Assembly (NCBI RefSeq): GCF_003752365.1
Contig: NZ_RJUO01000004.1
Location: 224,355 to 288,354 of the forward strand
Reading direction: 5' to 3'
Length of the DNA: 64,000 nt
From: Frondihabitans sp. PhB188
Lineage (GTDB): Bacteria; Actinomycetota; Actinomycetes; Actinomycetales; Microbacteriaceae
The notes under the pieces are model-generated. The model was not told the DNA's origin. It saw only the letters and a program-made list of their open reading frames with translations, and did no database searches. The stretch's first letter is position 1, and the number at the start of each line of letters is the position of its first letter. The position numbers and the translations under genes are program-made. This document shows, one piece after another, positions 1 to 64,000 of this stretch.

Positions 1-1
1 G

Positions 2-787
2 CCCGAGCTGTACCTCAAGCGCGCAGCCGTCGGCGGCATCGAGCGGGTGTTCGAGATCAACAGGAACTTCCGGAACGAGGGTGCCGACTCGACCCACTCG
101 CCGGAGTTCGCCATGGTCGAGGCCTACCAGGCCTACGGCGACTACAACCAGATCGCCGACCTGACGCAGGAGCTCATCCAGAACGCCGCGCTCGCCGTCG
201 CCGGGTCGCACGTCGTGACCTGGGCCGACGGCACCGAGTTCGATCTCGGCGGCGACTGGGATCGCATCTCGATGTACGAGTCTCTCAGCGAGGCGGCCGG
301 TACGCGGATCACCGTCGACACCCCGTTCGGCGAGCTGCAGGCCATGGCCTCCGACCTCGGCATCACTGTCGCGCAGGAGACCCACGGAAAGCTCGTCGAA
401 GAGCTCTGGGAGCACTTCGTCAAGGGCGGCCTCGACAGGCCGACGTTCGTGATGGACTTCCCGCTCGACACGTCGCCGCTCGTCCGCGCGCACCGCAGCA
501 AGCCGGGCGTCGTCGAGAAGTGGGACCTCTACGTCCGCGGCTTCGAGCTGGCCACGGGCTACTCGGAGCTCGTCGACCCGGTCGTGCAGCGCGAGCGGTT
601 CGTCGAGCAGGCCAAGCTGGCCGCGCTCGGCGACGTCGAGGCCATGCGCCTCGACGAGGACTTCCTGAAGGCGCTCGAGCACGGGATGCCGCCGACCGGT
701 GGCATGGGCATGGGCGTCGACCGCCTGCTCATGGCGATCACGGGCCTGGGCATCCGCGAGACCATCCTGTTCCCCCTCGTCAAGTAG
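2..787 (+). CDS. lysS: Lysyl-tRNA synthetase, C-terminal part (5' end outside window)
   Basis: Cytoplasmic class II aminoacyl-tRNA synthetase that charges tRNA-Lys. The window opens inside the gene: the reading frame is open from base 2, and no start is visible, so about 261 residues of the catalytic C-terminal half are present. Class II motif 2 is seen as [14 protein letters not shown] and motif 3 near the end as [12 protein letters not shown], followed by the typical end ETILFPLVK. The small membrane-protein gene follows about 60 bp downstream. The family assignment is secure; only the N-terminal anticodon-binding domain cannot be checked. Confidence 0.96.
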
Positions 788-847
788 GCCTCGCGCTCGT
801 CGAGCGATGCCAGCTCGCGGGCGTCACGAGTGACGTACCCTTGGAGG

Positions 848-1033
848 GTGCCTCACTCTCTGATCGGCGGGATCGTCTTCTCCGTCACCCCGACCATCCT
901 CGTCGGGCTGATCTTCTGGTTCGCCATGCGCGCGATTTTCCGCGCCGACAAGTCGGAGCGCGCCGTGTACTCCGAGATCGAGGCCGAGGAGCGCGCACGC
1001 GCCGAAGCCGAAGAGGCTGCCGGCCGCGCCTGA
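848..1033 (+). CDS. Small single-pass membrane protein (61 aa)
   Basis: Unknown function. The predicted protein begins with one hydrophobic helix (about residues 5-29, IGGIVFSVTPTILVGLIFWF) and ends in a highly charged Glu/Ala/Arg-rich tail that is likely helical and cytoplasmic. I chose the GTG at 848 because a TACCCT -10-like hexamer at 836-841 ends 6 nt before it, the leaderless pattern seen repeatedly in this window; an in-frame GTG at 830 would lie upstream of that box. It sits between lysS and a strong terminator, so it has its own promoter. Small proteins of this kind near lysS are, from memory, common in Microbacteriaceae. Confidence 0.75.
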   Translation: MPHSLIGGIVFSVTPTILVGLIFWFAMRAIFRADKSERAVYSEIEAEERARAEAEEAAGRA

Positions 1034-1048
1034 TCCGCTGACTCGCGA

Positions 1049-1077
1049 ACGCCCCCGCCCTCGTGCGGGGGCGTTTT
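1049..1077 (+). terminator. Rho-independent terminator
   Basis: A 10-bp GC-rich stem (ACGCCCCCGC / GCGGGGGCGT) is followed by TTTT, 16 nt after the stop of the small membrane protein. It should end the lysS-side transcription unit. Confidence 0.85.
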
Positions 1078-1144
1078 CGCGTCTGTTCGTCCCCCGTGGT
1101 GAGGTCCGTCGTACACCTCTCGGAAACGCTTCGTTAAGACTGGA

Positions 1145-1360
1145 CGTACCCCGTTACGTGAAATCGGGGTGCAGAAACCCTCAATGATCAAGGGATCTGC
1201 TGGTAGAACCGTACCCCGGGCCAGAGTCCCGCCGCCTACACCCGCCGATGCACCTCTGTCAAAAGATCGGCCCCCGCGTACCCCGTAACGCCCTTTTTCC
1301 TGTGAGCGCACTCCGAGGTTACTTGGGAAGACCCTGAACGGTTTCTCTCAGGACGTACCC
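1145..1360 (+). promoter_or_regulatory. Four spaced CGTACCC(C) motifs upstream of the sigma gene
   Basis: The 390-bp gap before the sigma factor holds CGTACCCC at 1145-1152, 1210-1217 and 1277-1284, and CGTACCC at 1354-1360. The first and third extend to CGTACCCCGTTACG and CGTACCCCGTAACG, which have CGT..ACG dyad ends. Spacing is 65, 67 and 77 bp. No other gene is visible here. The density suggests binding sites for a regulator of the sigma gene; the regulator is not identified. Confidence 0.5.
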
Positions 1361-1468
1361 GATCGGAAGACTCGTAGTGCGGCGAAAGACCTCCGAGAAC
1401 GTGGGGCTTCACCGTCGGATCGACTCCTGAACAACAGGACCGACCTCGCTAGGGATGGAGAAGAAGAC

Positions 1469-2512
1469 ATGTCGACTGCAATTGATCACGTCCGCGAGAA
1501 CAGCGCCACCAGCACCCGCGCCACGAGCGCCAGCACCACGACCACCGCTCCGGACGACGACGTCGAAGTCGAAGTCCTCGGTCAGGTTCGCGGTGCGTCC
1601 ACCGACCAGGTCGGCGACTACCTCCGCCACATCGGCCGCATGCCGCTCCTCGACGCCCAAGAGGAGACCGAGATCGCCCGCCGCATCGAGGTCGGCCTCT
1701 TCGCCGAGGAGAAGCTCGCCGAGATGCAGGCCGCCGGCAAGGTCAGCGCCTCCGACCGCAGCGACTACCGCTGGCTCATCCACGACGGCGAGCGTGCGAA
1801 GGACCGCATGATCACCGCCAACCTCCGCCTGGTCGTCTCGATCGCCAAGCGCTACACGCAGCGCGGCCTTCCCTTCATGGACGTCATCCAGGAGGGCAAC
1901 CTCGGCCTCGTGCGTGCCGTCGAGAAGTTCGACTACACACAGGGCTACAAGTTCTCTACCTACGCCACCTGGTGGATCCGCCAGGCGATCGCCCGCGGCC
2001 TCGCCGACAAGGCGCGCGCCATCCGCATCCCGGTGCACACCGTCGAGCGCATCAACCGCATCTCGCGCGCCGAGCGCGACCTCACCGTCGACCTGGGCCG
2101 TGCGCCCACCGTTGACGAGGTGGCCGCCGAGGTCGCCATGGAGGTCGCCGATCTGGTCGACCTGAAGTCGCGCTCGCACGAGCCCGTCTCCATCCACACC
2201 GTCGTCGGCGATGCCGAAGACAGCGAGCTCGGCGACTTCATCGAAGACGAAGAGACGCCGTCGCCCGGCGAGGCCACCGAGACGAGCATGCTCAACCGCG
2301 ACATCCACTCGCTCGTCGAGGCGCTGCCCGAAGACGAGGCCCGTGTGATCCGCATGCGCTTCGGCCTCGACGACGACCAGCCGATGACGCTCGACGAGAT
2401 CTCCAAGCGCGTGCACTCGAGCCGCCAGGCGGTCTCGCGTGTCGAGTCGCGTGCCCGTCTGCGCATGTTCGCCAAGGCCGTCTCGCAGGACCTCCAGCTC
2501 TACCTGCAGTAA
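1469..2512 (+). CDS. Principal-like (group 2, SigB-type) RNA polymerase sigma factor
   Basis: Sigma-70 family subunit that directs RNA polymerase to promoters. At 347 aa it lacks a long region 1.1. Region 1.2 is near residues 45-75 (DYLRHIGRMPLLDAQEETEI), region 2 near 110-185 (NLRLVVSIAKRYTQRGLPF, FSTYATWWIRQAI) and region 4 is at the C-terminus. Region 4.2 is unusual: where group 1/2 sigmas usually read RERIRQIE, this one reads RQAVSRVE, so several residues expected to touch the -35 element differ. The start ATG at 1469 follows a GGAG-containing site (ggagaagaagac). Preceded by a repeat-rich regulatory region and followed by a strong terminator, it is monocistronic. Orthology to mycobacterial SigB is inferred from size and regions only. 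Confidence 0.9.
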   Translation: MSTAIDHVRENSATSTRATSASTTTTAPDDDVEVEVLGQVRGASTDQVGDYLRHIGRMPLLDAQEETEIARRIEVGLFAEEKLAEMQAAGKVSASDRSDYRWLIHDGERAKDRMITANLRLVVSIAKRYTQRGLPFMDVIQEGNLGLVRAVEKFDYTQGYKFSTYATWWIRQAIARGLADKARAIRIPVHTVERINRISRAERDLTVDLGRAPTVDEVAAEVAMEVADLVDLKSRSHEPVSIHTVVGDAEDSELGDFIEDEETPSPGEATETSMLNRDIHSLVEALPEDEARVIRMRFGLDDDQPMTLDEISKRVHSSRQAVSRVESRARLRMFAKAVSQDLQLYLQ

Positions 2513-2522
2513 GCACCCTCCC

Positions 2523-2557
2523 GAAAGCCCGCCTCCCACTCCGGGAGGCGGGCTTTC
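2523..2557 (+). terminator. Strong bidirectional-type terminator
   Basis: A perfect 15-bp stem (GAAAGCCCGCCTCCC / GGGAGGCGGGCTTTC) starts 10 nt after the sigma factor stop. Confidence 0.88.
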
Positions 2558-2707
2558 GTCGTCTGGTGCCGAGTGCGTGGACTCCGCGGCCCGAGGCATC
2601 CCGGGTCGGTGCCGGGGCGGATCACTCGACACCCGGCCGTCAGGGCGCTACGGTGAAGTCCCGACAGCGAGACCAGGCCATTCGAGGATCGAGAAGAGGT
2701 GAAGACC

Positions 2708-2767
2708 ATGACTGCATCGATGACGCGCGCCATGAACCCCTTCATCCCCGAGGTCGCCGTCCGCTAG
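2708..2767 (+). CDS. Putative 19-aa leader peptide upstream of RIO kinase
   Basis: A short ORF begins with ATG at 2708 after a purine-rich ribosome-binding site (gagaagaggtgaag) and encodes MTASMTRAMNPFIPEVAVR, ending at TAG 2767. It lies 36 nt before the RIO kinase start and its last codons overlap the first arm of the alternative hairpins described next. The first five residues, MTASM, match as far as I recall the opening of leader peptides of msr-type ABC-F resistance genes; this may be chance. Expression is not shown by the sequence alone; conservation across related genomes would decide. Confidence 0.5.
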   Translation: MTASMTRAMNPFIPEVAVR

Positions 2768-2804
2768 CAACGCTGCTGGTGACCTCTCTTCTGGAGATCA
2801 CCAG
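2750..2804 (+). promoter_or_regulatory. Alternative hairpins sequestering the RIO kinase ribosome-binding site
   Basis: Arm 2 (2776-2786, CTGGTGACCTC) pairs with arm 3 (2794-2804, GAGATCACCAG) at 10 of 11 positions, with a 7-nt loop. Arm 3 overlaps the ribosome-binding GGAG (2793-2796) and the G of the GTG start. Arm 1 (2750-2758, GAGGTCGCC), inside the end of the leader ORF, can instead pair with 2778-2786 (9 bp including one G-U). This gives two mutually exclusive folds, as in translational attenuators. Function is inferred. Confidence 0.5.
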
Positions 2805-3646
2805 TGACCTTTTCCGACGATTTCGTCGTTCCCACCTTCTCCGTCGCCGAGATCGGCGACGACCAGCGCTGGTCCACGTGGCCGGCCACCCAGCCGCTCG
2901 AACGCGGCCCGCAGCCCCGGCCCGACTGGCTCGTCACGGGCGCGGCGGCCATCGACACCGAGCTCGGCATCGTCAAGACGGGCAAGGAGGCTGACGTGTT
3001 CCTGCTGGAGCGCGCGGTTCCCGACGACGTGACGCTCGCCGACGGCAGCTCGCGCACCAGCGTGCTCGCCGCGAAGCGCTACCGGAGCGCCGAGAACAGC
3101 GACTTCCACCGCGGTGCCCAGTACCGCGAGGGGCGCCGCACCCGTAACACCCGCGACGGCCGGGCGATGGCGCGGGGCTCTTCGCACGGCCGGGCCGTTC
3201 AGGCCGGGCTGTGGGCCTGGGCCGAGTTCGAGGCGCTCTCGCGCATGTTCGAGCGGGGCGTGCCGGTTCCGTACCCGGTGCAGATCTCGGGCACGGAGAT
3301 CCTGATGGAGTTCATCGGAGACGGCCGCACGGCCGCGCCCCGGCTCGCTCAGGTGAAGGAGGACGGCGCCGCGCTCTGGCCGCTGTTCGAGCAGGTGAGC
3401 GAGATCCTGCTCGGGTTTGCCCGGGCCGGCTTCGCCCACGGAGACCTGTCGCCGTACAACCTGCTGGTCCACGACGGACGAGTGGTCGTGATCGACGTGC
3501 CGCAGCTCGTCGACGTGGTCAGCAACCCGAACGGCGTGGCCCTGCTCGAGCGCGACTGCCGCAACGTCGCCGACTGGTTCGCACGACGCGGCTTCGAGCG
3601 CGATCCCGAGCAGATCTTCGCCGAGTGCCTGGGCGAGGTGTTCTGA
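2804..3646 (+). CDS. RIO-family atypical serine protein kinase
   Basis: RIO kinases are small atypical kinases/ATPases. In archaea and eukaryotes they act in ribosome maturation; the bacterial role is poorly defined. This 280-aa protein shows the ATP-binding region (GKEADVFLLE near residue 60), a lysine segment (LAAKRY), the catalytic loop HGDLSPYNLLV near residue 211 and the RIO metal-binding signature IDVPQ near residue 226. The start is GTG at 2804, 7 nt after GGAG, and that site lies inside a hairpin. It is flanked by its own leader ORF and by nadK on the opposite strand, so it is probably monocistronic. Confidence 0.92.
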   Translation: MTFSDDFVVPTFSVAEIGDDQRWSTWPATQPLERGPQPRPDWLVTGAAAIDTELGIVKTGKEADVFLLERAVPDDVTLADGSSRTSVLAAKRYRSAENSDFHRGAQYREGRRTRNTRDGRAMARGSSHGRAVQAGLWAWAEFEALSRMFERGVPVPYPVQISGTEILMEFIGDGRTAAPRLAQVKEDGAALWPLFEQVSEILLGFARAGFAHGDLSPYNLLVHDGRVVVIDVPQLVDVVSNPNGVALLERDCRNVADWFARRGFERDPEQIFAECLGEVF

Positions 3647-3695
3647 GTCGCAGCGCGATCGCGGCAGGAACTGGCACGCCGCCGCCGCGCCCCGA

Positions 3696-4622
3696 CTAGT
3701 GCTGCCGCGCGAACCGCGCGCGCACCTCCGGGGGCACCAGCTCGAGCAGCTGGTCGGGCCGCAGCGGGAGGTCCATCAGGCTGAGCTTGAGGCGCCCCTT
3801 GCGGCCGTGCCGCCCGGCATCGACGCGGGCCACCACGCCGGCGTCCTCGCGGAGCTTCACCTTGATGATGGCGCCCTCGCCGACGTCCGAGACCACGCGG
3901 CCGTCGAGCTCGAGCGCCGCCGAGCGGGTGCCGGCCCCGATCGTGAACTTGAGGAGCTCCTTGGGGCCGAGCACGACCGTCCGGTCGATGCCGGCCATCG
4001 GGGCCACGGGGGTGACGACGACCGCAGCGACGGCGGGGCTGACGACCGGGCCGCCGGCGGCGTAGTTGTAGGCGGTCGAGCCGGCAGGAGTGGAGACGAC
4101 GATCGAGTCGGCCTTGAAGTAGCCGTACGGGGTGCCCTCGACCGCGAGGTCGGCGGTGACCACGCCCTGGCCGGGCCGACGCGTGACGGAGAGGTCGTTG
4201 AAGGCGAGGAAGGACGTCTCGAACCCCGTCGACGAGACGGTGACCTCGACGGCGTGGTGCGGCTCGAGGGAGAAGTCGCCCGATCGGAGGGACTCGAGGG
4301 CGTCGGCGAGTTCCTGCGGCTCAGTCTCGACCAGGAAGCCGACGTTGCCGTAGTTGACGCCCAGCACCGGGACCGGACGGGGCGCGACGAGCCGCATCGC
4401 ACCGAGCATGGTGCCGTCGCCGCCCAGCGAGACGACCGCGTCGACCCGCTCGACGAAGGTCGGCTCGTCGACCAGCTCGATGTCGGCGCCGACCCGTGCG
4501 GCGTCGTCGTGGAGGGCGATCAGGTGCGCTTCGTCCGAGCCCTGCCACGAGCGCAGGACGTCGATCGACGCGGTGACCGACTTCGTGGGGTGGGGGATCA
4601 AGCCGACCGTGTAGTTCGCCAT
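3696..4622 (-). CDS. nadK: NAD kinase
   Basis: Phosphorylates NAD to NADP using ATP or polyphosphate; cytoplasmic. The 308-aa product has the diagnostic GGDGT motif at residues 67-71, GVNYGNVGFL, the NDLSV segment, and the glycine-rich STPAGSTAYNYAAGGP stretch that builds the NAD site. The ATG at 4622 follows TAGGTT by 6 nt with no Shine-Dalgarno sequence, so the transcript is probably leaderless. It lies convergent with the RIO kinase gene and divergent from clpC. Confidence 0.95.
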   Translation of the reverse strand: MANYTVGLIPHPTKSVTASIDVLRSWQGSDEAHLIALHDDAARVGADIELVDEPTFVERVDAVVSLGGDGTMLGAMRLVAPRPVPVLGVNYGNVGFLVETEPQELADALESLRSGDFSLEPHHAVEVTVSSTGFETSFLAFNDLSVTRRPGQGVVTADLAVEGTPYGYFKADSIVVSTPAGSTAYNYAAGGPVVSPAVAAVVVTPVAPMAGIDRTVVLGPKELLKFTIGAGTRSAALELDGRVVSDVGEGAIIKVKLREDAGVVARVDAGRHGRKGRLKLSLMDLPLRPDQLLELVPPEVRARFARQH

Positions 4623-4658
4623 ATGCCGAACCTACCGACGGAGCATGGGAGGACCTCC

Positions 4659-4710
4659 GTCACGCCGCCAGCGAACAGGGGCAGACGGAGGGCATCGCGC
4701 TGGCTACTCT
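4659..4710 (+). promoter_or_regulatory. clpC promoter with ClgR-like box
   Basis: CGCCGCCAGCG at 4663-4673 followed by AAC matches the published actinobacterial ClgR box (CGCY-N-A-N-R-GCG) except at the central A. TACTCT at 4705-4710 is a plausible -10 box, which puts the box just upstream of the -35 region, an activator position. clpC is a known ClgR target in Corynebacterium and relatives. Binding here is inferred. Confidence 0.4.
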
Positions 4711-4789
4711 CGACGTATTGGACGCCCACCCCCTGCGGGGCGTCCGTCATATGGGTGGCGTCCCAGCCCGTCACCAAGGGAGTTAGAAG

Positions 4790-7273
<2,484 letters not shown>

Positions 7274-7288
7274 GAATCGCGTCACCGC

Positions 7289-7320
7289 AAGGGCGGCTCT
7301 CCTCCGGGAGGGCCGCCCTT
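7289..7320 (+). terminator. clpC terminator
   Basis: Inverted repeat AAGGGCGGC ... GCCGCCCTT starts 15 nt after the clpC stop. It ends just before the -10 box of the next gene. Confidence 0.75.
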
Positions 7321-7335
7321 CGCTACGCTGGGGGA

Positions 7336-7854
7336 ATGTCCACTGGCGAGATCACCGTCCGCAAAGCCCTCGCCTCCGACGTCCCGCACATCCAGCGCCT
7401 GATCGAGCCGTACGTCGCCCGCCGGATCCTGCTCGGCAAAGACAACGTCACCCTGTACGGCAGCATCCAGCAGTTCCAGATCGCCCTCGGTCCCGACGGC
7501 GTGCCGATCGGCTGCGGCGCCCTCAACGTCTTCTGGGACGACCTCGCCGAAGTCCGGACCCTCGCGCTCGATCCCGACTGGATCCGCCACGGAGTCGGCC
7601 ACAAGCTCCTCGACGGGCTCGAGGGCGACGCACGCGCTCTCGGCGTCGGGCGCATCTTCTGCCTCACGTTCGAGGTCGACTTCTTCGTCAAGCACGGATA
7701 CCTCGAGATCGGCGAGTCGGTCGTGTCGCCCGAGGTCTACGCCGAGCTCGTCCGCTCGTCTGACGAGGGCGTCGCCGAGTTCCTCGACCTCGCGCGCGTG
7801 AAGCCCAACACGCTCGGCAACACGCGGATGCTCAAGGTGCTGCCGGCGGCGTAG
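7336..7854 (+). CDS. Amino-acid N-acetyltransferase (N-acetylglutamate synthase-like GNAT)
   Basis: GNAT-fold acetyltransferase of 172 aa resembling the short actinobacterial enzymes that acetylate glutamate in the first step of arginine synthesis. The N-terminus ITVRKALASDVPHIQRLI is the beginning of the fold; the acetyl-CoA-binding region is near EVRTLALDPDWIRHGVGHKLL (RHGVG replaces the usual RGxGxG); FFVKHGYLEIG is typical of the C-terminal part. TACGCT at 7324-7329 ends 6 nt before the ATG, which indicates a leaderless start. The substrate is inferred from family resemblance, not proven. Confidence 0.8.
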   Translation: MSTGEITVRKALASDVPHIQRLIEPYVARRILLGKDNVTLYGSIQQFQIALGPDGVPIGCGALNVFWDDLAEVRTLALDPDWIRHGVGHKLLDGLEGDARALGVGRIFCLTFEVDFFVKHGYLEIGESVVSPEVYAELVRSSDEGVAEFLDLARVKPNTLGNTRMLKVLPAA

Positions 7855-7975
7855 CGCCCGCGCGCGGCGGTGGGCTGCGGTGGGGCGGGGCGACGTTCCT
7901 GCGCATTTGCCGTGGTGACTGCAACGCGCCGACTGCATGCCCGACAAGGCACGCAACGACACCTACCCTGTGCGC

Positions 7976-8641
7976 ATGTCGTCGTTCAAGCATCCGGTCG
8001 GCTCGAAGCCGCCGTCGGTGTACTGGCGGCGCCGCGCGCTCGTGCTGGGTGCTCTCGTGGTGCTGCTGCTCGTCATCGTGCTCATCGCGGTGAGACCGGG
8101 CGCAGGAACGTCGGCCTCCCCGACGCCCAGCCCCAGTGCGTCGGCCGCGGCCTCCACAAAGGCGTCCCCCGCCCCGGCCGCGTCGTCGAAGCCGTCGGCC
8201 GCCGCCGCCCCCAAGCCGTCGGCCACCGCCGCCCCCTCAGGAACCTGCGACGCCGCCCAGATCAGCCTCAAGCCGATCGCCGACGCCAGCTCGTACTCGT
8301 CGCTCGAGCAGCCCAAGATCTCGATGAGCATCACCAACACGTCGACGACGGCCTGCGCGCTGGATCTCGGCTCGGCCGAGCAGGTGCTCAGCATCACCTC
8401 CGGCGCCGAGACGTACTGGTCGTCGAAGGACTGCCAGGTCGCCGGAACCCACCAGAAGATCACGATCACCGCAGGCCAGACGCTGAAGACGCCCGCGATC
8501 ACCTGGGACCGCACCCGCTCGTCGACGAAGACATGCGACTCGTCGCGCAGCTCGGTTCCGGCCGAGGGCGCGAGCTACCACCTGTCCGTCTCGGTGGGGG
8601 CGATCGACTCGTCGACCACTGCGCTCATGATCTTGAACTGA
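7976..8641 (+). CDS. Membrane-anchored protein with Ser/Ala/Pro linker (unknown function)
   Basis: Predicted 221-aa protein with a short basic N-terminus, one transmembrane helix (about residues 20-43, ALVLGALVVLLLVIVLIAV), a low-complexity Ala/Ser/Pro/Lys linker (about 48-98) and an extracellular domain with four cysteines (GTCDAAQ, TACALD, SKDCQV, KTCDSS) that may form disulfides. I do not recognise the domain. The start at 7976 is preferred over 7937 because TACCCT at 7964-7969 lies exactly 6 nt before it, a leaderless arrangement. The SseB-like gene follows after 6 nt, suggesting one operon. Confidence 0.8.
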   Translation: MSSFKHPVGSKPPSVYWRRRALVLGALVVLLLVIVLIAVRPGAGTSASPTPSPSASAAASTKASPAPAASSKPSAAAAPKPSATAAPSGTCDAAQISLKPIADASSYSSLEQPKISMSITNTSTTACALDLGSAEQVLSITSGAETYWSSKDCQVAGTHQKITITAGQTLKTPAITWDRTRSSTKTCDSSRSSVPAEGASYHLSVSVGAIDSSTTALMILN

Positions 8642-8647
8642 GTACCC

Positions 8648-9028
8648 ATGGCCCAGCCTGAGTTCCGCTCCGCCCAGCTCGAAGAGGCGCTCGCCGCGCA
8701 GGACGTCGCCGCCGTCGCGTTCGCGTTGCGCAACGACGTCGTCGTGGTGCCCAAGCTGGCGACGGGCAAGAAGGGCGACGACCACGTGCGCGTCTTCGGG
8801 CGCGAGAACACCGACAAGCGCATCCTGCTGCTGTTCTCGTCGGCCGAGACGTACAAGGCGATGGTGCCCAACGAGAAGATCCGCCTGGTGATGCTCTACG
8901 ACGCCGCGAAGCTGCGCGACTTCATCGAGGCGCACCTCGACGTGCTGGAGCAGGTCTTCTTCGACATCGCGGGGCCGCACACGATGGCGGCGAACCCGGA
9001 GGATCTGCTGAAGGCGCTGCGGGCGTGA
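8648..9028 (+). CDS. SseB-like domain protein
   Basis: A 126-aa protein whose pattern (LEEALAAQDVAAVAFALRNDVVVVP, then an acidic/valine segment and LLLFSSAETYKAM) resembles the SseB N-terminal domain widespread in actinobacteria as small stand-alone proteins of unknown role. No signal peptide or membrane segment is seen. It begins 6 nt after the preceding membrane protein, so the two are probably co-transcribed, although no convincing ribosome-binding site precedes the ATG. Confidence 0.7.
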   Translation: MAQPEFRSAQLEEALAAQDVAAVAFALRNDVVVVPKLATGKKGDDHVRVFGRENTDKRILLLFSSAETYKAMVPNEKIRLVMLYDAAKLRDFIEAHLDVLEQVFFDIAGPHTMAANPEDLLKALRA

Positions 9029-9047
9029 GGTCTGTGGTCGTCCTTCG

Positions 9048-9385
9048 GTAAGGACTTCTGGGGTAGGCGTCCTTGTGGGCGTTGCAGGCGGGCGGGGTTT
9101 TCCTTGTGGGGCGTGCGCTGCGGCGCTGTTCTCCTTGTGGTCGCGCGCGTCGTCCTTGTGGAAGGACGGCGGCGGAGCAGCAGCAGCAGCAGTGGGGCGG
9201 GTCGGCTTCGCGATGCGTGGTGCTCGACGTGGGGCTCGGGTCGTTGCCCGACCGCTTTCGCTAGGCAAGGACTTCTGGGGCAGGCGTCCTTGTGGGCGGT
9301 GCACGCAGGCGGGGTTTTCCTTCTGGGGCGTGCGCTGCGGCGCGGTCTTCCTTGTGGGCGCGCGCGGCATCCTTAGGTAAGGACG
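9048..9385 (+). repeat. Two degenerate ~120-bp direct repeats rich in TCCTTGTGG
   Basis: The 385-bp gap between the SseB-like gene and radA holds two imperfect copies (about 9048-9170 and 9267-9385) that share the order aaggacttctggg - aggcgtccttgtgggcg - gcggggttttcctt - ggggcgtgcgctgcggcgc. TCCTTGTGG occurs six times (near 9070, 9110, 9130, 9151, 9288, 9348), with a TCCTTCTGG variant near 9319. A run of seven CAG units (9178-9192) lies in the first copy. ORFs crossing it are repetitive and not credible. Confidence 0.7.
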
Positions 9386-9413
9386 GCGGCTTGGGCGGTA
9401 CTCGCCCTCGACG

Positions 9414-10775
9414 TCAGAACGCGGCGTCGAGCTCCCGTTCGCGATCGCTCGACGCGGCGGAGAACGCGCGGCGCAGTGCTTCGCGCAGGTGCTCGGACGA
9501 CGAGTCGACGATCTCGGTGAAGCCCAGGCGGCGGGCCTCGGACGCACGCTGCTTCGACGACGACACGGGGCGGATCTCGCCGGCGAGGCTGATCTCGCCG
9601 ACGGCTGCGAGCGTGTGCGGGAACGACTTCTCGCGACTCGCGGAGGCGAGGGCCAGGGCGATGGCGAGATCGGCGCCGGGCTCGGTGATCTTGATGCCGC
9701 CGACGGTGGAGACGTAGACGTCGGCGTCGCTGAGGCGGATTCCGGCGCGGCGTTCGAGCACCGCCAGCAGCATCGCCACGCGCGACGAGTCGACGCCGTT
9801 GACGATGCGGCGGGGCTGCGGCGCCGTGCTCGCGACGATCAGCGCCTGGATCTCGACGGGCAGTGCGCGGCGGCCCTCCATGGCGATGGTGATGCAGGTG
9901 CCGCTGACCGGAGTGCTGGTGCGCGACATGAACAGCCCGGAGGGATCAGCGACCTCGGCGATGCCGTCGCCCGTCATCTCGAAGCAGCCGACCTCGTCGG
10001 TGGGGCCGAAGCGGTTCTTGTGGGCACGGACGAACCGCAACGAGGTCTGCCGGTCGCCCTCGAACTGGCAGACGACGTCAACGAGGTGCTCGAGCAGTCG
10101 TGGCCCGGCGATCGAGCCGTCTTTCGTGACGTGGCCGACGAGCAGGATCGGCACGTTGCGGTCTTTCGAGACGCGCACGAGCGTCGACGCGACCTCGCGC
10201 ACCTGCGACGGGCCGCCGGCCATGCCCTCGCTGGCCGACGACGACACCGTCTGCACGGAGTCGACGATCACGAGCGACGGGTTGACCTGCTCGATCTGGC
10301 CGAGGATGACGCCGAGGTCGACCTCGGCGGCGAGGTACAGGTTGGGGTTGAGGGCGCCGGTGCGGGCGGCACGAAGGCGAACCTGCTGCGCGGACTCCTC
10401 GGCGGTGACGTACAGGACCCGGGCACCCTGCTGGGCGGCGCGCGACGCGACCTCGAGCAGCAGCGTCGACTTGCCGACCCCTGGTTCACCCGACAGCAGG
10501 ATCGCGGCACCGGGCACGATCCCGCCCCCGAGCACGCGGTCGAACTCGTCGATCCCGCTCGGCCAGTGCGAGACGCGGTCGGCCGCCACCTCGGTGATCG
10601 GCCGGGCGACGCGGTCGGCGGGGACAGCGACAGCCGCGACGCCGCGGGTCGAAGCGACGGCGGCAGTGGCGTCGACGACGGTGCCCCACGACTGGCACTC
10701 GGCGCAGCGGCCGACCCACTTGATGCTCGACCAGCCGCACTCGGTGCAGCGGAAGGTCGACGTGGGGCGAGGCAT
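9414..10775 (-). CDS. radA: DNA repair protein RadA (Sms)
   Basis: RecA-like helicase that drives branch migration in recombination. The 453-aa protein has the N-terminal zinc finger (C10, C13, C24, C27), Walker A GEPGVGKST at residues 96-104, Walker B LVIVDSVQT, the RadA-specific KNRFG motif near residue 253 and the C-terminal Lon-like domain (GGIKITEPGADLAIALA). The ATG follows TAGAGT by 6 nt with no Shine-Dalgarno sequence, so it is probably leaderless. Confidence 0.97.
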   Translation of the reverse strand: MPRPTSTFRCTECGWSSIKWVGRCAECQSWGTVVDATAAVASTRGVAAVAVPADRVARPITEVAADRVSHWPSGIDEFDRVLGGGIVPGAAILLSGEPGVGKSTLLLEVASRAAQQGARVLYVTAEESAQQVRLRAARTGALNPNLYLAAEVDLGVILGQIEQVNPSLVIVDSVQTVSSSASEGMAGGPSQVREVASTLVRVSKDRNVPILLVGHVTKDGSIAGPRLLEHLVDVVCQFEGDRQTSLRFVRAHKNRFGPTDEVGCFEMTGDGIAEVADPSGLFMSRTSTPVSGTCITIAMEGRRALPVEIQALIVASTAPQPRRIVNGVDSSRVAMLLAVLERRAGIRLSDADVYVSTVGGIKITEPGADLAIALALASASREKSFPHTLAAVGEISLAGEIRPVSSSKQRASEARRLGFTEIVDSSSEHLREALRRAFSAASSDRERELDAAF

Positions 10776-10995
10776 GCGGCAACTCTAGGCGGAGCCTCCG
10801 ACAAACGGCGGGAGGCGTCCACAGGCCCCGCTCCGGCTCCGCAATTTCAAGGAGTTTTTTGCGCCAGCGGGCCGAGATCGGCACGAGCAGGCCCACGCCG
10901 GCGAGTTTCTCCTTGAACTTCTGGGTGGGGGCGGGAGGCGGCGGCGAGGGGCCTCTTGCGAGCGTGGGGGAGGGCGGCGGCCGGGAGTTCCTACG

Positions 10996-11856
10996 CTAGG
11001 GAGAGGGGGTGGAGGAGGCGGCGGAGGCGCCCTGCGCCCGCTCGGCGACGGCGGCCGCGACGGAGGTCACACGGCGTGAGGCGGTCACGTCGGCGGCGGT
11101 GCGCTCCGCCGCGATGCGGGCCAGCCGGGCGTCGATGGCCGGGTAGAACGCCGACGCCCACACGCGGTAGCCGTCGTCGTTGGGGTGGAAGAGGTCGGCG
11201 GCCGAGTTGCGGAGCGTGCGCACGTAGCCCTGCTTGCGCGTCGTCGCGTAGAGCGGCGCGACGGCGAGGCCGAGCTCGTCGGCGACCCGGCGGACGATGA
11301 CGTTGGCCTCGGCGACCTTGCGCTCGAGGTCGGGCAGCACCATGAAGGGCATGTCGGCGACGATCGCGTGCGAGGGGAGCGCCCCGTAGATCGCGCGGAT
11401 GTTCTTCTCGAACTTCTTGGGGGTGAAGTCGGCGATGTCGTTCGCTCCGATCGAGACGGTCATGACGTCGGCGGGCAGGTCGACCAGCCGCGGCAGCTGG
11501 TTCAGCCTGCACAGGTGCGTGGTCGCTCCGGCGACGCTGAGGTTCTTGACTCCGACGGTGCCGTGCGTGGTGCGGCGCATGTGCGCGGCGATCCGCCCGA
11601 CGTAGCTGCGCCACGGCTTCGACGCCCCGATGCCCTGCGCCGCGGAGTCGCCCAGCGCCACGTAGTTCAGGGCCCCCTCGCGGGCGAACCGCTCGCGCCA
11701 CCACTTGGAGTTGACGGGCAGCGTGCTGTTCAGGACGTCGGCGGCGCCCTGCCGGCGCTTCATGAAGCGGCGGTACGCGTATGTTCCTGCAGCCGTCGCG
11801 GCGGCGCTCCCGCCGACGGCCCCGAGCACCCGAACCACCACAGCAGACTTGGTCAT
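10996..11856 (-). CDS. SGNH/GDSL-family hydrolase, membrane-anchored
   Basis: Likely esterase or lipase. Of 286 aa, the first 30 form a hydrophobic anchor (VVVRVLGAVGGSAAATAAGTYAY). Block I GDS is at residues 69-71 with nucleophile Ser71, block III appears as IGANDI, and the catalytic Asp/His pair as DLFHPNDDGY. The C-terminus is an Ala/Ser-rich tail. I chose the ATG at 11856: TATCGT lies 6 nt upstream, fitting a leaderless transcript, whereas the longer frame to 11988 runs into the tRNA. Substrate unknown. Confidence 0.88.
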   Translation of the reverse strand: MTKSAVVVRVLGAVGGSAAATAAGTYAYRRFMKRRQGAADVLNSTLPVNSKWWRERFAREGALNYVALGDSAAQGIGASKPWRSYVGRIAAHMRRTTHGTVGVKNLSVAGATTHLCRLNQLPRLVDLPADVMTVSIGANDIADFTPKKFEKNIRAIYGALPSHAIVADMPFMVLPDLERKVAEANVIVRRVADELGLAVAPLYATTRKQGYVRTLRNSAADLFHPNDDGYRVWASAFYPAIDARLARIAAERTAADVTASRRVTSVAAAVAERAQGASAASSTPSP

Positions 11857-11958
11857 GACGGCACGATACGCCCGAACCCCGGCGATCAGATGCGCAGGAA
11901 CTCCCCGCCCCACCCAGCCGATTCGGCCCGGCTTCGAAAATGTACTAAACTCTCTCCC

Positions 11959-12049
11959 GGTACCGTGTCCGAGCGGCCGAAGGATCATGTCTCGAAAACA
12001 TGTGTGGGGGTTAACTCCACCGTGGGTTCAAATCCCACCGGTACCGCCA
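11959..12049 (+). tRNA. tRNA-Ser (anticodon CGA)
   Basis: The acceptor stem GGTACCG (11959-11965) pairs with CGGTACC (12039-12045); the discriminator is G12046 and CCA (12047-12049) is encoded. The anticodon CGA is at 11993-11995 within CATGTCTCGAAAACATG. The long variable arm and GGTTCAAATCC T-loop are those of serine tRNA. Reads UCG codons. tRNA-Ser 3' ends are common island integration sites. Confidence 0.97.
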
Positions 12050-12051
12050 CA

Positions 12052-12079
12052 GAAAACCCCCGTTCAGCCGGGGGTTTTC
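12052..12079 (+). terminator. tRNA-Ser terminator
   Basis: A perfect 11-bp stem GAAAACCCCCG / CGGGGGTTTTC lies 2 nt after the encoded CCA. Confidence 0.88.
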
Positions 12080-12447
12080 TTGGTTTTGAGAACGACTGTG
12101 GTGCAGATTTGGTGCATCGTTCGAACGGTGCTTCCTGATCATCGACGTCGGTAGAAGTGCGTGCGGACGCCCGCCTCTGTCCCCGTGAAGCGATATGAGT
12201 CGGCTCATCAGGCGCTCTCATGCACGCGGGAGCGGGCGCAGCAAACTTCCTGGCAGGGCCAACTCTCGATGGAGAACTGTCTGACACCGGGCGCCCGATC
12301 CCTGTTCAGACGATCCGCGCATCACGCTGAACCAGAACATCCAGTCGGAGCGGCTGAACGCGTGCGGCTCATCTGGCGGCACCTGGTGCCTCTTGCAGGT
12401 CGCTTGGCGCTTCGATGATGCAGCGTCAGCTCGGCTTCCGAAGCGGC
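12080..12447 (+). other. Non-coding gap between tRNA-Ser and the IS element
   Basis: About 370 bp with no convincing gene. It contains GGTGCAGATTTGGTGCATCG near 12100, a direct repeat of GGTGCA flanking ATTT. Short ORFs are unrelated to anything I know. Base composition is lower in GC than the radA region. It is probably debris left by integration or deletion next to the tRNA. Confidence 0.4.
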
Positions 12448-12472
12448 GTCTGTCAGATTTCGTGTGTAACTG
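12448..12472 (+). repeat. IS256-type terminal inverted repeat, left
   Basis: Begins GTCTGTCAG and ends GTGTAACTG; 21 of 25 positions match the reverse complement of the right end. Confidence 0.85.
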
Positions 12473-12480
12473 GCGGTCGG

Positions 12481-13773
12481 CTAGTTGATTCCTAGGCGGT
12501 CGCCGTAGGTCATTGCGAGGGTGTTCAGGATAGCTTTCCACCCGGCGATCTCGCCTGTCGGGTTGGCTCGGTTCTGGCGGCGTTCGAGGATCGCGAGATA
12601 CATCACCTTGAGTGCGGATTGTTCGTTCGGGAAGTGCCCGCGACGTCTTGTCGCCTGCCGGAACCGGGCGTTTAACGACTCGATCCCGTTCGTCGTATAG
12701 ATCAGCTTCCGGATCTCGAGCGGGTAGTCCAGGATCGGGGTGAACTCACCCCATGACCGCCGCCACATGGCGACCATCGCCGGATAGATCGGCTCCCACT
12801 CCTTCGCGAACTCATCAAACCGCTGCTCGGCCGCTTTCACGGTCGGCGCCTGGTAGACCTTCTTCAAGTGGTCCGCGATCGACTTCCAATACTTCCGCGA
12901 CGCGAACCGGAGGCTGTTGCGGACGAGGTGCACCACGCAGGTCTGCACGGTCGCCATCGGCCACGTCGCCTGGATCGAGTCCGGCAGTCCCTTGAGCCCG
13001 TCGCAGCAGACGAACAGGACGTCTTGAACGCCGCGGTTTTTCAGCTCGGTGAGCATGTTCATCCACTGCTTGGACCCCTCCCCACCGGTCGGCCCGACCC
13101 ACATGCCGAGGACGTCTCGGTGGCCATCGAGGTCGATTCCTAACGCCACATACACGGGCCGGTTCCCGACTTGGCCGTCTCGGACCTTCATGACGATCGC
13201 GTCGATCAGGATCACCGGGTAGATCGAATCGAGCGGGCGGGCCTGCCACGCCTGCATGTCATCCAGGACCCGGTCGGTGACCTTCGACACCAGCTCCCTC
13301 GAGATCTCCTGCCCATAGACGTCCGAGAGGTGGGCTTGGATGTCGCCGGTCGTCATCCCCTTCGCATAGAGCGACACGACGGCCTCGTCGAACCCGGCGA
13401 TCCTTCTCTGGTACTTCGGCACGATGGCCGGCTCGAACGTTCCCTGCCGGTCTCTCGGGACTTGCACCGTGATCTCGCCGATCTCGGTCCGCACTGTTTT
13501 CGGTGTCGACCCGTTCCTCGAGTTGTCCCCGTTGCGGCCGACGACCCCGTGCTTGTCATAGCCGAGATGGTCCGACATCTCGACTTCCAGCGCGGTCTGG
13601 AGGACTTGGCGGGTCAGCCCGGTGAGGAGCCCGTTCGGGCCGGTCAGCTCGATGCCCTGGCCTTTCGCGGACTCGACCAGCTCCGCCGCTAAAGCGGCGA
13701 AGTCCGTCTCGGCCGGCAACGGCCGGCCCGTTTCGGGATCAAAGCGGACGTGTTTCTGAATGTCGCGGTTCAT
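12481..13773 (-). CDS. IS256-family (mutator-type) transposase
   Basis: DDE transposase of 430 aa, full length for IS256. The catalytic residues can be placed: first Asp in VILIDAIVMKVRDG, second Asp in VCCDGLKGLP, Glu in NGIESLNARFRQATRRRGHF. The N-terminal domain (LTRQVLQTALEVEMSDHLGY) is typical. I start at the ATG at 13773 (MNRDIQKH), preceded by a GGGGAAAA ribosome site, rather than the longer frame from 13800. No stop or frameshift is present, so it may be active. Confidence 0.95.
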   Translation of the reverse strand: MNRDIQKHVRFDPETGRPLPAETDFAALAAELVESAKGQGIELTGPNGLLTGLTRQVLQTALEVEMSDHLGYDKHGVVGRNGDNSRNGSTPKTVRTEIGEITVQVPRDRQGTFEPAIVPKYQRRIAGFDEAVVSLYAKGMTTGDIQAHLSDVYGQEISRELVSKVTDRVLDDMQAWQARPLDSIYPVILIDAIVMKVRDGQVGNRPVYVALGIDLDGHRDVLGMWVGPTGGEGSKQWMNMLTELKNRGVQDVLFVCCDGLKGLPDSIQATWPMATVQTCVVHLVRNSLRFASRKYWKSIADHLKKVYQAPTVKAAEQRFDEFAKEWEPIYPAMVAMWRRSWGEFTPILDYPLEIRKLIYTTNGIESLNARFRQATRRRGHFPNEQSALKVMYLAILERRQNRANPTGEIAGWKAILNTLAMTYGDRLGIN

Positions 13774-13823
13774 GCGTGATTTTCCCCATCCCACAGCCAA
13801 TGGCTGCGGATGTCACGCCGACG

Positions 13824-13848
13824 CAGTTACACAAGATTCCTGACAGAC
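13824..13848 (-). repeat. IS256-type terminal inverted repeat, right
   Basis: Reads CAGTTACAC ... CTGACAGAC on the + strand, the imperfect complement of the left end. Confidence 0.85.
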
Positions 13849-13921
13849 CCCAGCCAAGGACCAAGCCGATCCCGAGGACGAACCCGGGACCGAGTTCAAT
13901 TACCACGACTTCGACAGCTGA
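13849..13921 (+). pseudogene. 3' remnant of a small acidic-tail gene cut by the IS
   Basis: Directly outside the IS right end, the + frame reads PAKDQADPEDEPGTEFNYHDF and DS before a TGA at 13919-13921. The ending resembles that of the small gene at 33329-33601 (FDFEGYNLEH), and like that gene it is followed by a convergent DUF7882-type frame. I infer that this is the last 24 codons of a paralogue whose 5' part was removed at the IS insertion. Confidence 0.45.
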
Positions 13922-13924
13922 CAC

Positions 13925-14164
13925 CTACCGGCTGGCCATCTCCAAATGGGTGACGGCCCGGCTAGTGGAGGCATTGTCCTCGAGTTCTGGCGTGACGACG
14001 AGACCGCTATTGCTGTTCGCACGAAGAGTGAGCTGCTCAAGCCAGCGCCGCTTGATCGGAACGCTCGCCGTCTCGTATCGGAAATACAATGGGATCGCGT
14101 CGCTGACCCAGATCGACGCGCGACCTGAACCCTGGGACAGCGGCATCGTCCGAAGCTGGCTCAT
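13925..14164 (-). pseudogene. Truncated DUF7882-family paralogue
   Basis: Residues GSGRASIWVSDAIPLYFRYE followed by WLEQLTLRANSNSGLVVTPE align well with the intact DUF7882-type protein at 33823-34146 (GDGRTSIWLHPSIPLVYKYY, WIHALEMSANTNAGLHIVPE). Only the C-terminal two-thirds is present. Upstream (about 14165-14260) the frame RTFLSFSLELEIRGR resembles the missing N-terminal half but ends in an in-frame TAG. It is most likely a decayed copy. Its stop lies 3 nt from that of the convergent remnant. Confidence 0.6.
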
Positions 14165-14274
14165 AGGCGTTCCGGGTTGTTTCTGCCGTGGCTAGCGTCC
14201 TCTGATTTCGAGCTCGAGGGAGAAGCTCAGGAACGTGCGGAGAAGGAGCGAGAGGTCGCTACGGTCTTACGACA

Positions 14275-14577
14275 ATGGTTTCAAGTGCGCGCGGTGGCCT
14301 TATCGCTCTGGAAATCTGTGATGCCTTCGGCGCTCCAGTGAATATTCCGATCGTGACGTCGGCGTTTCACGAGCTTATGGGCCGGGCGGGCGTTCTTCGG
14401 GAACGCACTATCCACGAGGACCTCAGCGAGGGTGTGCTCATGGAGTGCGGTCATCTGCTAAGCATGAGCAATCTTGTTAGCGCCAATCTCGGAGTGTGCG
14501 TTCCGACCGTTCAAGAAATCATGCGGGCCCAATTGAGCGTCACGACGTCCTGGCTCGAGGCCACCCAGTCAGGCTAA
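14275..14577 (+). CDS. Hypothetical protein (100 aa)
   Basis: Unrecognised. The frame encodes a soluble-looking protein beginning MVSSARGGLIALEICDAFG with no membrane segment or signal. No good ribosome-binding site precedes the ATG, though TACGGT lies 9 nt upstream. It sits among gene fragments in the island and converges on the ECF sigma gene. Codon third positions are GC-rich but less than in the core genes. It may be a remnant of a larger gene. Confidence 0.35.
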   Translation: MVSSARGGLIALEICDAFGAPVNIPIVTSAFHELMGRAGVLRERTIHEDLSEGVLMECGHLLSMSNLVSANLGVCVPTVQEIMRAQLSVTTSWLEATQSG

Positions 14578-14616
14578 GAAGCATCGTCGATGCCATGCCC
14601 TGGGCGTGTCGGCGAG

Positions 14617-15195
14617 CTAAGCAGCATTTACGACGAGCTTCCGGAGGGCGATGAGGCTGTCCCGAAGGCGTGTTTTCATTGTGCCAAGAGGGACACCAGC
14701 TCGCACCGCTGCCTCCGTGTTGGTCAGCCCCTCAAAGTACGTCAGCTCTAACGCTTCTCGCTGATAGGGGGTGAGTTGACCCATAGCGGCGCGAACGCGC
14801 CGGTGCTCCAGTTGCGCTTCGGCGGTCCCGGCAACGTCATCGACTGATCCTTCGAAATTTCGAATACCCACGGTCAGGTCTCGGTCCCGGCTCGACTGAG
14901 ACGAACGAACACGATCGATGGCCCTTCGGTGAGCCATGGTCAACGCCCACGATGCCGCCTTTCCCCTCGTCGGGTCAAACCGTGACGCGGTCTGCCATAT
15001 CTCGAGGAACACATCCTGAGTCACTTCTTCTGACTGTGCGGGGTCGACCAGCACTCGCTTGATGAGACCGAACACACGGCCGCAGATCCGGTCGTAGAAC
15101 ACGGCGAAAGCGTCGTGATTCCCCTCCGCAACCAAAGCAAGGAGGTCTTCGTCTGTTCGTGGTGCGTCGGGCGGTGGGGCAGCGGCAAGCGTCAT
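14617..15195 (-). CDS. ECF sigma factor, SigK-like (ECF19 type)
   Basis: Extracytoplasmic-function sigma factor of 192 aa from the ATG at 15195 (MTLAAAPPPDAP). Region 2 spans EVTQDVFLEIWQTASRFDP and SWALTMAHRRAIDRVRSSQ; region 4 spans LTPYQREALELTYFEGLTN and GVPLGTMKTRLRDSLIALRK. SigK genes are normally followed by the anti-sigma gene rskA; here none follows within the neighbouring 1 kb on either side. It is divergent from the alcohol dehydrogenase operon, so that operon is a possible target. Confidence 0.85.
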   Translation of the reverse strand: MTLAAAPPPDAPRTDEDLLALVAEGNHDAFAVFYDRICGRVFGLIKRVLVDPAQSEEVTQDVFLEIWQTASRFDPTRGKAASWALTMAHRRAIDRVRSSQSSRDRDLTVGIRNFEGSVDDVAGTAEAQLEHRRVRAAMGQLTPYQREALELTYFEGLTNTEAAVRAGVPLGTMKTRLRDSLIALRKLVVNAA

Positions 15196-15394
15196 CGGGT
15201 TGTCCTTGAGTGCCGCAATCTCGGCACGACGAACTGCGCCAGTCGGGTCAGGAGCAGATGACTGCACGCTATGCGTTCGCATACAACCACGCGCCCCCAG
15301 AACAGGGGTAGACCGGCCCGCCCGAAGGCCCTCGCTCGACGTGTACCCCACTTGAAGGAGCCTCTCGCTAAGGCCGCCTACCGTCCCCGTCATC

Positions 15395-15417
15395 GGTGAC
15401 CTGAGGATCAGGTCGCC
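15395..15417 (+). promoter_or_regulatory. Inverted repeat upstream of ADH operon
   Basis: GGTGACCTGA - gga - TCAGGTCGCC pairs at 9 of 10 positions, 22 bp before the GTG of the dehydrogenase gene and just downstream of a TACCGT -10-like box (15379-15384). A repressor operator or a 5' hairpin are both possible. Confidence 0.4.
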
Positions 15418-15439
15418 CCGACTCGAGGAGCACATCCGC

Positions 15440-16575
<1,136 letters not shown>

Positions 16576-16579
<4 letters not shown>

Positions 16580-16914
16580 CGAAGGACGACCACGAAGACA
16601 CCCGCCACGAGTTCGGCCAGGCGGTGAACATGACCGCATCCGAAATCGAGGAGTGGCTCGGCACAGACGAGTCGAAAGGGGTCGGGCAGAAGACCGACGG
16701 TCACGAGTCGGTCGGGCACGAGAGCGGCCGCCACATCATCAGGATCCTGAAAAAGAAGCAGGCGGACCTGACCGACGCCGACTACGCCCACATGCGGAAG
16801 GTGATCGGCTACGTCGCCCGCCATTCCAAGCAACGCCCCGAAGGTGACATCAGCGAGACTCCGTGGAGGTACTCGCTGATGAACTGGGGCAACGACCCGC
16901 AGAAGAAGAAGTAG
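16576..16914 (+). CDS. DUF3140-family protein
   Basis: A 112-aa protein with the DUF3140 pattern: EIEEWLGTDESKGVGQK, then GHESGRHIIRILKKKQADLT, DADYAHMRKVIGYVARH and the ending WRYSLMNWGNDP. Function unknown; basic and soluble. The GTG at 16576 overlaps the TGA of the preceding dehydrogenase, so it depends on translation of that gene. In other actinobacteria, from memory, these proteins also lie near stress genes. Confidence 0.85.
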
Positions 16915-16947
16915 ACCGGCGAAGCCGGCAGAACGAAGGAGTACCTC

Positions 16948-18168
16948 ATGAAGGCAGTCGTCTGGCACGGAGTCGGCAATATCAGCCTCGACTCGGTCGC
17001 GGATCCTACGATCCAGGAGCCCACCGACGCGATCGTCGAGATCACGAGGAGCGCCATCTGCGGCACGGATCTCCACTTCATCCGCGGCACGATGGCTGGT
17101 ATGAACGAGGGCACGATCCTCGGGCATGAGGCGGTCGGCGTTGTCCGCGAGGTCGGTTCGTCGGTGCGCGGCTTCACCGCGGGCGACAGGGTGATCATCA
17201 ACTCGACCATCTCGTGCGGCGTCTGCCGGTACTGCCGCGTAGGGCAAACGGCCCAGTGCGACTTTGCAAACCCGAACGGCCCGTCGGCCGGCACCAGCTT
17301 CTTCGGTGGCCCCGCTGGCACCGGCCCGGTCAATGGCCTCCAAGCCGAGTTCGCCCGGGTGCCGTTCGCACAGAACACCCTCACGCCGATCCCCGATGGC
17401 GTCACCGACGATCAGGCCATCCTGCTGTCGGACATCTTCCCCACGTCGTGGTTCGGAGCGCAGCTCGCTGGCATCCGCCGAGGTGACACTGTCGCCGTTT
17501 ACGGTGCGGGCATCGTCGGCCAGCTGGCCGTCGCCTCCGCGTTCCGACAGGGCGCCTCGCGCGTCTTCGCCGTCGACGGCATCCAGACCCGGCTCGCGGT
17601 CGCCCTCGGCCAGCATGCCGAGGTGGTCGACTTCAACGCCGAGGACCCGGTGGAGGCGATCATGGACGCCACGCGTGGCATGGGCGTCGACGCGGTCATC
17701 GACGCGGTAGGCGTCGACGCGCAGAGTCCGAAGTCGGGTCCGGCGGCCGAGGCTGCCGCCGAGCAGTCCGACGAGTTCGCGCGCGAGGTCGAGCAGGTGG
17801 CGCCCGAGCAGAACACCGACGGCGACAACTGGATCCCCGGTGACGCTCCGTCGCAGGCCGCGCAGTGGGCCGTCCAGACCGTTGCCAAGTACGGGCGCGT
17901 CGGCATCATCGGCGTGTACTCGCCTGACATGGCGAGCTACCCGATCGGGGCCGCCATGAACAAGAACCTGACAATCCGCATGGGCAACTGCGACCACCAC
18001 TCCGTGACGCCGCCGCTGGTAGACCTCGTCGCCTCCGGCCTCTTCGACCCGACGGCGTTCATCACGCAGGACCTGCCGACGACTTCCGCGATCGACGCCT
18101 ACGAGAACTTCGACCGGCGTGAGGAGGGCTGGCTGAAGACGGTCCTCGAAGTGAAGGCGGCGAGCTGA
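16948..18168 (+). CDS. Zinc-dependent alcohol dehydrogenase (copy B1)
   Basis: Medium-chain dehydrogenase of 406 aa. Catalytic zinc ligands lie in SAICGTDLHFIRG and GHEAVGVV; the structural-zinc cysteines are in CGVCRYCRVGQTAQC; the Rossmann loop is GAGIVGQLA. An extra acidic insertion (about residues 255-300, EQSDEFAREVEQVAPEQNTD) separates the Rossmann fold from the C-terminal lobe. ATG follows GGAG. Its TGA overlaps the ATG of the ThDP enzyme (TGATG). Its closest relative in the window is the gene at 24693. Confidence 0.9.
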   Translation: MKAVVWHGVGNISLDSVADPTIQEPTDAIVEITRSAICGTDLHFIRGTMAGMNEGTILGHEAVGVVREVGSSVRGFTAGDRVIINSTISCGVCRYCRVGQTAQCDFANPNGPSAGTSFFGGPAGTGPVNGLQAEFARVPFAQNTLTPIPDGVTDDQAILLSDIFPTSWFGAQLAGIRRGDTVAVYGAGIVGQLAVASAFRQGASRVFAVDGIQTRLAVALGQHAEVVDFNAEDPVEAIMDATRGMGVDAVIDAVGVDAQSPKSGPAAEAAAEQSDEFAREVEQVAPEQNTDGDNWIPGDAPSQAAQWAVQTVAKYGRVGIIGVYSPDMASYPIGAAMNKNLTIRMGNCDHHSVTPPLVDLVASGLFDPTAFITQDLPTTSAIDAYENFDRREEGWLKTVLEVKAAS

Positions 18169-19994
18169 TGGGAATGAACGTCAGCGAGTTCGTGATCAAC
18201 CGGATCAAGGAGTGGGGTGTCAGCCGCGTCTTCGGGTTCCCCGGCGATGGCATTGGCGAGTTCGACGGGATGCTCGGCAAGGCCGACCGCGACGGCGAAG
18301 GCCTCGAGTACATTCGTCCGACGCACGAGGAGATCTCATCGCTGATGGCGGTGGCGCACGCGAAGTTCACCGGCGAAGTGGGTGTCTGCATCGCCACGTC
18401 GAGTCCGGGCGCGTTCCACATGCTGAACGGCCTCTACGACGCGCAGATGGACAACCAGCCGGTCGTCGCCATCGTCGGCCAGCAAGGTCTGGCGTCCCTC
18501 GGAACGTTCGTCCAGCAGGAATCGAACCTGGAGCGTGCCTTCCAGGACGTGGCCTGCTACGTCCAGACGATTACGACCCCCGACCAGGCGCAGGCCGTAG
18601 TCGACACCGCCTTCAGGACGGCCAAGTTGCGTCTTCAGCCCGCCGTCGTGATCCTCCCGCACGATGTCCAGGCGATGCCGTGGTCCGAACCCGAGCCGGC
18701 CAACTGGGTCTCGCGGTCGAGTGCCGTCGCCCCGTCGACGCGCATCGCTCCGCCGCTCGATGAGATCCGCAAGCTCGCGGACCTGATCAACGCCGGGTCG
18801 AAGGTCTCCTTCCTCGTCGGGCACGGCGCGACGGGAGCGACCGACGAGGTCATCGAGGCCGCCGAACTCGCAGGAGCGGGGATCATCACCTCGCTCCGGG
18901 GCAAAGCCGTCGTGCCCTCGGACGTCCCGCATCACACGCAGCAGCTGGGCCTCCTGGGATCGAAGCCGAGCCTGGATCAGATGAAGGGGTGCGACACCCT
19001 GATCCTGCTCGGCGCGAATTACCCGTACGGCCAGTTCCTGCCCGCCACCAGCCAGGCCCGCGCAGCCCAGGTCGACCTAAAACCCGAACAGCTCGGCATC
19101 CGGTACCCGACCGAGCTCAACCTCTGGGGCGACGTGAAGGCCGTCCTCACGGCGGTCATCCCGCTGCTGCAGCGCAAGGAGGACCGCTCCTGGCAGGACA
19201 AGGTCGCCAACGACATGGTGGCCTGGGAGAAGGAGATGCAGGATCAGGCGATGCTGTCGTACGACGACGGCGCTAATCCGCGCCGGGTGTTCCACGAGCT
19301 CAACGCCAGACTCCCCGAGAACGCGATCGTCACCTGCGATGCCGGCACCACGGCCGACTGGTACGGGCACCACATCCGGCTCCGCCGCGGAATGATGGGC
19401 GACATGTCTGGCCGCCTCGCGACGATGCTCGCCGCCATGCCGTATGCGACGGCGGCCAAATTCGCGTATCCGGAGCGGACGGTCGTGTGCACCATCGGCG
19501 ACGGCGCCTTCCAGATGCTCGGCATGAACGAGCTGATCACCGTCAAGAAGTACCTGGCGAAATGGTCGAACAAGCAGTTGATCATCGCGATCATGCACAA
19601 CGACGACCTCGGCCAGGTGTCGTGGGAGATGCGCACCGAAGACGGAAACCCGATGTGGCGCGGCTCGCAAGACGTCGAGACGATGGACTACGCCGCCTAC
19701 GCCGAGCTACTCGGCTTCAAGGGCATCACCATCACTGACGACGATGACACCGCAGCGGCCTGGGACGCCGCCTTCGCCCACGACGGCGTCACCGTCATCG
19801 ACGCCCGCGTCAGCCGGAATGTGCCGCCCCTGCCGCCGCACATCACCGCCGAGTACGCGATCAACACGGCCAAGTCACTCCTCAAGGGCGACCCGGTCGA
19901 GCTCGGTGTCGTGAAAGACTCTGCTAAAGCGATGGCTGCGGAGGGCGTCGATCGTGTGAAGGACGCCCTGCACCTCGGCCGCGAGACGGACTGA
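18168..19994 (+). CDS. Thiamine-diphosphate-dependent enzyme (pyruvate oxidase / acetolactate synthase family)
   Basis: A 608-aa ThDP enzyme with the usual three domains: Pyr domain (catalytic Glu in PTHEEISSLM, residues 54-55), middle domain, and PP domain with the GDGAF...HNDDLG cofactor motif near 444-475. It is labelled pyruvate oxidase-like by overall pattern, but the family also includes lyases that join or split 2-hydroxyketones. Overlap with the upstream dehydrogenase (TGATG) means they are made together, which suggests the dehydrogenase supplies or removes an aldehyde for this enzyme. Ends with an amphipathic tail (AKAMAAEGVDRVKDALHLG) not typical of the catalytic core. Confidence 0.88.
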   Translation: MGMNVSEFVINRIKEWGVSRVFGFPGDGIGEFDGMLGKADRDGEGLEYIRPTHEEISSLMAVAHAKFTGEVGVCIATSSPGAFHMLNGLYDAQMDNQPVVAIVGQQGLASLGTFVQQESNLERAFQDVACYVQTITTPDQAQAVVDTAFRTAKLRLQPAVVILPHDVQAMPWSEPEPANWVSRSSAVAPSTRIAPPLDEIRKLADLINAGSKVSFLVGHGATGATDEVIEAAELAGAGIITSLRGKAVVPSDVPHHTQQLGLLGSKPSLDQMKGCDTLILLGANYPYGQFLPATSQARAAQVDLKPEQLGIRYPTELNLWGDVKAVLTAVIPLLQRKEDRSWQDKVANDMVAWEKEMQDQAMLSYDDGANPRRVFHELNARLPENAIVTCDAGTTADWYGHHIRLRRGMMGDMSGRLATMLAAMPYATAAKFAYPERTVVCTIGDGAFQMLGMNELITVKKYLAKWSNKQLIIAIMHNDDLGQVSWEMRTEDGNPMWRGSQDVETMDYAAYAELLGFKGITITDDDDTAAAWDAAFAHDGVTVIDARVSRNVPPLPPHITAEYAINTAKSLLKGDPVELGVVKDSAKAMAAEGVDRVKDALHLGRETD

Positions 19995-20020
19995 TCGGGC
20001 CGACGTCACACAGATGCCTG

Positions 20021-20262
20021 CTATTTCAACAACGAGACGGCGCGGGCGATGACAAGGCCCAGCAGGATGAAGCCCGTGGCCGACTCCAGGGCCATGAGTG
20101 CCTTGGCGCGGATCGATAGCGGCATCGTGTCGGTCGGGCTGAAAGCCATCGAGTTGGTCAGCGAGAAGTAAAAGTAGCCCAAGTACGACGCTACCCAATC
20201 GGTCTTCTCCGATGACCGGGTCGCGACCTCCTTTACCGCACGGTGTGCTTCGTCGGTGAACC
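20021..20262 (-). pseudogene. 3' fragment of pore-like membrane protein
   Basis: The reverse frame ending at 20021 encodes VKEVATRSSEKTDWVASYLG and FYFSLTNSMAFSPTDTMPLS through ARAVSLLK, nearly identical to the last 75 codons of the intact gene at 29668-30357. No start or N-terminal transmembrane part is present; similarity fades near 20262, just before the broken recombinase gene. A duplication or recombination removed the rest. Confidence 0.8.
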
Positions 20263-20319
20263 CGATTCGCCCGCAACTAGACCGTTAGTCGTCGCACGGT
20301 GGCCGTCTGTGGAAGTCAC

Positions 20320-20931
20320 CTATGAGACTGTCGACGTCGCCATGCTTACGTTCCGGGCGGCGTGATCAGCTTGGTGCCGGTAGAGGGTCGGCCGGCTCCA
20401 CCCGACGAGACTGGCAGCCTTCTCGGCCGTCTTTCCTTCGGCTCGCGCTACGGCCACGATCGCCAGCTTCTCCGCGACGACAGCGGGATCACTTTTGGGT
20501 CGGCCAAACTGCGTGCCAGCCTCTTGCGCCACGGCCACCCCTGCTCGGACACGTTCGACGATGAGCTCGCGCTCGTATTCGGCCAGGGTGGCGAGCATGT
20601 TGAGCATCAGCCGTCCCGTCGGGGTGGCTGGGTCGATGCCATCTGAGATCGACTGGACCTGGATGCCGCGGTCGCGAAGTCCTGAGACGGTGTTGAGAAT
20701 GTCGAGGAGGGATCGGCCAAGGCGGTCGATGCGCCATACAACGAGAGTGTCGCCGTCAGTGGCGTGCTCGAGAAGTTTTTGCATTCCGGGGCGGTCGGCC
20801 GCGTTCTTCCGACACGACGAGACATCGAAAAAGATGTCCCGTTTCTCGACCCCTATGGAGAGGAGCGAGTCAATCTGAAGTTGCGAGTCCTCGTTGGTGG
20901 TGCTGAGGCGGGTGTCGCCGATAAGCCTCGT
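20320..20931 (-). pseudogene. Serine recombinase (resolvase/invertase), 5' frameshifted
   Basis: The reading frame holds a nearly complete resolvase: catalytic Ser in DTRLSTTNEDSQLQ, then GDTLVVWRIDRLGRS, the AEYERELIVERV helix, and a C-terminal helix-turn-helix (AEKAASLVGWSRPTLYRHQ). However the frame closes at a TAG (20932-20934) upstream of the catalytic Ser and has no ATG, GTG or TTG before it. An ATG lies a few bases upstream in a different frame, so one small indel has separated start and body. Translation from the first in-frame ATG (20784) would lack the nucleophile. Confidence 0.75.
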
Positions 20932-21039
20932 CTAGCCATCACGTCTCAGAAAACCATAGAAGCGGCTCGACACGACTAAAAGCTGCGAGGCAACATTCCG
21001 AGACAACAGCGTCGTTGATCATCGATGGGCTGGTGAGAC

Positions 21040-21067
21040 GTCTTGAAAACCTTTAGTTTTCCGCGAC
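21040..21067 (+). repeat. 28-bp dyad, copy 1
   Basis: Imperfect palindrome starting GTCTTGAAAAC and ending GTTTTCCGCGAC with a TTTAG-type centre. Shared with copies at 26044 and 29065; this copy and the 29065 copy also share GGTGAGAC just upstream. It lies between the broken recombinase and the DUF1345 gene, at gene 3' ends rather than a promoter. Confidence 0.6.
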
Positions 21068-21141
21068 AGCACATCGCTAGCAATGGATCTCGAAGGGAGT
21101 CGACGTGTCGCTGTGTCCTGTCGGTTCATATTGCGGAGGTC

Positions 21142-21771
21142 TCACGCGCCTTGGGTGAGGCTCGTTATGAGGTTGATGGCGACTGCCACGACAAACGTTC
21201 CGTAGAAATACGACAGGAGCGCGTGGCCCATGGCGACGCGTCGCGTGGGGGTCGACGACTGGGTGATGCTGCTCGCGCTATACGCCATGCCAATCGAGAA
21301 CGCCATGAAGGCGAAGTCGCTGTAAGACGGCTCCTCGTCTTGGTCGAAGTCGAAACGGTGACGGTTGTCGATGTAGTACATGCGTCCGTATTTGAGGGCG
21401 TACACGGTGTTGATCAGTGCCCAGGCGGCCATGACGCCGGCGACGGCGAGGATCGCGGCCGCGGAGCCGACGGGATCCTTCTGCTGGCTTCGGAGAAGTG
21501 CGAAGACCACCAGGACGAGGCTGAAGAACGTCGCGGCGATGATGAGGGAGTCGACGAGCTTGCGGGACTCGTCCTCATGAAGCGCAAGCGAGCGGGTCCG
21601 CTCTGGGTCGGCGGGCCACGCCTGTGACCACACCCAGACTAGGAAGACCGTCGACGCGATGACCCAGCCCAGGAGCGGGGCCAGGTCGGGCAGGCCGAGG
21701 AGGGCTACGACTGCCGCGCCCACCAGACCGGCGATTGCTCCGCTAGCTGCTTTCACGGAGAGGTGGGACAT
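21142..21771 (-). CDS. DUF1345-family membrane protein
   Basis: Integral membrane protein of 209 aa with about five hydrophobic helices (AAVVALLGLPDLAPLLGWVIAS region, LIIAATFFSLVLVVFALL, AILAVAGVMAAWALINTVYA, YSDFAFMAFSIGMAYS, LLSYFYGTFVVAVAINLI). The segment YSDFAFMAFSIGMAYSASS matches the conserved DUF1345 region. No transport substrate is known. Start ATG at 21771 with an upstream purine-rich stretch. It is followed on the same strand, after 64 bp, upstream by the LuxR gene and may be co-transcribed with it. Confidence 0.85.
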   Translation of the reverse strand: MSHLSVKAASGAIAGLVGAAVVALLGLPDLAPLLGWVIASTVFLVWVWSQAWPADPERTRSLALHEDESRKLVDSLIIAATFFSLVLVVFALLRSQQKDPVGSAAAILAVAGVMAAWALINTVYALKYGRMYYIDNRHRFDFDQDEEPSYSDFAFMAFSIGMAYSASSITQSSTPTRRVAMGHALLSYFYGTFVVAVAINLITSLTQGA

Positions 21772-21835
21772 GGCATCGCCCTTCGGATGAGGCTCGCTCC
21801 CGGTGTCTGGCAGGGCACCTGCCGATCCGCGGCGC

Positions 21836-22903
21836 TCACGAGCGCCGCGCCCTCGTGATCGGGATGTAGAGTCCGGCTCGCTCGGCGCGCACGGCTGCGA
21901 GCGTCCGCGACGTCGCGTCCAGTTTGACGAGGATGTGCTCGACGTGAGCGGCGACGGTCCGCGAGGTGATGGCCAGCGCGCGGGCGATCTCGGCATTGGA
22001 GCATCCTTCGATGACATGACCCAGCACCTCGAGCTCCCGCGGCGTTAAGCCGCGCAGGCGTGGGGCAGGAGAGAGCACGACGAGTCCGGAGATTACTTTT
22101 CCGAGGCGCATCTCGCAGCCCAGGACCGTCACTCGCTCGTAGCGGATGGGGTCCTGTCGGTCTCCCCTCGGCCACAGGAACGAGGCGAAGCGGGAGCCCT
22201 CGCCGAGGGTGTCCCGCGCAGCAGCGACGAGTGCGGATTCGGCCGTGAGGAGCTTGTCGCCGGGCAGACCCGGAAGGGCCGAGAGGTTGCCGGCTGGAAA
22301 GAGGACGACGCCTGCTCTGGCTCCTCCGACGAAAGCCGCGGACGCCGCAAGCGACCGGACGGGATCGATGGCGGAGGTGATCGTCGGCAGCAGTCGTGCG
22401 AGGTCCTGCCGGAGAGTCTGCGAGGGCGGCTCGGGGCTCTCGAACAGGATGGTCATGAAGCCGACGTGTCGCCCCCCGTTCTCGAAGAGCGCGACAGACA
22501 GGGTCTCGCGGAAGCCCGCTGGGAGCAGGCACTCCGCCCACGTCTGCAAGTCCTTCGACCTGTACGGCAGGTCCGAGAGGCTCGTGGGCGGCCGCTCCGA
22601 GGCGGCGCCCGTCATCTCGATGTCGCGCGCCATCCGGGGGCCGCTCAGGTACCGGACGATCTTGTCGTCGAGGTCGAAGCTCGCAAGCGACGTGTACCCG
22701 GTGCCACCCGGCTCGGCCAGAGCGATCCACGCACCGTCGAAGGGGACGTTGTAGTGCAGCTCGTCGAGCAGCACTCGAGCCTGCTGATCGACGAGGCCAG
22801 CGCCGGCGGCTCTCTCGGCGAGCTCGAGTGGGGGAGTGCTGGTCACGGGAGTCGACCCCCATTGAACTGTCGGCAGCAAACATAGGAGGGAGTGTTCGGT
22901 CAT
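21836..22903 (-). CDS. LuxR-family transcriptional regulator with N-terminal sensor-like region
   Basis: A 355-aa protein. The C-terminal GerE helix-turn-helix is clear (GLTPRELEVLGHVIEGCSNA, EIARALAITSRTVAAHVEHI). The N-terminal 270 residues resemble a GAF-like ligand- or signal-sensing domain; there is no receiver domain. The start ATG at 22903 has a GGAGG site 7 nt upstream. Divergent from the second ADH cassette, whose promoter carries a perfect 12-bp palindrome, so it may control that operon. Confidence 0.85.
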   Translation of the reverse strand: MTEHSLLCLLPTVQWGSTPVTSTPPLELAERAAGAGLVDQQARVLLDELHYNVPFDGAWIALAEPGGTGYTSLASFDLDDKIVRYLSGPRMARDIEMTGAASERPPTSLSDLPYRSKDLQTWAECLLPAGFRETLSVALFENGGRHVGFMTILFESPEPPSQTLRQDLARLLPTITSAIDPVRSLAASAAFVGGARAGVVLFPAGNLSALPGLPGDKLLTAESALVAAARDTLGEGSRFASFLWPRGDRQDPIRYERVTVLGCEMRLGKVISGLVVLSPAPRLRGLTPRELEVLGHVIEGCSNAEIARALAITSRTVAAHVEHILVKLDATSRTLAAVRAERAGLYIPITRARRS

Positions 22904-23046
22904 TCGTCGCCTCCGGCTTATCACAGGAGTCGGATCTCGGCGGGCCCTTTGCCAATGTCCGTATTGGCAGGTCTGCCGATGGTGCCTGTGCGCCGAGGAG
23001 CGTCACATGGAGGTGTCGCGTGGTCGACCGGCCGGCGGCACGTTCT

Positions 23047-23058
23047 GGGACATGTCCC
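23047..23058 (+). promoter_or_regulatory. Perfect palindrome GGGACATGTCCC upstream of ADH cassette 2
   Basis: A 12-bp perfect palindrome 19 bp before the ATG of the dehydrogenase gene and within the divergent gap to the LuxR regulator. The GGGAC..GTCCC form recalls sites of NarL/LuxR-type regulators such as DevR, though with a shorter centre. Confidence 0.4.
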
Positions 23059-23077
23059 GCACGGAAGGAAGACCATC

Positions 23078-24229
23078 ATGAGAGCAGTCGTCTACGAGGG
23101 CCCGAATAAGGTCACGGTCAGTGAGGTCCCGGATGCGCGGATCGAGCGACCGACGGACGTGCTGGTGCGAGTCACGACCACGAACATCTGCGGGTCCGAC
23201 CTGCACATGTACGAGGGCCGCACTAGTTTCGAGACAGGACGGTGGTTCGGGCACGAGAACATGGGCGAGGTCGTCGAGGTGGGCGGCGGCGTCGACAAGA
23301 TCGAAGTGGGGGATCACGTCGTCCTGCCGTTCAATGTGGCGTGCGGGCACTGCAAGAACTGCGAGCGGGGACTCACGAACTACTGCCTCACCGCCCAGCC
23401 CGTCCCGGAGTGGGCAGGCGCGGCCTACGGATTCGCCGACATGGGGCCGTGGGCGGGCGGGCAGGCCGAGCTGCTCCGGGTGCCCTGGGCCGACTTCAAC
23501 TGCCTCCGACTGGGAGAGGACGCCGAGGAGAGGTCGAGCGACTACGTGATGCTGGCCGACATCTTCCCGACCGGCTACCACGCGACGGAGATGGCAGGAG
23601 TGCGACCGGGAGACCAGACCGTCATCTACGGCGCCGGCCCCGTGGGTCTCATGGCTGCCTTGTCGGCCACCATCAAGGGCGCCAGCAAGGTCATGGTCGT
23701 GGACCGCCAGCCAGATCGTCTTCGACTGGCCGAGTCCATCGGTGCCATCGCCATCGACGACTCGAAAGTCGATCCGGTCGAGGCCGTCCTCGAGCAGACG
23801 ATGGGGCTCGGGGCCGACAACGGGTGCGAGTGCGTCGGCTATCAGGCGCACGATCCGGGCGGAGACGAGCAGCCGAACCTCACGCTCAACCGGCTCGTCC
23901 AGTCCGTGCGATTCACTGGACGGATCGGTACCGTCGGCGTGTTCGTGCCCCAGGATCCGGGGGGCGCCGACGAGCTCGCCAAGCAAGGGCAGGTCGCCTT
24001 CGACATGGGACTCCACTGGTTCAAGGGCCAGACCATGGGCACGGGACAGGCGCCGGTCAAGAAGTACAACCGCCAGCTGCGCGACCTGATCGCTGCAGGC
24101 AAGGCGACTCCGTCGTTCATCGTCAGTCACGAGCTGCCACTCGATCAAGCACCGGAGGCCTACAAGCACTTCGACAAGCGCGAAGACGGCTGGACCAAGG
24201 TCGTCCTCAAGCCCGGAAAGGCGGCCTGA
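23078..24229 (+). CDS. Zinc-dependent alcohol dehydrogenase, formaldehyde-dehydrogenase-like (copy A2)
   Basis: A 383-aa paralogue of the gene at 15440, sharing long blocks (NICGSDLHMYEGR, VVLPFNVACGHCKNCE, GTGQAPVKKYNRQLRDLI). All zinc ligands and the GAGPVGLMA nucleotide loop are kept. ATG at 23078 follows a GGAAGGAAG site; the longer upstream frame has no ribosome site and overlaps the promoter palindrome. First gene of a three-gene operon. Probable NAD-dependent aldehyde or alcohol oxidation; substrate not determined. Confidence 0.9.
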   Translation: MRAVVYEGPNKVTVSEVPDARIERPTDVLVRVTTTNICGSDLHMYEGRTSFETGRWFGHENMGEVVEVGGGVDKIEVGDHVVLPFNVACGHCKNCERGLTNYCLTAQPVPEWAGAAYGFADMGPWAGGQAELLRVPWADFNCLRLGEDAEERSSDYVMLADIFPTGYHATEMAGVRPGDQTVIYGAGPVGLMAALSATIKGASKVMVVDRQPDRLRLAESIGAIAIDDSKVDPVEAVLEQTMGLGADNGCECVGYQAHDPGGDEQPNLTLNRLVQSVRFTGRIGTVGVFVPQDPGGADELAKQGQVAFDMGLHWFKGQTMGTGQAPVKKYNRQLRDLIAAGKATPSFIVSHELPLDQAPEAYKHFDKREDGWTKVVLKPGKAA

Positions 24230-24231
24230 TC

Positions 24232-24696
24232 ATGGCGATTAAGGCAGCTGTCGCAGCCGGAGTCGGCGCCGCCGGAGTCGCGGCGGGCCTCGTCGCGCGC
24301 ACCCTCGTGAAGAAGGAGCGCGAGTCGGACGGGGACGGCGCGCACCCCGAGGGCTGGAAGGCCGTCACGATCCTGGGCGAGGCAGGGGACTTCTCGAGCG
24401 GCCGGTATCCCGAGCCGCTGCAGCGGTTGGCGGACTCGCTCGAGATCCGAGTCGAACGTGCCCCAGGCGACAAGGGATTCGAGGTCCACGCCCGAATCCG
24501 GGAGGGAATCGATCTCACCGCGGACGGCGATCCTGCGAAGGCGCTCCGGGAGGCACTGCGCGACGCCAAGCAGCTCGTCGAGACCGGCGAGATCCTGAGG
24601 GCGACACCGAGGCCGCACGGCGATCGACCGAGCACGCTGCTCGGAGGCGCCGTCGACAAGGCGGAAGACGATGCGAAGGGCGAGGGTGTGCTGTGA
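24232..24696 (+). CDS. Small ADH-companion protein
   Basis: A 154-aa protein with a hydrophobic, Ala/Gly-rich N-terminal helix (AAVAAGVGAAGVAAGLVA) and a soluble part HPEGWKAVTILGEAG, YPEPLQRLADSLEIRVERAP and ALREALRDAKQLVETGEILR, ending GEGVL. I recall the same pattern as the C-terminal part of SRPBCC-like proteins encoded beside FDH-like dehydrogenases in high-GC Gram-positives. Probable membrane anchor plus accessory domain; function unknown. It begins 2 nt after the preceding stop and ends inside the next start (GTGA). Confidence 0.75.
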   Translation: MAIKAAVAAGVGAAGVAAGLVARTLVKKERESDGDGAHPEGWKAVTILGEAGDFSSGRYPEPLQRLADSLEIRVERAPGDKGFEVHARIREGIDLTADGDPAKALREALRDAKQLVETGEILRATPRPHGDRPSTLLGGAVDKAEDDAKGEGVL

Positions 24697-25862
24697 AGGC
24701 TCTGTGCTGGACCGGCGTGAACGAACTGTCGGTGGAGAACGTCGATGATCCCGGGATCCTCAATGCGCAGGATGCCATCGTCAAGGTGACGCTGAGCACG
24801 ACCTGCGGCTCGGACCTCCACCTCCTCGGCGGATACGTCCCGACCATGCGAGCAGGAGACGTGCTCGGCCACGAGTTCATCGGAGAGGTCGTCGAGGTCG
24901 GCTCGGCCGTGGCCAAGCACAAGGTCGGTGACCGCGTGGTCGTCTGCTCATTCATCAGCTGCGGGAACTGCTGGTACTGCCGCAACGAGCTTTACTCGCT
25001 TTGCGACAATGGCAACCCGAATGCAGGCATCCCCGAGTCGCTCTGGGGCCAGGCGCCCGGCGGCTGCTACGGCTACTCCCACGCGCTCGGGGGGTGGGCC
25101 GGCAGTCATGCCGATTACATCCGCGTGCCGTACGCCGACCAGGGGGCGTTCCCTGTTCCCGATGGGGTCAGTGACGAGAGAGCGCTCTTCGCCTCTGACG
25201 CGGCCCCTACCGGGTGGATGGGAGCGGATCTCGGCGGCGTCCGACCCGGAGACACCGTCGCTGTCTGGGGGGCCGGTGGCGTCGGACAGATGGCAGCCCG
25301 CGCCTCGCTTCTGCTCGGTGCCGAGCGGGTGATCGTGATCGATCGCTTCCAGGAGCGGCTGACTCAGGTTGAGCAGGTCATCGGCGCCGAGACCATGAAC
25401 TACGAGACCAGCGAGGTGAACGCCGAGCTGCGCGAACTGACAGGTGGGCGCGGTCCTGACGTGTGTATCGAGGCGGTCGGGATGGAAGCCCACCGCGACG
25501 GTCCCGACTTCGCCTACGACCAGCTGAAGCAGCAGCTGCGCTTGCAGACCGACAGGCCGACGGCCGTCCGCGAGGCGGTCTTCGCTGCGCGGAAGGGCGG
25601 CAGTGTCTTTGTGCTGGGCGTGTTCGGCGGTTTCGTGGACAAGTTCCCCCTCGGCGCTGTCATGAACAAGGGCCTCACTCTCCGGTCCGCGCAGCAGCAC
25701 GGGCAAAGGTACATCCCGATGCTCCTCGAGCGCATGGCGAGAGACGAGCTCGTCACCGAGCACCTGGCCACGCACGTCATGCCTCTGGAAGACGGGCCCG
25801 GTGGGTACGCGATGTTTAAGGAGAAGACCGACGGGTGCGTGCGAGCAGTCTTCCGCCCCTGA
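24693..25862 (+). CDS. Zinc-dependent alcohol dehydrogenase (copy B2)
   Basis: A 389-aa medium-chain dehydrogenase related to the gene at 16948. Catalytic ligands lie in STTCGSDLHLLGG and GHEFIGEVVEVG; structural-zinc cysteines in CGNCWYCRNELYSLC; Rossmann loop GAGGVGQMA. The GTG at 24693 overlaps the TGA of the companion protein, making it the third coupled gene of the operon. It has an extended segment (GMEAHRDGPDFAYDQLKQQL) characteristic of glutathione-independent FDH-like enzymes. No ThDP enzyme follows here, unlike in cassette 1. Confidence 0.9.
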   Translation: MKALCWTGVNELSVENVDDPGILNAQDAIVKVTLSTTCGSDLHLLGGYVPTMRAGDVLGHEFIGEVVEVGSAVAKHKVGDRVVVCSFISCGNCWYCRNELYSLCDNGNPNAGIPESLWGQAPGGCYGYSHALGGWAGSHADYIRVPYADQGAFPVPDGVSDERALFASDAAPTGWMGADLGGVRPGDTVAVWGAGGVGQMAARASLLLGAERVIVIDRFQERLTQVEQVIGAETMNYETSEVNAELRELTGGRGPDVCIEAVGMEAHRDGPDFAYDQLKQQLRLQTDRPTAVREAVFAARKGGSVFVLGVFGGFVDKFPLGAVMNKGLTLRSAQQHGQRYIPMLLERMARDELVTEHLATHVMPLEDGPGGYAMFKEKTDGCVRAVFRP

Positions 25863-25927
25863 CCACCCAGCTTCGCCCCGTTCCCTCGCATCTGCAGGAG
25901 CAGGGACCGGCTCCGCAGCTTCCTCGT

Positions 25928-25969
25928 CCCTCCCGCGAAATCATCGAACAACGATCTATCGCGGGAGGG
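25928..25969 (+). terminator. Large hairpin ending ADH cassette 2
   Basis: A perfect 11-bp stem CCCTCCCGCGA / TCGCGGGAGGG with a 20-nt loop lies 65 nt after the dehydrogenase stop. No T-tract follows, so it may act as an intrinsic-like or processing structure. Confidence 0.6.
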
Positions 25970-26416
25970 GGCTCCATGGCAGCCACACGCCGATTGCAGA
26001 TTTGTGGAACGCCAAACCGGAATTGTTATGGATCGATCGGGACGTCTCGTAAATCTTTAGATGTCCGAGACTTCTCCTGGCCCCCCCGAAACTCGAAGCT
26101 CAGTATTCTCAAGCAGGCAGTCACGACCGTTTGGGCGACGACACCCGCTCAGCCTCGAGTCGGTGGGGTGGCCGTTCCGAAAAGTATTTCGCCATGAGCT
26201 CGTGAAAACCAGACAGTTGGTGTGGTTGGGCCTGCCTGCCGTGCATCGTCACTGTCCAGGTTGGTCGAGCGTTCCGGGTTCGACCCCCGAGCGTCCACGC
26301 CATACGTCGGGTGGTCACAGTCCCTCATCGTTCACGGGCTTTGCGACAGTTCGGACTGAACCGCGGTAAGTCGATGCTCACGCTGCGACATACGCGCCAG
26401 AACGTGGACTGACCTA
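25970..26416 (+). other. Intergenic region without a recognisable gene
   Basis: About 450 bp between convergent genes, with lower GC than the flanks. It contains a 28-bp dyad (26044-26071). A T-arm-like sequence (GTTCCGGGTTCGACCCCC near 26270) has no tRNA around it. The short reverse ORF at 26121-26318 has no ribosome site and no family resemblance. Confidence 0.4.
26044..26071 (+). repeat. 28-bp dyad, copy 2
   Basis: Starts GTCTCGTAAATC and ends GATGTCCGAGAC around a TTTA centre; ends are GTCTCG/CGAGAC inverted. Lies between two convergent genes. Confidence 0.55.
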
Positions 26417-27661
26417 TTAGACGGCCTGAATGCCTTGGGCTGAAGTGGGATGTGCCAGTTGGTAGGTGATCATGAGCGCGAGTTCTCGCAAGTACGTCGT
26501 CTCGAGGCTGGAGGCGTCTCTGGGCTTGCCGTCGAAGATGCAGAGAGCGCCGATGGGGGTGCCGTCGGGTGCGCTGACCGGGTAGCCGGCATAGAAGCGA
26601 ATCTCGGTGTCGAAGCTGATCCGGGAATCCTTCCACGCGTCCTCCACCACAAACGCTCCGATGGATCGGATTGTTGTTGCGCAGAACGATTCCTCGATCG
26701 GAACCTCGGTGGAAACAGAGCCGATTATGGCTTTGTTCCATTGGCGAGTGTCGGTGATAAGAGAAAACACAGCTCCTTCCGTGCCGAAGAGGTCACGTGC
26801 CCGGCGAACGATCGAGGTGTAGCGAGCTTCCGGGGAACTGTCGATGATGGCGAGGCCTTCGAGTGCCGCGAGCCGCCTGCGAAGCGCGAGAGGGCCCGTC
26901 AGCTTCTTCCGGTCCGGGTCGTCGGGCGTCGGGTCGTCGTGTGCCGTGTCGAGAAGAGGAACGAGGTGCCGGGCCACGGTCACCGCCCATGCCTTGTACA
27001 CGGCCGGGCTCTTGAAACGCAGCCGGTCGACAGCGTCGAGAGCGCTCTCGGGGACGGCTGGTGCAGGGAGGTAGCGCAGTCGGTCCTGCCCGAGGAGAGC
27101 AGCCTCGGTGACCTTGTTCAGGCTCTCGGCCCACTGATCGACGAGGCCGTTTTCCTTCGTCCGCGTGATGTTGATCGAACTCGCCGGCTGGATTCCCACG
27201 ACGGTGATCGTTGTTGTTGGCGGTGAGGTCTCGAGGAGGGCAGACGTGAGCTGGTCGACGCGTTCCCGCCACACGCCGGGCGGCATGAGTTGAAAGGCGT
27301 CTCCGACACCGGTCAGCACGACCACGGCGTCATAGACGTTGAGGTCGTGCCCTTCGAAAGACGCCAGCGCATCGGTGATCGACATTCCGGGGGTGGCGAC
27401 GACGTCCACGTCGGCGCCGAGGCCCGTCCGGAGCGCTAGCTCCCGGGCGAGTTGGCCGGGCAAGGCCAGAGCGTGCAGGCGTACTCCCCATGAGATGGCG
27501 TACTCGTTTCCCACGACCAGGATCCGGTGGCCGATCGGAGCGGGAACTCTCGCCGAGGGCAAATCGTCGGGTCGCGCCACCAAGCCGGCTCGCGACGACA
27601 GAAACCGGTACTTTTTGCGCATCACGTTGCGGACGGCAGGAACGAGGCTGGTGCTGATCAT
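26417..27661 (-). CDS. SGNH-like domain fused to GAF domain (degenerate active site)
   Basis: A 414-aa protein with two parts. Residues about 40-235 follow the SGNH-hydrolase fold (HRILVVGNEYAISWGVRLHA, ALPGQLARELALRTG, VVVLTGVGDAFQLMP), but block I reads GNE where GDS is expected, so the nucleophilic Ser is missing. Residues about 270-405 form a GAF domain (AALEGLAIIDSSPEARYTSI, GAVFSLITDTRQWNKAIIG, FYAGYPVSAPDGTPIGALCI). The start ATG at 27661 has GGAG upstream. A second protein with the same two-domain order is encoded at 51839-53089. A sensory role is inferred. Confidence 0.8.
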   Translation of the reverse strand: MISTSLVPAVRNVMRKKYRFLSSRAGLVARPDDLPSARVPAPIGHRILVVGNEYAISWGVRLHALALPGQLARELALRTGLGADVDVVATPGMSITDALASFEGHDLNVYDAVVVLTGVGDAFQLMPPGVWRERVDQLTSALLETSPPTTTITVVGIQPASSINITRTKENGLVDQWAESLNKVTEAALLGQDRLRYLPAPAVPESALDAVDRLRFKSPAVYKAWAVTVARHLVPLLDTAHDDPTPDDPDRKKLTGPLALRRRLAALEGLAIIDSSPEARYTSIVRRARDLFGTEGAVFSLITDTRQWNKAIIGSVSTEVPIEESFCATTIRSIGAFVVEDAWKDSRISFDTEIRFYAGYPVSAPDGTPIGALCIFDGKPRDASSLETTYLRELALMITYQLAHPTSAQGIQAV

Positions 27662-27869
27662 GGGGTCTCCGGTGGTGAATTGCGACGATGACGCCACAGT
27701 CGCCGCGACGTGATGGACCTCAGCCCACCGTCTCGTCACCTAGCTGTGGCGGACTCTCACGCTAAGAAGGGCAGGGGTCAATGCACTATCCGCATCCTGC
27801 ACCGGCGAAGCCGTATGGTGCCGAATGCGATGACCGTCGTGGCTCCACCGACCTGAGTAGAATCCATCC

Positions 27870-28898
27870 ATGAGAGCAAGCACAGAGATGTTTGCCGACC
27901 ACAGGATCGTTTCGGCCCACGGCATCGACGAGTCACGAGAGGCCCTCAAAAGCGTCTACCTTCCCGTGGAGTTCCCATCCGCCGGGGCGGCCTCCACCGT
28001 CGGCCTGCATCTGAACGCGCTGCCTGTCGGGCGAGTCACCGTCGGGTTCATGAGCTTCCAAGACGCCGTCCGGATCCACACGGCAGAACCCGAGAACTAC
28101 CACATCGACATTCCCACCCAGTCACGAACCGTCATGGGCGCCGTCCACGGCCCACAAGTGTACGGAACAGAGAAGGCGGCCGGTGTCTTCATGCCGGGCC
28201 GCCCCGTCGAATTGGACTGCGACCAAGGCTTTGCTCAAGTCGCCCTCATGATTCCGCGCGGAGAAATCCAGCGGCAGACAGAACAGTTACTCGACGTGCA
28301 CGATCTCCCTCCTCTCGTATTCGAGACGGAACTGAGCCTCGAGACGGCCGGTGGCCAGACGCTCCTTCAGACGCTTCGGCTCATCGACGGCGCCTCCCGA
28401 CGAACCCGCGGCCTGTTGTCCCATCCACTGTCTGTGCACCACCTGGAACAAGTCCTTCTCGACGTCCTCCTTTTCTCACAACCCCACAACTATTTCGACG
28501 CCTTGCATGCGCCGGTGCCGAGCTCGGGTCACAGAGACGTGGCCCGCGCGGTCGAGCTGCTCCAGAACGACCCGGCCCGCTCGTGGACGATCAACGAGCT
28601 CGCGCACGAGGCGGCGACGAGCGCGCGAAGCCTTCACCTGGCCTTCCGCAACAGTCTCGACACCACGCCGATGAGATACCTGCAGCGGATCCGACTGGAG
28701 AGAGCTCGCGAGGACCTCCTCAGCGCGCCTTCGGGCACTGTCACGATCACCGGCGTGGCGAACAAGTGGGGCTTCGTGCACCTCGGGCGATTCGCCGCCG
28801 CGTACTCACGGCGATTCTCTGAACTACCCTCGGACACGATCCGCCTCACGGCAACGACAATGGCGAGCGAACCGCATACACCCTCTGATTCGGACTGA
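27870..28898 (+). CDS. AraC-family transcriptional regulator
   Basis: A 342-aa regulator with an AraC_binding_2-type N-terminal domain (about 40-215) and a C-terminal double helix-turn-helix (WTINELAHEAATSARSLHLA, GVANKWGFVHLGRFAAAYS). TAGAAT at 27858-27863 ends 6 nt before the ATG, indicating a leaderless transcript. It is divergent from the SGNH-like/GAF gene (208-bp gap); the two may be functionally linked, since a second AraC gene and the second GAF fusion occur far apart elsewhere. Confidence 0.9.
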   Translation: MRASTEMFADHRIVSAHGIDESREALKSVYLPVEFPSAGAASTVGLHLNALPVGRVTVGFMSFQDAVRIHTAEPENYHIDIPTQSRTVMGAVHGPQVYGTEKAAGVFMPGRPVELDCDQGFAQVALMIPRGEIQRQTEQLLDVHDLPPLVFETELSLETAGGQTLLQTLRLIDGASRRTRGLLSHPLSVHHLEQVLLDVLLFSQPHNYFDALHAPVPSSGHRDVARAVELLQNDPARSWTINELAHEAATSARSLHLAFRNSLDTTPMRYLQRIRLERAREDLLSAPSGTVTITGVANKWGFVHLGRFAAAYSRRFSELPSDTIRLTATTMASEPHTPSDSD

Positions 28899-29064
28899 TC
28901 GGCCCCGCTTCCAGTCCGATGTGAAGGATCATTAGATGACGCAGTCGACGGTTGACTATCGTGCAAATTCAACCGACGACAAGGGCTGCAAGCCGGTTCT
29001 TGTCGACCCAGTTTAAGTCTGAGGGAGCAGGGTCGGCATTGGTCGCTTTACAAATCGGTGAGAC

Positions 29065-29092
29065 GTCTCGCAAATCAATAGTTTTGCAAGAC
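29065..29092 (+). repeat. 28-bp dyad, copy 3 (best symmetry)
   Basis: Left half GTCTCGCAAAT and right half TTTTGCAAGAC are inverted with 9 of 11 positions matching, around CAATAG. It is preceded by GGTGAGAC like copy 1. Lies in the 335-bp gap 28899-29233, which otherwise contains no convincing gene. Confidence 0.6.
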
Positions 29093-29233
29093 GCTCCACC
29101 TGGTGCCCGGTTGTGCCGGACCAGCTGAACGTGCTCGGCATAGTTCGGTGATGTCCAAAACCCGGTGCGACGCCTACCTAACCCGCGTGCCGCAGACCGG
29201 TCTTCACCCCGAGTTCGGTGATGCTCGACTATG

Positions 29234-29548
29234 TCAAGACCCATCTGAGTTGCGGGCGTCCTCCCTTGTCGCTGTGCGTGTCAACCAGCGCTCGAGTACC
29301 CGCCCAACGCTGCTCGTGACTAAAAGGCTAATTGCGCAGCCTTCCTCATCGCGGATAGTAAGCACCGCCTTATCGCTCCAGGCACGCCCGAGCTCGCCAA
29401 GACTCCAGGTGGTGTCTCTGTCTACACGGATCGTGTTCGTCTCGCCGTGCACCCCCGACGGCAGGTGCGCTAGAAGGGACGTTCCGAAGTCGCAGACTTC
29501 GTAGGGGCTACCTCTCCACGTCCACGTGATGCAGTTCCGCATGTTCAT
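29234..29548 (-). CDS. Hypothetical protein (104 aa)
   Basis: The frame from the ATG at 29548 (MNMRNCITWTWRGSPYEVCD) encodes a soluble protein with a central segment RVDRDTTWSLGELGRAWSDK and VLTIRDEEGCAISLLVTSS. I do not recognise it. No clear ribosome site. GC content is lower than in surrounding genes, consistent with transferred DNA. An overlapping reverse ORF at 28969-29244 looks less credible. Confidence 0.4.
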   Translation of the reverse strand: MNMRNCITWTWRGSPYEVCDFGTSLLAHLPSGVHGETNTIRVDRDTTWSLGELGRAWSDKAVLTIRDEEGCAISLLVTSSVGRVLERWLTRTATREDARNSDGS

Positions 29549-29667
29549 CCGTGGAAGATATTGGACGCGTGGCGCCACGGCAAGGGAGCTTCTCCTTAGT
29601 GCTATCGCCTTTTTCCCTGTTCGAAATTACCTATCATAACCTTCAACTTCTCGGGTCCAGTCCCCTG

Positions 29668-30357
29668 CTACTTCAACAACGAGACGGCCCGGGCGATGAC
29701 GAGCCCGAGCAGGATGAAGCCCGTGGCCGATTCGAGCGCCATCAGCGCCTTGGCGCGGATCGACAGCGGCATCGTGTCGGTCGGGCTGAAGGCCATCGAG
29801 TTGGTCAACGAGAAGTAGAAGTAGTCGAAGTACGACGCGACCCATCCGGTCTTCTCCGACGACTGGGTTGCGACCTCCTTGACGGCGTCGGCATCTTCGT
29901 CTTGCGGAAACCGGAAGTCGGCGTCGGGCATGCTCTCTCGGCCGGCGTGACGTCTCGTGACTGGTCCGCCACGGTCGAGTTCCCAGTAGACGAGGGCGTA
30001 GGCGATGATCCCGGTCAACCACACCTGGAGCGCTGCCAGGAGCAGGCGCGGCCCGTCATCGGACGTCGACGTCACCAGCTGCGTGACGAGCTGGGCGAAG
30101 GCGACGAGGTTCGCCGCGACGAGAAGGAAGGCGATTCCGCTGGAGACGTACTTCGACCATCGTGTCTCGCGATGCATTCGGGCCGGGTTGAGGGCGATCA
30201 GGGGAATCATGGCGACGACGCCGACGGCGACGACGCTGAAGCGCAGCGGTGGCCAGAACGTGCTCGGGAGGGTCGCGTAAAGCGCCAATGCGACAAGGAG
30301 GGCAGCAATGGCCGGTAGGCGGTGCTCGGAGCGCTCGCTCTGAGGGGAGCTCGACAT
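29668..30357 (-). CDS. Multi-pass membrane protein with ion-channel-like C-terminal pore region
   Basis: A 229-aa protein with about four N-terminal transmembrane helices, an acidic hydrophilic stretch (MPDADFRFPQDEDADAV) and a C-terminal module DYFYFSLTNSMAFSPTDTMP followed by ESATGFILLGLVIARAVSLL. That module has the layout of a two-helix potassium-channel pore (Y-F-S-L-T..., D-T-x-P, terminal helix ending in AR), but the filter-type TVGYG is replaced by NSMAFSPTD, so selectivity would differ or be lost. DUF1345 proteins carry a related segment. A 3' fragment of a second copy is at 20021-20262. Lies 55 nt downstream of the phosphoketolase gene and may be in its operon. Confidence 0.75.
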   Translation of the reverse strand: MSSSPQSERSEHRLPAIAALLVALALYATLPSTFWPPLRFSVVAVGVVAMIPLIALNPARMHRETRWSKYVSSGIAFLLVAANLVAFAQLVTQLVTSTSDDGPRLLLAALQVWLTGIIAYALVYWELDRGGPVTRRHAGRESMPDADFRFPQDEDADAVKEVATQSSEKTGWVASYFDYFYFSLTNSMAFSPTDTMPLSIRAKALMALESATGFILLGLVIARAVSLLK

Positions 30358-30412
30358 CGTCAACGACCTGTAGCTGCGGACGCGAGGTCGTCGAGGCTCT
30401 CGACGGTCTTCT

Positions 30413-32806
30413 TCATGAGGACTCTCCGAAGCGCCATCCGGTGACGTCGGGGTGGTCCTCACCGTGTTCATACGCGTAGGCGCGCGCTTCCACCCGCAGC
30501 CGCTCGAACTCGGCCGCGGCGTCCGGGTGCCGCGATGACAGTCCCGGCACGTACTTCAGGACATCGAGCACGAGCTTGTACCGGTCGATGTCATTGAGCA
30601 TCGCCATGTCGAACGGCGTCGTCGTGGTGCCCTTCTCCTGAAACCCCCGCACGTGGATGTTGTCGTGCCCGTGCCGCCGGTAGGTGAGCTGGTGCACGAG
30701 CGACGGATAGCCGTGGAAGTCGAACACCACGGGCCGGTCAGTGGTGAACAGCGCGTCGAACTGGTCGTCCGTGAAGCCGTGGGGGTGCTCGCGCTGGTCT
30801 TGCAGCTTCATCAGGTCGACGACGTTGACCACCCGCACGGCGACCTCGGGGAAGCTCTCGCGGATCAGGTCGGCGGCCGCGACGGTCTCGAGGGTCGGCA
30901 CGTCGCCGGCGCAGGCGAGGACCACGTCGGGGAGGGGATCGTCGCGATCGGTCGAGCCGGGAGTTCCTGCCCATTCCCAGATGCCGGCGCCGAGCCGCAC
31001 GTGTTCTTCGGCCTCGTTCATGCTGAGCCACGCCGGCTGCTCCTGCTTGCCGGCGACGACGACCTGCACGGTGTCGACGTCGCGGAGCGCCTTGTCCATG
31101 ACCGCGAGGAGGGTGTTGGCGTCGGGTGCGAGGGAGATCCTGACCAGGTGCGCCTGCTTGTTGACGACGACGTCGAGAAACCCAGGATCCTGGTGCGAGA
31201 AGCCGTTGTGGTCCTGGCGCCAGACATGCGACGACAGTAGGTAGACGAACGACGAGATAGGGCGGCGCCACTCGATGTCCCTCGTCGCCTCGAGCCATTT
31301 CGCGTGCTGGTTGAACATCGAGTCGACGATGTGCACGAATGCCTCGTACGTGTTCAGCAGCCCGTGCCTGCCGGTGAGAAGGTACCCCTCGAGCATTCCC
31401 TGCAAGAGGTGCTCGCTCAGCACCTCGGTGACTCGGCCGGCGCGCGCCTGGTGCTCGTCCGTGTCGAGGATCTCGGCGCCCCACTGCCGGTCGGTGACGT
31501 CGAAGACGGCGTCCAGCTTGTTCGACACCGTCTCATCGGGGCCGAACAGCCGAAAGGTCGACGGGTTGTCGCGCATGACATCGGCGAGCCAGGCACCGAA
31601 GCCCTTCGTCGCCGACGCGCTCATCGTGCGGGAGCCGCCGGTGTCGATGCCGTGGGCCCGGAAGTCCGCCAGTCGCAGATCGGTGCGGATCCTCCCGCCG
31701 TTCGCGATGGGAGTCGCGCTCATGCGGGCGTCGCCGTGCGGCTTGATCGCCGACAGCGATTCGTCGGGGACGCCGTCGTCCCCGAACAGCGCCTGCGGGT
31801 CGTACGACTTCATCCAGTCCTCGAGCTGCCGCAGGTGGTCCGGATTTTCCCTCACCTCGGCGAGTGGCACCTGATGCGCTCGCCAGGTGTTCTCGACCGG
31901 CTTGCCATCAACCTCCTTCGGCCCGGTCCAGCCCTTCGGCGTGCGGAGGATGATCATGGGCCAGCGAACGGGCGCAGGAACTCCGGGTCCGCCGTCGGCA
32001 CCGCCCCGTGCGGCGGACTGGATCCCGTCGATCAGCCGTAGCGCCTCGTCGACGGCGGCGGCCATGCGCTCGTGCACCGGCGCGGCCTCCTCGCCGTCGT
32101 ATCCGCCCGACACCACGAAAGGCTCGTAGCCGTAGCCGCGGAAGAGCGCGAGCAGGTCGTCTTCCGGGATGCGCGCGAGGATGGTGGGGTTGGCGATCTT
32201 GTAGCCGTTGAGGTTCAGGATCGGCAGCACCGCCCCGTCGTGCTCCGGATCGAGCAGCTTGCCCGCATGCCAGCTCGTCGCGAGCGGCCCCGTCTCGGCC
32301 TCGCCGTCGCCGACCACGCAGGCAGCGATGAGGTCGGGGTTGTCGAGAACGGCGCCGTAGGCGTGCGACAGCGAGTAGCCGAGCTCACCGCCCTCGTTGA
32401 TCGAGCCCGGCACGTTCGGGGCGTCGTGCGACGGGATCCCGCCGGGGAAGGAGAACTGACGGAACAGCTTCTGCATCCCGGCCTTGTCGCGCGTCACGTC
32501 GGGTACGAGTTCCGAGTACGTGCCGTCGAGCCACGCGTTGGCGACCATCGCCGGGCCGCCGTGGCCGGGACCGCATACGTAGATCATCTGCCGCTTGTCA
32601 CGAACGATCACCCGGTTCAGGTGCGCATAGACGAAGTTCAGCGCCGGGGAGGTTCCCCAGTGGCCGAGGAGACGCGGCTTGATGCGCTCGGGTGCGAGCG
32701 GTTCGTGAAGCAGCGGATCGTCCATGAGGTAGATCTGGCCGACGGTCAGGTAGTTGGCGGCGCGCCACCAGGCGTCAACGGCTTCCAGGTGATCGGTTGT
32801 CGTCAT
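30413..32806 (-). CDS. xfp: Xylulose-5-phosphate/fructose-6-phosphate phosphoketolase
   Basis: ThDP enzyme that splits xylulose 5-phosphate or fructose 6-phosphate with phosphate to give acetyl phosphate and an aldose phosphate. At 797 aa it is full length. Diagnostic blocks: LGHWGTSPALNFVYAHLNR, GPGHGGPAMVANAWLDG, the ThDP motif GDGEAETGPLA...NLNGYKIANPT, and WRQDHNGFSHQDPGF. The start ATG at 32806 is chosen over the longer frame because MTTTDHLEAVDAWWRAANYL is the usual beginning. The pore-like membrane gene follows. It would join the island's aldehyde and C2 metabolism. Confidence 0.97.
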   Translation of the reverse strand: MTTTDHLEAVDAWWRAANYLTVGQIYLMDDPLLHEPLAPERIKPRLLGHWGTSPALNFVYAHLNRVIVRDKRQMIYVCGPGHGGPAMVANAWLDGTYSELVPDVTRDKAGMQKLFRQFSFPGGIPSHDAPNVPGSINEGGELGYSLSHAYGAVLDNPDLIAACVVGDGEAETGPLATSWHAGKLLDPEHDGAVLPILNLNGYKIANPTILARIPEDDLLALFRGYGYEPFVVSGGYDGEEAAPVHERMAAAVDEALRLIDGIQSAARGGADGGPGVPAPVRWPMIILRTPKGWTGPKEVDGKPVENTWRAHQVPLAEVRENPDHLRQLEDWMKSYDPQALFGDDGVPDESLSAIKPHGDARMSATPIANGGRIRTDLRLADFRAHGIDTGGSRTMSASATKGFGAWLADVMRDNPSTFRLFGPDETVSNKLDAVFDVTDRQWGAEILDTDEHQARAGRVTEVLSEHLLQGMLEGYLLTGRHGLLNTYEAFVHIVDSMFNQHAKWLEATRDIEWRRPISSFVYLLSSHVWRQDHNGFSHQDPGFLDVVVNKQAHLVRISLAPDANTLLAVMDKALRDVDTVQVVVAGKQEQPAWLSMNEAEEHVRLGAGIWEWAGTPGSTDRDDPLPDVVLACAGDVPTLETVAAADLIRESFPEVAVRVVNVVDLMKLQDQREHPHGFTDDQFDALFTTDRPVVFDFHGYPSLVHQLTYRRHGHDNIHVRGFQEKGTTTTPFDMAMLNDIDRYKLVLDVLKYVPGLSSRHPDAAAEFERLRVEARAYAYEHGEDHPDVTGWRFGESS

Positions 32807-33328
32807 GCGTCTACTCTGCCCCTGCGTATACGTGACCGACCAAGACTCGGGATGGACGAGCATTCGCGCCGGTCTGAGAATACGAGGACGCACTAAACGC
32901 TCGGCTGATGGTGGCGCGTCCGCTAGAAAGATTCGTTGCTCTCATCATCGTTGAAGAATATGTCCGGACGGGACGCCAAAATGTCTAGCCCTTTGACCTG
33001 CTTCGAGAGCCGTTTTACCGTTTTCTCGCCAAGAGAAGTCGACCCGATTCCGATTTCTTCACGGCGGGGTGCGACCTGGTCCCTACGCCTGTTCGCCGGT
33101 GAACGCCCTCCCGCATGCGTGACGCGGTCGAGGGAGTTCACAATCCCTCATGGATCGGTCTGTTGTGGACACCCATATCGATTCTGGAGAATCAACCCCC
33201 TCGACCCCGGCAAAGTCGCCCCGTAGCGTCGAACTCGTTGCACGTTGATTTCTGCTCCGCCGTTCCCAGCCCCTGGACCGCGGCCTTGACCGACGATGAC
33301 CGGCAGCAGCCACAAGGGGCAGGCACTC
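32807..33328 (+). other. Intergenic region between phosphoketolase and the DUF7882 module
   Basis: About 520 bp. A reverse ORF at 32923-33141 (72 aa, ending SRPDIFFNDDESNESF) is possible but has no clear ribosome site or family, and might be a truncated 3' end. Otherwise I see only moderate-GC spacer. Confidence 0.3.
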
Positions 33329-33601
33329 ATGTTGAGAACGAAGTTGCGCATCGACGGCCAGGTATTTCTCCTACAGGAGACGATCGATGTCCCTCAGTTG
33401 AAGCGAGACATTATGGCGGCCATGCAGACCGGGGCAGCATTCGTGAACTTCGACACTCACTCCCACGGGCTGGTGTCAGTCCTCATGACCCAGCAGATCC
33501 CGGTCCGGTTCGAGTCAGTGGAGAAGTCCGAAGACGAGGTCGATGACTGGGTCGCGACGCCTCCCACCTTCGACTTCGAGGGCTACAACCTCGAGCACTG
33601 A
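33329..33601 (+). CDS. Small conserved protein of the DUF7882 module (90 aa)
   Basis: The ATG at 33329 (MLRTKLRIDGQVF) follows an AGGGG site; the longer frame from 33296 adds residues without a ribosome site. The protein is beta-rich then acidic, ending FDFEGYNLEH. It converges on two reverse-strand genes, one of them DUF7882-like. The same arrangement, disrupted by an IS, appears at 13849-14164. Function unknown; I recall such gene pairs as common in Microbacteriaceae. Confidence 0.7.
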   Translation: MLRTKLRIDGQVFLLQETIDVPQLKRDIMAAMQTGAAFVNFDTHSHGLVSVLMTQQIPVRFESVEKSEDEVDDWVATPPTFDFEGYNLEH

Positions 33602-33613
33602 CCCGAGGCCCAG

Positions 33614-33826
33614 TCAGCCGTTCAAGGTGATGGCGGCGACACTGATCTGGGTGTGGGCGTTGATCAGCAGGTCGACGGCCTTCACGGTCCCCTCGCCTTC
33701 ATTGACGGTCAGCCAGAATGGTTCTCCTGACGTGGACGCGGCCAAGATTCGGGCTTTGAATCTGGCGGGGTCGTCGGCGGCGACGCTGTACGGGTGGCCG
33801 TCGTAGATGATGTCGAGGCGGATCAT
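33614..33826 (-). CDS. Small conserved protein of the DUF7882 module (70 aa)
   Basis: The protein begins MIRLDIIYDGHPYSVAADDP and contains GEPFWLTVNEGEGTVKAVDL; it looks like a small beta-sheet protein. The ATG (33826) overlaps the TGA of the upstream DUF7882-type gene (ATGA), so translation is coupled. It shares the 'xYDGxPYSV / GEPxWLxVNEGEG' pattern, from memory, with many family members in Microbacteriaceae; function unknown. Confidence 0.75.
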   Translation of the reverse strand: MIRLDIIYDGHPYSVAADDPARFKARILAASTSGEPFWLTVNEGEGTVKAVDLLINAHTQISVAAITLNG

Positions 33827-34146
33827 GAGGTAGCGGCCCCGTTCTGAGGGGCCTGCGGTTCTGGGACGATATGCAGCCCGGCGTTGGTGTTGGCGGACAT
33901 CTCGAGAGCATGGATCCATGCGGGGTTGATGGCCGGGGTCTTGGACCCGTAGTACTTGTAGACCAGTGGAATAGAAGGGTGCAACCAGATGGATGTACGA
34001 CCGTCGCCGATGGACTGATCGTCTTTCCAAGAGAAATGGAACGCTTCTCCGCGACGAAGCTTGATGCTGATGACAATCTGCAGATGCGCAAGGGTCCGGT
34101 CGTCGAAGTCGACGCTCAATGCCCGGTCGTACGCGAACTTGCCCAT
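33823..34146 (-). CDS. DUF7882-family protein
   Basis: A 107-aa protein starting MGKFAYDRALSVDFDDRTLA, with KLRRGEAFHFSW and GDGRTSIWLHPSIPLVYKYY. The pattern (N-terminal 'Y..LSVDFDDRTLAHLQ', central 'R..E.F.FSW', 'G.G..SIW..P.IPL.Y') is the one I associate with DUF7882, a family seen mainly in Microbacteriaceae. No catalytic residue can be named. It is first in a coupled two-gene unit. A truncated paralogue lies at 13925. Confidence 0.75.
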   Translation of the reverse strand: MGKFAYDRALSVDFDDRTLAHLQIVISIKLRRGEAFHFSWKDDQSIGDGRTSIWLHPSIPLVYKYYGSKTPAINPAWIHALEMSANTNAGLHIVPEPQAPQNGAATS

Positions 34147-34434
34147 ACTCTCACCCCACGATGCTGGGCGACGCGCAGCCCCAGTGACCGGGCATCGCAG
34201 CCCGGACCGCTGCGCGTACAGGGATCAGGGATAGCTGACAATATCGCGCCCAGCGCCACTACCCCGAATGTGAGCGCCCCAATAGTCAGAAGTCTGTCGG
34301 GGCAGCGGTCCCCGCACGCCGGACAGCATGGGCGTTCCGGTGACGGTCGAGCTCGGCCGGCTCCAGCCGACCGTGCATCCGTTCGGCCGCCTCGCCTGGT
34401 CGTTGCAGAGTGGGGCGCGCGTAGCGTCAAAGGC

Positions 34435-35460
34435 ATGCGCATTGTGGTCATCGGAGCAACCGGGAACGTCGGATCAGCGATCCTGACGCGCCTCCACCAG
34501 CAACCAGGTGTCGATCTCGTCGGCATCGCCCGGCGGCGCCCCGATGACACCGTCCCGCCCTACGCGAACGTCCAGTGGCATGCCCTCGACATCGGGGACG
34601 ACGACTCGGCCTCACGATTGATCGACGTGTTCGATGGTGCCGACGCCGTCATCTGCGTCGCGTGGGCGCTCCAGCCAACTCACGACCAGGCAGCGATGAT
34701 GCGCACGAGCGTCACGGGGACCCAGCACGTCATGGAGGCCGTCGCGGCCGCGGGAGTCCCGCAGCTCGTCTATGCCTCTTCGGTGGGCACGTACGCGGCG
34801 TCGTCGAAGAAGCATCGGAGGGACGAGTCGTGGCCGGTGTGGGGGATCCGGGAGTCCAGCTACTCCCAGCAGAAGGCCCTGAACGAGTACGCCCTCGACG
34901 TGTACGAAAAAGCGCACCCTGACATTGTCGTGACCAGGCTTCGCCCGGGGTTGGTCATGCAGCAGGCCGCGGCCAGCGAGATCCTCGGATTGTTCGCCGG
35001 TTTCTGGGTTCCGACCCGGTGGCTCAAGACCATCAGGATCCCGTTCCTGCCGCTGTCGCCGCGCTTCGTCGCGCAGGTCGTGCACGCGTCGGACCTCGCT
35101 GACGCTTTCTGGCGTGCGATCGACCGTCGCGCCGGCGGCGCGTTCAACATCGCGACGGAGCCCGTCGTCACGCCGAACCTTGTCGCGTCGGTGCTGGGCA
35201 CGCGGGCAGTCCCCTTCCCGTATCGGGTGATCCGTGCCGCCGTGACGATTGCGTGGCGGCTGCGGTTTCTGCCGGTGGATGCCGGCTGGGTCGACATCGC
35301 CGCAAAGGTCCCGGTCATGAATACCGACCGAGCCCGCACCGTTCTGGGTTGGGAACCGAAAGTGTCAGCCGATACGGCGCTTGCCGCTCTCATTACAGGT
35401 CTTGCCGAGAGGTCCAACGTGCCCGCATCCGACCCACTTCGGGGCCGGCCCTCCCGCTAA
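34435..35460 (+). CDS. NAD-dependent epimerase/dehydratase (extended SDR)
   Basis: Extended short-chain dehydrogenase of 341 aa. The Rossmann motif is GATGNVG at residues 7-13; the catalytic Ser-Tyr-Lys can be placed at ASSVGTYAA and YSQQKALNEY. A late segment (TDRARTVLGWEPK) is typical of sugar-nucleotide epimerases. TAGCGT at 34422-34427 lies 7 nt before the ATG, indicating a leaderless start; the upstream frame extension to 33871 overlaps the DUF7882 gene and is rejected. Substrate unknown. Confidence 0.88.
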   Translation: MRIVVIGATGNVGSAILTRLHQQPGVDLVGIARRRPDDTVPPYANVQWHALDIGDDDSASRLIDVFDGADAVICVAWALQPTHDQAAMMRTSVTGTQHVMEAVAAAGVPQLVYASSVGTYAASSKKHRRDESWPVWGIRESSYSQQKALNEYALDVYEKAHPDIVVTRLRPGLVMQQAAASEILGLFAGFWVPTRWLKTIRIPFLPLSPRFVAQVVHASDLADAFWRAIDRRAGGAFNIATEPVVTPNLVASVLGTRAVPFPYRVIRAAVTIAWRLRFLPVDAGWVDIAAKVPVMNTDRARTVLGWEPKVSADTALAALITGLAERSNVPASDPLRGRPSR

Positions 35461-35571
35461 GACAGCAATCAACGGAAGGCGGCGGCGTTTCGTCGGCGAG
35501 GCAATGGGCCGGGTCGATGAGACACCCTGGTGTTCCGCCGGCATGGAACAAGCCGGCGGAACACTAGTGGG

Positions 35572-35739
35572 TCAGGAGCTGAATCGACGAGCAGCAGCCA
35601 TGATCGTCGCCGCTACGGTCTGCACAGGATCGTTGCGATACAGGGCTGTCGACAGCTCGGTCTGCAGCTGCTGGTTCTGCTCTGCCGTGAGGCCGGGCAC
35701 CGAGATCGAGTCCGTCTCGGTGTCGTAGGTGATCTTCAT
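35572..35739 (-). CDS. Conserved 55-aa protein downstream of Mn catalase
   Basis: A short gene on the reverse strand reading MKITYDTETDSISVPGLTAE and then a Gln/Thr/Ala-rich helix ending AAARRFSS. A perfect GAGGAG site lies 8 nt before the ATG. It begins 27 nt after the manganese catalase stop on the same strand, so both are very likely one operon. Too short to classify. Confidence 0.7.
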   Translation of the reverse strand: MKITYDTETDSISVPGLTAEQNQQLQTELSTALYRNDPVQTVAATIMAAARRFSS

Positions 35740-35766
35740 TCAGGTGCTCCTCGATTCAGGTCCTGG

Positions 35767-36648
35767 TTACTTCTTGGAGAGCTTGTCCTTGACCGCGCCG
35801 GCGGCCTTCTCGACGACGTTCGGCACCGGGGTGGTGCCATAGAAGCGCTCGTCGGGAATCGTCGGCTTCGGGAACGGGACACCCTTGCTAGGCGCCTCTT
35901 CGTAACTGAACTCACCGCGACCGTCAGGCGTCGGCCCACTGGCCCACGATCCGTCCTTGGCCGCGGCGCCATCGGAGAAGTTGATGAATTTGTACTCCTC
36001 GGCCTGCATCTCTTTCGAAAGCGGGAAGTTCGACGGGATCGGGAGCACTTCGATCTTCTCGGCCTGCAGCTCCTTGGCCGCGGCCTCCCACTGGTTCTGG
36101 TGGCCGGTGTCGCGAGCGAGCAGGAACGAGAGCATGTCGCGGACACCGTGGTCGTCCGTCATGTTGAAGATCCGGGCGACCTGAATGCGGCCCTGCATCT
36201 CCGCGTTCGCGTTAGCGATGACATCGGCGAGCAGGTTGCCGGACGAGGTGATGTAGCTGCCCGACCAGGGGTTGCCGTTGGAGTCGACTGGACGGACGCC
36301 TGCGCCGGCGACGATGGCGGCCTGAATGTCGGTGCCGCCGACGACGGCCGCGAGTACCGGGTCGGCCTTCATGGCCGCTTCCGACTGCTCGACGGGTGCG
36401 GACTCGAGCAGCTGGGCGATCATCGTCGCGATCATCTCGACGTGCCCGAACTCCTCGGCACCGATTCCGAAGAGGAGGTCGCGGTACTTGCCGGGAAGGT
36501 GACTGTTCCAGGCCTGGAAGCCATACTGCATCGCGACGGTGATCTCGCCATACTGGCCGCCGAGGATCTCCTGCATGCGCTTGGCGTAGACCGGGTCCGG
36601 CTTGGAGGGGCTGGCTTTGAACTGCAATTCCTGCTTGTGGAAAAACAT
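35767..36648 (-). CDS. Manganese catalase
   Basis: Non-haem catalase that dismutates hydrogen peroxide at a dimanganese centre; cytoplasmic. The 293-aa protein has ligand positions E35 (QYGEITVAMQY), E66 and H69 (AEEFGHVEMIATMIAQ), the second Glu in NANAEMQGRIQVARI and His in RDTGHQNQW. The C-terminus ends in a Lys/Ala helix. Start ATG at 36648 follows a GGAAGG site, and the longer frame to 37128 is rejected. Downstream it is coupled with a 55-aa protein; it fits the island's oxidative-stress theme. Confidence 0.96.
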   Translation of the reverse strand: MFFHKQELQFKASPSKPDPVYAKRMQEILGGQYGEITVAMQYGFQAWNSHLPGKYRDLLFGIGAEEFGHVEMIATMIAQLLESAPVEQSEAAMKADPVLAAVVGGTDIQAAIVAGAGVRPVDSNGNPWSGSYITSSGNLLADVIANANAEMQGRIQVARIFNMTDDHGVRDMLSFLLARDTGHQNQWEAAAKELQAEKIEVLPIPSNFPLSKEMQAEEYKFINFSDGAAAKDGSWASGPTPDGRGEFSYEEAPSKGVPFPKPTIPDERFYGTTPVPNVVEKAAGAVKDKLSKK

Positions 36649-36783
36649 GGGTTCCTTCCGAATCGAGACCGACCGCGAGCCCAGATGCTGCGGTTCTGTG
36701 TCGTATCGTGCACGGTAGACAGCAGGTGGATGACCAGTTCGGGGTTGACTTCCGACCTCGGACAATGAAGAGGGTGACGTCAG

Positions 36784-37773
36784 ATGGAGCGCATAGGAGT
36801 GCTCGGAGTAGGTCGGATGGGGCTGCCCATCGCCTCCAGGCTCGCCGTAGCGGGATTCGACGTCATAGCCTTCGATGCGGACCCGTCCGCGGTGACACGT
36901 GCCCGCGAAACGGGGATTTCTACCGCGAGTTCCGGCCGAGACCTCGCAAGGACCAGCACGGTGCTGATCACAATTTTGCCCGGACCCCAGGAGCTCCGCT
37001 CCGCGATGCTCGGCGCAGACGGAGCCCTTACCGAACTGCGTCCGGAACCGTGCTGGCTTGATCTGACGAGCAACGACCCCAGAGTGGCGTCCGAAGTCGC
37101 CGAAACTGCCGCGTCGGCCGGTGTGCATAGCGTCGGCTCGCCCATGGCAGGCAGCCCCGCTGACGCTGCGGCCGGCTCTCTCGGGTTCTTCGTCGCTGGT
37201 GCCCCTCTCGCGGTCGAGCGCACCATGCCGATCCTTTCAGTGCTCGGTCCCGCCGACAAAAGGCGGACACTTGGCAGCGACATCCGTGCCGGATTCACGA
37301 CGAAGCTGATGGCCAACACACTGTGGTTCGGACAGGTCGTCGCAGTGACGGAGATGCTGCTCCTCGGCAAAGCCACGGGGATCGACGTTCGCACACTGGC
37401 CGATGCCCTGCAGGGCAGCGCAGGCGGCGGCTTCTTCATGACGCACCACCTGGAATCTCTCCTCGCAGGCGACTACCTCGACACTTTTGGTATCGACCGA
37501 GTCGTCGAGGAACTGGATACGATCAACGGCCTGGCCGAGGAATACCAGGTTCCGCACGATCTGAGCGGCCTCGTCGCACACATTCACCAGGAAGCATTGA
37601 ATCGTTTCGGACCAGTTCCAGGTGAGTTGCTCGCAGCAAAACTCCTCGAAGAGCGTGGTCACACAACCCTGCGGGCAGGCTCAACTTCGAGTGAAGGAAC
37701 CGGCGATACTTCGCCCCCCGGAACCGAGCACACGGGCGACGTCCGGCCGTCCGGGTCCGGTGACGCGAGCTGA
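36784..37773 (+). CDS. Beta-hydroxyacid dehydrogenase-like protein (6PGDH/HIBADH family)
   Basis: NAD(P)-binding oxidoreductase of 329 aa. GVGRMG near residues 8-13 is the nucleotide loop; SPMAGSPADAAAGSL is the substrate segment and Lys in TTKLMANTLWFG is the catalytic lysine position. The C-terminus has an unusual Ser/Gly/Thr/Pro-rich extension. It begins 135 bp from the Mn catalase start, divergently. Substrate unknown; may reduce a small aldehyde acid. Confidence 0.88.
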   Translation: MERIGVLGVGRMGLPIASRLAVAGFDVIAFDADPSAVTRARETGISTASSGRDLARTSTVLITILPGPQELRSAMLGADGALTELRPEPCWLDLTSNDPRVASEVAETAASAGVHSVGSPMAGSPADAAAGSLGFFVAGAPLAVERTMPILSVLGPADKRRTLGSDIRAGFTTKLMANTLWFGQVVAVTEMLLLGKATGIDVRTLADALQGSAGGGFFMTHHLESLLAGDYLDTFGIDRVVEELDTINGLAEEYQVPHDLSGLVAHIHQEALNRFGPVPGELLAAKLLEERGHTTLRAGSTSSEGTGDTSPPGTEHTGDVRPSGSGDAS

Positions 37774-37786
37774 AAAACAAGAATGC

Positions 37787-38029
37787 CTACGATGCGTCGG
37801 ACATCACGTCCGGGGTCCGGTAGGTGCCATTTGAGATGGTGATCTGGCGTTCACGAAGCAGCTGGGTCAGAGCGTCTGCGAAGACATCGCAACTGACCCC
37901 GGGAAGCACCAGGCGGAGAGCATCGTTCATGTCTTTTGGGGAGAGCGGGCCGCGCCGGATGAGAGAGACCAGGGTCTTTTTCGTCGCGGCCACCGGGGGG
38001 CTTGTTCTGGGGGAAAGCAACTTCGGCAT
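37787..38029 (-). CDS. Hypothetical protein (80 aa)
   Basis: From the ATG at 38029: MPKLLSPRTSPPVAATKKTL, then a helical region with SPKDMNDALRLVLPGVSCDV and ALTQLLRERQITISNGTYRT. The order helix-helix-strand suggests a small winged-helix-like fold, but I do not recognise a family. Convergent with the dehydrogenase upstream, 13 nt apart. Confidence 0.5.
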   Translation of the reverse strand: MPKLLSPRTSPPVAATKKTLVSLIRRGPLSPKDMNDALRLVLPGVSCDVFADALTQLLRERQITISNGTYRTPDVMSDAS

Positions 38030-38181
38030 GATCGCTCCGTCGAGATCTGATGCGCTGAGAATAGACCGCCGGACCGCGCATGTCCACGAGCAAATTAGGT
38101 AGCTCGTGGTGGGCACTGAGGGCCATCCAAAACGATCGCACGTTGGGTAGTTCCCGTCTGCGCGTGCTCGGGCACCGACCG

Positions 38182-38637
38182 TCAGTTCCTGTGGAGAAGT
38201 GTGACTGTCGCTTCGTCCGGCACGCCGTGGAACCATCGATCGAGCACCTGGGTAAAGACGGCGTCGTCGGTGGCCTCCGCGAATAAGGTCATCGACGATC
38301 GCAGCTTGACCGCATCAGTGCCACCCAAGACGGCGTCCGCCGAAGCTCCGGGGGCGGTGAGCATGGTTTTCGCGCTCTCTCGCAGCCGAGCTCCGAGGAC
38401 AGGATGCGCGGCGTATGCGCGCGCCTCTTCGAGGGAGCGGATCGCGAAGCGTCGCGCGGTGGCGCTGCGGCCGAGCCCAGCGACCTGCGGGTATACGAAC
38501 CACATCCAGTGGGAGACCTTCCGGCCCCGGGAGATCTCCCCGAGCGCGACCGAGTAGGTCTGCCCATCGTTTTGAGCGTCGACGAACCGAGCAAGGTCGA
38601 ACGGGTCAGCATCGGCCACGGAACTGTTCGCTGTCAT
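38182..38637 (-). CDS. DUF1810-family protein
   Basis: A 151-aa protein with the DUF1810 signature: LARFVDAQNDGQTYSVALGE and HWMWFVYPQVAGLGRSATAR. Function unknown. Its ATG overlaps the TGA of the HAD gene (ATGA), so the two are translationally coupled. Confidence 0.9.
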   Translation of the reverse strand: MTANSSVADADPFDLARFVDAQNDGQTYSVALGEISRGRKVSHWMWFVYPQVAGLGRSATARRFAIRSLEEARAYAAHPVLGARLRESAKTMLTAPGASADAVLGGTDAVKLRSSMTLFAEATDDAVFTQVLDRWFHGVPDEATVTLLHRN

Positions 38638-39320
38638 TCGGGGGCATCGTCCTTCCAGAGCGTGGCCAGGATGCTGGTCTCCAGTGCGGCGAGTAGCGAC
38701 GCGGCGTCATCGAACACCTCGATGGCCCCTGCCTGCCGCAAGAGGGCTTCGCCAGTGCCCCCGGACAGGAGGCCGACACCGCGGACGCCCGCCTTGGTTG
38801 CAGATCTCATGTCCCAGACGGAGTCGCCGACCATGATCGCGCCTGCCGCCTCCACCCCGCCCTTCTGCAGCGCCACCGAGATGATGTCCGGTTCCGGCTT
38901 GGCCTTCTCGACGTCCTCGGACGAGGTGACGGCGTACGTGTCCTCCTCGATATGGAGGATGTCCAAGATCCGGTCGAGCTCGTTCTGCGGGGCTGAGGTC
39001 GCCAGCACCACTCGGGTGCCGTGCGCTGCAATCGCCGCGACCAACGCGTCCGACTGATCAAGGACCTGCAACCTCGGAGCAAGCTCTCCGAGCCGTTCAT
39101 CGTGAAGCTTCTTCGCCGCGTTCTGCACGGCTTCCGGCGCATCCCCCGCCAGGGTGTCCATCAAGACGCTGGAGTCCGCACCGATGACCTGCTGGATCCG
39201 CCAGGACGGCACGGTCAGACCCGCCGATGTGAATGCGTGGTCCCACGCCTCGACGTGAAGGAAGTTGGAGTCGACGAGGGTGCCGTCGAGATCGAATAGC
39301 ACTGCAGTAGGACGAGTCAC
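38634..39320 (-). CDS. HAD-superfamily hydrolase
   Basis: Phosphatase-like HAD protein of 228 aa. Motif I DLDGTLVDS is near the N-terminus, motif II LATSAP, motif III Lys in KAKPEPDII, and motif IV GDSVWDM. GTG at 39320 (VTRPTAVLFD) is chosen because the family begins just before motif I. First gene of an operon with the DUF1810 gene. Substrate unknown; small phosphate monoester likely. Confidence 0.9.
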   Translation of the reverse strand: MTRPTAVLFDLDGTLVDSNFLHVEAWDHAFTSAGLTVPSWRIQQVIGADSSVLMDTLAGDAPEAVQNAAKKLHDERLGELAPRLQVLDQSDALVAAIAAHGTRVVLATSAPQNELDRILDILHIEEDTYAVTSSEDVEKAKPEPDIISVALQKGGVEAAGAIMVGDSVWDMRSATKAGVRGVGLLSGGTGEALLRQAGAIEVFDDAASLLAALETSILATLWKDDAPE

Positions 39321-39385
39321 GACGGAATACCAATCAGAGACAGGAACACGGCAAGGGCTGGCACACGCCACCCTCGGGGATCCGT

Positions 39386-39500
39386 CCATGAAACGCCCCT
39401 TGGCATTTTCCGGCCGGGACGCAACAAGGGTTCTGCGCCGGTGTCCGGCACATCACCAGCGCCGCGAGAATCTGGTCCCAGACGAGAGATGCCTCGCGGT
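39386..39500 (+). repeat. 115-bp direct repeat, left copy
   Basis: Begins CCATGAAACGCCCCTTGG and is almost identical to 42007-42121, with a long block of no visible difference in the middle. The two copies bracket about 2.5 kb that contains the YhcG-type nuclease. Differences are concentrated in the ends. Confidence 0.85.
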
Positions 39501-39656
39501 GATAGCGGGGGAACCAAGTCCCGTGGTTCCCCCGCTAGATATGGCGCGCAACCCGAATCGCGCGCCTGCCGATTTCCCGATCGGCATTTGATTAGACCCC
39601 CTAGCTACATAGCGGGGATGACGAAGCCATTGATTCTCATGTTTTTCCCAGGGTAA

Positions 39657-39688
39657 GGCGCTGCCCGATTTCGGGTCCGGGCAGCGCC
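39657..39688 (+). terminator. Perfect 10-bp hairpin
   Basis: GGCGCTGCCC and GGGCAGCGCC pair perfectly across a 12-nt loop. It is preceded by TTTTT on its left (39641-39646), which fits a terminator read on the minus strand. Confidence 0.5.
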
Positions 39689-39864
39689 CCGCGCTTCCGG
39701 TGTCGATACACCAAGAGGAAGCGCTGGCGGGGTTGGGATCGCCTCCAGGGACGATAGGACGGATCGCGCATGACTGGTCGAGGTTGCCACGTCACTCCCA
39801 GGCAGAACTGATCGGCCACGGCCGTGCCTTTCCTTGACGGTGCAACCCGAGCTACAAAGGAAAG

Positions 39865-40053
39865 GTGGAAGAGAAAGACTTTGAAGAAATTCCGCAGGCC
39901 CACCCACCACTGCTGAAATCCGACATCATCGGAGGCCGCCTCGAGAGCCTGGAAAAGCCCGACAAGACGGCAGCCCAGCCAGCTACGGATGCCGCAGTTC
40001 CCCTCTACTTTGATCCACCACCACGACTACCCAAACGGGACCCGAGGTCGTAG
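39865..40053 (+). CDS. Possible small protein (62 aa)
   Basis: GTG at 39865 follows AAAGGAAAG. The predicted sequence is acidic then Lys/Pro-rich (MEEKDFEEIPQAHPPLLKSD, ending PRLPKRDPRS). It looks compositionally protein-like, but no family is recognised and it lies in a gene-poor region within the repeat-bounded segment. Low confidence. Confidence 0.25.
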   Translation: MEEKDFEEIPQAHPPLLKSDIIGGRLESLEKPDKTAAQPATDAAVPLYFDPPPRLPKRDPRS

Positions 40054-40766
40054 CCTCCGCACAAGGGATCGTTCAATCAGGGCTCTCGACCAAGTAGCCC
40101 TTTCTGCTCCTCGAGAGCGGCATCCCGAGCAAGTGCGCGTCGCCGGCTCGGAAAGTCGGCGGCGTTCGCCTGCCGATTTGCGTGCTCGGTGCAGACGCTT
40201 TCGCTTTCTGGACATGTCTGAATCGGCCACGTTTACCGACGTAAGTTCCTTGTCGTGCCCTGGGCACAGCGAGTGCCGTCGAGATCTGATTCCTTGGCGG
40301 CACTCGTCCGTTTGGACTAATACAGTTTCGAGTGTCAATGGCGTCCCTCAAACCCCCGACCCGGTGCCTTCCCCCAAGGCAGACCGGGCCGGGCCTTGTC
40401 GACACGGCGCCTCCCATGAGGGCGACCGCTCCAGTGACGAGCGTCAGCTACACAAGAGATGCCGCTTGCAGACGAAGCGAAAACTAGACAACACCTGCGT
40501 TCGCCGAGACTCTCGCGCGAGCCTGGAGTTCGCCTCCAATGCGATTGGCGTGCTTCGCGCACCTTGCCAGAGATGCCAGCGTGGCGCCGTGGACAAGGTT
40601 GGCGCGCCTCATCCCGTGCGGTCGTGTCCATTTATAGTAATCGCCCTCGAATCCAGCAGAAGCACTCCACCACTGTGACATGGCGGCCGCCCGAATTTCG
40701 AACCCTCGCTGGGGGACTGCAGCGGGGAGCGCCCTCGGGTGGACTCGTCTGACCCTGAGCCCGGGC
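40054..40766 (+). other. Gene-poor stretch within the repeat-bounded segment
   Basis: About 700 bp between the possible small ORF and the nuclease gene. The ORFs here overlap on several frames with poor codon bias and no recognisable motifs. GC is lower than in core genes. I see no operon, RNA gene or clear promoter. Confidence 0.3.
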
Positions 40767-41783
40767 TCACGCCCCGCCGAGTGCTCGCGTGATGTCACCT
40801 TCCGAGGGCAGAGACGCCTGCACGTCGGGTGGCAGCAATTCATACGAGGACACCGCGACCGGTGCGCCGGCACCGCCGAGCGAATACCGGACTACCGCGT
40901 CGTTCTTTCCGGTCACGAGAAGAATCCCAACGGTATTGGCATGCTGGGGGAGTCGGAGGACATCGTCGACGAGCGCGACGTAGAACCCGAGCTGGCCGGC
41001 GAAGGCAGGTTCGAACTTCCCTGTCTTCAGCTCGACGACGACGTACCGCAGTTGCACCACGTGGAAGAAGAGCAGGTCGACATAGAAGTCGTCCCCGTCG
41101 ACGTCGAAGTGGACTTGCCGGCCGACGAACGAGAAGCCGGTTTCGAGTTCCCTCAGCGTCGCGATGATCCGGTTGACCATCGCATCCTCAAGGTCACGCT
41201 CTTTCGAGCTGCCATCCAGGGCGAGGAAATCGAGAACGTAAGGGTCCTTGGTCAGCTGCTGCGCCAGGTCCGAGTCGGTCGACGTCAGGGTTGTCCTAAA
41301 GTTCGACGGCGCCGCGGCGAGCCGTTCGTGCGCAGAAGTGCGGATGTGGTGATCGAGCACGTTCCGGGACCAGCCGTGAGCCGCGGCTTCCCGGGCATAC
41401 CAATCCCGCGTTGGCTGGTCATGGAGGCGGTCCAGCAGAACGGTGATGTGACCCCAGGGCAACTGGGCAACGGGTTCTTGCCCGAACTCGGAATCAAATG
41501 GCCAGGCATCCGCGAAGGCGCGCATGTACCTCAAGTTTCGACCGGAGAAGCCGCGCATATCCGGGAACTCGGCCCGCAGGTCGTCCGCAAGACGGGTCAC
41601 CACCTTCGACCCCCAGGCCGCGGACGATGCCCGCGCCGACAAGCTCCGCCCAATGCGCCAGTACAGGCGGATCACTTCCAGGTTCACCTGCCGTTGCGCA
41701 GTGAAACGAGCAGCGCGAACTTCTGACTTCAACTCAGCCAGAGTCGCCGCGTAGTCAGACGGGTTCAACTCGGGAGCGGTCAC
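40767..41783 (-). CDS. YhcG/DUF1016 PDDEXK nuclease-domain protein
   Basis: A 338-aa protein of the YhcG family: N-terminal helical DUF1016 region (LKSEVRAARFTAQRQVNLEV, IRLYWRIGRSLSARASSAAW), then a PDDEXK fold in the last third with acidic residue in DDFYVDLLFF and the E-x-K signature as VVVELKTGKFEPAFAGQLG. Family members are often found in defence or restriction loci. GTG at 41783 follows TAGGGT by 7 nt, a leaderless start, so the upstream extension to 41990 is rejected. Flanked by 115-bp direct repeats. Confidence 0.88.
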   Translation of the reverse strand: MTAPELNPSDYAATLAELKSEVRAARFTAQRQVNLEVIRLYWRIGRSLSARASSAAWGSKVVTRLADDLRAEFPDMRGFSGRNLRYMRAFADAWPFDSEFGQEPVAQLPWGHITVLLDRLHDQPTRDWYAREAAAHGWSRNVLDHHIRTSAHERLAAAPSNFRTTLTSTDSDLAQQLTKDPYVLDFLALDGSSKERDLEDAMVNRIIATLRELETGFSFVGRQVHFDVDGDDFYVDLLFFHVVQLRYVVVELKTGKFEPAFAGQLGFYVALVDDVLRLPQHANTVGILLVTGKNDAVVRYSLGGAGAPVAVSSYELLPPDVQASLPSEGDITRALGGA

Positions 41784-42006
41784 AGATTCGACCCTAGCGG
41801 CGAGGCCTGACGAGCGGATTAGGCAACAAGCTGTTGCCCCATGCCGCAACCACCAATCCAGTGCCAGAGGGACGGCTCCGCGATCCCGCCGCCGAAACCC
41901 TAACCGAGGACAGTTCTGGACAAGACGGGCCCAGTCCCAGGAGCCTCTCGATGTCTCTTGGGCAGAACACGAATATGGCCGTCTTTCCATCCTTGCTTCC
42001 TAGACA

Positions 42007-42121
42007 CCATGAAACGCCCCTTGGGATCTTCCGGCCGGGACGCAACAAGGGTTCTGCGCCGGTGTCCGGCACATCACCAGCGCCGCGAGAATCTGGTCCC
42101 AGACAAGAAATGCTTCACGGT
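42007..42121 (+). repeat. 115-bp direct repeat, right copy
   Basis: Near-identical to 39386-39500 in the same orientation; it ends about 50 bp before the stop of the SDR gene. Marks the right limit of the repeat-bounded segment and may mark the right end of the island. Confidence 0.85.
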
Positions 42122-42170
42122 ATCGAGCCGCTTGAACGTCCTTCACGGGACGCCAGCCGCGAGCTCGCCG

Positions 42171-42953
42171 TCACCAGGGGACGACACCCTCGTCGTCGAA
42201 GAAGCCGCCGCGGGGTCCGTCGTCGGGCAGGGTGGCGAGACGGATCGCTGTCGCTGCACCCTGCTCGGGCGTGCGGTCGCCGGCGAAGCCGTTGAAGTCG
42301 GTGGCGACGAGGCCCGGGCACGCGGCGTTGATGATGATCGGCGTCTCGGCGAACGCGCGGGCGTACTGCACGGTGATCCCGTTGAGGAACGTCTTCGACG
42401 GCGAGTACGCCGCCATGATCGGGCCCGGCTGTCGCCCGAGCGAGCCCATGCTGCTCGAGGCGTTCACGATGCGCGGCGATGCCGCCTTCTCGAGCAGCGG
42501 CAGCAGCGCGTTCGTGACCCGGATGACCCCGTACACGTTCACGTCGACGACGGAGCGGACCGTGTCGAGATCGAGGGTCGTGGGATCCTGCGCCCAGGTC
42601 ACCGGGTCGAACGGGCCGGAGACGCCCGCGTTGTTCACCAGAACGTCAAGCGTGCCGAAGCGCTCCGCGAGGTCGGCGGCTGCGGCTGCGACGCTCTCGT
42701 CGCTGGTCACATCGAGCTCCACGCCCTCGGCGTCGATGCCCTCCGCTCGCAGGGTGGCGACTGCCTCGTCGAGCGACTGCGCGTTCCGGGCGCCCAGGAT
42801 CACGCGGAGTCCCTTCTCGCCGAGGCCCTTCGCGATGGCATAGCCGATGCCCTTGTTCGCCCCGGTGACCAGGGCGGTCGTCTTCGTGGCTGCGTAGTCG
42901 TGAGCTGTCGTGTCGGGGGCTGTCTGTGCGTGGGTGTCGTTCATGTCCTCCAT
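42171..42953 (-). CDS. Short-chain dehydrogenase/reductase
   Basis: Classical SDR of 260 aa, carbonyl-reductase-like. NADP motif TGANKGIG, NNAGVSG, catalytic Ser in NASSSMGS and Tyr-x-x-x-Lys as YSPSKTFLN. Reduction of a small carbonyl with NADPH is expected; the substrate is unknown. Start at 42953 or the in-frame ATG at 42944; both lie after a GGAGG-like or weak site. Divergent from the LysR regulator, with an operator-like inverted repeat between, so it is the probable target. Confidence 0.92.
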   Translation of the reverse strand: MEDMNDTHAQTAPDTTAHDYAATKTTALVTGANKGIGYAIAKGLGEKGLRVILGARNAQSLDEAVATLRAEGIDAEGVELDVTSDESVAAAAADLAERFGTLDVLVNNAGVSGPFDPVTWAQDPTTLDLDTVRSVVDVNVYGVIRVTNALLPLLEKAASPRIVNASSSMGSLGRQPGPIMAAYSPSKTFLNGITVQYARAFAETPIIINAACPGLVATDFNGFAGDRTPEQGAATAIRLATLPDDGPRGGFFDDEGVVPW

Positions 42954-42997
42954 CGTCGGTCGTCCGGGCTGTCGGCGTCCAAGGCCGATCCGGCACC

Positions 42998-43031
42998 CTG
43001 TGATGCCGCACGGGCATCACAGACGTAGACT
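42998..43031 (+). promoter_or_regulatory. LysR operator and leaderless promoter
   Basis: CTGTGATGCC - 5 nt - GGCATCACAG (42998-43022) is a perfect 10-bp inverted repeat of LysR-box type. TAGACT at 43026-43031 is the -10 box, 6 nt before the LysR GTG. The operator covers the -35 region, so autoregulation and control of the divergent SDR are likely. Confidence 0.65.
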
Positions 43032-43037
43032 CGCGGC

Positions 43038-43910
43038 GTGGACGACCTCGAGACGCGTGAACTGCGCTACTTCGTGGCGGTCGCGGAGCGCCTGCACTTC
43101 GGGCGAGCCGCCTCTGATCTCGGGATCGCGCAACCGGCCCTGTCGCGGGCGATCCAGCAGATCGAGCAGCGGGTCGGGGTGCCGCTTCTCGATCGCGATC
43201 GACGCGGTGTCCGTCTGACCGCTGCGGGAGAGGTGCTCCTGCGGGAGGCGCGGACCGCGCTCGACGGGGTGTCGGCAGCCGTGCGGCGGGCGCGCCGGGC
43301 CGGGGCTCCTGTCCGAAAGGTGGTGCTGGCGACGAAGGCCGGGTCGTCGCACGAGTTCCTGCAGGCGCTGCTCGATGCGAACGCGGCCGACAAGAGCGCC
43401 GCGCCGATCGAGGTGATGCTCTGCGAGATCGGCGAGCAGCAGGGGCTTCTGCTCGACGGAAGCGCCGACGCCGCGATCCTGCACCGGCCGTTCGACGACT
43501 TCGCCGGGATCGAGGGCGACGACCTCGACACCGAGGCGCAGGTTGCCATCGTGCCGGCGTCGCACCCGCTCGCTTCGCGGCTGTCGCTGACCATGGTCGA
43601 GGTGACGCATGTTCCCGGGCTGCCGATGGCGCGGTGGCCGCTGGTCGGCGGCGGCTACGCGGACGGACCAGGCCCCGAGGTGCACTCGCAGTCCCAGCTG
43701 GCGCAGCTCGTGGCCCTCGGGCAGACGCTGCTCGTGATCCCCCGTTCGAGCCGCGCCTGGCAGTGGCCTGAGCACGTCGCCGTCCCCGTGCTCGACGCGC
43801 CGCTCGCCACGACGGTGTTCGGCTGGCCGACCGGCCGTCTGACACCGGACGTCGCGCGGCTGCGGGCGACCGCCCTGCGAGTGCACGAGTCGGCGGCTCT
43901 GACGGCGTAG
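43038..43910 (+). CDS. LysR-family transcriptional regulator
   Basis: A 290-aa LysR protein. The N-terminal winged helix-turn-helix is clear (LRYFVAVAERLHFGRAASDL, GIAQPALSRAIQQIEQRVGV); the C-terminal effector domain is typical in size. GTG at 43038 is leaderless. Expected to bind the adjacent operator and regulate the divergent SDR gene. Effector unknown. Confidence 0.92.
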   Translation: MDDLETRELRYFVAVAERLHFGRAASDLGIAQPALSRAIQQIEQRVGVPLLDRDRRGVRLTAAGEVLLREARTALDGVSAAVRRARRAGAPVRKVVLATKAGSSHEFLQALLDANAADKSAAPIEVMLCEIGEQQGLLLDGSADAAILHRPFDDFAGIEGDDLDTEAQVAIVPASHPLASRLSLTMVEVTHVPGLPMARWPLVGGGYADGPGPEVHSQSQLAQLVALGQTLLVIPRSSRAWQWPEHVAVPVLDAPLATTVFGWPTGRLTPDVARLRATALRVHESAALTA

Positions 43911-43932
43911 GCGCAGCAGCCAGACCGACGCG

Positions 43933-43963
43933 AAAAGCCTCCGGAGGGCTCCGGAGGCTTTTT
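43933..43963 (+). terminator. Bidirectional terminator
   Basis: AAAAGCCTCCGGA and TCCGGAGGCTTTT form a near-perfect 13-bp stem between the LysR gene and the convergent GlsB gene, with T-tracts on both strands. Confidence 0.9.
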
Positions 43964-43982
43964 CGTTTCTGGCTTCGCTGGG

Positions 43983-44258
43983 TCAGCGGGCGACGCTGCG
44001 ACCCACGACACGGGTGTAGATGAACAGGACGATGATGGCGCCGATGATCGAGCCGATGATGCCGGCGGGCTGGAAGAAGCCGTCCATCGGGTCGTGCTGG
44101 AAGATCAGGAAGCCGAGGAAGCCGCCGACGAACGAGCCGATGATGCCCAGGATGATGGTCTTCAGGATTCCGAGGCTCTGACGGCCGGGGATGACGGCGC
44201 GGGCGATGAAGCCGGCGATGAGGCCGACGATGATGAGGCTGATGAGGAGGCCGATCAT
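43983..44258 (-). CDS. GlsB/YeaQ/YmgE-family stress membrane protein
   Basis: Small protein of 91 aa with three hydrophobic helices (LLISLIIVGLIAGFIARAVI, LGILKTIILGIIGSFVGGFL, AGIIGSIIGAIIVLFIYTRV). The GLIAGFIARAVIPGRQ segment is the family signature (formerly transglycosylase-associated). Stress-linked role assumed from the family. Start ATG at 44258; the longer frame from 44321 lacks support. Confidence 0.92.
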   Translation of the reverse strand: MIGLLISLIIVGLIAGFIARAVIPGRQSLGILKTIILGIIGSFVGGFLGFLIFQHDPMDGFFQPAGIIGSIIGAIIVLFIYTRVVGRSVAR

Positions 44259-44325
44259 GAGATTCTCGATTCTCTTGTGCGGGTCGGAATCGACCCGTCT
44301 GGCCTTTCGGCGTGGACTCAATCAA

Positions 44326-44363
44326 CCACCCCTCGGGGTGTGCCGACACACCCCTGGGGGTGG
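44326..44363 (+). promoter_or_regulatory. 38-bp near-perfect palindrome in the GlsB/LuxR divergent gap
   Basis: Two 17-bp arms, CCACCCCTCGGGGTGTG and CACACCCCTGGGGGTGG, match as inverted repeats at 15 of 17 positions around CCGA. Each arm is itself a small dyad (ACCCC-NN-GGGGT), so two adjacent dimer sites are likely. Ends 12 bp before the LuxR-type start and lies 68 bp upstream of the GlsB start. Confidence 0.65.
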
Positions 44364-44375
44364 AATAGTGAAGTC

Positions 44376-45047
44376 ATGCCAGCCCAGGTAGCCACCCGAC
44401 CCATCACCGTCGCTCTCATCGACGACTACGACGTGGTGCTCAAGGGCCTGGCCCACTTCTTCGACGACTTCCGGGATCGGGTGATCGTGGCGGAGATCGA
44501 TGCGAACGCCTCCCTCTCTGACACGATCGACATCGTCCTCTACGACTCGTTCGCCCAGCCGGAGTCCGATCAGGTCGAGATCCGCGGGCTCCTGGCCAAC
44601 CCGAGGGCGCACCGGGTGGTCGTCTACACCTGGAACTTCCAGCCCGAGCTCATCGAGACGGCACAGCAGCTCGGCGTCCACGGGTACCTGTCGAAGACCA
44701 TGACGCCCGCACAGCTCGTGGAGGCCCTCGAGGCCGTCCACGCGGGCGAGACGGTGATCAGCCCGCCCACGAGGCGTGCGCCGAGCGCGCCGGGCCTCGA
44801 CTGGCCGGGCCGCCTCCAGGGCATCACCGATCGGGAGTCCGAGATCCTGGCCCTGATCACCCAGGGCAAGAGCAATGCCGAGGTGGCGCAGCTCACCTAC
44901 CTCAGCCCGAACACCGTCAAGTCGTACATCCGCTCGGCCTACCGGAAGATCGGCGCGACCACGCGGACCCAGGCGGTGCTCTACGGGGTGGCGAACGGCT
45001 TCGCTCCCGATCACCACCGCATCGACCACTGGCTGGGTGGCCCGTGA
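44376..45047 (+). CDS. LuxR-type response regulator-like protein
   Basis: A 223-aa protein with receiver-like N-terminal domain (VALIDDYDVVLKGLAHFF) and C-terminal GerE helix-turn-helix (GITDRESEILALITQGKSNA, EVAQLTYLSPNTVKSYIRSA). The usual phospho-acceptor position reads VLYDSFAQ, so an Asp is kept, but spacing to other acidic residues is loose. No kinase is adjacent. A 38-bp palindrome lies immediately upstream, so it may regulate itself and the GlsB gene. Confidence 0.88.
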   Translation: MPAQVATRPITVALIDDYDVVLKGLAHFFDDFRDRVIVAEIDANASLSDTIDIVLYDSFAQPESDQVEIRGLLANPRAHRVVVYTWNFQPELIETAQQLGVHGYLSKTMTPAQLVEALEAVHAGETVISPPTRRAPSAPGLDWPGRLQGITDRESEILALITQGKSNAEVAQLTYLSPNTVKSYIRSAYRKIGATTRTQAVLYGVANGFAPDHHRIDHWLGGP

Positions 45048-45108
45048 GTCGGTACCGCTGAGAGCCGAAGGGCTATTCTGGCGCTGAGTCGGGAGATCGG
45101 AGGTCGCC

Positions 45109-46035
45109 GTGCTCATCGATGCCGGACATCAGACCGACGACATCTCGGAGGCGGAGGACGCGGTCAATCGCGTGTACCGGAAGGCCCAGCTGCGGTCGCC
45201 TCAGGCGCCGTTCCTGTTTCGCCAGCGGGTGGTCGGAGACGAGCGGGCCACGATCGCGAAGTTCGTCGTGAACGCGCCCTCCGATTTCACTGTCGACATC
45301 GAAGGCGTCCTCGCCGTGGGCATGTGCGCCGGGGGCGACTACCGGGCGACGACGAACGGCAGGCCTGTCGATGTCGCGCGGCCGTTCGTCCTGGAGCCGG
45401 GTGTCGCGCGGTCGTCGTCGGAGTACCACCGACTGGCCATGGTGAATCTCGATGCCGCGGCTCTGGCGGCCTACGCCGGGGGAGAGGCCGGGGCGGCTCT
45501 CCGGGTCGGATCTCCGAGGCCCTTGACTGCAGACAGCGGCCTTCATTGGAAGCGCCTGGTGGCGCACACTCTCGACGTGTTCGCGAGTCCGGAGCTCCTC
45601 GGCAGCGACCTCGTCCGCCGTGCCTCCGTCGATCTGCTCTTCGCATCGGCCATCACCACCTTCGGCATCACCGTCGCTGATGCGGCACCGGGATCGCGGG
45701 AGCACTCGACTCGACCGAGCGCCGTCGACCGTGCGATGCGCTACATGGACGACAACGCGGCCGCCGCCATCGGGGTGCAGGAGATCGCCGAGCACGCCCG
45801 CATGAGCGTTCGGGGCCTTCAGGCCGCGTTCCGGCGCACAGCGGGCATCACGCCGCTGGAGTACCTGCGAGGCGTGCGACTCGCCGAGGCGCACCGGGAG
45901 CTTCTCGCCTCGGACCCGCGCGACGCGACGGTCACGCAGATCGCGCAGCGCTGGGGCTTCACGAACATCAGCCGGTTCAGCAGCCTTCACACGCGAACGT
46001 ACGACGAGTCTCCCCGCGAAGCTCTGACTCGCTGA
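45109..46035 (+). CDS. AraC-family transcriptional regulator
   Basis: A 308-aa regulator: N-terminal AraC_binding-like domain (FVVNAPSDFTVDIEGVLAVG) and a C-terminal AraC helix-turn-helix (IGVQEIAEHARMSVRGLQAA, AQRWGFTNISRFSSLHTRTY). GTG at 45109 follows CGGAGG at 8 nt. No clear target nearby. Confidence 0.9.
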   Translation: MLIDAGHQTDDISEAEDAVNRVYRKAQLRSPQAPFLFRQRVVGDERATIAKFVVNAPSDFTVDIEGVLAVGMCAGGDYRATTNGRPVDVARPFVLEPGVARSSSEYHRLAMVNLDAAALAAYAGGEAGAALRVGSPRPLTADSGLHWKRLVAHTLDVFASPELLGSDLVRRASVDLLFASAITTFGITVADAAPGSREHSTRPSAVDRAMRYMDDNAAAAIGVQEIAEHARMSVRGLQAAFRRTAGITPLEYLRGVRLAEAHRELLASDPRDATVTQIAQRWGFTNISRFSSLHTRTYDESPREALTR

Positions 46036-46306
46036 GCCCGTCGGTCGAGACTCGCGCCCGCACAGGGAGTGGACGCGAGACGATGCCGCTGGACACCAGA
46101 CGCACATCTTCGTCGCCCTTGCCGACTAAGGGGGGCGTGCGGGCGCGAGGAGGCGTCGCCGATCGCCATGATGAGAGTCCCCCGGCTCTTCGAATCAGGG
46201 ATCCGGGAAGAGGGGCGAGGGACTCACCAGCCCTCGCCCCTGTCTCGCGCAGTATCCACGCGGCGCAATGGCGGACCCCGACCGATGCGTCCGGCAGACT
46301 GATCCC

Positions 46307-46816
46307 GTGGGGAACAACAGCACGAAGAAGCGACGCGGCAAGGTCGCCGGCAGCAGCCCGTCGGCGAGCATCATCTTCTTGTCGGCGGTGATGCTCTTCG
46401 TGAGCCTGATCGGCGTCGCGTCGCAGGGTCCGGCCTACTTCCACGATCGCGACGTGCGCTCCGAGGGGGCCGGCGCCACGGGTGTCGTCACGGAGGTCGT
46501 GCACTACACGACGCACTCGCGGCACGGCACCCACGAGCACTACTACCCGGTCATCGCGACGACGATCCGAGGCGTCGACGCGACGACGAGGACGAAGGCG
46601 TACAACGTCAGCAACTCGTCGGAGTTCTTCGTCGGCCAACGCCTCGACGTCGTCTACGACACCCGCGACCCATCGAGGGTCGTACCCGACTGGCCGGGCG
46701 CCAAGCGCGACATCGTCGTCAGCTTCTGGTTGCTCTCAGGGCTCGGGATCGCCGCCGTCCTGGCGATCGCCGTGACGCTCGTGGTCCGCCGCGTCCGGCG
46801 GACCACGAAGCGGTAG
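46307..46816 (+). CDS. DUF3592-like membrane protein
   Basis: A 169-aa protein from the GTG at 46307. Two transmembrane helices flank an extracytoplasmic domain: SIIFLSAVMLFVSLIGVAS near the N-terminus and LLSGLGIAAVLAIAVTLVV near the end. The middle part (ATGVVTEVVHYTTHSR, VGQRLDVVYDTRDPSRVVPD) is the DUF3592 pattern. CAGACT lies 6 nt before the start, close to the leaderless form seen elsewhere; the longer frame from 46268 has no better site. Function unknown. Confidence 0.75.
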   Translation: MGNNSTKKRRGKVAGSSPSASIIFLSAVMLFVSLIGVASQGPAYFHDRDVRSEGAGATGVVTEVVHYTTHSRHGTHEHYYPVIATTIRGVDATTRTKAYNVSNSSEFFVGQRLDVVYDTRDPSRVVPDWPGAKRDIVVSFWLLSGLGIAAVLAIAVTLVVRRVRRTTKR

Positions 46817-46825
46817 CCGCCGGGG

Positions 46826-47803
46826 TCAGGGGCGCAGCAGGATCTTGCCCGCGCGCCCCGGCTCGAAGTTGGCCGCGCTGGCGGCGCGGGCCTCGTCGAA
46901 CGAGTAGGTGGCCTCGACGGGCAGGGTGATGGTGGAGTCCTGGATCCTGCGCACCAGTTCGCCGAGGAGCTCGCCGCGCTTGGCGGGGGCCATGCTCGAG
47001 CTGACGGTGCTGCCCCAGAAGCCCTTGACGGTGGCCTGCTTGAAGATGACGTCGCCCGACGAGATCTCCATGACGGGCGACTGCATCGCGCCGAAGACGA
47101 CGAGGGTGCCGTTCACGCTGAGGAGCGAGAGCACCTCGCCGCTGGCCGGGCCGCCGACGGAGTCGACTCCGGCGAGCACGGGAGCGCCGCCGACGATGGC
47201 CGCCACCCGGTCGCGCCAGCCGTCCGAGTCGGTGGCGACGACGTTGCCGATGCCCTGCGCCTCGAGCTCGTCGACGCCCGCTGCTCGGCGGACGAGACCC
47301 ACGACGTTGATGCCGCGCGCCACCGCCAGCTGGGCGACCATGCGCCCGACGGCGCCGTTGGCGGCGTTCTGCACGAGCCAGTCGCCCTCGGCGAGATCGA
47401 GCGAGTCGAGCAGGGTGATCGCACTGAAGGGCATCGAGACGAGCTGCGATGCGACCTCGTCGGCGATGCCGTCGGGCACCGGGATGAGCGCTGCTGCCTT
47501 GGCCACGAAGAACTCGGCCCAGACGCTGAACGTCCCGCCCGTCGCGACGCGCTGGCCGACCTCGACGCCGGTGACGCCGTCGCCGAGCGCTTCGATGGTG
47601 CCGACGGCCTCGGTACCAGCGCGGGCGGGCAGGTCGGGCTTGAAGCCGTAGGTGCCCCGGATGGTCCAGAGGTCGTGGTTGTGGATCGGCGACAGGACCG
47701 TGCGCACGAGCACCTCGCCCGGGCCGGGGGTCGGCGTCTCGACATCGTCGACGGTGAGGACTTCGGACGGCTCTCCGAAACGGGTGTGCACGACTGCGCG
47801 CAT
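46826..47803 (-). CDS. Zinc-free MDR-family oxidoreductase (quinone reductase/enoyl reductase-like)
   Basis: Medium-chain reductase of 325 aa. The nucleotide region is ANGAVGRMVAQLA, followed by GINVVGLVRR; the protein lacks the paired structural-zinc cysteines of the ADHs. It ends with EPGRAGKILLRP, as in quinone oxidoreductases. The ATG at 47803 follows GAG-rich sequence; the extension to 47848 lacks support. Electron acceptor unknown; NADPH is likely. Convergent with the DUF3592 gene. Confidence 0.9.
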   Translation of the reverse strand: MRAVVHTRFGEPSEVLTVDDVETPTPGPGEVLVRTVLSPIHNHDLWTIRGTYGFKPDLPARAGTEAVGTIEALGDGVTGVEVGQRVATGGTFSVWAEFFVAKAAALIPVPDGIADEVASQLVSMPFSAITLLDSLDLAEGDWLVQNAANGAVGRMVAQLAVARGINVVGLVRRAAGVDELEAQGIGNVVATDSDGWRDRVAAIVGGAPVLAGVDSVGGPASGEVLSLLSVNGTLVVFGAMQSPVMEISSGDVIFKQATVKGFWGSTVSSSMAPAKRGELLGELVRRIQDSTITLPVEATYSFDEARAASAANFEPGRAGKILLRP

Positions 47804-47928
47804 GGTGATCTCGACTCTCTGTTCGGTGTTCGGCCTCGAGTCTGTCACCGCAGGCTGGGGCGCAGGCTGAAGGTGCGGGGCCCCGCGCTAGGGTGGCGCT
47901 GACGACGACGTTCCAGGAGGCAGCACCC

Positions 47929-48957
47929 GTGATCGGTCCCATCCGCCTCGCCCCGAACCAGCCGGCCGCCCGGCCGTACAAGGGCGGCGCCGGGATCCTC
48001 GCCCTCCGCGGAACGGGCTCGACCGACGACCACGCCCCGGAGGACTTCGTCGCGTCGGTCACGACGACGCACGGCAGCGACACGGTGGGCCTGACCGTGC
48101 TCGACGACGGCCGCACCCTGCGCGACGCGATCGCCGCCGATCCGGTGGCCTACCTCGGCCAGGAGCACGTCGACGCGCACGGCACCGACACCGGCCTGCT
48201 GGTCAAGCTGCTGAGCACGGGCGAGCGGCTCTTCAACCACGTCCACCCCGGAGGCGCTTTCGCGGCGGAGCACCTCGGCTCGCCGCGGGGAAAGACGGAG
48301 GCCTGGTTCATCGTCGACGCGGGCCCGACCGGCGAGGCGACCGTGTGGCTCGGGTTCAGGAATCGCGTCGACCCCGCCCAGGTGCGGCGGTGGGTCGACG
48401 CACAAGACGGTGCAGCCCTCCTGAGCCAGCTGCACGAGATCACCGTCCGGCCCGGCGATTGGCTCTACGTGCCCGCCGGGATGCCGCACTCGATCGGCCC
48501 CGGGGTCACCCTCGTCGAGCTCCAAGAGGCGAGCGACCTCTCGATCATCCTCGAGTACGCCCCGTACCCGCTGCTCGATCCGGCGGACGCCTTCCTCGGC
48601 CTCGACGTCGACACGGCGCTGCAGGCCGTCGACCTCGAGCCGCTGCCGGCCGACCGGCTCGGCGACGTGCACGGCCGGCCCGACGACGGCGCACGGTCGC
48701 GCCTCTTCCCGCCGGCGGCCGACGCCTACTTCCGTGCCGAGATCATCGCGCCGACGGAGCCCGTCGCGGTCGATCCGGGCTTCGCGGTGCTGGTCGTGCT
48801 CGACGGAGACGGCCGGCTCGACTTCGGCGACGGCGACGGCGACGGCGACACGATGCCGCTGACCCGCGGCGACGTGCTGCTCGTGCCGCACTCCGCCGGG
48901 GCCACGACGATCGACGGGGGCGTGCGGGTCGTGCGCTGCTCGCCGGCGGCACCCTAG
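47929..48957 (+). CDS. manA: Class I mannose-6-phosphate isomerase-like protein
   Basis: Cupin-fold isomerase of 342 aa that interconverts mannose 6-phosphate and fructose 6-phosphate. Zinc-site motifs are visible: LFNHVHPGGAFAAEHLG, and the second half of the site in KTEAWFIVDA; VPAGMPHSIGPG is the later His-containing loop. GTG at 47929 has GGAGG 8 nt upstream; TAGGGT (47889-47894) is its -10. Mannose 6-phosphate made here could feed glycosylation by the operon at 60,464. Confidence 0.85.
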   Translation: MIGPIRLAPNQPAARPYKGGAGILALRGTGSTDDHAPEDFVASVTTTHGSDTVGLTVLDDGRTLRDAIAADPVAYLGQEHVDAHGTDTGLLVKLLSTGERLFNHVHPGGAFAAEHLGSPRGKTEAWFIVDAGPTGEATVWLGFRNRVDPAQVRRWVDAQDGAALLSQLHEITVRPGDWLYVPAGMPHSIGPGVTLVELQEASDLSIILEYAPYPLLDPADAFLGLDVDTALQAVDLEPLPADRLGDVHGRPDDGARSRLFPPAADAYFRAEIIAPTEPVAVDPGFAVLVVLDGDGRLDFGDGDGDGDTMPLTRGDVLLVPHSAGATTIDGGVRVVRCSPAAP

Positions 48958-48964
48958 GGGCAGC

Positions 48965-49012
48965 GGGCGCAGGAACGGGCGGCCCGCCGACGGGCCGCGA
49001 GTTCCTGCGCCC
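48965..49012 (+). terminator. Long hairpin between convergent genes
   Basis: GGGCGCAGGAAC and GTTCCTGCGCCC are perfect 12-bp inverted repeats at 48965-48976 and 49001-49012, with further GC-rich pairing (GGCGGCCCG / CGGGCCGC) inside. Both arms contain the 11-mer that recurs through the window. Confidence 0.75.
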
Positions 49013-49026
49013 TCAGGCCCCGGCCC

Positions 49027-49362
49027 TCACCCCTCGAACGGCCACACCGCGCGCACCTCGACCCGCCCGAACCGCGCCATCGGGTGCCGGGCCGCCACGT
49101 CGAGGGCCTCTGCCAGCGAGCCGCACTCGAGCAGGTCGAAGCCGGCGATGGTCTCGCGGGTCTCGGCGAAGGGTCCGTCGGTGATGAGAGTCTCGTCGCC
49201 GCGGACCCGGACGGTCTTCGCGTCAGCCGGCGGGCGGAGCCGGTTGCCGGTGATGGTGCGGCCCTGGGCGTCGTTGTCGGCGACCCAGTCGCCGATGGTG
49301 TCCCGGGCCGGGTCGTAGGGCTCGGCCTCGGGGTCGTCGCAGATCAGGAGGAGGTACTGCAT
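49027..49362 (-). CDS. YciI/DGPF-domain protein
   Basis: Small YciI-like protein of 111 aa starting MQYLLLICDDPEAEPYDP with the conserved ITDGPFAETRETIAGFDLLE motif and GRVEVRAVWPFEG at the end. DGPF proteins are typically encoded beside ECF42 sigma factors. The only sigma sequence nearby is a decayed ECF42 remnant (49738-49955). Start ATG at 49362. Confidence 0.88.
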   Translation of the reverse strand: MQYLLLICDDPEAEPYDPARDTIGDWVADNDAQGRTITGNRLRPPADAKTVRVRGDETLITDGPFAETRETIAGFDLLECGSLAEALDVAARHPMARFGRVEVRAVWPFEG

Positions 49363-49394
49363 GGGGAGTCCTTTCGTTGGGGATGGCTGGGGAG

Positions 49395-49634
49395 TCAGTG
49401 CAGGAGCTGCCGCACCTCGACCGGGCCTTAGCGGGCCTCGGCCAGGCGGGCGGCGATGGCCGTCGCACGGTCCGTGTCGGCGACGTCGAGCTCGTTCGTG
49501 TCGATGAACTCGCCCGACGCCATCAGGTCGCCGATCAGCGCGCCGTGGGCGGCTGTGTATGCCGCCTCGCGCTCGGGCGGGAGACCGGCCACGAGTTCGG
49601 CGTGATCGTTGTGGATGAGGAGGAGGAACTTCAT
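49395..49634 (-). pseudogene. Decayed DGPF-domain protein with internal deletion and stop
   Basis: From the ATG at 49634: MKFLLLIHNDHAELVAGLPP, then EFIDTNELDVADTDRATAIA. The central block that carries DGPF is missing, as if about 30 codons were deleted. After ARLAEAR the frame hits TAA (49428-49430) but then continues in frame as GPVEVRQLLH and TGA, the normal family ending. One base change in a Tyr codon before that ending would restore it. A clear pseudogene. Confidence 0.75.
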
Positions 49635-49675
49635 TGGGACTCCTGAATCTGTGCGGGATCCACGGGTTTCCAACC

Positions 49676-49741
49676 TGTGGATAACCCTGTGGGGGAATGT
49701 GTGGAACTCGCAGCAGCGCCTGTGGAAGGGCCTGTGGACAA
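49676..49741 (+). promoter_or_regulatory. Cluster of DnaA-box-like nonamers
   Basis: TGTGGATAA (49676-49684) and TGTGGACAA (49733-49741) are complements of the DnaA boxes TTATCCACA and TTGTCCACA. Between them lie weaker TGTGG-starting nonamers at 49689, 49700 and 49721. Starts are 13, 11, 21 and 12 bp apart, close to helical phasing. Confidence 0.5.
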
Positions 49742-49781
49742 CTCGTCGGCGAGGTGGCGGAGCGTCTCGCGCTCGCGGTCG

Positions 49782-49955
49782 TTCCGCGTCGCCTCCCGCC
49801 GACACTCGGGCCGCGAACCGCGACGTCTGGAACGCCATCAGAGCGACCAGGCCGTGGACCTCCGGCTCGCGCGTGAACCGCACCAGCGCACCGACCACCC
49901 GGGCCGACTCGGCGCGCCGCACGTCGACCACCACTGCCCTCGCGTCGTCGCCCAT
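49782..49955 (-). pseudogene. ECF42 sigma factor remnant with large internal deletion
   Basis: The frame from 49955 reads MGDDARAVVVDVRRAESARV and VGALVRFTR, as at the start of an ECF42 sigma factor. It then jumps straight to EPEVHGLVALMAFQTSRFAA, the C-terminal SnoaL-side motif that normally sits several hundred residues later. Everything between (regions 2 and 4) is gone, and the remainder goes out of frame. Together with the decayed DGPF gene it is a dead ECF42/DGPF pair. Confidence 0.7.
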
Positions 49956-50124
49956 GTCGGCCTCCCGTCGTCGAGCGGCGGTGCTCGCACCGAACCGTCT
50001 CACCAAGGCGTCGAACGACATGGTCGCAGATCGACACCGTCGGCGAAATGGTGCGTCCGCGATCGGCCCCGTGTTCCGGCACCCGACCTGGGCCGCGGCA
50101 CTGCGCGGCTGCCGCTACCGGGGT

Positions 50125-50613
50125 CTACGACCCGTCCGTGCGGCGCCGCTCGACCTCCGCCACGATCCCGCGCAGCACGGTCCGCATGTACGGCGCCCAG
50201 AAGAACCGCACGATGCCGCGCAGCACGAGGCCCGCGCCGGGCTCCGCGAAGAACGTGTACGTCCAGTCGATGCGCGTGCCGCCGCCGTCGGGCGTGTAGA
50301 ACCACTCGGCCCGAGCGCCCGACACGAGGTGTCCGAACAGCTTCTGGAACTCGCTCAGCTCGTACACGAACGCACTCGGGCGGTCGACGCGCACGGTCGT
50401 CTCGACGACGCTGCCGCCGTCCGACAGCATCAGCTGCCGCCTCTGCCCGACGCCGTCCCACGGCCCGGTCTGATCGCGGACCTCGACCACCGCGGGCAGC
50501 GGCCCCGACTTCGGGTAGAAGCCGACGGGGGTCAGCGGCGTCGCGACTCCCCAGGTGTGCTCGAGGGGCGCGGCGGCCGTGGCATGTGCGCTCGCGGTGG
50601 CGGATGTGGACAT
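50125..50613 (-). CDS. SRPBCC-family (polyketide cyclase-like) protein
   Basis: A 162-aa START/SRPBCC-like protein: PLTPVGFYPKSGPLPAVVEV, then RDQTGPWDGVGQRRQL, DYVFE-type beta strands (ETTVRVDRPSAFVYELSEFQ, ARAEWFYTPDGGGTRIDWTY) and a C-terminal helix (RTVLRGIVAEVERRR). A ligand-binding cavity is expected; function unknown. ATG at 50613. The very long overlapping frame to 52020 is a GC shadow. Confidence 0.85.
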   Translation of the reverse strand: MSTSATASAHATAAAPLEHTWGVATPLTPVGFYPKSGPLPAVVEVRDQTGPWDGVGQRRQLMLSDGGSVVETTVRVDRPSAFVYELSEFQKLFGHLVSGARAEWFYTPDGGGTRIDWTYTFFAEPGAGLVLRGIVRFFWAPYMRTVLRGIVAEVERRRTDGS

Positions 50614-50694
50614 GCAGGGGGTTCGGAGCCGATGCACAGACCGGCAGGCGAGCCGTTCCGGGCGACGGTCAGCCGATGCGTGCAGACTCGATGC

Positions 50695-50880
50695 ATGAGC
50701 GCGACCCTCGTCCGACCGAAGCGCGGCACCGTCATCGCCGGTGTGTGCGCCGCCATCGCCGACCGGTTCCGGTGGAGTCGCTTCCTGGTCCGGCTTCTCT
50801 TCGTCGTCTCGATCATCCTGCCAGGGCCGCAGTTCCTGCTCTACATCGTGCTGTGGATCTTGATCCCGAAGGCCAAGTGA
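50695..50880 (+). CDS. PspC-domain small membrane protein (61 aa)
   Basis: MSATLVRPKRGTVIAGVCAA, then ADRFRWSRFLVRLLFVVSII and a second helix ending IPKAK. This is the PspC domain alone. Stress-related membrane role assumed from the family. CAGACT ends 6 nt before the ATG (50695), fitting a leaderless start. The GH25 gene begins 3 nt downstream. Confidence 0.88.
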   Translation: MSATLVRPKRGTVIAGVCAAIADRFRWSRFLVRLLFVVSIILPGPQFLLYIVLWILIPKAK

Positions 50881-50883
50881 TCG

Positions 50884-51777
50884 GTGCGAGGTCGTGTCGC
50901 CGTCGCGCTGAGCGTGGCGATCGTTCTGGGCGCGACCGGGTCCACCCAGTTCCTGCCCCCTTCTCCCTCCGCGCCGCCCTCGAGAGCCGCGGGCGCAGGA
51001 ACTGACCCCTCCGCCGCCGGCCCCACCGTCCCGGGCCTCGACGTCAGCGCCTACCAGCACGGCGTCGACTTCGAGGAGGCCTACGCCAAGGGGGCCCGCT
51101 TCGCCTACATCAAGGCCACCGAGGGCGTGCACTACACCAGCGCCCGGTTCGCGACGCAGTACACGAAGGCGAAGAAGGCGGGCGTGATCCGCGGGGCGTT
51201 CCACTTCGCGAAGCCGAACGTGTCGACCGCCGTCGCGCAGGCGGAGTACTTCGTCGCCGCGCTCGACGGCCTCGGCGGCGGTCGCGTCGACGGCGACACC
51301 ACCCTTCCGCCGCTGCTCGACCTCGAGTACAACCCGTACGCGGCGGCCGACGGCACGGACTCCTGCTGGGGGCTGAGTCCGAAGCAGATGGTGCTGTGGG
51401 TGCGGCAGTTCACCGACACGGTGACGGGGCTGACGGGCCGTGTGCCGCTCCTCTACACGACGACCGACTGGTGGAAGCGATGCACGGCCGACAGCGCGGT
51501 CTTCGACGGCACACAGCTCTTCCTCGCCCGGTACGTCTCCGACGTCGCGGGCGGCGCCGGCGACCTGCCCGCGAGCTGGCCGTCGTGGACCATCTGGCAG
51601 TACACCAGCACCGGCAGCCGGTACGCCGGGATCACGACCGGCAAGAAGGACGACACCCCCGCCTCGGACGAGGACCTCTTCGCGGGCACCCTCGATGAGC
51701 TCCGCGCGCTCGCCCGCCTGCAGTTCGACACCACTTCGGGGCTGGTGCCCGGGCCGGGTCCGCTCACCCACGGGTGA
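50884..51777 (+). CDS. GH25 lysozyme, secreted
   Basis: Muramidase that cleaves the peptidoglycan glycan backbone. The 297-aa preprotein has an N-terminal signal peptide (VAVALSVAIVLGATGS, cleavage near residue 20-40, followed by a Pro/Ala-rich linker). Catalytic-fold motifs: GLDVSAYQHGVDFEEAY (Asp53), YIKATEGVHY, PPLLDLEYNP and WTIWQYTSTG. GTG at 50884 immediately after the PspC stop; probably one transcript. A terminator follows. Confidence 0.93.
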   Translation: MRGRVAVALSVAIVLGATGSTQFLPPSPSAPPSRAAGAGTDPSAAGPTVPGLDVSAYQHGVDFEEAYAKGARFAYIKATEGVHYTSARFATQYTKAKKAGVIRGAFHFAKPNVSTAVAQAEYFVAALDGLGGGRVDGDTTLPPLLDLEYNPYAAADGTDSCWGLSPKQMVLWVRQFTDTVTGLTGRVPLLYTTTDWWKRCTADSAVFDGTQLFLARYVSDVAGGAGDLPASWPSWTIWQYTSTGSRYAGITTGKKDDTPASDEDLFAGTLDELRALARLQFDTTSGLVPGPGPLTHG

Positions 51778-51788
51778 AACGACTCTTT

Positions 51789-51810
51789 CACCCCCGGCAC
51801 GGGGGTGTTG
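51789..51810 (+). terminator. GH25 terminator
   Basis: CACCCCCG - gca - CGGGGGTG stem of 8 bp, followed by TTGT, 11 nt after the stop. Confidence 0.75.
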
Positions 51811-51838
51811 TGCTCGCCTCGCCCGCGGGTGATAGTCG

Positions 51839-53089
51839 ATGAGTCGTATTCCACTCAGATCGGACCCCGTCGTGCTGTCTCTGCTCCACTCTCTCGCTCT
51901 CCCCTTCTTCCGGGGGCGTTTCGCGGGTGTGGGGGGCCGGCTCACGCTGCCGCGCCCGGACGACCCCCCGTGGGCGCACGCGCCCGGCGTCGACCCCGAC
52001 CGCATTTTGATCTTCGGCAACGGTGCAGCCGTCGGCTGGGGAGTCCGCAGCCACGACCTCGCTCTTCCGGGTCAGCTCGCGCGCCAGGTCTCGAACCTCA
52101 CCGGCCGCGGCAGCGACGTCGACCTCGTCGCCGATCCGACGATGATCACGGCGACCGCCACCCGTGCGGTGCCCGTGGCGCGCCTCGTGTCGTACGACGC
52201 GATGGTCGTCGCCCTCGGCCTGAGCGATGCGCTCCGCATGACCTCGCCGGCCCGGTACGAGAGGGATATCCGTGGACTCCTCTCCCTCCTGATCGCGCAC
52301 CGTCACGAGGGAGCCGAGATCGCCCTGGTCGCGATCCACCGCCCCTCGTCGCTCGGCCTCTTCTCGCTCAAGAAGGGCAGCGCTCTCGACCGCCACGCCG
52401 ATCGTCTCAACGCGATCGGCGCGTCCGTCTGCGAGAGCCTCCCCGGCGTCCGCTTCGTCACGATGTCCGATCACGCCGGCGACGCGACCGGAGACGCCCT
52501 TCGCAGCACGAGCGCCACCGACCTCTTCCGCGGCATGGCCTCGACCCTCGCGGCCCACCTCGTCGAGCCGCTCGACGCGCAGTTCCAGACGGGTCGCGAG
52601 GCCTGTCCCCTTCGCACGTCGCCGCAAAGCGACGAGGACCGCCTGCGCGCCATCCACCGCCTCGGTATCCTCGACTCGCCGGCCGAGAAGCGCTTCGACG
52701 ACATCGTCGAGCGCGCCCGCATCCTCCTGGCCGCCTCGGGCGCCGCGTTCTCGGTGGTCGACGACGACCGGGTGTGGAACAAGTCGATCTCGGGCGACGG
52801 CGTCGTCGAGTTCCCGCTCCGCGGTGCCATGTGCGCCGAGACCATCCGAGGGACCGGCCCGTTCATCGTGCCCGACGTCTGGTCGGACGACCGCTTCGTC
52901 ACGCACCCGTCCGTGCGCTTCTACGCCGGCTACCCGATCGAGGGCCCCGGCGGGCTCCGTATCGGCGCGCTCTGCGTCACCGATCCCCAGCCTCGCCTCG
53001 CCGACAGCGTCGACCTGGTGCTCCTCCGCGAGCTGGCCCTGGCCGTGCAGCGGGAGCTGGCGCAGAGCATGGTCCCCCTCCACGCCTAG
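51839..53089 (+). CDS. SGNH-like domain fused to GAF domain (second copy)
   Basis: A 416-aa paralogue of the protein at 26417. The first half shows ILIFGNGAAVGWGVRSHDLA and ALPGQLARQVSNLTGRG, with GNG where GDS is expected, so again no nucleophile; VALGLSDALRMTSP replaces block III. The second half is a GAF domain (HRLGILDSPAEKRFDDIVER, GAAFSVVDDDRVWNKSISG, FYAGYPIEGPGGLRIGALCV). The ATG at 51839 lacks a strong ribosome site. Its stop overlaps that of the convergent MBL gene. A sensory role is inferred. Confidence 0.8.
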   Translation: MSRIPLRSDPVVLSLLHSLALPFFRGRFAGVGGRLTLPRPDDPPWAHAPGVDPDRILIFGNGAAVGWGVRSHDLALPGQLARQVSNLTGRGSDVDLVADPTMITATATRAVPVARLVSYDAMVVALGLSDALRMTSPARYERDIRGLLSLLIAHRHEGAEIALVAIHRPSSLGLFSLKKGSALDRHADRLNAIGASVCESLPGVRFVTMSDHAGDATGDALRSTSATDLFRGMASTLAAHLVEPLDAQFQTGREACPLRTSPQSDEDRLRAIHRLGILDSPAEKRFDDIVERARILLAASGAAFSVVDDDRVWNKSISGDGVVEFPLRGAMCAETIRGTGPFIVPDVWSDDRFVTHPSVRFYAGYPIEGPGGLRIGALCVTDPQPRLADSVDLVLLRELALAVQRELAQSMVPLHA

Positions 53090-54114
53090 CCGCTCGCCTC
53101 GCCAGACGCATCGAGCCCGGCCGCGACGTAGTCGCGATGCATCTCGGCCTGCTGCAGCGCCGACCACAGCGTGAACCCGTCGAGGCTCGCGAAGCCGCCG
53201 GTCCAGGTGAGACGCGATGCGAGCTCCCAGATGCTGAGGCTCGGCGACGCGGCCTCGAGCCCGGCGACCTCGCGCGTGCGGCGGAGGTGGTGCTCGGCGC
53301 AGGCCCGGGCACGCGGGCCCAGGCCCGTGAAGCGGTAGCCGTGGCCGGGGAGGGCCTGGAGTTCCTGCGCCGCCTGCTCGTCGAGCGACTCCACGCGGTC
53401 GATGCTCGCGAGGAAGTCGGCGAGCGGGTTCGTGCTCGAGGGCCCGCCGAGCCCCAGGCCCGAGACGGTGATCGGCAGCACGTGGTCGCCGGTGAGCACG
53501 AGGCGGCGGTCGGGCTCGTAGAGGCAGACGTGTCCGGGAGTGTGCCCCGGCGTGTGGACCACGCGCAGGTCGAACCCGGCGATCTCGAGGCGGTCCCCGT
53601 CGGCGAGCAGCCGGTCGACCTCCGGAGCGACGACTGCGGGCGCGGCTTCGGCGACCGCTTCGAGCGCAGGAACTCGCGCCTCCGGCACGCCCCACCCCGC
53701 GGCCCGCGACCGCGCGTCCGCCGGGGTCGGCCTCCCGTCGGCGAGCCTGCGCGCCGCGGCCGCCTCAGCCCCGTGCAGCTGCACCGCCGCTCCCGTCTCG
53801 GCTCGGAGGCGCTCGGCCATGCCGAGGTGGTCGGCGTGCAGGTGCGTCGCGGTCACCGTGGCCACGTCGGCGGGAACGGCTCCGATCCGCGTCAGCGCGT
53901 CGACGAAGCGGACCCAGTTGTCGTCGGTGCCGGTACCCGGGTCGATCACGTGGAGTCCGCGCTGCGCATCGCGGACGATGTAGAGGAGGGAGGCGGGGAG
54001 GCGCTCGCCGGGCATCGGCTGGCCGAGGGCCCAGACGTCGTCGCGGACGGCCTCCAGCTCAGGGGCGCCGCCGCGCTCGAAGGCGTCGAACTGCGCGGTA
54101 CTGGTGGGCTGCAC
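53086..54114 (-). CDS. Metallo-beta-lactamase-fold hydrolase
   Basis: A 342-aa MBL-fold protein. The zinc-ligand motif is ATHLHADHLGMAERL; HTPGHTPGHVCLY supplies the next His and LTGDHVLP the bridging Asp. The C-terminal helical region resembles glyoxalase II-like or thioesterase-like MBL proteins. GTG at 54114 is leaderless, TACTCT lying 6 nt upstream. Substrate unknown. Confidence 0.92.
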   Translation of the reverse strand: MQPTSTAQFDAFERGGAPELEAVRDDVWALGQPMPGERLPASLLYIVRDAQRGLHVIDPGTGTDDNWVRFVDALTRIGAVPADVATVTATHLHADHLGMAERLRAETGAAVQLHGAEAAAARRLADGRPTPADARSRAAGWGVPEARVPALEAVAEAAPAVVAPEVDRLLADGDRLEIAGFDLRVVHTPGHTPGHVCLYEPDRRLVLTGDHVLPITVSGLGLGGPSSTNPLADFLASIDRVESLDEQAAQELQALPGHGYRFTGLGPRARACAEHHLRRTREVAGLEAASPSLSIWELASRLTWTGGFASLDGFTLWSALQQAEMHRDYVAAGLDASGEASG

Positions 54115-54174
54115 GTCGCCAGAGTACGAGCACGCGGACGACAGGTGTCAGGAGCCTCGCCTAAACTCGGCGGA

Positions 54175-55257
54175 ATGGACTTGTTCACGCCCGCCGCCTT
54201 CGGCGATCTTCAGCTCGCAAACCGCGTCGTCATGGCTCCGCTCACGCGTCTCCGCTCCAGCGAGAGCGGCGTTCCCGGCCCCCTGGTCGTCGAGTACTAC
54301 GCGCAGCGCGCCGGCTTCGGCCTCATCGTGAGCGAGGGCGTCTGGCCCGTGCAGGAGGGCAAGGCCTACCCGGGCCAGCCCGGCATCGAGACCGACGAGC
54401 AGGTCGAGGCCTGGCAGCTCGTCACCGCCGCCGTCCACGCGCGGGGCGGGCAGATCGTGCTCCAGCTGATGCACGGCGGTCGTGTCTCGCACACCGAGAT
54501 CACCGGCACGGACCGCATCGTCGGCCCGAGCGCCGTCGCCATCGACGGCGAGGCGCACACGCCCGTCGGCAAGAAGGCGTTCCCGGTTCCGCACGCGCTC
54601 TCGACCGACGAGCTGTCGGAGGTCCGCGACCAGCTCGTGCTGGCCGCCCGCAACGCCATCCGCGCCGGCTTCGACGGCGTCGAGGTGCACTCGGCCAACG
54701 GCTACCTGCTGCACGAGTTCCTGTCGCCGGTGTCGAACGCGCGCGACGACCAGTACGGCGGCAGCCCCGAGAACCGCGCCCGGTTCGTCATCGAGGTGAC
54801 GAAGGCGATCCGCGAGGCGATCGGCGCGGGCCGCACCGGCATCCGCATCTCGCCGGCGCACAACATCCAGGGCATCGCGGAGGTCGACGAGGCCGACGTG
54901 CACGCCACCTACGGCGTCCTCATGGACGCCCTCGAGCCGCTCGGCCTCGCCTACGTGTCGATCCTGCGCGCCGACCTCGACAGCGAGCTCGTCCGCGACC
55001 TGCACGAGCGCTTCGGCGGTGCGTACATCGTGAACTCCGGCTTCTCCGAGATCACGACGCGCGACGAGGCGATCCACCTCGTCGAGGCGACGCACGCCGA
55101 CGCGGTCGCGATCGGCCGGCTCGCGATCGCCAACCCCGACCTCGTCGAGCGCTGGGAGTCCGAAGCCGAGGTCAACGAGCCCAACCCCGCGACGTTCTAC
55201 GGCGCGGGCGCCGAGGGCTACACCGACTACCCCGTGCTGGAGTCGTCGCGCGCGTAG
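54175..55257 (+). CDS. Old-yellow-enzyme family NADH:flavin oxidoreductase
   Basis: FMN-dependent ene-reductase of 360 aa, NemA-like. Motifs: FGDLQLANRVVMAPLTRLRS at the start, GRVSHTEITG, the active-site HSANGYLLHEFLSPVSNARD-type block, and YGGSPENRARF. TAAACT (54162-54167) lies 7 nt before the ATG, leaderless form. Reduces activated alkenes, nitro compounds or nitrate esters; the physiological substrate is unknown. Divergent from the MBL gene. The 1150-aa frame spanning it is rejected. Confidence 0.95.
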   Translation: MDLFTPAAFGDLQLANRVVMAPLTRLRSSESGVPGPLVVEYYAQRAGFGLIVSEGVWPVQEGKAYPGQPGIETDEQVEAWQLVTAAVHARGGQIVLQLMHGGRVSHTEITGTDRIVGPSAVAIDGEAHTPVGKKAFPVPHALSTDELSEVRDQLVLAARNAIRAGFDGVEVHSANGYLLHEFLSPVSNARDDQYGGSPENRARFVIEVTKAIREAIGAGRTGIRISPAHNIQGIAEVDEADVHATYGVLMDALEPLGLAYVSILRADLDSELVRDLHERFGGAYIVNSGFSEITTRDEAIHLVEATHADAVAIGRLAIANPDLVERWESEAEVNEPNPATFYGAGAEGYTDYPVLESSRA

Positions 55258-55277
55258 TGCGATAGGGCGCAGGAAGG

Positions 55278-56372
55278 TCAGGCGGCCCCGTCGAACCCCG
55301 CCGCCAGGGCTGCGCCCGCGCGCTCGAGCGCGGCCTCGCCGTGCGCGATCGCGGCTTCGACGGATCCCTCGAGCTCGGCGAGGGCCACCGCGGCGACGAA
55401 CTCGTCCGTCCGCGCGTCGATCGATCCGGCGACCAGGGCTACGGGCACCCCTCGCGCGTGCGCGAGCCCGGCCACGTGCGAGGGCAGCTTTCCCTGTGCC
55501 GACTGGGCGTCGTACCTGCCCTCGCCCGTGATGATCAGGTCGGCGTCGTCGAGGGCGGCCTCGAGGCCGACGGCGTCGGCCACGACGCCCGCGCCCGGCT
55601 CGAGCGTCGCCCCCCACGCGAGCAGGCCGAACGACGTGCCGCCCGCCGCGCCCGCACCGGCCGCCTCCGCTGACGCCGGGAGCAGCCCCGCGTAGTGGGC
55701 GAGCCCCGCGTCCATCGCCTCGACGTCGTCGCCCGTCGCTCCCTTCTGCGGTCCGAACACCGCTGCAGCGCCGTCCGGCCCGAGCAGCGGGTTCGCGACG
55801 TCCGACACCACGATCGCACCCCGCGTCGGCACCGCCAGCATCGCGGTCAGATCGACGGACGCGAGGTCGGCGAGCCCTCGCGCGCCCGGTCGGATCGGGT
55901 TCCCGTGGGCGTCGTCGAGCCGGGCGCCGAGCGCCTGCAGGGCTCCGGCACCGCCGTCGGTCGAGCAGCTGGAGCCCACGGCGAGCAGGAGGCGGCTCGC
56001 GCCGGCGGCCAGCGCGTCGGCGATGGCCTCGCCGAAGCCGCGTCCCGTGGCGTCGAGGGGGAGGAGGCCGCCCTCGCTGAGCAGGGTGATGCCGCTCGTC
56101 GTCGCCAGCTCGACGACGGCCGTCCCGTCGGGGAGCATCAGCCACGATGCGTCGACGGGGGCTCCGTCGGGACCGGTCACGGTCACTCGGTGCCGGATGC
56201 TCCCGGCGACGGATGACTCAAATGCGGCGAGCGTTCCCTCGCCGCCGTCCGCGAGCGGGAGCAGCACGAGCTCGTCATCGCGGCGGCTCCGCCAGCCGCG
56301 TGCGATCGCCTCGGCGACCTCTCGCGCCGTCGCGCTGCCCTTGAACGAGTCCGGAGCCACGACGATCTTCAT
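55278..56372 (-). CDS. Glycerate kinase (GarK/GlxK family)
   Basis: Phosphorylates D-glycerate with ATP. The 364-aa protein begins MKIVVAPDSFKGSATAREVA and has LPLADGGEGTLAAF, GSSCSTDGGAGALQALGA, TGEGRYDAQSAQGKLPSHVA, all family signatures. Convergent with the old-yellow-enzyme gene 20 bp away and divergent from the TetR gene. The longer frame to 57032 is a shadow. Confidence 0.95.
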   Translation of the reverse strand: MKIVVAPDSFKGSATAREVAEAIARGWRSRRDDELVLLPLADGGEGTLAAFESSVAGSIRHRVTVTGPDGAPVDASWLMLPDGTAVVELATTSGITLLSEGGLLPLDATGRGFGEAIADALAAGASRLLLAVGSSCSTDGGAGALQALGARLDDAHGNPIRPGARGLADLASVDLTAMLAVPTRGAIVVSDVANPLLGPDGAAAVFGPQKGATGDDVEAMDAGLAHYAGLLPASAEAAGAGAAGGTSFGLLAWGATLEPGAGVVADAVGLEAALDDADLIITGEGRYDAQSAQGKLPSHVAGLAHARGVPVALVAGSIDARTDEFVAAVALAELEGSVEAAIAHGEAALERAGAALAAGFDGAA

Positions 56373-56558
56373 GGCTCGACACTGCCCTATCCGAAGGCTC
56401 CACGGTCTTGCATTCAGCACGGACATCCGTTTGCGCCCGTTAGGACACTCGACCAGGCAGAAACGGCGGCGTACAGGTTCGTCCGCGGTTAACATGAAAA
56501 GCGCGCAGCCAAGCCTGCGGGCGGGGGCTGCTGCAAGAGAAAGACGACGGCGATCACC

Positions 56559-57266
56559 GTGCCGAAAGACTCCACCCCCTCTCCAGAGACGCCGGCCGAG
56601 CGCGAGCTCCTCACGTCGCCGCCGCCCCTCGAGAAGCCTCGCCAGGAGCGCGCCCAGGCCACGCAAGCGGCCATCGTCCTGGCCGCGGCGACGATCTTCG
56701 CCGAGCGCGGGTACGCCCGCACGACTCTCGATGTCGTCGCGGTCGAGGCCGGCGTGACGAAGGGGGCCCTGTACTTCCACTTCGCGTCGAAGCGCGACCT
56801 GGCCAACGCCGTCATCGCCGAAGAGCTCCGGATGACGACAGAGAGCGCCAGGGAGATCCTCGACGCAGGAGCTCCGCCCGTAGAGACGCTCATCCGCCTC
56901 AACCGCAACCTGGTGCAGCAGATCGTGAGCGATGTGGTCGTCGCGGCCGGGGTCAAGCTCACGACCGAGGAGCTCGTGGCGCAGCTCGAGATCCAGGCGC
57001 CGTACGCGACCTGGACCGACCTCTACGTCCACCTCTTCCAGCGCGCGATCGACGACGGCGAGCTGAGGGCCGACCTCGACGCCCTCAAGCTGGCGCGCTT
57101 CGTCGTCGGCGCCTTCACCGGCGTGCAGCTCGTCTCGAACTCGCTGAACGGGCGAGTCGACCTGTTCGACCGCGTGCGCGAGATGTGGGAGCTCCTGCTA
57201 CCGGGCATCTCGTCGCCGGACTGCCTCGAGGAGTGCGCAGCGCTGCCCGCACTCATCCGGTCCTGA
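56559..57266 (+). CDS. TetR-family regulator, ScbR/ArpA-like
   Basis: A 235-aa TetR protein. The helix-turn-helix (RAQATQAAIVLAAATIFAER, GVTKGALYFHFASKRDLANA) and the KGALYFHFxSK motif are those of gamma-butyrolactone-receptor-like regulators. GTG at 56559; TAACAT at 56490-56495 is a possible -10. An inverted repeat of TetR type lies 70 bp after the stop. Confidence 0.88.
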   Translation: MPKDSTPSPETPAERELLTSPPPLEKPRQERAQATQAAIVLAAATIFAERGYARTTLDVVAVEAGVTKGALYFHFASKRDLANAVIAEELRMTTESAREILDAGAPPVETLIRLNRNLVQQIVSDVVVAAGVKLTTEELVAQLEIQAPYATWTDLYVHLFQRAIDDGELRADLDALKLARFVVGAFTGVQLVSNSLNGRVDLFDRVREMWELLLPGISSPDCLEECAALPALIRS

Positions 57267-57335
57267 CCCCATCTGACCCCGAGCCCATCAGGCGAGCCCC
57301 CCGAACGGGTGTCCTCCATTCGGCGGTCTGGAAAA

Positions 57336-57349
57336 GTACCAGACGGTAT
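57336..57349 (+). promoter_or_regulatory. TetR-type inverted repeat
   Basis: GTACC-AGAC-GGTAT, with further symmetry in the AT-rich flanks (aaaa...tttg). It lies between the TetR gene and the GNAT gene, 168 bp before the latter's start. Confidence 0.45.
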
Positions 57350-57517
57350 GGTTTGATCGTTGAATCGGCACGGAGGGGCCGGCTGGTGTCGGCTCGCGAG
57401 GTCGATACCGTGGGGATCAGGCTGCACCGGCTGCGAAGTCGGTGCAGGCCTGGCTCGCGGCGGCGGACTCGCTCTCTCCCCTCTGCGGGTCGTCGCGTCG
57501 TCCTCTAGGGTCGTCGC

Positions 57518-58123
57518 ATGGACTTCACGGCCCGCCCCACTCTGACCGGCGACCTGGTCACCCTCGCGCCGCTGTCGCCGGAGCACGCCGCGGATCTGGC
57601 CGAAGCGGTGGCCGCGGGCGAGCTCTGGACGACCTGGTACGCCACGCACATCGCCGCTCCCGAGACCATGGCAGACGACATCGACGCTCGGCTGGCCCTC
57701 CACGCCGCCGGACAGTCGGTGCCGTGGGCGATCGTCGACAACCGCACCGGCCATGCTGTCGGCATCACGACGGTGCTGAACCTCGAGCCGGCCAATCGCC
57801 GCCTCGAGATCGGCTCCACCTGGATCGGGCGCGAGTTCCAGCGCACCGGGATCAACACGGAGGCGAAGCTGCTGCTGCTGCGGCACGCGTTCGAATCGCT
57901 CGGCTGCATCGCCGTTGAATTTCGGGTGCACTGGCACAACCAGCAGTCGCGGGCCGCGGTCGCCCGCCTCGGCGCCAAGCAGGACGGCGTCCTCCGCAAC
58001 CACAAGGTCTGGCCCGACGGCACGATCCGCGACACGGTCGTCTTCTCGATCATCGACGGCGAGTGGCCCACCGTCCGGCAGTCGCTGATCCAGCGCTTGG
58101 CCGCCGCCCGCTCGCCCCGCTGA
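57518..58123 (+). CDS. GNAT-family acetyltransferase (RimJ-like)
   Basis: A 201-aa GNAT protein: LVTLAPLSPEHAADLAEAVA, IGSTWIGREFQRTGINTEAK (acetyl-CoA region) and LGCIAVEFRVHWHNQQSRAA (family signature). TAGGGT (57506-57511) ends 6 nt before the ATG; leaderless. Acceptor unknown. Confidence 0.9.
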   Translation: MDFTARPTLTGDLVTLAPLSPEHAADLAEAVAAGELWTTWYATHIAAPETMADDIDARLALHAAGQSVPWAIVDNRTGHAVGITTVLNLEPANRRLEIGSTWIGREFQRTGINTEAKLLLLRHAFESLGCIAVEFRVHWHNQQSRAAVARLGAKQDGVLRNHKVWPDGTIRDTVVFSIIDGEWPTVRQSLIQRLAAARSPR

Positions 58124-58185
58124 CTCTCCGCCCGAGGTCGCCGCCGGCCAGCCGAGGCGGCCGGAACCGGACGCTGAAATGCGGT

Positions 58186-58494
58186 TCAGAGGTAGGTGCG
58201 GAGCAGGCGCCAGCGCGCGGCATAGCGATCCAGGGCCACGTCGAACACGAGGCTCTCGCCGGTCTCGGCCGTGGCCTGGAATCGCCACGACTCGCGGGGC
58301 TCGGGCGGGTGCGTGATCGCGGGGTCGAATGCGGCCTCGTTCTGCCAGCCGGCCTCGCCGTGCCAGCCGGGCTGCGTCGGGGCCAGCCGAGTGGGGGTGT
58401 CGCTCACGCGGAATCGGCGCGCTCGCCACACGATCCGCTCGGGAAGGCCGGTGTCAGAGACCCACACCGTCACCGGTTCGTCGACCCGCGTCAT
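58186..58494 (-). CDS. DUF6504-family protein under a LexA box
   Basis: A 102-aa protein with MTRVDEPVTVWVSDTGLPER, VWRARRFRVSDTPTRLAPTQ and the ending YAARWRLLRTYL, matching my recollection of DUF6504, usually encoded beside the SOS-induced imuB/dnaE2 mutasome genes. A consensus LexA box lies 31 bp upstream. A GTG at 58503 with a GGAG site is the alternative start. No imuB or dnaE2 lies in the window, so this is a stand-alone copy. Confidence 0.75.
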   Translation of the reverse strand: MTRVDEPVTVWVSDTGLPERIVWRARRFRVSDTPTRLAPTQPGWHGEAGWQNEAAFDPAITHPPEPRESWRFQATAETGESLVFDVALDRYAARWRLLRTYL

Positions 58495-58525
58495 GACGTC
58501 CACCCTGCTCCTCTCGTCGAGAAAA

Positions 58526-58541
58526 TCGAACGTATGTTCGA
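58526..58541 (-). promoter_or_regulatory. LexA (SOS) box
   Basis: TCGAACGTATGTTCGA is a perfect 16-bp palindrome matching the actinobacterial LexA consensus (TCGAACRNRYGTTCGA). The flanking A and T extend the symmetry. It lies in the promoter of the DUF6504 gene. Confidence 0.85.
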
Positions 58542-58598
58542 TAGGAGGAGAGCGTACGTCGAATTGGTGCGACGCGCCAAACGGGTTTCGAGACGGCG

Positions 58599-59627
58599 TC
58601 AGGAGGCCCGCGTGATCCGGTCGCCGGTCGAGATCTGCCAGAGGGCGACCCCGTGCAGGCCGATCGACTTCGCGTAGTTGGCCCGTGTCGTGAGCGACCG
58701 TCCGTCCGACCACCACAGCACGGTCCCGTCGGCGAGCTTGGCGGTCCACTCGCCCTGCGCCGCCACCCAGCTGGCGCGGGTGCCGGCCTTTGATCGCGCC
58801 TGCGCCGGCGTGACGACTCCGCCCGATCCGCTCGTCTTCCAGGTGTAGCCGCAGCCGGCGACGCCGAGGTCGACCTTCTTCGCCGGCACCAGGCTCGTGA
58901 GCGCGGCGACCGCCTCCTTCATCCAGGGGAGCCCGCCGACGGGGCCGGCCTCGCTGAAACCCGAGCCGTGCTCGTCGTAGGCCAACAGCACGAAGCGGTC
59001 GACGTCGGCCGTGAGCGACGGCAGGTCGTAACCCGCCGCTGCATAGGCGTCCGGCGACGTGGACGCCATGAGCGCCATCGAGATGGTCGCCTTCGCCGGC
59101 AGGGCGGCGCGCAGCTCGGACACGAACGACACCAGGTCGTCCGAGTTCGCCGCCGACAGGTACTCGAGGTCGAGCTGGACGCCGTCGTAGCCGCCGTGCT
59201 CGACCTCGCCTGCGAGGCCCGAGATGACGAACTCGCGGTTCGCCTCGCTCGACAGCATCTTCGTCGCGATCTCGGCGCTGAAGTCGCCCTTGGCCTGGTC
59301 GATGTTGTTCATCAGCAGCTCGGCCTTCTTGCCGTCGGCGTGCGCCTTCTTCAGGATCGCCAGCGCCTCCTCGGACGACGCGGCGACCCCGCCCCCCTCC
59401 GCGGTGAGGCTGACGCCCGAGATGCCCACGGTGTCGATCGCGGCCGTGTCGCGCGCGAGCGCCTTCAACGTCGCCGCGCTCGCCGTGCCGTAGCCCTCGA
59501 CGGCCAGGCCGGCCGGGATGCTGGCGGCGTGCGAGTCGGCCGAGCTGCTCGAGCAGCCCGCCGTCAGGAGCAGGGCCACTGCCGCCACCCCGGCGAGCAC
59601 GACCCTGGAACGCGAGCGATGGTTCAT
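58599..59627 (-). CDS. GH18-like glycosidase, secreted lipoprotein
   Basis: A 342-aa protein with a lipoprotein signal (VVLAGVAAVALLLTAGC; lipobox LTAGC). The mature part is a GH18 barrel: GYDGVQLDLEYLSAA carries the DxxDxE-type acidic motif (D..D.E), and VDRFVLLAYDEHGSG, GLPWMKEAVAALTSLVPAKK, GVAGCGYTWK and VLWWSDG follow as in spore/cell-wall glycosidases (YaaH-like). Cell-wall or chitin-like substrate likely. Anchored outside the membrane. Confidence 0.85.
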   Translation of the reverse strand: MNHRSRSRVVLAGVAAVALLLTAGCSSSSADSHAASIPAGLAVEGYGTASAATLKALARDTAAIDTVGISGVSLTAEGGGVAASSEEALAILKKAHADGKKAELLMNNIDQAKGDFSAEIATKMLSSEANREFVISGLAGEVEHGGYDGVQLDLEYLSAANSDDLVSFVSELRAALPAKATISMALMASTSPDAYAAAGYDLPSLTADVDRFVLLAYDEHGSGFSEAGPVGGLPWMKEAVAALTSLVPAKKVDLGVAGCGYTWKTSGSGGVVTPAQARSKAGTRASWVAAQGEWTAKLADGTVLWWSDGRSLTTRANYAKSIGLHGVALWQISTGDRITRAS

Positions 59628-59909
59628 GCGACGAGGGTACTGGCACTACCTCGCGAGCCGCCCCCAGAGCGTCCAGAGCCTCTGAGCCGCCTGCCACTAC
59701 CCCCAGTTCGGGTGACCGAGGGGGGCGAGAGGGGGCGCAGGAACTCGGGGCGGCCGCCCCCGATTCGGGGTCAGACGCCGTGGATCGACGGACGCCGCCC
59801 GCAGTTCCTGCGCTTCGGCTATCCACAGGGCCAGGGGTACACAGCGCGTTTCAGTCGGCAGAAAGGAGGACACGACGGGGGACCGTGTCCGCACTGCGGG
59901 AGACCGCGC

Positions 59910-60038
59910 CTACCGCGCCGGCCGGTAGCGCTTGCAGTCGCACAGGCTGCAGTCGGAGCCTCGCCGATAGTGCTCGTGGGCTTCTCCGACGTGCCCGCAC
60001 AGGCAGACGGGCGGGTGGCTCGAGTCGGCGGTCGGCAT
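59910..60038 (-). CDS. 42-aa Cys/His-rich protein
   Basis: Reverse-strand ORF MPTADSSHPPVCLCGHVGEA followed by HEHYRRGSDCSLCDCKRYRP and AR. Two Cys pairs (CLC, CSLCDC) with adjacent His residues suggest a single zinc knuckle. I recall the HEHYR.GS.C..C.C.R(Y/F) pattern in other actinobacteria. A weak AGGA precedes the ATG. Too short for standard ORF cut-offs; function unknown. Confidence 0.55.
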   Translation of the reverse strand: MPTADSSHPPVCLCGHVGEAHEHYRRGSDCSLCDCKRYRPAR

Positions 60039-60237
60039 TGATCCTGATTTCGATGATGAGGGCGGGCGGGGCACGGTGATCTCCTCGCTCGTCGAGTGTG
60101 CCGGAAAACCGCGTTCGGCACCACGGGCGGCCGAGATGTGCCCGGGGTACAGCTGTGTCCTCCATGGGGACCACCGGTGTCCTCCCTGTTGCCCACGAAC
60201 CGGGTGACAAACGGGGGACCGAAACGGCCCGCAGATG

Positions 60238-60380
60238 GCGAGAACCCTGTGAAGGACCCCCCGTACGCGGGGGTTCTCGCTTCGATCCGGACGAGGCTAG
60301 TTTGGCAACACCCGAAGACGAACGGAGCCTCCCGAAAGGCTTCGCCCGTCACAGGGGCGGTCGACCCGAAAGGCCGCCCC
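60238..60380 (+). promoter_or_regulatory. Structured leader upstream of glycosyltransferase operon
   Basis: Within the 425-bp gap (60039-60463) three hairpins follow each other: GCGAGAACCC / GGGTTCTCGC (60238-60280), GCCT..AGGC around CCCGAAA (about 60327-60340), and GGGGCGG / CCGCCCC around another CCCGAAAGG (60354-60380). TAGTTT near 60298 is a possible -10, which would place the last two hairpins in the 5' leader. A cis-acting RNA is possible. Confidence 0.35.
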
Positions 60381-60463
60381 GACATCTGCCGGTCGAATCA
60401 CCCAGACTCCTCACCGGCGGATGAGTCACCCCCCTGATCCGCCTACCCGAATGGCAGTTCCCC

Positions 60464-61309
60464 ATGATCGTCCGCACGCCCCTGCGCCCCGCAAACCCGA
60501 CCATCTCGATCATCGTTCCGACTCGCAACGAGGCGAAGAACCTCGAGGTCATCCTCCCCCAGCTCCCCGACGTGCACGAGGTCATCCTGGTCGACGGCAA
60601 CTCGGTCGACGGCACCGTGGAGGCGGCCCGGCGCGTGCTGCCCGGCATCAAGATCGTCCAGCAGACCCGCACGGGCAAGGGCAACGCCCTGGCCTGCGGC
60701 TTCGAGGCGGCCACCGGCGACATCATCGTCATGTTCGACGCCGACGGCTCCGCCGACCCGGCCGAGATCCCCGCGTTCGTCGAGACCCTGGTCAGGGGCG
60801 CCGACGTCGCCAAGGGCTCGCGCTTCCGCAGGGGCGGCGGCTCGGAAGACCTGACGCTCTTCCGCTCCGGCGGAAACCTCGGCCTCAACCTGATCTGCAA
60901 CATCCTGCTCGGAACCAAGTACTCCGACCTCTGCTACGGCTACAACGCGTTCTGGCGCGACGTGCTCCCCGCGATCGACCTGCTCGACTCGTCGCTGCCG
61001 GCGCCCGTGGGCGGCGGCATGCTGTGGGGCGACGGCTTCGAGATCGAGACCATCCTGACCTGCCGCTTCGCCCAGGCGGAGCTCCGCGTCGTCGAGGTGC
61101 CCTCGTTCGAGAAGAACCGCATCCACGGCGAGTCGAACCTCAACGCCATCAGCGACGGCATCCGCGTGCTCAAGACCATCTTCGACGAGAAGCGCCGCGA
61201 CAACTCCGCCTACGCCGCCGCGACCGCGTCGGCCTCCGCCCCCGAGCGCGAGCTCATCGGCGCCGTCACCGCTCCGATCCGCATCCAGTCCGACCGCGAA
61301 CTCGCGTGA
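60464..61309 (+). CDS. Family 2 glycosyltransferase
   Basis: GT2 enzyme of 281 aa. TISIIVPTRNEAKNLEVILP is the fold's first strand; FDADGSADPAEIPAF contains the metal-binding D-x-D, and WRDVLPAI-type and GESNLNAISDGIRVLKTI segments follow. This pattern is seen in dolichyl-phosphate-mannose-synthase-like enzymes that act on lipid-linked sugars. Stop overlaps the next start (GTGA). First of three coupled glycosyltransferases. Confidence 0.92.
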   Translation: MIVRTPLRPANPTISIIVPTRNEAKNLEVILPQLPDVHEVILVDGNSVDGTVEAARRVLPGIKIVQQTRTGKGNALACGFEAATGDIIVMFDADGSADPAEIPAFVETLVRGADVAKGSRFRRGGGSEDLTLFRSGGNLGLNLICNILLGTKYSDLCYGYNAFWRDVLPAIDLLDSSLPAPVGGGMLWGDGFEIETILTCRFAQAELRVVEVPSFEKNRIHGESNLNAISDGIRVLKTIFDEKRRDNSAYAAATASASAPERELIGAVTAPIRIQSDRELA

Positions 61310-62283
61310 GCGCCCCCCTCACCGTCACCGTCGTCGTCTGCGCCTACACTCAGCGCCGCTGGCACGATCTCCAGGACTCCGTCGAGTCGGCCCGCCTGCA
61401 GAGCGGCACGACCGAGGTCGTCGTCGTCATCGACCACGAGCCCGAGCTGCTCCGCATGGCGCAGGACCGCTGGCCGACCCTGACCGTCCTCGAGAACACC
61501 GAGGCCCGGGGTCTCTCGGGCGCTCGCAACACCGGCGTCCGTGCCGCGACCGGCGAGGTCGTCGCGTTCCTCGACGACGATGCCATCGCCGACGCCGACT
61601 GGCTCACCTGGCTGATGGACGCCTTCGACGACGTTCACGTCGTCGGCGTCGGCGGCCACGCGCAGCCCGTGTGGCCCGACGAGCGCGGTCCGAGGCTCTA
61701 CCCGGACGAGCTTCTCTGGATCGTCGGCTGCAGCTACACCGGCCTCCCCACCGAGACGGCCGACGTCCGCAACGTGATCGGCTGCTCCATGGCGTTCCGC
61801 CGTGCGGCGATCCTCACCGCCGGCGGCTTCTCGTCGGCCGTCGGCCGGGTCGGCAACGTCCCGCTCGGCGGCGAGGAGACCGAGCTGTGCATCAGGATCC
61901 GCCAGGCGGATCCTGCTGCCCGGGTCGTCTACGAACCCATGTCGCTCGTGCACCACCGCGTGTCGGCCGACCGGGGCACCTGGCGCTATCTGCGTCGCCG
62001 CTCGTTCTACGAGGGAGTCTCGAAGGCCGTGCTCAGCCGGTCGCTCGGACGGACCGATTCCCTCTCGAGCGAGTCGGCGTACCTGACGCGCGTGCTGCCC
62101 AAGGCGTTCTTCCGAGAGCTCGGCGAGTTCCGCGACGGGGGCATCCGGCGCGCCGCGGCCATCGCGCTGACCGTCTCGGCGACGATCGCCGGCTACGCCG
62201 TCGGCGTGGTCTCGGGTGCCACGGCAGCGGACTCCCCCTCCCTCTCGAAGCAGATCCGGCGGCACGCGGTCGTCGCACGATGA
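61306..62283 (+). CDS. Family 2 glycosyltransferase
   Basis: A 325-aa GT2 enzyme: TVTVVVCAYTQRRWHDLQDS, ARGLSGARNTGVRAATGEVV, FLDDDAIADADWL (metal-binding DDD) and GGEETELCIRIRQADP. A hydrophobic segment near the end (AAAIALTVSATIAGYAVGVV) may contact the membrane. GTG at 61306 overlaps the previous TGA. Confidence 0.92.
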   Translation: MSAPLTVTVVVCAYTQRRWHDLQDSVESARLQSGTTEVVVVIDHEPELLRMAQDRWPTLTVLENTEARGLSGARNTGVRAATGEVVAFLDDDAIADADWLTWLMDAFDDVHVVGVGGHAQPVWPDERGPRLYPDELLWIVGCSYTGLPTETADVRNVIGCSMAFRRAAILTAGGFSSAVGRVGNVPLGGEETELCIRIRQADPAARVVYEPMSLVHHRVSADRGTWRYLRRRSFYEGVSKAVLSRSLGRTDSLSSESAYLTRVLPKAFFRELGEFRDGGIRRAAAIALTVSATIAGYAVGVVSGATAADSPSLSKQIRRHAVVAR

Positions 62284-63641
62284 TCGCGCTGCGCTTGGAG
62301 CGCCCGATGGACAGCCCGATCGCCCCCGACTGGTCGGGGGCGATCTGGATCGGCGCAGTCGACGTCGCCTCTCTCGAGGGCGTGCACGGCGACACTGTCG
62401 TGCTCGGCGACAGCACCGGCTACAGGCGGGCGCGGCTCCTGATCCGCCGCGGACGCGCCGTGCTGGGCTTCGTCGAGCTCCCCGTGGTCGACCTCCCGCA
62501 GATCGGCGGAAGCGTCTCGTTCGACGACCTCGTGTCGAAGATCGCGAAGCTCGGCCCCGTCGCGGGCTCGATCGATCCGATCCACCTCCCGACGGTCACG
62601 GTCATCGTCTCCACGCGCGACCGCGCCGACCAGCTCCGCGGCGCGCTCACCTCGGTTCTGGCGCTCGACTACCCGGCCTTCGACGTCATCGTGGTCGACA
62701 ACGCTCCGGCGACCGACGCCACGCGCGTGCTCGTCGAGACCGAGTTCGCCGACCCGCGCGTCCGCCTCATCCGCGAGCCCGTCGCCGGCCTCTCGCGAGC
62801 CCGCAACACCGGTCTCATCGCCTCGACAGGCGAGTTCGTCGCCTTCACAGACGACGACGTCGTGGTCGACAGCCACTGGCTGCGCGCCCTCGTCGCCGGC
62901 TTCGCCCGCGGCGCCGACGTCGACTGCGTCACCGGCCTCGTGCCGAGCGGCGAGCTGCGCACCCCCGTGCAGCGCTTCTTCGACGACCGCGTGAGCTGGT
63001 CGGGCAACCTGGTGCCTCGCGAGTTCCGGCTCTCGGCGCCTCCGGCCGACCTGCCCATGTTCCCGTTCTCGGTCGGCGAGTTCGGCACCGGCGCCAACTT
63101 CGCGCTGCGCCGCACCCGCGCCATCGAGCTCGGCGGCTTCGACACCGCGTTCGGAGTCGGCACCCGCACCGGCGGCGGCGAGGACCTCGACATCTTCACC
63201 CGCGTCCTGTTCGCAGGATCGGCGCTCGTGGTCGAGCCCTCGGCCCTCGTCTGGCACCGCCACCGCGCCGACCTCGGCGCGCTCCGGTCTCAGGCGGTGG
63301 GCTACGGCACCGGGCTCGGCGCCTGGCTGACCAAGGTCGCGCTCGACCCGACCATGATGAAGGTCGCCGTCCGTCGCGCCCCGTCGGCCCTGCGCCGTCT
63401 CGCGGCCAAGGGCGGCGGAACCCTCGAGAGCGGCGAGCCGGTCTCGGACGACGCCGCGCGCCTCGGCGTCACCGCGGCTCCGGCCGAGGGCGGCACCGAC
63501 TGGGCCAAGGCCGTGTCGAAGGTCGGCTGGACCGAGCTGGTGTCGGTCGCCAAGGGGCCGGGCCGCTACCTGCGGCAGCGCTGGAACGGCACGGGACTGA
63601 TTGATCCTCAGATCCGGACGGCGGCACTCGCGCGTCGATGA
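62280..63641 (+). CDS. Family 2 glycosyltransferase with N-terminal extension
   Basis: A 453-aa protein. After about 100 residues of non-catalytic N-terminal domain (WIGAVDVASLEGVHGDTVVL), the GT2 domain appears: TVTVIVSTRDRADQLRGALT, GLSRARNTGLIASTGEFVAF, TDDDVVVDSHWL, and GGGEDLDIFTRVLFAGSALV. ATG overlaps the previous TGA (ATGA). This ends the operon; product polymer unknown, perhaps cell-surface glycan. Confidence 0.9.
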   Translation: MIALRLERPMDSPIAPDWSGAIWIGAVDVASLEGVHGDTVVLGDSTGYRRARLLIRRGRAVLGFVELPVVDLPQIGGSVSFDDLVSKIAKLGPVAGSIDPIHLPTVTVIVSTRDRADQLRGALTSVLALDYPAFDVIVVDNAPATDATRVLVETEFADPRVRLIREPVAGLSRARNTGLIASTGEFVAFTDDDVVVDSHWLRALVAGFARGADVDCVTGLVPSGELRTPVQRFFDDRVSWSGNLVPREFRLSAPPADLPMFPFSVGEFGTGANFALRRTRAIELGGFDTAFGVGTRTGGGEDLDIFTRVLFAGSALVVEPSALVWHRHRADLGALRSQAVGYGTGLGAWLTKVALDPTMMKVAVRRAPSALRRLAAKGGGTLESGEPVSDDAARLGVTAAPAEGGTDWAKAVSKVGWTELVSVAKGPGRYLRQRWNGTGLIDPQIRTAALARR

Positions 63642-63757
63642 CCGCCCCTGCCGGACAGCCGCGACTGTCGCCACGAATCTCCTCGAAAATGCTGGGCGGG
63701 GCGGGCGGGGAGCGGCGGTCCCTGGCTCGCCGGCGGCGCCGGGCGGAGGATGGACGC

Positions 63758-64000
63758 ATGGACATGGACCGCGCCCAGCTCGCCGACTTCCTGCGGCGCC
63801 GCCGCGAGGCGCTGACCCCGGCCGACGTCGGACTCGCCGCCGGCAGCCGCCGTCGCACCCCGGGCCTGCGCCGCGAGGAGGTCGCCCTGCTCGCCGGCAT
63901 GAGCGTCGACTACGTCGGCCGTCTCGAGCAGCAGCGCGCCACGCAGCCGTCCGAGCAGATGCTCGGCGCCATCACGCGGGCCCTGCGCCTGACGCTCGAC
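63758..64000 (+). CDS. XRE-family regulator, MmyB-like (5' part; runs off window)
   Basis: From ATG 63758: MDMDRAQLADFLRRRREALT, then RRTPGLRREEVALLAGMSVD and YVGRLEQQRATQPSEQML, the helix-turn-helix of the MmyB-like family with its typical 'RRTPGLRREEVA' motif. GGAGGA lies 7 nt before the start. Only the first 81 codons are in the window; the C-terminal PAS-like ligand domain would follow. Confidence 0.88.
   Translation, partial: MDMDRAQLADFLRRRREALTPADVGLAAGSRRRTPGLRREEVALLAGMSVDYVGRLEQQRATQPSEQMLGAITRALRLTLD

Follow-up and report, generated by a model that had tools for sequence, protein, structure and literature searches.

The analysed DNA, hereafter the window, is a stretch of 64,000 nucleotides from Frondihabitans sp. 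PhB188, and a gene for a RIO-type kinase is located on its forward strand, downstream of a sigma-factor gene (1469-2512) and next to a gene on the opposite strand (3696-4622) that we take to be NAD-kinase-like. The window protein contains the motifs HGDLSPYN and IDVPQ. In an alignment of the kinase with 14 relatives, HGDLS, YNLLV and D231 were invariant, and the RIO catalytic HGD (H212, G213 and D214) and the metal-binding D (D231) all fall in invariant columns. Among solved structures the kinase comes closest to RIO3, archaeal Rio1 and human RIO1; a structure model of the kinase (mean pLDDT 63) was used solely for listing the nearest folds. Judged from its sequence, the window kinase is a RIO domain protein, for which kinase or ATPase activity linked to the small ribosomal subunit would be expected. 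We know of no function of actinobacterial RIO proteins. Among the papers listed by searches of the open-access literature, none was found to assign a role to actinobacterial RIO kinases or to report an attenuated bacterial RIO kinase or a leader before one, in keeping with the initial annotation, to which no attenuated RIO kinase in bacteria was known. That annotation had also described a 19-codon ORF with its own ribosome site and three arms upstream of the kinase, and all of these are present. The features of the locus are as follows.

2626 to 2631, forward strand: possible -35 element TCGACA, read by eye and tentative.
2649 to 2654, forward strand: possible -10 element TACGGT, read by eye and tentative.
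2696 to 2702, forward strand: leader ribosome site GAGGTGA, a 7-nt anti-SD complement match, 5 nt before the ATG.
2708 to 2767, forward strand: leader ORF MTASMTRAMNPFIPEVAVR, 19 codons and a TAG stop (2765-2767), with equivalents in relatives.
2750 to 2758, forward strand: arm 1 GAGGTCGCC, within the leader at codons 15-17.
2776 to 2786, forward strand: arm 2 CTGGTGACCTC, which can pair with arm 1 or arm 3.
2793 to 2796, forward strand: ribosome site of the kinase (GGAG), separated by 7 nt from the GTG.
2794 to 2804, forward strand: arm 3 GAGATCACCAG, covering most of the GGAG and also the opening base of the GTG.
2804 to 3646, forward strand: RIO-type kinase, 280 aa, GTG start, Pfam RIO1 E 9.7e-36.

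The arrangement TCGACA - 17 nt - TANNGT recurs in L003 and L004 of the same genus; a consensus promoter scan at the window leader called no promoter. No intrinsic terminator was found in the leader by a consensus scan of 2480-2860, which makes transcription attenuation of the whiB7 kind unlikely. Behind the sigma-factor gene, a 16-bp inverted repeat with a 5-nt loop was seen by eye at 2522-2558; it lacks a long T run, was left uncalled by the terminator scan and may terminate the sigma-factor transcript. In an Rfam scan of the window only tRNA, and no other family, reached the threshold.

The conservation of the leader was examined in relatives. The kinase was matched with E < 1e-60 in 52 of 299 genomes of the family (Microbacteriaceae); in a sample of 396 genomes from the phylum, 30 had a match with E < 1e-39. 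A leader was present in all 50 genomes examined of the 52, with G149 as one more and G114 outside the count. The main set consisted of 73 family-type loci, 30 from the family genome set and 43 named loci, and 65 distinct loci were left after 8 identical or near-identical rows had been taken out. L007 was dropped as a weak match, and L022, left out of protein alignment A2 for wrong coordinates, was retained in the leader analysis. A leader ORF of 14-24 codons, starting with ATG or GTG and preceded by a ribosome site, was found in 73/73 loci, and its stop lies 30-66 nt from the kinase start (29-76 nt with the further loci described below). The loose rule behind this count (ribosome site of 4 nt, ATG or GTG start) also let through 20/136 genes of a control set sampled from the window together with 110 loci. 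The strict test (ATG start, ribosome site of 5 nt) was passed by 67/73 RIO loci against 3/136 control genes, and a strict leader together with both pairings was found in 56/73 RIO loci against 0/136 controls. This control set was widened from a small first set of 43 genes (4 passing the loose rule, 0 the strict one).

Seventeen further loci of the same family, tested after the rules had been fixed and not independent of the first set by descent, had the leader in 17/17. Of the later-fetched loci, 26/29 passed the leader rule, the misses being L174, L175 and L194. Among the family loci of this set 18/20 passed, and both misses are repeats of loci with leaders already seen, L174 and L175 corresponding to L063 and L067, which passed the looser rule; these two repeats and L185, a repeat of L068, are not among the 17 further loci. 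In L065, L071 and L041 the leader is shortened to 14 codons and stops no later than the position that arm 1 usually takes. In L065 and L071 the stop was seen by eye to overlap with the GAGG of arm 1, and trimmed duplex tests were without significance (p 0.615 and p 0.135, respectively); L041 has no significant arm 1 (p 0.935). A Microbacteriaceae-type kinase leader, without the WhiB7-type box described below, was seen in L036, a record titled Aeromicrobium sp. 9AM, which is either a mislabelled genome or a gene transfer. The fraction of T-ending codons in leader codons 2-8 (109 loci) was 0.20, about four times that of the kinase body (0.052). Because the kinase's own codons 2-8 show a similar level (0.22), this excess probably reflects low structure near starts.

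Both alternative pairings were analysed, in the window and among relatives. In the window, arm 2 and arm 3 form 10 of 11 pairs by eye, and the local hairpin, in which the whole GGAG is paired, has an energy of -16.1 kcal/mol (z -3.1). The arm 1-arm 2 duplex of the window was stronger than 200/200 shuffles. The free fold of 2695-2830 was unremarkable (z -1.57; 12/200 shuffles equally stable), and in it arm 1 pairs with the kinase start, not with arm 2. The kinase start at 2804-2815 (GTGACCTT) resembles arm 2, and same-genus relatives begin TTGACT or TTGACC. Hairpin energy alone is not unusual, -13.5 being reached by 22% of 130 control starts. When each of the 65 distinct loci was compared with its shuffles, the arm 2-arm 3 hairpin reached significance by itself in only 29 loci and the arm 1-arm 2 duplex did so in 54; at least three of the four bases of the kinase site were paired in the local fold in 64, with varying partner bases. 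In the 17 further loci, the kinase site was paired in 17/17 and the arm 1-arm 2 duplex was significant in 16/17.

The arm 1-arm 2 helix was paired in 90.7% of cells across the 65 leaders, against at most 59.4% with a slid partner. Two-sided changes were found in 5 of its 9 pairs (13 cells), a number reached by 7/500 shuffles, and its covariation score (0.219 vs 0.166) was reached by 0/500. When arms were swapped between loci, the arm 1-arm 2 helix lost about 2.2 kcal/mol of stability (z -7.2) and the arm 2-arm 3 helix 1.9 kcal/mol (z -8.2), each with 0/10000 permutations; the corresponding values in the 17 further loci were 5/5000 and 0/5000. Since shared ancestry inflates such permutation tests, we give more weight to the control with a slid partner, to the two-sided changes and to the 17 additional loci. 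One pair of the alignment, C-G in each of the 61 rows where it forms, is changed on both sides in L173 (GAGGCT with AGCCTC) and likewise in L189 (GAGGCG with CGCCTC), and in L050 and L082 a kinase site GAAAG is accompanied by a matching change in arm 2, all as read by eye. The two helices proposed by the initial annotation, arm 2 with arm 1 or with arm 3, are thus supported by the swap tests and by the duplex and hairpin of the window.

An exact three-arm pattern, which misses most RIO loci and is therefore a partial test for the element before other genes, gave 30 matches in the 299 family genomes; 13 were RIO loci, 13/13 with a leader, and 17 were non-RIO places, 0/17 with a leader. In viral contigs there were 32 pattern matches, none of them a relative. 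In L095, L102, L104 and L048, the leader's own ribosome site was seen by eye to be complementary to later leader codons, as in L095 for GAGAGGAGGCG with CGCCTCCTCTC. Swap tests of this possible fourth arm gave 0/5000 in both sets, and it was significant alone in only 6/65 and 5/36 loci.

The reading phase was kept together with the arms. Arm 1 was located by rule in 81 of 90 loci (73 + 17) and is in phase 0 in 77 of these 81, though the leaders span 14-24 codons; the stop ends 15, 18 or 21 nt past the first base of arm 1 in 76/81. Insertions and deletions in the leaders are mostly frame-preserving. As read from the alignments, then, the locus has a leader ORF with a kept frame and two alternative helices that covary, and the comparison of arms and frame among relatives which the initial annotation had called for bears out the layout that it described. 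We hold with high confidence that the leader and its competing arms are under selection in Microbacteriaceae, and translational attenuation at the kinase leader is likely.

The effect of a ribosome on the leader was modelled by equilibrium folding, in which leader bases are hidden by the ribosome at set codons and kinetics are ignored. Averaged over the 73 loci, the accessibility of the kinase site was 0.158 for the ribosome-free leader. Placing the P site at codons 5, 8 and 10 gave 0.143, 0.168 and 0.181, respectively, whereas codon 12 gave 0.046 and the stop codon 0.053. The drop falls where the ribosome reaches arm 1, and in 65/73 loci accessibility was higher for a ribosome at codon 8 than for one at the stop. 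The gain was 0.115 for native leaders against -0.001 (sd 0.003) when the 3' part of the leader was shuffled, and the native gain lay above that of the locus's own shuffles in 64/73 loci. The window itself showed a smaller change, 0.09 vs 0.03, and even its open state was modest. In the model, access to the kinase start depends on the ribosome position on the leader, as had been proposed from the sequence of this locus. Because modelled access falls once arm 1 is covered, a leader translated to its end is expected to shut the kinase site, and arrest at an early codon or failure to initiate is expected to open it; the closing of the kinase site by a covered arm 1 is purely a modelled effect.

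We favour, with fair confidence, the reading that the 5' leader of the RIO-kinase mRNA contains a translational attenuator of three arms that closes on leader completion. When ribosomes reach the end of the leader, arm 1 would lie inside the terminating ribosome; with arm 1 occupied, arm 2 would base-pair with arm 3, and this would close the ribosome site of the kinase. When leader ribosomes arrest within about the first ten codons, or do not initiate, arm 1 would be free to pair with arm 2, the kinase site would open, and the kinase would be made when translation is impaired. This sign, in which a finished leader closes the kinase and early arrest opens it, is somewhat favoured by the modelling. 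We infer that the switch operates in cells, that it has this sign, and that its signal is generally impaired translation rather than one drug.

Leaders were also looked for in 37 loci from actinobacterial groups outside Microbacteriaceae, which include Kribbella, Nonomuraea, Streptosporangium, Nocardioides, Tessaracoccus, Georgenia and Kitasatospora. A leader ORF was present by the loose rule in 36/37, with 6/34 control genes passing, and the strict rule (ATG, 5-nt site) was passed by 33/36 outside RIO loci vs 0/34 controls; L103 has no leader by the outside-loci rule, though a candidate ORF is listed. The leader overlaps the kinase start in 25 loci and does not in 11. In the model, the overlapping class was most closed without a ribosome (0.074), reached 0.23 at codon 12 and opened with ribosome advance, and the 11 non-overlapping loci showed a weak effect (p 0.032 for the difference between codon 8 and the stop, p 0.46 for codon 5). 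A single sign for both leader geometries was rejected on the different behaviour of the overlapping class, and the mechanism is therefore not extended to the overlapping class. Short upstream ORFs with ribosome sites were seen by the loose rule in L196-L200, which are distant RIO genes in the phylum.

Upstream of the leader, the pattern [AT]AA[AT][CT]-N3-TTGC was found in 27 of the 36 outside loci, which are unevenly spread over genera, against 1 in 568,876 background bases, the pattern having been set after by-eye reading of the upstream regions and being looser than the published GAAAWY. A -10-like hexamer accompanied the box at a fitting distance in 24/36. The box resembles the WblC/WhiB7 site, which PMC7157823 describes as a GAAAWY sequence located 3 nt ahead of the -35 element. 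The loci that carry it are the following.

L070, L072-L080, L083, L085, L087-L089: WhiB7-type box upstream of the leader (first part).
L093, L095-L099, L101, L102, L105, L107, L110, L111: WhiB7-type box upstream of the leader (remainder).

The box was found in 0/73 family-type loci, window included, and in 0/9 later, more distant loci; near misses were seen by eye in L195 and L197. By these counts it is common in several groups and not universal. AT-hooks mark WhiB7. Two WhiB matches were found in each of seven family genomes scanned, and the AT-hook motifs searched for were present in 0/14 of these matches; in three outside genomes, for which weaker WhiB matches were fetched, there was one RGRPRK AT-hook each. 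The WhiB7-type promoter makes ribosome stress the leading signal, with support independent of the RNA evidence, and the absence of the box from 9/9 later distant loci slightly lowers the chance of general translation stress and of the wider proposal given below. The ribosome stress put forward in the initial annotation as a candidate signal thus gains from the 27 outside loci and loses from the distant ones, and we consider general translation stress as the signal to be evenly poised.

The leader peptide bears on what the switch reads. The residues of codons 2-12 were unprotected: 89/699 changed codons were synonymous (0.127 vs 0.204 expected) in 134 overlapping, non-independent pairs, and in 21 independent pairs 18/81 were synonymous (0.22 vs 0.204 expected), again showing no protection. 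A mild N-terminal preference was present, with Val at position 6 in 44/65 family leaders, hydrophobic-x-Val at positions 4-6 in 37/65, and Val or Ala at position 5 in 35/36 leaders outside the family; the window genus is without the Val-6 pattern. Since the phase is kept and the residues drift, the simplest reading seems to be that the RNA reads ribosome passage, not peptide residues. The start MTASM had been likened by the initial annotation to msr-type resistance leaders. MefAL is MTASMRLR and arrests via an Arg/Lys-x-Arg/Lys motif, according to PMC10314930; this motif is absent from the window leader and occurs in 2/73 family leaders (L002 and L005, both of the window's genus) and 3/36 outside leaders. 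The likeness to macrolide leaders was rejected on the missing motif and on the relatives, as same-genus leaders begin MTASNES, MTATREK, MIATREK, MIATSVK and MNAASVK.

It is accordingly unlikely that the leader is a drug sensor of the erm, mef/msr or ABC-F style, in which a specific antibiotic arrests the ribosome on a particular nascent peptide with the same arms in use. The arms would serve any early arrest, and the weak N-terminal preference and the WhiB7-type promoters of many outside loci would suit such a sensor, but unprotected codons 2-12, a rare arrest motif and a window genus that departs from the Val-6 pattern speak against it. Translational coupling, by which ribosomes ending the leader would melt the arm 2-arm 3 hairpin or re-initiate and so turn the kinase on, is a more doubtful explanation. 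In its favour, 30-66 nt separate the leader stop from the kinase start in the 73 loci, and a ribosome that terminates the leader would in some of them reach the first bases of arm 2; however, the distance from stop to kinase varies over 29-76 nt where that from arm 1 to stop is 15-21 nt in 76/81 loci, and coupling leaves no role for the selected arm 1-arm 2 pairing. A structured 5' leader read by a protein or ligand, with an incidental short ORF, is very improbable, because the start codon with its ribosome site, the phase 0 of arm 1 in 77/81 loci with the stop just behind it, and an Rfam scan of the window in which only tRNA reached the threshold outweigh the unprotected residues and the 14-codon ORFs of L065, L071 and L041.

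The attenuator that closes on leader completion leads to a wider proposal, which we offer tentatively and as a possibility short of even. The actinobacterial RIO kinase may be a ribosome-distress effector, placed in several groups under a WhiB7-type promoter and under a leader gauging ribosome travel; in Microbacteriaceae, which seem to lack WhiB7, the leader would act alone, and translation, not one drug, would be read. If this is true, the kinase would be a bacterial parallel to the eukaryotic RIO proteins acting on the 40S subunit, and two independent translation-stress controls would converge on one kinase. A kept attenuator and a stress-type promoter in several groups would be a strong hint of when the kinase is needed. 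The element would also be an attenuator with a peptide that can drift almost without constraint, and would in this way separate translation sensing from nascent-chain drug sensing.

In erm attenuators, control follows an arm logic with mutually exclusive RNA arms. The erm/mef/msr systems resemble the RIO leader in combining a leader peptide with mutually exclusive arms, and the downstream gene being off without drug is counted as a further likeness (PMC10314930). MefAL and ErmDL have the Arg/Lys-x-Arg/Lys motif that the RIO leader is missing, and mefA and msrD are controlled by transcription attenuation (PMC10314930), whereas the RIO leader is without a terminator by scan. The RIO leader further differs in that its peptide drifts and the kinase is not a known resistance gene. 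The toiL-topAI system of E. coli (PMC12121999) shares with the RIO leader a short uORF and a hairpin over the downstream ribosome site, and its signal, many translation inhibitors, is like that inferred here. In toiL-topAI the arrested ribosome itself breaks the hairpin between uORF and ribosome site (PMC12121999), whereas the RIO leader has a competing third arm within its ORF, which ribosomes would have to leave uncovered. The genes controlled are a toxin-antitoxin system in the one case and a kinase in the other. The whiB7/wblC leaders are likewise actinobacterial, uORF-controlled and linked to antibiotic or ribosome stress; whiB7 uses a rho-independent terminator and an anti-terminator, whereas the RIO leader hides a ribosome site (PMC10727445, PMC7157823). 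The WhiB7-type promoter box is shared as well, being present before the RIO gene in many outside loci. For the kinase itself, Rio1 and RIO3 are sequence relatives, and by the titles of the structures both RIO1 and RIO3 have been solved on small ribosomal subunits.
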